Below, piece after piece: positions 1-23,088 of a stretch of 23,088 nt of DNA. The stretch covers positions 1-23,088 of IMG/VR virus record IMGVR_UViG_3300030118_001178; one strand, written 5' to 3'. The stretch comes from a virus. Made by a program: the position numbers and the translations under genes. The notes under the pieces were generated by a model that saw only the letters and a program-made list of their open reading frames with translations, made no database searches and had not been told where the DNA came from. Numbering within the stretch: position 1 is the stretch's first letter; each line of letters opens with the position of its first letter.

Positions 1-548
1 TATTACTTGGATTAGAACAAGCAATATCAGATGTAACAAGTTCAAATGCTACTTCAAATAATACAAGTACCAGTGGATCCAATACTTCGATCCATGGATA
101 TGAGGCTACAACCAATTACAATTCTGGATCAAATCCGACAACTACTCATACAACTACTAGTACAACTCATAATAGTTCTGAGACTGCATCTGCACCGGCC
201 AATGCACCTAGCACACAAATCTATTCTAGTAATTCATGTACTATCGCATATAGCGGTGCATTAAGTACAGTAACCTTTGGGATCGCAGGATCCGGATATT
301 ACCATGATCCTTACTGCGAGAGAAGAATGTTAGCACAAGTTTTAAATAAGTTTGGATTAAAAGTTGGTGCTTTAAGTTTACTATGCCAGGATCCAAATGT
401 TCGTAAAGCATTATATGATGCGGCCAGTTATTGTCCGATCAATGGCAAAATAGGCCTAGAGGCTAAAGCAGAATGGGATAAATTAAATGCTGATGTCACA
501 GATCAAGTAGATCAGTACAGAGTATATAAAGAAAGTTTAAAACAATGA
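1..548 (+). CDS. Ser/Thr/Asn-rich phage protein, 3' part only
   Basis: The reading frame is open from position 3 to the stop at 546-548, giving about 181 visible residues; the start lies outside the window. The first ~85 residues are low-complexity Ser/Thr/Asn with runs such as TTTSTTHNSS, which look like an extended linker. The last ~85 form a compact part with paired cysteines (DPYCERR, LLCQDP, ASYCP). I recall a similar C-terminal pattern in late-region proteins of marine T7-like phages, but I cannot name a function. Its place upstream of the terminase genes suggests a tail- or virion-associated protein. Its stop overlaps the next start by 4 bases (ATGA), so the two are probably translationally coupled. 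An ATG at 327 is internal, because the frame and composition continue upstream of it. Confidence 0.75.
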   Translation, partial: LLGLEQAISDVTSSNATSNNTSTSGSNTSIHGYEATTNYNSGSNPTTTHTTTSTTHNSSETASAPANAPSTQIYSSNSCTIAYSGALSTVTFGIAGSGYYHDPYCERRMLAQVLNKFGLKVGALSLLCQDPNVRKALYDAASYCPINGKIGLEAKAEWDKLNADVTDQVDQYRVYKESLKQ

Positions 549-1969
549 AAAAGATTTTGATCAGTATAGTGTTTTTTTGCACTCCTCTTTTCGCCTATAC
601 TGAGACTTTAACCACAAACAATCTAATAACTAATGGCACTTTTGAAAGTGGTAATAGTAATGGTTGGACAACCAATGGTGATGTTCAAGTATTAAATGAC
701 TGTTGTGGTTCAAACTATGATCTGGAGTTTGGAGATAGTGGTAGTATCGAGCAATCATTTTCCCTCATTAGTGAGACTGTTACTCAAACAATGCTTGATA
801 ATGGCAACTTATCTTTGAACTCCAGTATTCTTATACAAAATGGTGAATGTTCTGGTACAGGATGTTGGGCAGGATCTAATAGAGGTGGTGTTGATCCATT
901 TACTGTTAGATTACAAATTAAAGATGCTAATGAAAATGTATTAGCTACTTCAACTAACATAAGAACTAATAGTCCAACTGGAATTAATGGAGAAGTGTTT
1001 TATGATCAAGTTACATATAATGGCACTGGTTCTAATATTGGATCTATCTTTATTAGTGCTACTGATGCTGCTGCACCTAGTGTACTTGGTTCAACTAATG
1101 TAGATAATGTATCAGTTACTTTAACTTATGATAATACTGTATTAACTGCTACTCAAACTACTGCACTAAATGAAACTGTAGAAGAGTTAAATGAAGTTAT
1201 AGAATTATTTGAAGAGATTATACCAGAAGAAATATTTACAGAAGAATTTGTTATACAAGAATTTGAACCAATAGCATTGGAAATTATAGAAGAAAACTTT
1301 ACAGAATTAACAATAGCTGAACAATTTATAGAAGAAGAAATGATCTTATCAGTTGTAGAGACTGAACCAGAGATCGTGGAGATGGTGGAACCAGAACCAG
1401 TAGTAGAAGAGATTACTGAGATGGTAGAAGAAATACAAACTATAGAAGAAGAATTATATGCAGAAGTCAGTCAGCAAGAAGAACCAGGGATCACTGAACC
1501 AGAAGAAAAAGAAATCAGTGAGCCGGAAGAAGAGATCAACAGTGAAGAACCAGGATCAGAACCAGGATCAGAACCGGAATCAACTGGAACTGGAGATGAA
1601 GGATCTACTCAAACAATTTCTGAGGAAACTACTACTGTACCTGGAATAGATGATATAGCAGCTAAAGTTGCATCTAAGATCCAAGATCTAGATCGTAGAT
1701 TGGAAGTCACACAAATGATCGTAGCTAAAGTTATTATGGGTGAAAATAATAATGCTATAAATTCTTATGCTAAATTTGGTAATGAGATATTTGAAAATCA
1801 ATTAGAGATCAAAGAGATCTCACTAACAACTGCATATTTAAAAGATCTAGAAAAAGATGATCGTGTAATTTCATCACCGGTGTTTTATGAATACCAGGAA
1901 AAACTAGATAAGGCTAATGCAGATGTCATTAGAGCAAAAGAACATTTAAGAAATATACGAGGTTATTAA
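545..1969 (+). CDS. Secreted or envelope-targeted acidic phage protein with jelly-roll-like N-terminal domain
   Basis: This 474-residue protein begins with a classic signal peptide: MKK, a hydrophobic core to about residue 17, and likely cleavage after PLFA near residue 18. Residues ~25-195 are rich in Gly/Asn/Thr/Ser and start NLITNGTFESG, the typical opening of carbohydrate-binding, galactose-binding-like modules. Residues ~205-375 are extremely Glu-rich (EEI, EPE, VEE) and contain a short 12-base tandem repeat encoding EPGS units. The last ~100 residues look helical. A Sec signal is unusual for a virion protein. It may be exported to the host envelope (exclusion, lysis or surface change), or the hydrophobic N-terminus may be part of the particle. 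No specific family is claimed. The start is set by the ATGA overlap with the upstream gene. Confidence 0.75.
   Translation: MKKILISIVFFCTPLFAYTETLTTNNLITNGTFESGNSNGWTTNGDVQVLNDCCGSNYDLEFGDSGSIEQSFSLISETVTQTMLDNGNLSLNSSILIQNGECSGTGCWAGSNRGGVDPFTVRLQIKDANENVLATSTNIRTNSPTGINGEVFYDQVTYNGTGSNIGSIFISATDAAAPSVLGSTNVDNVSVTLTYDNTVLTATQTTALNETVEELNEVIELFEEIIPEEIFTEEFVIQEFEPIALEIIEENFTELTIAEQFIEEEMILSVVETEPEIVEMVEPEPVVEEITEMVEEIQTIEEELYAEVSQQEEPGITEPEEKEISEPEEEINSEEPGSEPGSEPESTGTGDEGSTQTISEETTTVPGIDDIAAKVASKIQDLDRRLEVTQMIVAKVIMGENNNAINSYAKFGNEIFENQLEIKEISLTTAYLKDLEKDDRVISSPVFYEYQEKLDKANADVIRAKEHLRNIRGY
1547..1582 (+). repeat. Three 12-bp tandem repeats in the acidic protein gene
   Basis: GAACCAGGATCA occurs twice in tandem, followed by a diverged third copy (GAACCGGAATCA). 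The units encode EPGS, EPGS and EPES. They sit in the low-complexity Glu-rich linker, so length variation by slippage is likely. Confidence 0.85.
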
Positions 1970-1970
1970 T

Positions 1971-2198
1971 ATGGATATAAAATCATGGTTAGGTATAGGA
2001 TCTCTATTGATTACTCTTTTAGGATTTGCAATATTCCAGGGTAAGTTGATAAACAGAATAGATGCTATTGAGGCTAAGAAAACAATAGATATCAAACCAT
2101 TAGAAACTCAGATCCAAATTAATAATGCTGAGATCAAAGTATTACAGACACAAGTACAACAGTTAAAAACATTAAATGATAATCCATTAGGGAGATAA
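1971..2198 (+). CDS. Small membrane-anchored coiled-coil protein (spanin-like architecture)
   Basis: This 75-residue protein has one N-terminal transmembrane segment (about residues 6-24, rich in Leu/Ile/Gly/Phe) followed by a polar helical region. Regularly spaced Ile/Leu there (IDAIEAKK, IQINNAEIKVLQTQVQQLK) suggest a coiled coil. An N-terminal anchor plus periplasmic coiled coil is the layout of Rz-type inner-membrane spanins, and in T7 the Rz gene lies by the terminase genes. At 75 residues it is short for Rz, so a lysis role is only an inference. It starts 1 base after the preceding stop, as part of the same late operon. Confidence 0.65.
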   Translation: MDIKSWLGIGSLLITLLGFAIFQGKLINRIDAIEAKKTIDIKPLETQIQINNAEIKVLQTQVQQLKTLNDNPLGR

Positions 2199-2201
2199 CA
2201 T

Positions 2202-2342
2202 ATGCCAAGTAAAAGACCAGGACTATATGCAAATATAAACAAAAGAAAAAAAGCAGGAACTTCTAGATCTAAAAAGAAATCTACAATAACTGCTAAAGCA
2301 TATGCAAATATGAAAGCAGGGTTTCCAAAAAAGAAAAAGTAA
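2202..2342 (+). CDS. Tiny lysine-rich phage protein (46 aa)
   Basis: An ATG at 2202 opens a 46-residue frame (MPSKRPGLYANINKRKK...) ending in KKKK and TAA. It starts three bases after the previous stop, with GGGAGATAACAT in front as ribosome binding site. The opening KRPGLYANI is one I recall from short basic proteins in many marine T7-like phages. The function is unknown; the very high Lys/Arg content suggests binding to nucleic acid or to an acidic partner. Confidence 0.75.
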   Translation: MPSKRPGLYANINKRKKAGTSRSKKKSTITAKAYANMKAGFPKKKK

Positions 2343-2371
2343 TAAGAATTAATTAACGAGAGGATATTATT

Positions 2372-2461
2372 ATGCCAATGGGTAAAGGAACATATGGATC
2401 TAAGAGAGGCCGACCACCTATGAAAAAATCTAAGATGCCAATGAAGAAAAAGAAAAAGTGA
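2372..2461 (+). CDS. Tiny lysine-rich phage protein (29 aa)
   Basis: An ATG at 2372, preceded by ACGAGAGGATATT, opens a 29-residue frame, MPMGKGTYGSKRGRPPMKK..., ending in five lysines. Its stop overlaps the next start (GTGA, 4 bases), which supports real translation despite the small size. RGRPP resembles an AT-hook core, so DNA binding is possible but not shown. Confidence 0.6.
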   Translation: MPMGKGTYGSKRGRPPMKKSKMPMKKKKK

Positions 2462-2709
2462 GTAAGAAAATTGAGAGTAATGAACGAGACATTACACATA
2501 TAAAAACACCAACTACTAAAGAAAAAGCAGATCAAATAGTTGATATGTTAATTACCCAGGCACACAGTAGATTATCATCTGGTGAACCATTAACTGCATC
2601 AGAGATGAAAGTATGCCTGGACATTTGTAAGACTTATAGTAGTGGAATTATGGTAGATCCTAATATAGATCTATTAAAAGATTTACCATTTGAACATGAT
2701 GGCACTTAA
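2458..2709 (+). CDS. Putative small terminase subunit (DNA maturase A)
   Basis: This is an 83-residue protein starting at GTG (2458), overlapping the stop of the gene before it. Residues ~19-60 are predicted helical (KEKADQIVDMLITQAHSRL, EMKVCLDICKTY), and the C-terminus (DPNIDLLKDLPF) is acidic and hydrophobic. Size and position, just ahead of the large terminase with one small gene between, match T7 gp18, which helps recognise concatemeric DNA and regulates gp19. Sequence similarity to gp18 is too weak for me to assert from reading alone; the call rests mostly on synteny and helical content. Confidence 0.6.
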   Translation: MSKKIESNERDITHIKTPTTKEKADQIVDMLITQAHSRLSSGEPLTASEMKVCLDICKTYSSGIMVDPNIDLLKDLPFEHDGT

Positions 2710-2730
2710 AAATTCAAAAGTGAGGTGAAT

Positions 2731-2985
2731 ATGTCAATAAAGAAAGGATCAGAAACTTTTAGCGGCTATAACAAACCTAAAAGAACACCTGGTCATAAAA
2801 CTAAAAGTCATGCAGTTTTAGCTAAAGTTGGAGATCAAACTAAGTTAATTAGGTTTGGCCAACAAGGTGTAAGTGGTGATAAAGGTAATACTGCAAGATC
2901 AAGATCATTTAAGGCCAGGCATGGTAAGAATATTAATAAAGGTAAAATGTCCGCAGCTTATTGGGCGAACAAAGTTAAATGGTAA
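2731..2985 (+). CDS. Conserved small basic phage protein
   Basis: The chosen ATG (2731) has GAGG at 2722-2725; a GTG at 2725 would place that site inside the coding region. The product is 84 residues and basic, with a block FSGYNKPKRTPGHKTKSH near the start and FKARHGKNINKGKMSAAYW near the end. I recall this pattern as a conserved protein of unknown role next to the terminase in marine podophages. It overlaps the large terminase start by 7 bases. Confidence 0.7.
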   Translation: MSIKKGSETFSGYNKPKRTPGHKTKSHAVLAKVGDQTKLIRFGQQGVSGDKGNTARSRSFKARHGKNINKGKMSAAYWANKVKW

Positions 2986-4652
2986 AGAAACTTTCTAATG
3001 TACCTGCAAAATTAAAGATCTTTAAAAACTTTTTATATATAGCCTGGAAACATTTACAACTACCAGATCCTACTCCAATGCAATATGAGATCGCAGATTA
3101 TTTACAATATGGATCTAAAAGAATTTGCATACAGGCATTTAGAGGTGCAGGTAAATCTTGGATCACATCTGCATTTACAGTTTGGAATTTATTAATGGAC
3201 TGTGATCGAAACATCCTGGTAGTCTCTGCTAGTAAAACTAGAGCAGATGACTTTAGTACATTTACACAAAGACTGATCCAGGAACTTCCGATCTGTGAAC
3301 ATTTAGTACCTAATGAAAATCAAAGACAATCTAAAGTATCTTTTGATGTAGGTGGTGCCAGGGCATCTCATGCACCATCAGTTAAGTCTATGGGTATTAC
3401 CGGACAACTTACCGGATCAAGAGCAGATCTAATTATTGCTGATGATGTAGAGTCAGCTAATAATTCTCAAACACAATTAATGAGAGATCGCCTGGGTGAG
3501 ACTGTTAAAGAATTTGATTCGATTATAAAACCAGAAGTAGGTAGGATCGTATTCCTGGGTACACCACAAACTGAAATGTCTTTATACAATCAGTTAGAAG
3601 AGAGAGGATTTAAAACTCAGATCTGGTCAGCTAGATATCCAGGTGAAAAAGAAAAGATCAACTATGGATCTAAACTAGCAAAGTCTTTGATCGAAAATAA
3701 ATACAATTTAAAACCTGGTGATCCTATAGATCCAAAAAGATTTGATGAAGAAGATCTAATGGAAAGAGAGGCTAGTTATGGCCGATCTGGATTTGCATTA
3801 CAGTTTATGTTAGATACAACATTATCTGATGTAAACATGTACCCACTTAAACTTAATGATCTAATGGTCATGTCCGGTATCGACTCTTGGGATGAGGCAC
3901 CAGGTAAAGTACAGTGGGCTAGTGGGATCGAGCAGATCAAAGCATTAGATCCAGAACTTCCTAATGTAGGACTTAAAGGTGATTACTATGTAGCACCTAT
4001 GTATTGCAGTAGTGAATATTATTCATTCGAGGGATCTGTTATGTCTATAGATCCGGCAGGTAGAGGTAAAGATCGGACTGCCTATAGTATTGTAAAGATG
4101 CTTAATGGGATCTTATATTTAACAGACATAGGATCATTTGAAGGTGGGTATGAAGATCAGACACTTACTGATCTAGCATTAGCGGCCAAGGCTCAAAATG
4201 TTAATCAGATCATAGTAGAATCTAACTTTGGTGATGGAATGTTCAATAGGCTATTAGAGCCTATATTAGCAAAGATATGGCCAGTTTCTTTAGATGAAGT
4301 ACGATCATCTATCCAGAAAGAAAAAAGGATTATAGACACTCTAGAGCCTGTAATGAACCAACATAGGCTAGTAATCAATCAAGAATTAATCAGAAGAGAC
4401 TTTGATCTAGATCGTGATCATCAACTATTTTATCAGATGTCCAGGATCACTAGATCTAAAGGATCATTAAGACATGATGACCAGATAGATGTCTTAGCTA
4501 TGGCAGTTCAATATTGGAATGAGGCTATAGGAAGAGATGTAGATCAAGCATTAGATTCCGCTAAAGAAGAAAGATTACGAGAAGAACTAGATGATTTTTT
4601 AGAACATACGATAGATCGCAGAAAACATAAATCAAATTCCTGGATAAATTAA
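2979..4652 (+). CDS. Terminase large subunit (T7 gp19-type DNA maturase B)
   Basis: This 557-residue ATPase/nuclease packages concatemeric DNA into the prohead. The N-terminal motor has a Walker A-type loop, FRGAGKSW, with the lysine at residue 59. A Walker B segment LIIADDVES has its acidic pair at ~155-156, and a motif III-like VFLGTPQTE follows. The C-terminal RNase H-like nuclease shows SIDPAGRGKD (Asp ~358), IIVESNFGDG and HDDQIDVLAMA (Asp ~504), all typical of gp19-type terminases. Length is close to T7 gp19 (586). The ATG at 2979 overlaps the end of the preceding gene. A long non-coding gap follows the stop, as expected at the end of the late region. Confidence 0.95.
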   Translation: MVKKLSNVPAKLKIFKNFLYIAWKHLQLPDPTPMQYEIADYLQYGSKRICIQAFRGAGKSWITSAFTVWNLLMDCDRNILVVSASKTRADDFSTFTQRLIQELPICEHLVPNENQRQSKVSFDVGGARASHAPSVKSMGITGQLTGSRADLIIADDVESANNSQTQLMRDRLGETVKEFDSIIKPEVGRIVFLGTPQTEMSLYNQLEERGFKTQIWSARYPGEKEKINYGSKLAKSLIENKYNLKPGDPIDPKRFDEEDLMEREASYGRSGFALQFMLDTTLSDVNMYPLKLNDLMVMSGIDSWDEAPGKVQWASGIEQIKALDPELPNVGLKGDYYVAPMYCSSEYYSFEGSVMSIDPAGRGKDRTAYSIVKMLNGILYLTDIGSFEGGYEDQTLTDLALAAKAQNVNQIIVESNFGDGMFNRLLEPILAKIWPVSLDEVRSSIQKEKRIIDTLEPVMNQHRLVINQELIRRDFDLDRDHQLFYQMSRITRSKGSLRHDDQIDVLAMAVQYWNEAIGRDVDQALDSAKEERLREELDDFLEHTIDRRKHKSNSWIN

Positions 4653-4874
4653 TTCCTACTATCGAGAGTTAAGAGACTTGTATAACCTATTGTATCTGAT
4701 AGGTACATGTTTAGGTAGCAAGGGTGGGTGAGATAGTAGTCTATACTCTTAGTGATACTATTAGTGAACTAAGGGTACATGGGTGTATCTTAGATACTTA
4801 CTCCACCTAGTCACTCTCAAGGTATTTTTGGTACACCTAGATCTAACACTTATAAACAACTACAACTAACTATT
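4653..4874. other. Structured non-coding gap after the terminase
   Basis: I see no credible gene in these 222 bases, but many inverted repeats: CTACTATC (4656-4663) with GATAGTAG (4732-4739); ACCTAT (4685-4690) with ATAGGT (4699-4704); CTTAGT (4748-4753) with ACTAAG (4768-4773); and the 13-base palindrome GTATCT-T-AGATAC (4785-4797). A 12-base word, TTGGTACACCTA (4828-4839), recurs at 5846. The gap lies between late and early genes, where T7-like phages have their terminal repeats and packaging signals. Termination or packaging roles are inferred. Confidence 0.6.
4828..4839 (+). repeat. Direct repeat TTGGTACACCTA, copy 1
   Basis: An identical 12-mer lies at 5846-5857. Each copy is followed by ACAACTAA (4862-4869 and 5863-5870) shortly before a gene start. 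It could be a phage-specific promoter, a protein site or a terminal-repeat fragment. Confidence 0.6.
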
Positions 4875-5051
4875 ATGACTGTATTATTAATTATATTGAT
4901 ATGTGCAATAGCACTAGCTATGCACTATTATCCAGAACACTTTAAAGATTTCTTACACACAATAAGAACCACATATCTAAGACCAGAGATCAGTATTTTT
5001 GAATTGATCATCTTAGCAGTGATTACATTATTAATTATATCGATATTATGA
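4875..5051 (+). CDS. Small two-transmembrane protein, holin candidate
   Basis: An ATG at 4875 opens a 58-residue frame. It has two hydrophobic segments (about residues 2-16 and 41-58) joined by a polar, charged loop (YYPEHFKDFLHTIRTTYLRPE). Two-TM proteins of this size beside a terminase gene are typical class II holins; T7 gp17.5 lies just before gp18. No endolysin gene is adjacent, so the role is inferred from topology and place. The stop overlaps the next ATG by 4 bases (ATGA), which supports translation. Confidence 0.6.
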   Translation: MTVLLIILICAIALAMHYYPEHFKDFLHTIRTTYLRPEISIFELIILAVITLLIISIL

Positions 5052-5218
5052 ATGGAGTAGATTTACAACTAATTATGTTAGATAAAGGGATCACCTTAGA
5101 TAGACTATGTGATGATCTTGATCTCAGTAGAAATCAAATTGTAGGTATGCTACATGGAGACTCAGAGATCTCTAAAGAAGTTAAAGTATATGTAGGTACT
5201 TATGCCAAAGGATCCTAA
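5048..5218 (+). CDS. Small HTH-like protein (56 aa)
   Basis: This ATGA-coupled frame encodes a 56-residue protein. Residues ~12-36 (DKGITLDRLCDDLDLSRNQIVGMLHG) read like a Cro/cI-type helix-turn-helix: a short helix, a turn at LDLS, then a recognition helix SRNQIVGML. It is short for a complete repressor. It overlaps the downstream metallopeptidase gene by 17 bases, so the two are probably made together. DNA binding is inferred from the pattern only. Confidence 0.5.
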   Translation: MNGVDLQLIMLDKGITLDRLCDDLDLSRNQIVGMLHGDSEISKEVKVYVGTYAKGS

Positions 5219-5543
5219 GTTTCCATCTTATGTGACTATGGGTTATACCAAGATCAAATTGATCTTAGTAGATCCAGAGATCTGTAAAGATATCGGAGAG
5301 CAGCAAGGATCATACATGGGATCACCGCCATACAAGATCTACCTGGATCGAGACATCATAACTAATGGTGGATCTGATGCTGCTAATCTAGTGATCCATG
5401 AGATCTTACATCATATCTATGGTGTATCTGAATGTGATGATAAGACTACAGAAGAGATCCTGGTTAATACATTAGCTAATGGGATCACTGAGTTGATCTA
5501 TAGATCTGAACTTAAAGACTGGTTAAGAAAACAAACATTATAG
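5202..5543 (+). CDS. Putative zinc metallopeptidase (HExxH protein)
   Basis: The 113-residue protein contains VIHEILHHIY with His66, Glu67 and His70, the HExxH zinc-binding and catalytic signature. A following helix TEEILVNTLANGI (Glu84/85) is well placed for the third zinc ligand of a gluzincin-type fold such as ImmA/IrrE or SprT-like proteins. The N-terminal half (MGYTKIKLILVDPE, PPYKIYLDRD) looks like a beta sheet. Substrate is unknown. The coupled HTH-like gene upstream recalls ImmR/ImmA repressor-protease pairs; a lysis role beside the holin candidate is the alternative. The overlap with the upstream gene supports the ATG at 5202. Confidence 0.65.
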   Translation: MPKDPKFPSYVTMGYTKIKLILVDPEICKDIGEQQGSYMGSPPYKIYLDRDIITNGGSDAANLVIHEILHHIYGVSECDDKTTEEILVNTLANGITELIYRSELKDWLRKQTL

Positions 5544-5717
5544 AACCTGGAATATTTGATACAAAAATATGAAAGGGTAATCGTATAGGCGAGGCCTAGG
5601 ATCTCCCATATCGATCTATGGCCGAGGGTGTGGGTATAATGTCACTGGCCTGGTGACACAAATATTCTAATGATCAATGATCCTGCGGATCCACAAAGGA
5701 TATCGTATCTGATGATC

Positions 5718-5733
5718 ATTTAGGATCCTAAAT
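5718..5733. repeat. 16-bp perfect palindrome ATTTAGGATCCTAAAT
   Basis: The two 8-base arms are perfectly complementary without a spacer and sit inside a larger nested stem. The sub-word GGATCCTAAATT (5723-5734) recurs at 8578-8589, inside another inverted repeat ahead of the winged-helix gene. That suggests a shared operator or structural element. Confidence 0.7.
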
Positions 5734-5845
5734 TTTCAGATCTGGCCAGGATTATACGAAGTTTAGGCCTAGGTTTTTGGTTTTTGGTGTGTCTTTGTGT
5801 GTGGGTGTTTCAGTTTTTTTCGAGATAGATCAAATAGATACACCA

Positions 5846-5857
5846 TTGGTACACCTA
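5846..5857 (+). repeat. Direct repeat TTGGTACACCTA, copy 2
   Basis: Identical to 4828-4839. Locally it is embedded in a second short repetition, ATAGATACA (5834-5842 and 5858-5866), flanking the 12-mer. Confidence 0.6.
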
Positions 5858-5912
5858 TAGATACAACTAATGAAATTCCAAGGTGGGATTAATTACATTA
5901 TGGAGTGACTTT

Positions 5913-6260
5913 ATGAAAACACATTACATAGTAGAAACCAGTTATGGTGATCAGAAACTTACAAAAGTAGATCAGTATGGTGATCCAATAGATCCAGGTG
6001 TGAAACAACTGAGCCTTGATCTTAACTTTAAATGCCAGGTGATCTTCAAACCTAACAATGAATTAGTATTTGAGATCTTTGGATCTACAGAAGAAGATGC
6101 AGTGGGTAATGCTAAGATCCAGGTTGCAGATCTATTGAAGGACTTTGATGATCTTACAGATAATCCTGGCAACAGTATCGAAGTGAGTCCATTTCTTAGG
6201 CATAAAATTGCTATGCTGAAATGTACTGATCAGATAGAGTTCAGAATTGCAAATGAATAG
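5913..6260 (+). CDS. Early-region protein of unknown function (115 aa)
   Basis: The ATG at 5913 has GGAG at 5902-5905 with a 7-base spacer, which makes it a better start than the upstream in-frame ATG at 5883. The product begins MKTHYIVETSYGDQKL and reads as mixed alpha/beta with an acidic middle (STEEDAVGNAKIQVADLLKD). No motif is recognised. It is the first of four overlapping small genes that look like a host-takeover or early block. Confidence 0.7.
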   Translation: MKTHYIVETSYGDQKLTKVDQYGDPIDPGVKQLSLDLNFKCQVIFKPNNELVFEIFGSTEEDAVGNAKIQVADLLKDFDDLTDNPGNSIEVSPFLRHKIAMLKCTDQIEFRIANE

Positions 6261-6477
6261 AATGTCAGCAGAAATTATTAAAGACTACATAAACCTGGAC
6301 ACATCAGAAGAAGATCTTAAGAAGATGGCTACCAGGGATCTTATGATCAACTTAAAGCATTATCGATCTAAGATCGGAACTGAGGATAATAAATCCATGA
6401 TCAGTAAAATTGAAAATGAAGTATTATCCAGGAACCTTGGTGATGAGTTTTTCAATTCTAAGTGGAAAAAGATATGA
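6253..6477 (+). CDS. Small early-region protein of unknown function (74 aa)
   Basis: The likely start is ATG 6253, overlapping the preceding stop by 8 bases; ATG 6262 is an alternative. The product is charged and helical (TSEEDLKKMATRDLMINLKHYRSKIG). No recognised family. It is coupled to the next gene through an ATGA overlap. Confidence 0.65.
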   Translation: MNRMSAEIIKDYINLDTSEEDLKKMATRDLMINLKHYRSKIGTEDNKSMISKIENEVLSRNLGDEFFNSKWKKI

Positions 6478-6719
6478 AGAGTAAACAAGATCGTATAGAT
6501 CATAATTCAGTTGTAGATTTAGAAATGGATCGTAAACATATGATCGAATTTTTACAGGATCAGAACAGAACTACTTATGATGATCTGATAATAATGCGGA
6601 AACATTATGAAGAGTTATGTGATGCCAGGCTACTTAAATTGGAGTCTGCAATCTGGTTGATCTTGATCTGGAAAGAAATCTATAGAAGAGACTCTTTTAT
6701 AATAAGGCCGCCTAAATGA
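6474..6719 (+). CDS. Small early-region protein of unknown function (81 aa)
   Basis: The ATG at 6474 forms an ATGA overlap with the preceding stop and is preferred to the in-frame GTG at 6462. It is a helical, charged protein with a hydrophobic stretch near the C-terminus (LESAIWLILIWKEIYRR), perhaps an amphipathic or membrane-associated helix. No family recognised. Confidence 0.65.
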   Translation: MKSKQDRIDHNSVVDLEMDRKHMIEFLQDQNRTTYDDLIIMRKHYEELCDARLLKLESAIWLILIWKEIYRRDSFIIRPPK

Positions 6720-6973
6720 ACCTTGATATTACCGGTGAATGTTATAAGTGGCATAAATGTGATGAGGCCATACTTGGTGTCACTACGACTATAGTTCCAA
6801 GATTAGTTTATGATCGTGATCAGTTGTTAGAGATCATGCAAACTAAGTTTGGTTTTACAGAACATGATGCCTGGGATTACATGTGTCATTCCATGATCAC
6901 ACCGATCCATCCAGATAAACATCCATTGATCTTAGTTTCTGATAGAGATCATGTTTTAGAACATATTAAGTGA
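6716..6973 (+). CDS. Small early-region protein of unknown function (85 aa)
   Basis: The start overlaps the preceding stop (ATGA). The protein is rich in His, Cys and Asp (GECYKWHKCDEAILG at the start, HSMITPIHPDKHP near the end) with a central helix. Metal binding is possible but not supported by a clear motif. A strong terminator follows within 100 bases, so this gene closes the block. Confidence 0.65.
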   Translation: MNLDITGECYKWHKCDEAILGVTTTIVPRLVYDRDQLLEIMQTKFGFTEHDAWDYMCHSMITPIHPDKHPLILVSDRDHVLEHIK

Positions 6974-7013
6974 GTTATATATACTGCCATTCCTCATGTG
7001 TATATATATGTAG

Positions 7014-7064
7014 CCTGGGAATACGATCTTTATAGTTTTTCAGTCGTGTTTCCAGGTCTTTTTT
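7014..7064 (+). terminator. Rho-independent terminator
   Basis: A 13-bp stem pairs CCTGGGAATACGA (7014-7026) with TCGTGTTTCCAGG (7044-7056), with two G·U pairs and a 17-base loop, followed by TCTTTTTT. It ends the four-gene block just before the early promoter. Confidence 0.8.
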
Positions 7065-7089
7065 GAATATTAGTGTTTAATGATATACT
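7063..7089 (+). promoter_or_regulatory. Possible weak upstream promoter
   Basis: TTGAAT (7063-7068) and TATACT (7084-7089) are 15 bases apart, shorter than ideal. A copy of the operator half-site AGTGTTTA (7072-7079) lies in the spacer. It might be a tandem partner of the stronger promoter at 7110. Confidence 0.3.
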
Positions 7090-7105
7090 TTTTTTTCATT
7101 GATCA

Positions 7106-7139
7106 AGTGTTTACATGCTAAACACTGAAATGCTACAAT
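7106..7139 (+). promoter_or_regulatory. Early sigma70-type promoter with palindromic operator
   Basis: TTTACA (7110-7115) and TACAAT (7134-7139) are 18 bases apart, with an extended -10 TG at 7131-7132. The -35 box lies inside a palindrome with arms AGTGTTTA (7106-7113) and TAAACACT (7119-7126) around CATGC. A protein bound there would block host polymerase. A lone half-site occurs 34 bases upstream. The promoter would drive 7224 onward. Confidence 0.6.
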
Positions 7140-7145
7140 ATCTAT

Positions 7146-7200
7146 AGATAGTGTAATTAATGCACTGGTGCAGTCCAAATGCCACAGATGCGGACACTAT
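7146..7200 (+). promoter_or_regulatory. Structured 5' leader of the early gene
   Basis: GATAGTG (7146-7152) pairs with CACTATC (7195-7201), enclosing GCAC-tg-GTGC (7162-7171) and GTCC/GGAC (7173-7176, 7192-7195). It begins about where transcription from the promoter upstream should start. A stabilising 5' structure or translational control is possible. Confidence 0.35.
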
Positions 7201-7223
7201 CAAAATGAAAAACTGGAGTAAAT

Positions 7224-7916
7224 ATGTTAAACACACAAGAAAATCCTAGAGAGATCATTGAGTCTGGTATAGATCAATATCTAACTACTTTTAGATCTAG
7301 ACTTTATGATCATTACAATTCTATCCGCAAGGCTATGGAACTTCTAAACGAACTTGATAAAGCAGATGGCGGTAATCGTACAGAGCAAATTACATCTGGT
7401 AGAGGTTTATATTTAGGTGGTGATCAATATGATGAGAATAATGACATCCACAAATTGCAAAACTTCTTAACTGGTATCAGAACTATCAAGTTCACAGAAA
7501 AACAACTTAAGATGGCATGGATCTCTAATACTAAAGATATTCATGCACACATTACAAAAGAAGTTGCAAAAAAGAAAAAACTTATGATGAGTAAGTTTTT
7601 GAATGATCTAAATTCTGACTCTAATGTTATTCAAATGAATATCATAAGAGATGGAAAACATTACGATCTTTTAGAAGGTGAGGTTAGAGAAGATAAGTGG
7701 AATGGTAGATATCGCTTTGGTGCAGATCAGATAGATAACTCTGAGTACACTTTTCTTTTATATATCCAAGATACTACTGGTACTTATATGTTAAGAACTT
7801 CTAATCCTTGGGTAAGTTATTTAGATAAAAAACCAAGTTTAAGAACTGAGTATATTAAAAATACATACTTAGGAATGAAGGATGGTTTGATCAATCAATC
7901 ATTAATCAACTATTAA
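7224..7916 (+). CDS. Early phage protein of unknown function (230 aa)
   Basis: The ATG at 7224 has GGAG at 7215-7218. The 230-residue product is mostly helical in its first 130 residues, with a lysine-rich stretch (EVAKKKKLMMSK) near residue 115. Its C-terminal third has beta-type and aromatic segments (EYTFLLYIQDTTGTYMLRTSNPW). I recognise no family. It has its own promoter region upstream and a strong terminator downstream, so it is a single-gene early unit, suggesting a product needed early or in quantity. Confidence 0.75.
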   Translation: MLNTQENPREIIESGIDQYLTTFRSRLYDHYNSIRKAMELLNELDKADGGNRTEQITSGRGLYLGGDQYDENNDIHKLQNFLTGIRTIKFTEKQLKMAWISNTKDIHAHITKEVAKKKKLMMSKFLNDLNSDSNVIQMNIIRDGKHYDLLEGEVREDKWNGRYRFGADQIDNSEYTFLLYIQDTTGTYMLRTSNPWVSYLDKKPSLRTEYIKNTYLGMKDGLINQSLINY

Positions 7917-7928
7917 TAAACAACTTAG

Positions 7929-7957
7929 CACCTGGAGAGATCCAGGTGTTTTTTTTT
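7929..7957 (+). terminator. Rho-independent terminator
   Basis: A perfect 8-bp stem CACCTGGA/TCCAGGTG (7929-7936, 7941-7948) with a GAGA tetraloop is followed by nine T residues. It lies 12 bases after the stop of the early gene. Confidence 0.95.
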
Positions 7958-7971
7958 AGCGGAGTAAAAAT

Positions 7972-8232
7972 ATGTTAAACAAAGAGTATGCAAAAATTGA
8001 AAAAGCATTGATTGAATATTATGGAGATGATTATTTTGAAGGGATGTTATCTGATCAGAGATGTTCGATTATTAAAAATTATATGTCCGACTGTCCAAGT
8101 TGGTGTGGAGATATTGCACTAGTGGTCGGTGGTGATAGTTGTTATAAAACTATCCTACATAAAACAAATGACAAGTGGGAAGTTTACGAAACTATGAACG
8201 AGGGAGAGTATAAATTATGTCAAGATCAGTAA
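7972..8232 (+). CDS. Small phage protein of unknown function (86 aa)
   Basis: The ATG at 7972 follows GGAG (7961-7964) by 7 bases, right after the terminator. The product is acidic, with four cysteines between residues ~31 and 57 (QRCSI, SDCPSWCGD, DSCYK). These could bind metal, though spacing does not match a family I know. It overlaps the next gene by 16 bases. Confidence 0.65.
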   Translation: MLNKEYAKIEKALIEYYGDDYFEGMLSDQRCSIIKNYMSDCPSWCGDIALVVGGDSCYKTILHKTNDKWEVYETMNEGEYKLCQDQ

Positions 8233-8507
8233 TACATAAAAGCATTAAATGTTTAAGTAGCCTGGATGGATTGATCGAAATGAGAGATCATGTAAGTTCA
8301 AAGGTAGCTAAATGGGATCCTGCAGATTATTCATATGATCTTTTAGATTTTAGAATGGACTGTAAGATCCTAAGTTTTTTAAATCACATGATCAGAGAAA
8401 AGAAAAAGAAGATCGATCAAGATCATGAGAGAATTATCAACATCCCAGATGGCCTGGTTGATGATGCAGATCCGCAGGATCTTGCAGCAACTAAAGGTGG
8501 GAGATGA
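8217..8507 (+). CDS. Small phage protein of unknown function (96 aa)
   Basis: A 96-residue, largely helical and charged protein with a basic stretch (MIREKKKKIDQDHER) around residues 58-72 and an acidic tail (DGLVDDADPQDL). The ATG at 8217 overlaps the end of the preceding gene. No family recognised. Confidence 0.6.
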   Translation: MSRSVIHKSIKCLSSLDGLIEMRDHVSSKVAKWDPADYSYDLLDFRMDCKILSFLNHMIREKKKKIDQDHERIINIPDGLVDDADPQDLAATKGGR

Positions 8508-8574
8508 TCTTGTTAGATCATGAAGGCCTGTTAATCACAAATGTAATCATACATTGTGTACTTGTGTGTAATGT

Positions 8575-8598
8575 CTTGGATCCTAAATTGGATCCAAG
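8575..8598. promoter_or_regulatory. Operator-like inverted repeat before the winged-helix gene
   Basis: CTTGGATCC (8575-8583) and GGATCCAAG (8590-8598) form a perfect 9-bp inverted repeat with a 6-base spacer, 19 bases before the start of the regulator gene. The sub-word GGATCCTAAATT also occurs at 5723. An autoregulatory operator is plausible; a hairpin in the mRNA leader is the alternative. A weaker inverted repeat, AATGTA/TACATT, lies at 8540-8555. Confidence 0.45.
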
Positions 8599-8617
8599 GC
8601 TATTTTGGAGTAATACT

Positions 8618-8959
8618 ATGAACACACTTAATGCAACTGGTAAGAGTATGTTCGATTTCATTTCTAAATTTAGAACTTTAAGTAATGAGATCCAGGCTCA
8701 GACCATACAAACTTTTTTATATGTTGCTATGTCGGAGAAAAGAGAGATACCAATGTCTGAACTTGCAGATGCACTTGGATTATCTCAAGCATCAGTAAGT
8801 AGGAATGTATCTTTTTATTCAAAAATAAATAGACACCGAGTTAAAGGTGTTGGGTTGTTAGGATCTAGAGAGGATCCAAAAGAGAGAAGGAAAAAATTAG
8901 TTTACTTGACTAATAAAGGGAATATGTTTTTTAACAACCTAGAGGATAAATGGAATTAG
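8618..8959 (+). CDS. MarR-like winged-helix transcriptional regulator
   Basis: The ATG at 8618 has GGAG at 8607-8610 (7-base spacer). An upstream in-frame ATG at 8504 would add 38 residues with no regulator-like sequence and would cover the inverted repeat, so the shorter 113-residue form is preferred. Residues ~45-66 (IPMSELADALGLSQASVSRNV) are a clear helix-turn-helix. The following GLLGSREDPKERRKKLVYLTNKG fits the wing and last helix of MarR-type proteins. Position between early genes and the tRNA/integrase site suggests control of the early promoter or of the lysis-lysogeny choice; targets are inferred only. Confidence 0.75.
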   Translation: MNTLNATGKSMFDFISKFRTLSNEIQAQTIQTFLYVAMSEKREIPMSELADALGLSQASVSRNVSFYSKINRHRVKGVGLLGSREDPKERRKKLVYLTNKGNMFFNNLEDKWN

Positions 8960-8974
8960 TAGTTAATATGGAAT

Positions 8975-9061
8975 TGGTGGCTAGAGTGGGAGTCGAACCC
9001 ACACGATCTTACGATCTCCGGATTTTAAGTCCGGTATGTCTACCAATTCCATCACCTAGCC
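8975..9061 (-). tRNA. tRNA-Leu(UAA), complete, probable attP
   Basis: The minus strand folds as a full class II tRNA. It has acceptor GGCTAGG with CTAGCC-A-CCA, D-arm GGAATTGGTAGA, anticodon stem CCGGA/TCCGG with loop CTTAAAA (anticodon UAA), a long variable arm (GATC-GTAA-GATC) and T-arm GTGGG-TTCGACT-CCCAC. CCA is encoded. No position is visibly broken, apart from a G·U at the base of the acceptor. T7-like marine phages with integrases are known to use tRNA-Leu as attachment site and usually carry only a partial copy. Here the whole gene is present, 14 bases upstream of and opposite to the integrase. It decodes UUA, which appears to be the main Leu codon here. Confidence 0.92.
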
Positions 9062-9075
9062 AGGAGTAATATATT

Positions 9076-10098
9076 ATGTCAATCAGAAAAAGAAATAAAG
9101 GTTATCAGATCGATATAAGTCATGATCATAGAAGATACAGAGTTCAAATCTCTGGTGATCATGGAGATGCGATCATAACTGAACAGTTAATTATCAAAGA
9201 ACTAAAGACTGGTAGATCATGGGATCAGATTTTACAAATGATAGAAACCAGTAAAAAAGATCTAACAGTCTCAGCTATCTTATCTAAGATTAAGCATCAA
9301 TATAATGACAAGCATGGGATCCAGACTGCTACTAATGTGGTTCATGATCTTGGATCTGAATTGAAGATTACAGATCTGGATGAAGATCACATAGATCAGA
9401 TGATTGAACTCTGGAAGTCCAGAGGAAATTCAAATGCAACTTGTAATAGAAAGTTAGCAGTGATCTCCAAGATCTTAAACCATGCTTATAAAAGATCATA
9501 CATTAAGATCAAACCATGTATCGAATGGTTGAAGGAAGGTGCAGGTCGGATCAGATATTTAAAAGAAACTGAACAGATCTTGTTTTGTAATATTCTCAGA
9601 TCTGGTGGACATCATGATCTTGTAGATCTAGTGACTGTTGCATGTGATACTGGTTTTAGAAAATCAGAACTTAAGAGGATCGATCTAAGAAGAGATCTTG
9701 ATGGTGATCAACTAACCTGCCAGGCCACAAAAAATGACACGATCAGAACTATTAATCTTACAAAAAGATCTAAAGCGATTTTACATAGAAGAGGTAATAA
9801 TCCATTTAGCAATATAACTGATGAGTATCTTAGATCTGCCTGGAACTTTGGTAAGATCAAGATGGGATTAGAGAATGATCATCAGTTTACATTTCATTGT
9901 ACTAGACATACATGTGCAAGTAGATTAGTTCAAAGAGGAATTGGGATCCAGGTAGTGCAATCATGGTTAGGTCATAAGACAATTAAGATGACACTAAGGT
10001 ATGCACATTTGAATCCTAATAATTTTATAGAGGCCAGGAATGTACTTGATCAGATTAGTAGTGACAAATCTGGTGACAATAAAGTCACAAGTATATAG
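9076..10098 (+). CDS. int: Tyrosine-family site-specific integrase
   Basis: This 340-residue recombinase catalyses integration between attP and the host attB. Residues ~1-60 resemble an arm-type DNA-binding domain (RRYRVQISGD), and ~65-155 the SAM-like core-binding domain. The catalytic domain shows TGFRKSEL (Arg195), FHCTRHTCAS (His274, Arg277), WLGH (His300) and the nucleophile in LRYAH (Tyr309), a complete R-H-R-H-Y set. The ribosome binding site AGGAG (9062-9066) abuts the tRNA, so attP and the integrase start are almost fused. Integration through the tRNA would therefore leave int at one prophage edge. Confidence 0.95.
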   Translation: MSIRKRNKGYQIDISHDHRRYRVQISGDHGDAIITEQLIIKELKTGRSWDQILQMIETSKKDLTVSAILSKIKHQYNDKHGIQTATNVVHDLGSELKITDLDEDHIDQMIELWKSRGNSNATCNRKLAVISKILNHAYKRSYIKIKPCIEWLKEGAGRIRYLKETEQILFCNILRSGGHHDLVDLVTVACDTGFRKSELKRIDLRRDLDGDQLTCQATKNDTIRTINLTKRSKAILHRRGNNPFSNITDEYLRSAWNFGKIKMGLENDHQFTFHCTRHTCASRLVQRGIGIQVVQSWLGHKTIKMTLRYAHLNPNNFIEARNVLDQISSDKSGDNKVTSI

Positions 10099-10262
10099 TA
10101 TAGTCTTTATAAATGTTTAAGTTAGGTAGGTTATGATGTGGACTATAGACTTAAAATCACATCAATAGAGTTATACACTAGAGGAAGTATATAAGTCGAA
10201 CATCATAACCATACTTAATGTTTAATAAACCACTGATGTATTTAATACATGGGAGTGCAAGT
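10099..10262 (+). promoter_or_regulatory. Structured leader of the RNA polymerase gene
   Basis: I see no gene in these 164 bases. GGTTATGATGT (10129-10139) pairs perfectly with ACATCATAACC (10200-10210). The shorter TGATGTG/CACATCA pair (10134-10140, 10158-10164) competes for the same bases. A third palindrome, ATGTATTTAATACAT (10236-10250), abuts the GGGAG ribosome site of the polymerase gene. Alternative folds could act as an attenuator or RNase III-type processing site; the repeats could also be integrase or excisionase arm sites. Confidence 0.5.
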
Positions 10263-12725
10263 ATGGTGACACAAGTCGGTGACAGAACATTTCTAGATCT
10301 AAGAAATCTCATGGATCAGCAACTAGAATTAGAGCAAGTTATGATCCATAAAGGATCAGAAAGGTACCACAAAAAACAAAGATCAGCAAAAGAAAAAAAG
10401 AATGAAAGTCTCACGATCTATGGAAAAAAATTATTAAAGAGATCTGTAGATCAATATGAAAAGTATCTGGATAATGAATTGAACTCCAGGAAAAGCGGTG
10501 CAACTTTAATAGCACATGAATATTTAAAAGACATTGATACCAGGACACTGGCAGTCATAGCTACTAAGAAAATTATAGATGGTATATCTCACAGGAAAAA
10601 ATTCACATCATTTGCTATCAGTCTAGGCGGTAAGATCGAAGATGAAGTTTATTTTAGATCATTTCAAAATCACAATAAGGCTTTATTTGAAACTGTTGAT
10701 AAGGATCTAAATAAAAGATCAAGTCATTATGGTTATCGTAGGCATAAGCATCTAAAGCAATCCCAGAGAGATGGGTTCGAGTGGACACACTGGACTACCA
10801 AGATCAAAACACACATAGGCACCTTACTGGTGTCTTTGTTTATTGAGGCTACAAATTTTTGTACGACTGAAAATAAGATCTTGAGAAGAGGTGCTAGTAT
10901 TACTGCTATAAAATATTTAGTACCTACTCAGAAGATTATAGAGACAATAAAAAAGATTGAGGATTTCAATGAGTATTTAGATCCAGAATATTTACCTACA
11001 TTAGTTAGGCCTAAAAAATGGAAACCAGGAATGTCTAAAGGTGGTGGATATTACAGTCAAGATATAAATCCGATCATGTTAGTTTCTGGAAATAAAATTA
11101 CATCACACATGAATTATCTTAGAGATCTAAAACATGCTGATATGGATGCAGTTATTGATGGGATCAATGCAGTTCAAAGTACCATGTATAAAATTAATAA
11201 AGATATATTATGGGTAGCAGATACTACATATAGTAATGATCATTTGAATGAAGGATCAACTATCGTGACAAGTAAAGAGATAGATCTACCTAATAAACCA
11301 CATGATATTGCAACTAATAAAGAGAGTTTAAAGAAATGGAAGGCAGAGGCTACTGTGATCCATGGATTAAATCAGAAACATAAATCGAAAAGATTAGCTA
11401 CTGCAAAAACTTTATATCTTGCTAGAGAATTTAGGGATAAAGATCAGATAGGTTTTCCATGCAATTTAGATTTTAGATCCAGGTTATATTATGTACCTGC
11501 ATTTCTTAATCCGCAGGGTACTGATCTTGCAAAGTCATTATTAAAATTTGCAGAGAAAAAACCTATAGGTGAATCTGGATATAAATGGTTATGTATTCAC
11601 CTAGCTAATATGTATGGTGAAGATAAGATAAGTTTAGATCAGAGAGTTAAATGGACTGAGGATCATAAAGATATGATCTTAGAGTGCAGCGAGGCACCAT
11701 TTGAAAATAGATCCTGGCAACATGCAGATAAACCTTGGCAATTCCTGGCCGCTTGTATGGAGTACAGTAAAGTAGATCAGCATGGGTTAGGTTATGAGTC
11801 AGATCTACCGATCCACATTGATGGATCATGTAATGGATTACAACACTTTTCTGCTCTATTCAGAGATCAGCAAGGTGGGTATGCAACTAATTTAACTGAT
11901 ACAGATCTACCGCAGGATATTTATCAAATCGTGTGCGATAAAGTTATTGATAAATTAAAAGATAATGATAACCCATTAGCAAAGCAGTGGTTAGATTATG
12001 GTATAGATCGTAAAGCAACTAAAAGATCTGTTATGGTTTTACCTTATGGCGGAACTAGATTTTCATGTGTCGAATTTATAGATGAATATTTAGAGGATCG
12101 TGAAGATAAAGGTGATAAACATTCATTTGAAAATAGATCTAAAGCATGTTTATTCCTGGCACATATAGTCTGGGATAGTATTGGTGATACAGTGATCAAG
12201 GCCAGAGAGGCTATGGACTGGCTACAAAAAGTTGCTAGGTTAGTAGCTAAATTAAATAGACCGGTGTACTGGGAGACACCATTAGGTTTTCCGATCAGAC
12301 AAGCATATTACGATACTAAAGATTTAGTAGTCAGAACTAAGATGATGGGTAGGATCAGAATAAAATCTACAACCGATAAAATTAATAAAAGAAAACAAGC
12401 ATCTGGCATAAGTCCAAATTTTATTCATAGCCTGGATGCGACTGCCATGTATCTAACTATAGATCATGCCAGGAAAAAAGGTATTAATGATTTTTCAATG
12501 GTACATGATAGTTATGGAACTCATGCTTGTAATGTTGAACTGTTAGGTGAATGTACAAGATCTGCATTTTTAGAGTTATATCAAAGTGAAGATCCTATAG
12601 AACATTTAAGAGATCAACTAAAACATTTATTACCAGAGAAAGATAAACACAAGATACCAGATCTACCGGATAGAGGAGATCTGAAATTAGATAATGTTAA
12701 GTTAGCAAAATATTTTTTCTGCTAA
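10263..12725 (+). CDS. T7-type single-subunit RNA polymerase
   Basis: This 820-residue polymerase transcribes the middle and late phage genes. Start ATG 10263 follows GGGAG (10251-10255) by 7 bases; the earlier in-frame ATG at 10218 has no such site. Palm and fingers motifs are clear: FRSRLYYVPAFLNPQG (~405-420, T7 MDWRGRVYAVSMFNPQG region); HIDGSCNGLQHFSAL with catalytic Asp520 (T7 D537); KATKRSVMVLPYGG with Lys587 and Tyr595, the same 8-residue spacing as T7 K631/Y639; and MVHDSYGTHA with catalytic Asp749 (T7 D812). It ends KYFFC, like the aromatic foot of T7 RNAP. Length (T7: 883) is lower mainly in the N-terminal half. Confidence 0.97.
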   Translation: MVTQVGDRTFLDLRNLMDQQLELEQVMIHKGSERYHKKQRSAKEKKNESLTIYGKKLLKRSVDQYEKYLDNELNSRKSGATLIAHEYLKDIDTRTLAVIATKKIIDGISHRKKFTSFAISLGGKIEDEVYFRSFQNHNKALFETVDKDLNKRSSHYGYRRHKHLKQSQRDGFEWTHWTTKIKTHIGTLLVSLFIEATNFCTTENKILRRGASITAIKYLVPTQKIIETIKKIEDFNEYLDPEYLPTLVRPKKWKPGMSKGGGYYSQDINPIMLVSGNKITSHMNYLRDLKHADMDAVIDGINAVQSTMYKINKDILWVADTTYSNDHLNEGSTIVTSKEIDLPNKPHDIATNKESLKKWKAEATVIHGLNQKHKSKRLATAKTLYLAREFRDKDQIGFPCNLDFRSRLYYVPAFLNPQGTDLAKSLLKFAEKKPIGESGYKWLCIHLANMYGEDKISLDQRVKWTEDHKDMILECSEAPFENRSWQHADKPWQFLAACMEYSKVDQHGLGYESDLPIHIDGSCNGLQHFSALFRDQQGGYATNLTDTDLPQDIYQIVCDKVIDKLKDNDNPLAKQWLDYGIDRKATKRSVMVLPYGGTRFSCVEFIDEYLEDREDKGDKHSFENRSKACLFLAHIVWDSIGDTVIKAREAMDWLQKVARLVAKLNRPVYWETPLGFPIRQAYYDTKDLVVRTKMMGRIRIKSTTDKINKRKQASGISPNFIHSLDATAMYLTIDHARKKGINDFSMVHDSYGTHACNVELLGECTRSAFLELYQSEDPIEHLRDQLKHLLPEKDKHKIPDLPDRGDLKLDNVKLAKYFFC

Positions 12726-12798
12726 TTTTTTTTATCTAATTAATACACAAATGTATCAATACATACATGTATAGATAATAATCTATGGAGATAAAGAG
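12726..12798 (+). promoter_or_regulatory. Palindrome-rich gap before the SSB gene, possible phage promoter
   Basis: ATGTAT-ca-ATACAT (12751-12764) and ATAGAT-AATA-ATCTAT (12771-12786) are adjacent inverted repeats, followed by GGAG and the SSB start. ATGTAT...ATACAT also occurs directly before the RNA polymerase gene. A T8 run (12725-12732) follows the polymerase stop without an obvious stem. Confidence 0.4.
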
Positions 12799-13419
12799 AT
12801 GCCTAAACATATTAGACATACTACACCGGAAGGAATAGCATCTTATCCTTGGTTGAATAAACCAGATACTAAGTTCGATCCAGATGGTGTTTATAAATGT
12901 AATATTTTGATCGAATCAGATAAAGCTAAATCAGTAATATCAGCAATAGATAAAGCATATGATCAGAATGTTATTAATGTAAAAGAAGAAACCGGTAAAT
13001 CTAAGATCAAACCTGCAGATAAACCTTATGTAATAGGATCCAAAGATGATCCGATAGTTGCACCAGGACAAGTTATGTTCAAAGTTAAATGCAAGGCCAA
13101 GATCAAAGATACAGAAGTAAGGCCGCATGTAGTAGATAGTAAAGGCACACAATTAGTTGGCACTGATATTTATGGTGGATCCAAAGTAAGAGTGTGCATG
13201 GATCTAGTTCCTTATTATGTATCTACTACTGGTGCCGGTATTACTCTCAGATTGATAGGTGTTCAAGTATTAGAACTACAAGATGCACCTGCACCAGATC
13301 TATCGACTATGGGATTCAAAGAAGAAGAGGGTTTTATGGTTGAGAATAACAATGAAGTTGAGAGTGATGATGGAAAACAAAAACAAAAAGAAGAAATCTC
13401 AAACGAAGATTTCATTTAG
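12799..13419 (+). CDS. Single-stranded DNA-binding protein (T7 gp2.5-type)
   Basis: The 206-residue protein begins MPKHIRHTTPEGIASYPWLNKPDTKF and has alternating beta-type segments (YKCNILIES, GQVMFKVKCKAKIK, SKVRVCMDLVPYY, AGITLRLIGVQVLEL) as in the OB fold of gp2.5. Its tail from residue ~175 is acidic and ends NEDFI, matching the essential acidic C-terminus with terminal aromatic of T7 gp2.5 (DEDF), which contacts polymerase and primase-helicase. Position after RNA polymerase and before the gp3-type resolvase agrees. The tail-coding region overlaps the next gene by about 50 bases. Confidence 0.88.
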   Translation: MPKHIRHTTPEGIASYPWLNKPDTKFDPDGVYKCNILIESDKAKSVISAIDKAYDQNVINVKEETGKSKIKPADKPYVIGSKDDPIVAPGQVMFKVKCKAKIKDTEVRPHVVDSKGTQLVGTDIYGGSKVRVCMDLVPYYVSTTGAGITLRLIGVQVLELQDAPAPDLSTMGFKEEEGFMVENNNEVESDDGKQKQKEEISNEDFI

Positions 13420-13795
13420 ATCTGGACTTGAAGTACACCTAGCTGATCAGTTGAATGAGTTAGGTGTACTCTTTGAATATGAGACTTTAGTGGTTAGATA
13501 TACCAGGCCAAGTAAAACTCATAGATACACACCAGATTTTATTTTACCAAATGGAATTATCATAGAGGCGAAAGGAAGGTTCTTAACAAAAGATAGACAG
13601 AAACATTTATTGGTAAAAGCTCAATACCCAGATCTTGATATTAGATTTGTATTCTCAAATCCTAATGCCAGGATAAGTAAAACATCAAAGACCACTTATG
13701 CAAAGTGGTGTTTAACAAATGGATTTTTATATGCAAAACAAGATATACCAAAGACATGGATTAAAGAAAAAAATAGGAATAAGAAAAAGAAGTAA
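13367..13795 (+). CDS. Endonuclease I / Holliday junction resolvase (T7 gp3-type)
   Basis: This 142-residue enzyme resolves branched DNA and helps degrade host DNA. It aligns by eye with T7 gp3 over nearly its whole length: FRSGLE (catalytic Glu), FEYETLVVRY, YTPDFILPNGIIIEAKG (catalytic Asp, Glu and Lys), DRQKHLLVKAQYPDLDIRFVFS and PKTWIKE. A lysine-rich tail (KEKNRNKKKK) follows. ATG 13367 is preferred, giving a lysine-rich N-terminus like gp3; ATG 13352 and 13370 are alternatives. It overlaps the SSB gene upstream and the amidase-like gene downstream. Confidence 0.93.
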   Translation: MMENKNKKKKSQTKISFRSGLEVHLADQLNELGVLFEYETLVVRYTRPSKTHRYTPDFILPNGIIIEAKGRFLTKDRQKHLLVKAQYPDLDIRFVFSNPNARISKTSKTTYAKWCLTNGFLYAKQDIPKTWIKEKNRNKKKK

Positions 13796-14120
13796 AACTA
13801 AAACAATTTTAGTTAGACATTCTGATACACCTAATAAAATGGATATTAAACCAGAACAAATCTTAGAACAGAATAGTCAAGATGGGATCCTGGGATTTGC
13901 AGATCATTTTATAATTACTATTGATGGTAAAGTTTATGCAGGTAGGGATGTAGATGTTTATGGTTTTGATGTAGATAATTTTACAGTATCAATTCTTATG
14001 ATCGGTAGAAATTATTTTACTCAGCATCAAATAGATTCAGTTAAAAAATTAATTACAGATCTGAAAGAAAAATATGGATCATTAGGAATACAAAATAAAA
14101 CAACTATAACTAAATTATGA
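13731..14120 (+). CDS. Degenerate, truncated T7 lysozyme (gp3.5)-like protein
   Basis: From about residue 23, the protein follows T7 gp3.5, the zinc amidase that also inhibits T7 RNA polymerase: TILVRHSDTP (T7 AIFVHCSATKP), GFADHFIITIDGKVYAGRD (T7 GYHFIIKRDGTVEAGRD), SILMIG, FTQHQIDSVKKLITDLKEKYG. It stops where T7 carries the catalytic end, so counterparts of zinc ligands His122 and Cys130 are missing. The position of Tyr46 reads Asp, and the first His is shifted by one. Amidase activity is therefore unlikely, while RNA polymerase binding could remain. Gene order (after gp3, before gp4) is that of T7. The start is uncertain: ATG 13731 or 13719, both overlapping the resolvase gene. Confidence 0.75.
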   Translation: MQNKIYQRHGLKKKIGIRKRSKTKTILVRHSDTPNKMDIKPEQILEQNSQDGILGFADHFIITIDGKVYAGRDVDVYGFDVDNFTVSILMIGRNYFTQHQIDSVKKLITDLKEKYGSLGIQNKTTITKL

Positions 14121-15688
14121 ATGAAGAAGAGAGTACATTTGTTAGGCATGAATCTTGTCCGAACTGTAAGTCTAAAGATAACCTGGCTAGATATAGTGAT
14201 GGTCATGCTTATTGTTTTGGATGTAATTATAGAGAAAAAGGGAGTAATGATTTGCAAATAGATAATAATAAAACATACAGTACAGATGCAAAAATAGATG
14301 ATCTTGAATACAGATCATTGAAATCTAGATCTATTAATTTAGATACATGTAAAAAGTACAGTTATAAGATCGGAAAATTTAAAGGTGAGTTAGTACATGT
14401 AGCAACTTATGATAAAGGTATTTTTAAATTAAGATATAAAGATAAAAGATTTTCCTGGATCGGTGATTCAAAGTCAGTCGGTTTATATGGTGAACATTTA
14501 TTTAGATCTAAAGGTAAAAGAATTACGATCACAGAAGGTGAGATAGACTGTTTATCTGTAAGTCAAGTGTATGGTAATCAATGGCCAGTTGTTAGTTTAA
14601 AGAATGGTGCTAATGCGGCAGTCAGAGATATATCAAAGTCTTTAGAATTTTTACAAGCATTTGAAGAAATAGTAATTTGTTTTGATCAAGATGAACCTGG
14701 ACTGAAAGCTGCAAAGGCAGTATCAGAATTATTTACACCTGGCCAGGCTATGATCGCTAGACTTCCTATGAAGGATGCGAATGAAATGTTAGTTGCAGGT
14801 AAGACCAAAGAACTTTTAAATTGTTTATGGGATGCAAAAGTTTATAGGCCAGATGGAATTGTAGATGCTTATGATTTACTTGATGATGTATGTAATAAAC
14901 CTAAAGTAGAATCTGTATCTTACCCATTCAAATCAATGAACATTTTAACTCATGGATTAAGGAAAGGTGAATTACTTACAGTCACCGCAGGTACCGGAAT
15001 TGGTAAGTCACAATTCTGTAGGGAACTTGCATATCATTTAATAAAAGAAGATAAAAAAATTGGGTATATAGCATTAGAAGAAAACCTTAGAAAAACTGCA
15101 GAAGGTTTAGTAAGTTTAGATCTTAATACACCTTTACATATTGCTACTGATATCGATAAGAAAAAAGTATCTAAATCATTCGATACATTATTTAAAAATA
15201 ATAATGTTCTTTTTTATAATCACTTTGGATCTTTGGAGTACGATAACTTACTAGCTAAAGTTAGATATTTAATTAAGGCCATGAAGTGTGAGTACATAGT
15301 TTTAGATCATATATCTATTGTAGTTTCTGGAATACAAAATGGTGATGAGAGAAGATCTATTGATAATGTGATGACTGGATTAAGATCATTAGTTGAAGAG
15401 ACCGGTGCAGGTCTGATCTTAGTAAGTCATTTAAGAAGATCAGCTACAGAAAGAGGTCATGAAGAAGGCGGCCAAACTTCATTATCACATCTTAGAGGAT
15501 CAGCAGGGATCGCACAGTTATCAGATATGGTTATAGGTTTGGAAAGGAATCAACAGAGTGCTGATAAACATAATCAAACTGTAGTAAGAATATTAAAAAA
15601 CCGATTCAGTGGTGAGACCGGAGTAGCATGTAAATTAAATTATGATCCTACTACTGGTAGATTAACTGAGTTGTACAATGATTTATGA
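14117..15688 (+). CDS. Primase-helicase (T7 gp4-type)
   Basis: This 523-residue replicative protein combines primase and hexameric DnaB-like helicase. The N-terminal zinc ribbon has Cys14, Cys17, Cys33 and Cys36 (SCPNC, YCFGC). The TOPRIM primase core has ITEGEID (Glu140) and FDQDEPG (Asp190, Asp192). The RecA-like helicase domain starts near residue 265 with Walker A TAGTGIGKSQF (Lys297) and Walker B YIVLDHIS (Asp397), then LVSHLRR, typical of gp4. Length is close to T7 gp4A (566). The ATG overlaps the amidase-like stop (ATGA). Confidence 0.96.
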   Translation: MNEEESTFVRHESCPNCKSKDNLARYSDGHAYCFGCNYREKGSNDLQIDNNKTYSTDAKIDDLEYRSLKSRSINLDTCKKYSYKIGKFKGELVHVATYDKGIFKLRYKDKRFSWIGDSKSVGLYGEHLFRSKGKRITITEGEIDCLSVSQVYGNQWPVVSLKNGANAAVRDISKSLEFLQAFEEIVICFDQDEPGLKAAKAVSELFTPGQAMIARLPMKDANEMLVAGKTKELLNCLWDAKVYRPDGIVDAYDLLDDVCNKPKVESVSYPFKSMNILTHGLRKGELLTVTAGTGIGKSQFCRELAYHLIKEDKKIGYIALEENLRKTAEGLVSLDLNTPLHIATDIDKKKVSKSFDTLFKNNNVLFYNHFGSLEYDNLLAKVRYLIKAMKCEYIVLDHISIVVSGIQNGDERRSIDNVMTGLRSLVEETGAGLILVSHLRRSATERGHEEGGQTSLSHLRGSAGIAQLSDMVIGLERNQQSADKHNQTVVRILKNRFSGETGVACKLNYDPTTGRLTELYNDL

Positions 15689-15890
15689 TAAAGAATTTAA
15701 AACTCAATCAGAATGGCATCAATATCTTATTAGACATGCGATTACTCAAGCAGAAGTTTTTAAAAAAAAAGAAATTGTTTTACAAATTCATAATGAGGAT
15801 GACATGTATTTACTATCATCAGCATTGAGTATTGTTTTTCATGATCGTGAAGATGTAGATATTTATTTTGAAATAAAGGAAGTGAACTAA
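15678..15890 (+). CDS. Small protein of unknown function (70 aa)
   Basis: The ATG at 15678 overlaps the primase-helicase end by 11 bases. The acidic 70-residue protein has a helical first half (SEWHQYLIRHAITQAEVF) and a beta-alpha-beta-like second half (EIVLQIHNEDDMYLLSSAL, DVDIYFEIKEV). No family recognised. Only one GATC is present, so it may have arrived with the adjacent methyltransferase gene. Confidence 0.6.
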   Translation: MIYDKEFKTQSEWHQYLIRHAITQAEVFKKKEIVLQIHNEDDMYLLSSALSIVFHDREDVDIYFEIKEVN

Positions 15891-16598
15891 ATGGATAACA
15901 AATATATTCTTTTATTAGGTGATTGTTTAGATCATTTAAAAAATCTTGAAGATAATAGCATAGATTTAATTATTACTTCACCGCCTTATGAAGATGTTAT
16001 GGGTGCCGGATATGGTGCTAAAACTAAAGACATATTATTTTTAAAATTATATTCTGAATTTTTAGATAAAGTTTTTAGAGAATATAAACGAATTTTAAAA
16101 GAGAATGGTCAAATATTTTTTAATATAAAAAGTAAAACTTTGAAGAAAAAATTAAACACACCTCATTGGATTGAATTTACAGATGGGTTTCAAAATTTAT
16201 TATTTAAGTCATATATTATTTGGAAATATGCCGGTTCATTTGATAGTACAAAGTCTAGGTTTCATTTAGATTATGAAGTTATATACCACTTATCTAAAGG
16301 TGATGATATTTATTTGAACTCTGATTGTGACATACATGATCCATTGTCGAGTGTATGGTATGTTCCGCATAACATTGAAAAGAAAGACAGAGTGCATCCA
16401 ACACAAATGCCATTAGCATTAGTTGAAAGAATACTTAAAGTTGCAAGTAAAAAAGGTGATGTTGTTTTAGATAATTTTATGGGTAGTGGAACTACAGGTA
16501 TTAGTTGCAAACGAAATGATCTGAAATTTATAGGCATAGAATTAAATAACAAATATTTCGATATAGCAAAAAGAAGAATGGAAGAAAAACAAAAATGA
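15891..16598 (+). CDS. DNA methyltransferase, TSPPY type (N4-cytosine or N6-adenine)
   Basis: The 235-residue enzyme has catalytic motif IV as ITSPPYED (TSPPY at residues 29-33) near the N-terminus and the SAM-binding motif as DNFMGSGTTG near residue 200. This is the beta-class order. HPTQMPLALVERIL is the usual segment preceding it, and FIGIELNNKYFDIAKRR closes the domain. SPPY is commonest in N4-cytosine enzymes; the target cannot be read from sequence. No partner nuclease is adjacent, so it probably protects phage DNA or alters host methylation. Its base-word use differs sharply from its neighbours (3 GATC, no CCWGG in 708 bases), which suggests recent acquisition. It overlaps the polymerase start (ATGA). 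Confidence 0.9.
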   Translation: MDNKYILLLGDCLDHLKNLEDNSIDLIITSPPYEDVMGAGYGAKTKDILFLKLYSEFLDKVFREYKRILKENGQIFFNIKSKTLKKKLNTPHWIEFTDGFQNLLFKSYIIWKYAGSFDSTKSRFHLDYEVIYHLSKGDDIYLNSDCDIHDPLSSVWYVPHNIEKKDRVHPTQMPLALVERILKVASKKGDVVLDNFMGSGTTGISCKRNDLKFIGIELNNKYFDIAKRRMEEKQK

Positions 16599-18331
16599 AA
16601 TACATATTAGATTTAGAATGTGATAATTTTTTAGATAAAGTTAGTAAGATCCACTGCATAGTTATGAAGAATATAGATACTAATGAGATCTATACTGATC
16701 TTGATCAATGTTTAGATCTTTATCAGAAGGCAGAATTAATTATAGGTCATAATGTTATCGCCTTTGACTGTAAAGTTATTGAAAAAATATTAGATATAAA
16801 AACTAAAGCAAAATTATTTGATACTCTTGTAGCATCTAGATTAGTTTGGTCACATATAAAAGAATACGATTATAAAAATATACATTCTGGTTATCCATCT
16901 AACCTGGTAGGTAGGCAGAGTTTAGAGGCCTGGGGATATAGACTTAAATTAAATAAAGGAACTCCACCAGATCAATGGGATGTGTTCACTAAAGAAATGT
17001 TAGAGTATTGTATTCTAGATGTGGAAGTTACACATGTTTTATATAAAAAGATTTTAGAAAAAAATTACTCACAAGATGCTTTGGATCTAGAACATAAAGT
17101 CCAGGAGACATGTGTAGGCATGATGAGTAATGGTATTCAATTTGATACTACTAAAGGTAGAGAATTATATAGTGATCTATCAGATGAGAGATCTAAATTA
17201 GATAAACAATTAGGTGAGTATTTTCCATCTTGGGAAGAGGTAGAAGAATTTATACCTAAAGTAAATAATAAATCTAGAGGTTATGTTAAGGGAGTTCCAT
17301 TTATAAAAAGAACTACAATAGATTTTAATCCAAACTCTAGAGATCATATTGCTGCAAGATTGAAAGCACAAAGAGGTTGGCAACCTACAGAGTTTACACC
17401 AGATGGTAAACCTAAAGTAGATGATTCTATTCTAGCTAATTTAGAATATCCAGAGGCTAAATTTTTAGCACGATATTTTATGATCCAAAAAAGATTAGGC
17501 CAATTAGCAGAAGGTAAAAATGCTTGGTTGAAATTAGAAAAAAATAATAGGATCTACAGTACGATCAATACTAATGGTGCGGTCACTGGTAGATGCACAC
17601 ATGCTACACCTAACCTGGCACAAGTTCCGAGTGTGTCAGCAGAGTATGGAGATAAATGCAGAGAATTATTTACTGCAAAAGATGGATGTCTTTTAGTTGG
17701 ATCAGATATGTCTCAATTAGAATTAAGAATGTTAGGCCATTACATGTACCCATATGATGATGGTGAATATGCTAATGATGTAATTAATGGAGACATACAT
17801 ACCAGGACATTACAAGCATTAGAATTAAAACCTAATCAAAGAAATTTAGCTAAGAAATTTATATATACATTTTTATATGGTGGCGGTGCTAAAAGAATTG
17901 GAGAGACTATGGGTAGATCTGCAGCAGAGGGTAAAGAATTAAGAGAAATGTTTTTAAAAAAAATACCTGCATTGAAAATGTTAATCGATAAAGTTCAGCA
18001 GAGTTCAGAAGTTAGTAATGATCTAAAGGGATTAGATGGTAGAAGGATATATGTTAGATCTGTTCATGCCGCACTTAATTGTTTACTACAAAGTGCCGGT
18101 GCTATTTGTTCTAAATATTGGATTGATAATCTAAGAACTAAATTGAATGATGATATTAAGTTAGTAGGGTGGATCCATGATGAAGTTATTTTAGAAGTTA
18201 AAGAAGATTTAGCAGATGAAGTTAAGATCATGGTGGTACAGGCTATAGAAGAAATAAAAGATCGTATAGGACTACGAGTAGAATTAACTGGAGATAGTAG
18301 AGTTGGAAAAAATTGGAAAGAGATCCATTGA
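16595..18331 (+). CDS. Family A DNA polymerase (T7 gp5-type)
   Basis: This 578-residue replicative polymerase has a 3'-5' exonuclease domain: LDLE (Asp6, Glu8), IGHNVIAFD (Asp58) and YCILDVEVTH (Asp142). The polymerase domain shows NPNSRDHIAARL, TGRCTHATPNLAQVP, motif A SDMSQLELR (Asp371), motif B RNLAKKFIYTFLYGG (Arg416, Lys420, Tyr424) and motif C HDE (528-530). It ends NWKEIH, like T7 NWAICH. It is about 125 residues shorter than T7 gp5. Much of the loss falls where T7 has its thioredoxin-binding loop, so a T7-like thioredoxin clamp is doubtful. Confidence 0.97.
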   Translation: MKYILDLECDNFLDKVSKIHCIVMKNIDTNEIYTDLDQCLDLYQKAELIIGHNVIAFDCKVIEKILDIKTKAKLFDTLVASRLVWSHIKEYDYKNIHSGYPSNLVGRQSLEAWGYRLKLNKGTPPDQWDVFTKEMLEYCILDVEVTHVLYKKILEKNYSQDALDLEHKVQETCVGMMSNGIQFDTTKGRELYSDLSDERSKLDKQLGEYFPSWEEVEEFIPKVNNKSRGYVKGVPFIKRTTIDFNPNSRDHIAARLKAQRGWQPTEFTPDGKPKVDDSILANLEYPEAKFLARYFMIQKRLGQLAEGKNAWLKLEKNNRIYSTINTNGAVTGRCTHATPNLAQVPSVSAEYGDKCRELFTAKDGCLLVGSDMSQLELRMLGHYMYPYDDGEYANDVINGDIHTRTLQALELKPNQRNLAKKFIYTFLYGGGAKRIGETMGRSAAEGKELREMFLKKIPALKMLIDKVQQSSEVSNDLKGLDGRRIYVRSVHAALNCLLQSAGAICSKYWIDNLRTKLNDDIKLVGWIHDEVILEVKEDLADEVKIMVVQAIEEIKDRIGLRVELTGDSRVGKNWKEIH

Positions 18332-18395
18332 AAATATAGGTAAAAAATTTATTACACTACCTTTATCCGGAAGGATTTTAAAAAAAGGTAATTGT

Positions 18396-18815
18396 ATGAA
18401 TAATTTATATTTTGTAGGTTATGTAAAAAATAAAACAAGCACTAAAGAAAAATGGTGTGATAAAGAATCCTGGATCCATCTTAATATAAGAGAAGTTAGA
18501 AGAGGTGCTAAAGGTAGAGCAAGAAAAAATAATATACCATTTAATGTTTCTGTAGAATATTTAAAAGATATATTTCCTGCTGATCATTTATGTCCAGTAT
18601 TTAATTGTCAAATGTCATTCTGTAATTCAGATAAATGGAGATCAGCATCAATAGATCGAATTGATCCGGAGATCGGATATGTTGAAGGTAATGTCCAATG
18701 GATTTCTGTTAAAGCAAACACAATTAAAAACAATGCACATCCTTATGAACTTTTGAGATTAGCAAATTTTATGGTAAAGCAATATAGAGGTAGAAATGAA
18801 ACAAAGAAAAAGTAA
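18396..18815 (+). CDS. HNH-type endonuclease, possible homing nuclease
   Basis: The 139-residue protein carries the pattern common to phage HNH-like nucleases: basic RRGAKGRARKNNIPFNV, CPVFNC, SASIDRIDPEIGYVEGNVQWIS and KANTIKNNAHP. Start ATG 18396 is chosen because the upstream in-frame ATG (18303) lies inside the polymerase gene and adds sequence without a clear domain. It sits between polymerase and exonuclease genes, as does T7 gp5.3, also an HNH homing-type protein. It breaks the overlap chain with a 64-base gap upstream, which fits insertion as a mobile unit. It overlaps the exonuclease gene by 20 bases. Confidence 0.8.
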   Translation: MNNLYFVGYVKNKTSTKEKWCDKESWIHLNIREVRRGAKGRARKNNIPFNVSVEYLKDIFPADHLCPVFNCQMSFCNSDKWRSASIDRIDPEIGYVEGNVQWISVKANTIKNNAHPYELLRLANFMVKQYRGRNETKKK

Positions 18816-19563
18816 ATTATTAATAGATGGAGACATTATATGTTATCAGATAGCAAGTCAGATCGAAGAACCAATACATTGGGGTGATGATCTTTGGACT
18901 TTACATAGTGATTTCAAAACTGCGAAACAAAAATTTAATAGTTATATAAATGATCTTAAAGAAAATTTATATTTATCAGATGTATTAATATTTCTTAGTG
19001 ATCGTGAAAGTAATTTTAGAAAACAATTATATCCAGATTATAAAGCAAATCGACAGGATCGTAGGAAACCAGTATGTCTATATGAAATGTTTAAATGGGT
19101 TAAAGAAGAACACAATGCAATAACAGAACCTAGATTAGAGGCGGATGATTTGTTAGGTATATATTCTACAAATCCAGATTATAAAAATAGTATTATAGTT
19201 TCTTTAGATAAAGATCTAAAAACTATACCAGGTAAATTATCTCCGGATGGATCTAACATTTTAAAGATTACACAAAAACAAGCTATGTATAATCATGCGG
19301 TTCAGATTTTAACTGGTGATCCAGTAGATAATTATCCTGGATGCCCGGGCATAGGTATTAAAACTGCGATTAAATTATTTACAGATGTAGAAGGTTCTAA
19401 AAATTTTAATCATTACTGGGATATAATTCTTAAATCCTATAAGAAAGCAGGGTTAAAAGAAAAGGATGCAATTACACAAGCACAAGTAAGTTACATTTTA
19501 CAATGGGAAGATTATGACTTCAAAAGTAAAAAAATTAAAAAGTGGAAACCAGGATCTAATTAA
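18796..19563 (+). CDS. 5'-3' exonuclease (T7 gp6-type)
   Basis: The 255-residue enzyme belongs to the flap/5'-nuclease family, used for primer removal, recombination and host DNA breakdown. Acidic metal-binding motifs appear in order: LLIDGDIICY, YPDYKANRQDRRKPV, EPRLEADDLLGI, IVSLDKDLKTIPG and GDPVDNYPGCPGIGIKTA (helix-3-turn-helix). The C-terminal part matches T7 gp6 in AQVSYILQWEDYDFKSKKI and WKP. It lies after the polymerase, as in T7. Confidence 0.93.
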   Translation: MKQRKSKLLIDGDIICYQIASQIEEPIHWGDDLWTLHSDFKTAKQKFNSYINDLKENLYLSDVLIFLSDRESNFRKQLYPDYKANRQDRRKPVCLYEMFKWVKEEHNAITEPRLEADDLLGIYSTNPDYKNSIIVSLDKDLKTIPGKLSPDGSNILKITQKQAMYNHAVQILTGDPVDNYPGCPGIGIKTAIKLFTDVEGSKNFNHYWDIILKSYKKAGLKEKDAITQAQVSYILQWEDYDFKSKKIKKWKPGSN

Positions 19564-19780
19564 TAAACCAGATCATTACAATACTGGAGATATAGAGTGC
19601 ATACAAGCTATTAAATCATCAATGACATCAGAGGCTTTTAAAGGATATCTTAAAGGTAATGTGCAAAAATATATGTGGAGATATGAGCATAAGCATAAAG
19701 ATAATAAAGTGCAAGATCTTGATAAAGCAGAGTGGTATCTTAAATATTTAATTTGTGTAGAGATAGATGAAAACATTTAA
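19514..19780 (+). CDS. DUF3310-family protein
   Basis: The 88-residue product has the DUF3310 signature: INKPDHYNTGDIECIQAIKSSM, YLKGNVQKYMWRYEHK and DLDKAEWYLKYLI. Such proteins are widespread in phages and sometimes labelled nucleotide kinase-like, but their activity is not firmly known to me. It starts inside the end of the exonuclease gene (50-base overlap). Confidence 0.85.
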   Translation: MTSKVKKLKSGNQDLINKPDHYNTGDIECIQAIKSSMTSEAFKGYLKGNVQKYMWRYEHKHKDNKVQDLDKAEWYLKYLICVEIDENI

Positions 19781-19800
19781 GTGCATGTTTAGATAATACT

Positions 19801-19992
19801 ATGGCTATTTTAAAAAGAAATAAAACAGATCTACCTAATAAATTGGAAGATCTAATCAAGTATTTGGATGAGAGTTTCCCATTAAAAAATCCAGAACCTA
19901 CTGATTGTAGTAATCAGATCATGTATAGATCTGGCCAGAGATCAGTTATAGATTTTTTAAAGAGTAAACTTAATCAAGAAAATAACAATTAA
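19801..19992 (+). CDS. Small conserved phage protein (63 aa)
   Basis: A 63-residue protein with a helical first half and a C-terminal block IMYRSGQRSVIDFLKSKL that I recall from small proteins of unknown function in other T7-like marine phages. No strong ribosome binding site is seen, and a 20-base gap separates it from the preceding gene. Confidence 0.65.
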   Translation: MAILKRNKTDLPNKLEDLIKYLDESFPLKNPEPTDCSNQIMYRSGQRSVIDFLKSKLNQENNN

Positions 19993-20010
19993 CTTGGAGA
20001 CAATATATAA

Positions 20011-20226
20011 ATGTGTAGATCATCTAGAGCAGCACCACCTGCACCACCTGCACCGGCACCAGTGCCAACCCAGGCTACAGTCGAGCAGATCCCAGAATTA
20101 GATTTAGCTATTGAGTCTGATAGTGATGCAGAAACTAAGAAGAAACGAGCAAAGAGAGCAGGTAAAAAATCATTAAGATCTGATGTGTCTTATAGTGCAG
20201 TGTCAGATTTAAACATACCTAATTAG
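20011..20226 (+). CDS. gp7.3-like virion/tail assembly protein
   Basis: The 71-residue protein begins MCRSSRAAPPAPPAPAPVP, a proline/alanine-rich stretch. It ends with RAKRAGKKSLRSDVSY...LNIPN, which resembles the end of T7 gp7.3 (KARAGGKKSL...GINI). T7 gp7.3 is a tail/host-range protein needed for infectivity. Position immediately before the portal gene matches T7. GGAG lies upstream of the ATG. Confidence 0.7.
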   Translation: MCRSSRAAPPAPPAPAPVPTQATVEQIPELDLAIESDSDAETKKKRAKRAGKKSLRSDVSYSAVSDLNIPN

Positions 20227-20234
20227 GATAATAA

Positions 20235-21821
20235 ATGGCTAAAGATAATGTAAAAAAATTATGGACAAAACTGGATATGAAAAAACACCAGTTTGTAGAG
20301 AGAGGCAGAGAATGTAGCGAACTTACGATCTCTTCATTATTACCGCCAGAAGGTTTTAGTGACTCATCTGATCTATATACTCCATACCAAAGTGTTGGTG
20401 CCAGAGGTGTAAATAACCTGGCCTCAAAATTATTATTACTTCTATTACCACCTAATGAACCATTCTTTAGATTGACTACAAGTACAAAAATTAAAAATGA
20501 ATTAGAAGGCCAAGAGGAATTATCTACAGAAGTTGAACGATCACTAGCTAAAATTGAACGAGAGATCATGAGATTTATAGAGGAATCTTCACTTAGAGTA
20601 TCTTTATTTGAGGCTCTTAAACATTTGATAGTCACTGGTAATGTTTTAATTTCAGTACCAAAAAATAATAAAATGAAGATCTACAATATTAATCAGTATT
20701 GTGTTCAAAGAGATTCTGATGGTAATGTTATACAGATCGTAATAAAAGAATCTATATCACCTAGATCATTAGATGATGAAACTAGAGAGATCGTACATTT
20801 ATCAACAGATAAAGATGAAGATGTAGATCTATATACTCACATTTGTAGAGAGATGGATGGTAAATTTTATGTCTATCAATGTGTTAATGATGTAATGATT
20901 CCTTCAAGTATAGGTAAATTTAATGAAGATGATTTACCATATATGGCACTAAGAATGGTAAGAGTAGATACAGAAGATTATGGTAGATCTTATGTAGAAG
21001 AATTTTTAGGTGATCTAAAATCATTAGAAGGATTATCTAAATCATTATTAGAGTCAAGTGCTGCAGGATCTAAGGTTGTATTTATGGTTAAACCTAATGC
21101 AGTCACTAAGAAACGAGATCTTGTAGAGTCAGCAAATGGAGATATTATTACTGGTCATAGAGAAGATGTGACTACTCTCCAGGCAGATAAACAATATGAT
21201 CTACAAGTAGTAGAAAGAGTTATAAATACTTTAAATGAAAGATTAGCATTTGCATTTTTATTGCAGTCTGGTGTGATCAGAGATGCTGAAAGAGTCACTG
21301 CAGAAGAAATTAGAAAATTAGCTAACGAATTAGAATCATCTTTAGGTGGTTTATATTCATTATTGTCACAAGAATTTCAATTACCTTTAGTAAATTTATT
21401 AATGAAAAGATTAGGATCTGCCGGATCTATTCCTAAATTACCTAAAGGATCAATTAATCCAGTGATCATAACTGGTGTCGCAGCATTAGGCCGAGGTAAT
21501 GATCTACAAAAATTAAGAGCATTTTTAGAAGATGTAAGTGTATTAGCAAGTATAGATCCTAAAGCTGCACAGATGATCAATGTTACAGATCTTATAACCA
21601 GGATAGCTACATCACATGGAATAGATACAGAAGGATTATTAATTGATCAAGAGACTATAGCCGCACAAGATCAAATGGCTCAACAAAATCAAATAGCTCA
21701 AACAATGACTCAAGGTGCTACACCGGCAGTCGCATCTGGAATGATGGAAGGAATTAAAGAGGGATCAATAGATCCACAAGCATTGGCACAAGGTATGCAA
21801 GGTATGATGGGAGATCAATAA
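20235..21821 (+). CDS. Portal / head-tail connector protein (T7 gp8-type)
   Basis: The 528-residue protein forms the dodecameric portal through which DNA is packaged. Features of the gp8 family are the N-terminal KLDMKKHQFVERGRECSELTISSLLP, TPYQSVGARGVNNLASKLLLLLLPP, ALKHLIVTGNVLI, and a C-terminal Gln/Met/Ala-rich helix (QDQMAQQNQIAQTM). Size (T7: 536) and location before the scaffold and capsid genes agree. Confidence 0.95.
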   Translation: MAKDNVKKLWTKLDMKKHQFVERGRECSELTISSLLPPEGFSDSSDLYTPYQSVGARGVNNLASKLLLLLLPPNEPFFRLTTSTKIKNELEGQEELSTEVERSLAKIEREIMRFIEESSLRVSLFEALKHLIVTGNVLISVPKNNKMKIYNINQYCVQRDSDGNVIQIVIKESISPRSLDDETREIVHLSTDKDEDVDLYTHICREMDGKFYVYQCVNDVMIPSSIGKFNEDDLPYMALRMVRVDTEDYGRSYVEEFLGDLKSLEGLSKSLLESSAAGSKVVFMVKPNAVTKKRDLVESANGDIITGHREDVTTLQADKQYDLQVVERVINTLNERLAFAFLLQSGVIRDAERVTAEEIRKLANELESSLGGLYSLLSQEFQLPLVNLLMKRLGSAGSIPKLPKGSINPVIITGVAALGRGNDLQKLRAFLEDVSVLASIDPKAAQMINVTDLITRIATSHGIDTEGLLIDQETIAAQDQMAQQNQIAQTMTQGATPAVASGMMEGIKEGSIDPQALAQGMQGMMGDQ

Positions 21822-21822
21822 T

Positions 21823-22590
21823 ATGGTAGATCAAGTTGTAATAAATAAAGAAACACCAGAAGAACCTACTCCAGAAAAATCTGTAGAAGAAGTTAAATCT
21901 GAAAATGTTAAAACTGAATCTGTAGATCAACCAGTAGAAGAACAAAAACAACCAGAAAAAATATTAGGTAAATTCGATACTCAAGAGGATCTTGCAAAAG
22001 CATATGAAGAATTAGAATCTAAATTAGGATCTAAAGTTGAAAAACCTAAACCTACTGATCAAGGCCTGGAGATAGATCAAGCTGCTGAAAAAGTAGTTGA
22101 GTCTGCAGGATTGGATATGCAAAGTTTAGAAGATGAATATGCAGAACATGGAGAACTTAAAGAAGATTCTTTAAAGAAATTAGAAAGTGTAGGTATATCT
22201 AAAGATATAGTATCTAATTATATTGAAGGCCAAAAAGCAGTAGCACAACAAATAGAAAATGATATTAAAAGTATTGCAGGTGGTAATGAAGGTTATAGTA
22301 AGATGATCGCATGGGCGAAAGATAATTTAACTCCAGATGAAATAGCGGCTTATAACAGAGTTGCTAATGGTAGAGATCTTGATGCTACTAAAATGGCAGT
22401 CCAGGGATTAAAAGCTAGAATGGATGGCAATGCTGAACCTAATTTAATACAAGGTAGAGCCGCATTATCACAAGAAAGATTTGAATCAGTAGCACAAATT
22501 ACTGAGGCTATGAAGGATCCTAGATATGACAAAGATCCTGCATACAGAGAAGAAGTTAAACAGAAGATCTCTAGATCAGAAGTTTACTAA
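21823..22590 (+). CDS. Capsid assembly scaffolding protein (T7 gp9-type)
   Basis: The 255-residue, highly acidic and helical protein lies between portal and capsid genes, where T7 has gp9, the internal scaffold lost before maturation. Residues ~1-50 are Glu/Pro/Lys-rich and disordered-looking. KFDTQEDLAKAYEELESKLG near residue 50 is typical of gp9-like scaffolds, and the C-terminal ~60 residues are helical and more basic. It begins 1 base after the portal stop. Confidence 0.85.
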   Translation: MVDQVVINKETPEEPTPEKSVEEVKSENVKTESVDQPVEEQKQPEKILGKFDTQEDLAKAYEELESKLGSKVEKPKPTDQGLEIDQAAEKVVESAGLDMQSLEDEYAEHGELKEDSLKKLESVGISKDIVSNYIEGQKAVAQQIENDIKSIAGGNEGYSKMIAWAKDNLTPDEIAAYNRVANGRDLDATKMAVQGLKARMDGNAEPNLIQGRAALSQERFESVAQITEAMKDPRYDKDPAYREEVKQKISRSEVY

Positions 22591-22739
22591 TACTACATTC
22601 CATTTTTTTGGAAGTAGTGAAAACCAGACACACAATTATAAGGAACTAACTTGATCTTCTGCGGAAGGCAATCTTGATGAAATACTTTTAATTAAAGTCG
22701 GTTGATTAATTTTAACCATTTTATTTAGGAGAATAAATT
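22591..22739 (+). promoter_or_regulatory. Capsid gene leader with hairpins
   Basis: I see no gene in these 149 bases. A bulged stem pairs ACTAC-a-TTCC (22592-22601) with GGAA-GTAGT (22610-22618) around a T-rich loop. A small CTTC-tgcg-GAAG hairpin follows at 22656-22667. ATTATAAGGAACTAAC (22635-22650) loosely resembles sequence before 4875. AGGAG (22727-22731) is the capsid ribosome site. In T7 the main late promoter lies here; I cannot define a promoter by reading alone. Confidence 0.45.
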
Positions 22740-23088
22740 ATGGCAAATGCAACAGTCGCTAGTATCGGCAGAGTCAATGCCAGTGGATCCGAAGATGCTT
22801 TATTTCTTAAAGTATTCGCAGGTGAAACTATCACTGCCTTTGAACGAGCTAGTGTGACAGAAGGTGCAGAAATGGTCAGATCAATATCCTCTGGTAAAAG
22901 TGCAACTTTTCCAGTCATGGGTAGAACCTCTGCAGCATATCATACACCTGGCACTGAAATAACTGGTACAGATGTAAATCATAATGAGAAGGTCATTACT
23001 ATTAATGATCTACTTGTTAGTTCTGCATTTCTATCAAATATTGAAGAGGCTAAAAATCATTGGGATGTTAGATCATCTTACTCAACAG
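22740..23088 (+). CDS. Major capsid protein (T7 gp10-type), 5' part only
   Basis: The ATG at 22740 follows AGGAG by 8 bases and opens a frame running off the window end (116 codons visible). The product begins MANATVASIGRVNASGSEDALF. It continues with FAGETITAFERASV, IPSGKSATFP-like ISSGKSATFPVMGR, YHTPGTEI and KVITINDLLVSSAFL, the familiar N-terminal part of T7-like HK97-fold capsids. Confidence 0.95.
   Translation, partial: MANATVASIGRVNASGSEDALFLKVFAGETITAFERASVTEGAEMVRSISSGKSATFPVMGRTSAAYHTPGTEITGTDVNHNEKVITINDLLVSSAFLSNIEEAKNHWDVRSSYST

Follow-up and report, generated by a model that had tools for sequence, protein, structure and literature searches.

Avoidance of restriction sites is a textbook strategy of phages, GATC, CCWGG and GGCC are classical methylation sites, and SAR11 ranks among the sea's most abundant bacterial groups. 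To our knowledge, a gain of such words almost to saturation, in a clade whose sisters avoid them, has hardly been described, and no cause for it is accepted.

Several described systems come close. An excess of GATC and GGATCC was reported in subcluster B3 mycobacteriophages, and its cause was left unexplained by the authors (PMC4841201). In cyanobacteria, HIP1 (GCGATCGC) and related iterated palindromes, which contain methyltransferase sites, pile up genome-wide in a manner linked to methylation (PMC4390886). Restriction-site avoidance is documented in phages (PMC6286503), including a depletion of GANTC in pelagiphages (PMC9516812). The latter report also describes methylation at GATC, CCWGG and GGCC in the genomes of marine viruses, with the last two motifs seen in viruses alone and a methyltransferase encoded by only 14 of the 83 methylated viral genomes; in another study, an orphan GATC methyltransferase is reported in a Pelagibacter isolate (PMC12570018).

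The DNA analyzed here is a virus-derived stretch of 23,088 bases (hereafter the window, positions 1–23,088), which holds 397 GATC (17.2 per kb), 83 CCWGG and 40 GGCC, spread across nearly all of its genes. As in the B3 mycobacteriophages, a phage lineage shows a genome-wide GATC excess that its sisters (sister subclusters in B3, sister phages here) lack. Retested on 40 kb, the B3 phage Phlyer contained 449 GATC against 290 in codon shuffles (z 14.5), with the word up in all frames; however, its excess is weaker (1.55-fold) and occurs in a GC-rich phage, CCWGG and GGCC are below expectation, GGATCC is raised 4.3-fold, and zero-word sisters are not reported for this subcluster (PMC4841201). In the window, GGATCC numbers 19 against 11.5 expected given the GATC count. 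The window also resembles a genome carrying HIP1 in that palindromes far exceed codon-level expectation genome-wide, but neither the 8-mer GCGATCGC nor any extension past the core was found in it. HIP1 is an 8-mer of cellular genomes with known methyltransferases, whereas the words of the window's clade are bare 4- and 5-mers of a phage, with no such enzyme recognized among the families searched in its GATC-rich relatives. Restriction-site avoidance involves the same phage family and type of word, but in the window's clade three words are reversed to near saturation. Host-supplied methylation and phage orphan methyltransferases involve the same three motifs, methylated in marine viruses mostly without a methyltransferase, although the available portions of the two reports do not describe a word excess of the window's size (PMC9516812, PMC12570018). 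What is new, as far as the open-licence literature goes and allowing that earlier reports may exist, is the near-saturation, the involvement of three words together, and their mirror-image absence in sisters.

Extent of the word excess in a T7-like phage fragment

The window is a fragmentary virus record with a T7-type gene set, comprising large terminase, integrase, single-subunit RNA polymerase, endonuclease I, primase-helicase, DNA polymerase, and portal. Its terminase is 81% identical to that of the uncultured MedDCM-OCT-S28-C10 (hereafter S28C10) and 76% identical to that of Pelagibacter phage HTVC119P, both classified as Votkovvirus, and groups with the former. On these sequence grounds, the window is a piece of an uncultured, Votkovvirus-like (T7-like) Autographivirales phage of the ocean, related to pelagiphages.

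A sequence-only reading had proposed that synonymous codons in a terminase gene at 2979–4652 are chosen to build GATC and CCWGG across codon borders. The gene at these coordinates (plus strand) indeed encodes a 557-aa T7-type large terminase (PF22530, E 2.5e-38). We permuted synonymous codons within each gene, preserving both protein and codon usage, and note that the resulting z-scores assume independent sites. The terminase contains 41 GATC against 17.4 in shuffles (z 9.3) and 11 CCWGG against 4.1 (z 6.1), with none of 1000 shuffles as high for either word. Equal numbers after shuffling, which would have refuted the proposal, were clearly not obtained. While the effect in the terminase proved real, its scope had been under-called, since the excess spans the whole genome and extends to GGCC: across the window's genes, GATC numbered 377 against 189 in shuffles (z 24) and CCWGG 75 against 26 (z 16), counts that none of 300 shuffles reached, and GGCC 34 against 12 (z about 8). 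No other of the 256 4-mers was as extreme as GATC in these shuffles. GANTC and CCSGG were not elevated in the window, and the words affected are thus specific. GATC is densest in the small, fast-evolving early genes (5202–6973, plus strand; 27–47 per kb), and the tyrosine integrase gene (9076–10098, plus strand) holds 33 within 1 kb. The integrase gene adjoins a tRNA-Leu(TAA) gene (8975–9061, minus strand), which is probably the attachment site (attP).

The window's clade is entirely without a dozen or more other 4- and 5-mers. Besides GGCC, these absences and the opposite sign of the same words in sister phages had been missed by the sequence-only reading. ACGC, ACGG, ACGT, CGTC/GACG, and many 5-mers, including CCTGA, GAAGC, ACAGC, CCTCC, AGGGG, and GGGAC, are wholly absent from both strands of the window, with 10–38 occurrences expected for most; so many missing words are as expected under many restriction systems. 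The depletion that defines restriction-site avoidance is seen for other words and reversed for GATC, CCWGG, and GGCC. Such extensive absence would be in keeping with the excess being a by-product of avoidance, whereby choices pushed off forbidden words land on the three favored ones. When avoidance of all 37 absent strings was simulated, however, it yielded 175 GATC, 27 CCWGG, and 12 GGCC against 343, 68, and 30 observed, and accounted only for CCGG. Since simulated avoidance leaves GATC this far short, avoidance does not create the excess, and we rejected this account for all three words, leaving it next to no credence. As a separate observation, CCTGA/TCAGG is absent from the window and in excess in three relatives (G001–G003), and CCAGA/TCTGG is absent or nearly so in those relatives and in excess in the window. 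This reciprocal avoidance perhaps reflects variants of one restriction enzyme.

Action of the pull across frames, positions, and sequence types

The codon junctions cited in the original proposal are all present in the terminase. For isoleucine, these are gag|atc (GATC at 3089), ctg|atc (3275), ccg|atc (3290), and ttg|atc (3689). For CCWGG, they are cgc ctg ggt (3488–3500, plus strand), in which a rare CTG codon yields CCTGG (3491–3495) with a GATC adjoining at 3486; ttc ctg ggt (3554); and gcc agg gca (3356–3367, plus strand), which yields CCAGG (3358–3362). The preference for ATC after G-ending codons also held, both in the terminase (14/20 against 5/20 otherwise; Fisher P 0.01) and over all window genes (114/170 against 43/367; P 3e-38). 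Similarly, leucine between a C-ending and a G-starting codon was encoded by CTG in three of four cases in the terminase, compared with one of 49 elsewhere, and in 18 of 32 compared with 19 of 589 over all window genes (P 2e-16).

We compared the choice of base at each synonymous position, with the rest of the word present, to that in the same codon family elsewhere. Counts were pooled over the window and relatives G001–G003, and the window on its own shows the same pattern. Nearly all synonymous positions of each word, in every frame, were shifted toward the word, bearing out the claim that the words arise in all three frames. For example, A in GGA|TC and alike was chosen in 276 of 295 cases (165 expected), third-base G before ATC in 318 of 430 (73 expected), the last G of CCAGG in 55 of 58 (12 expected), the first C of CCTGG in 79 of 92 (15 expected), and the third C of GGCC in 80 of 137 (16 expected). 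Control phages were flat for GATC and GGCC in this test. The middle base of CCWGG was freely A or T, as expected for a degenerate site. With the G|A junction held fixed, third-base G was found in 90/116 cases before ATC against 40/207 before ATT or ATA (P 4e-25), and related control phages showed no such difference (6/74 against 73/935).

The pull is not confined to codons. Pooled non-coding DNA contained 24 GATC in 1939 bp, against 6.3 and 11.6 expected under first- and second-order Markov models, respectively, and the largest non-coding stretch (4653–5201) holds seven. The pull apparently extends to the tRNA-Leu gene, whose variable arm reads GATC..GATC (9005, 9013) in the window, as opposed to GACC..GGTC in the relative S28C10. 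Although the first signs were codon choices, as a codon, tRNA, or codon-pair preference in translation would produce, such a preference is refuted by the all-frame, junction-controlled, and non-coding evidence; the words are moreover palindromic, the tRNA gene is apparently affected, and related control phages are flat, so that we consider its probability negligible. The results instead support the earlier suggestion that DNA words as such are the target of selection or of some biased process.

Among sites one synonymous change away from GATC, 76–79% are already GATC, compared with 33% in controls. For GATC and CCWGG, one-off words without a route to conversion were not depleted, which indicates attraction rather than repulsion of near-cognates for these two; those of GGCC were somewhat depleted.

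Comparison with S28C10 shows the same pull at the level of single changes. Aligned codons shared by the two contain 290 GATC in the window against 63 in S28C10, and single-step differences comprise 102 gains against nine losses. Very-short-patch repair by Vsr raises CCWGG in E. coli, and GATT/AATC are among the words depleted in the window shuffles, as might follow from a Vsr-like or other single-lesion process restoring C in methylated words. The signature of such a process, in which only C-restoring transitions are raised, is not seen: positions that Vsr cannot touch, such as the A in GGA|TC (276/295, as above) and the first C and last G of CCWGG, are equally shifted, and 58 of the 102 single-step gains are transversions. 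This share of transversions excludes C-restoring repair as the sole cause, a role we find scarcely credible. The pull works via transitions and transversions alike.

Opposite signs of the same words in related phages

The excess marks one clade, and nearer relatives are neutral. On the terminase tree, the zero, neutral, and high states require only two changes. Within the high clade the excess is graded, at 1.8, 2.2–2.3, and about 4-fold over Markov expectation; its members have a common history and are therefore not independent replicates.

In four cultured Pelagivirus phages of about 41 kb each (HTVC019P, 031P, 201P, and 109P), the sign is reversed. GATC is absent from all four against 74–83 expected, as is GGCC against 11–16 expected, and CCWGG occurs zero to one time against 4–7 expected. 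HTVC120P and HTVC309P likewise have no GATC, but GGCC is in excess (43 against 17 and 38 against 17, respectively), indicating that the words are forbidden or favored lineage by lineage and one by one. HTVC309P, which combines the GGCC excess with the lack of GATC, encodes a C5-cytosine methyltransferase (L239:2664-4100). In HTVC120P no C5-cytosine methyltransferase is annotated and none was found in a motif scan, and an encoded methyltransferase thus does not simply explain the GGCC excess. Across 25 words, this duality was weak: words forbidden in one phage exceeded z>3 elsewhere in 14% of cases against 6%. Such words are only mildly over-used elsewhere, which limits strong attraction to a few words. 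Both signs are nevertheless found, word by word, inside one family related to SAR11 phages, providing a natural contrast for asking if a phage gains from the DNA marks of its host, and in what way. In HTVC201P and HTVC019P, we also observed GCAGC/GCTGC about 16 sd below shuffles.

This purging bears on the possibility that the words are binding sites for a nucleoid protein, a methylation-sensing regulator, or a replication or packaging factor, their density being favored for binding and not for modification. The sites are palindromic, and a GATC-binding nucleoid protein, Gbn, is described in Streptomyces (PMC9239103). However, three unrelated words would require three proteins, and the purging of the same words in sisters points to restriction-modification specificities. 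Moreover, the intervals between GATC sites are distributed close to exponentially (CV 1.00), without regularity, and no extended flank was found around GATC, flanks being near expectation (CGATCG count 0). We regard binding as an unlikely explanation.

Modifying enzymes and the origin of the excess

The window carries one N6/N4 DNA methyltransferase gene (15891–16598, plus strand; PF01555), whose product resembles in sequence CcrM and an N4-cytosine enzyme of solved structure. The gene is missing from near relatives and was probably gained recently. We rejected it as the cause of the excess: it contains only three GATC, it is missing from GATC-rich relatives, and its homologues were found in few other contigs (L086–L088), which are GATC-poor. 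No methyltransferase of PF00145, PF02086, or PF01555 was found in the GATC-rich relatives G001–G007, nor PF05869 in five further records. It remains possible that undescribed methyltransferase families or unsampled genome parts hide a phage-encoded enzyme.

The host could not be identified. A search with the attP pattern matched no genome, and a tRNA-Leu search of 385 alphaproteobacterial genomes gave at best 88% over 66 bases, which does not permit a host call. A scan of the same number of sampled alphaproteobacterial genomes for GATC clusters found none comparable: the highest value was about 0.25 per kb, and the window has 1.04.

The explanation we favor, which could equally prove right or wrong, is that host-modified words are forbidden where they are restricted and favored where the phage is modified, through host-supplied marks combined with selection for dense modified sites. 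The phage lineage is under a sustained genome-wide pull toward three palindromic words, with about three quarters of the synonymous GATC opportunities filled. Under this model, GATC, CCWGG, and GGCC would most likely be the sites recognized by enzymes with which its bacterial hosts modify DNA. Such sites would be restricted in sister lineages and purged there to zero, and in the window's lineage the DNA would be modified at these words by host enzymes. Modification of the sites is itself inferred, and we attribute it to the host, although none has been identified, because the phage clade seems to encode no methyltransferase. Dense modified sites would then be favored, most plausibly as a shield against nucleases and other defenses. 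That density pays is likewise inferred without methylation data, and the lack of a demonstrated advantage of site density beyond mere presence is one point against this explanation.

Its main rival is a ratchet of methylation-biased repair, in which a mismatch that creates a word is methylated on the strand concerned and the opposite strand is repaired to agree with it; sites thereby build up without benefit. Whatever the mutational path or type of sequence, this would affect every position of a methylated word, as observed, and such a model was proposed for cyanobacterial HIP1 (PMC4390886). Yet the enzyme activity is hypothetical and would have to serve three words at once during phage replication, and, by the account of the model's own author, repair usually outruns methylation (PMC4390886). 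We consider the ratchet improbable but not excluded; it cannot be separated from selection with present data.

If host marks combined with selection are indeed responsible, a broader and more tentative proposition, which we put forward as a possibility only, is that, in phages, evolution draws the recognition words of DNA-modifying enzymes to either of two attractors, extinction or saturation, set by the lineage's modification. Dense host-written marks would then form a genome-wide shield, and a host's methylome, even that of a never-cultured host, might be read from word excess alone. The findings suggest a route to inferring modification from sequence alone, and bear on how strongly a phage genome can be molded, toward a word or away from it, by enzymes that mark DNA.

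Two further gene sets were observed in GATC-rich phages. In one relative of the window, a pair of genes for fatty acid desaturases (PF00487) lies upstream of the terminase (L002:958-2285); the first of them scores under the curated cut-off. At L244:1069-2717, Phlyer has genes for IbrA, with a PAPS reductase domain, and IbrB, a ParB-like nuclease; these recall DNA phosphorothioation genes and provide an as yet untested lead to a phage-made GATC mark. GAAC/GTTC is also raised in Phlyer.
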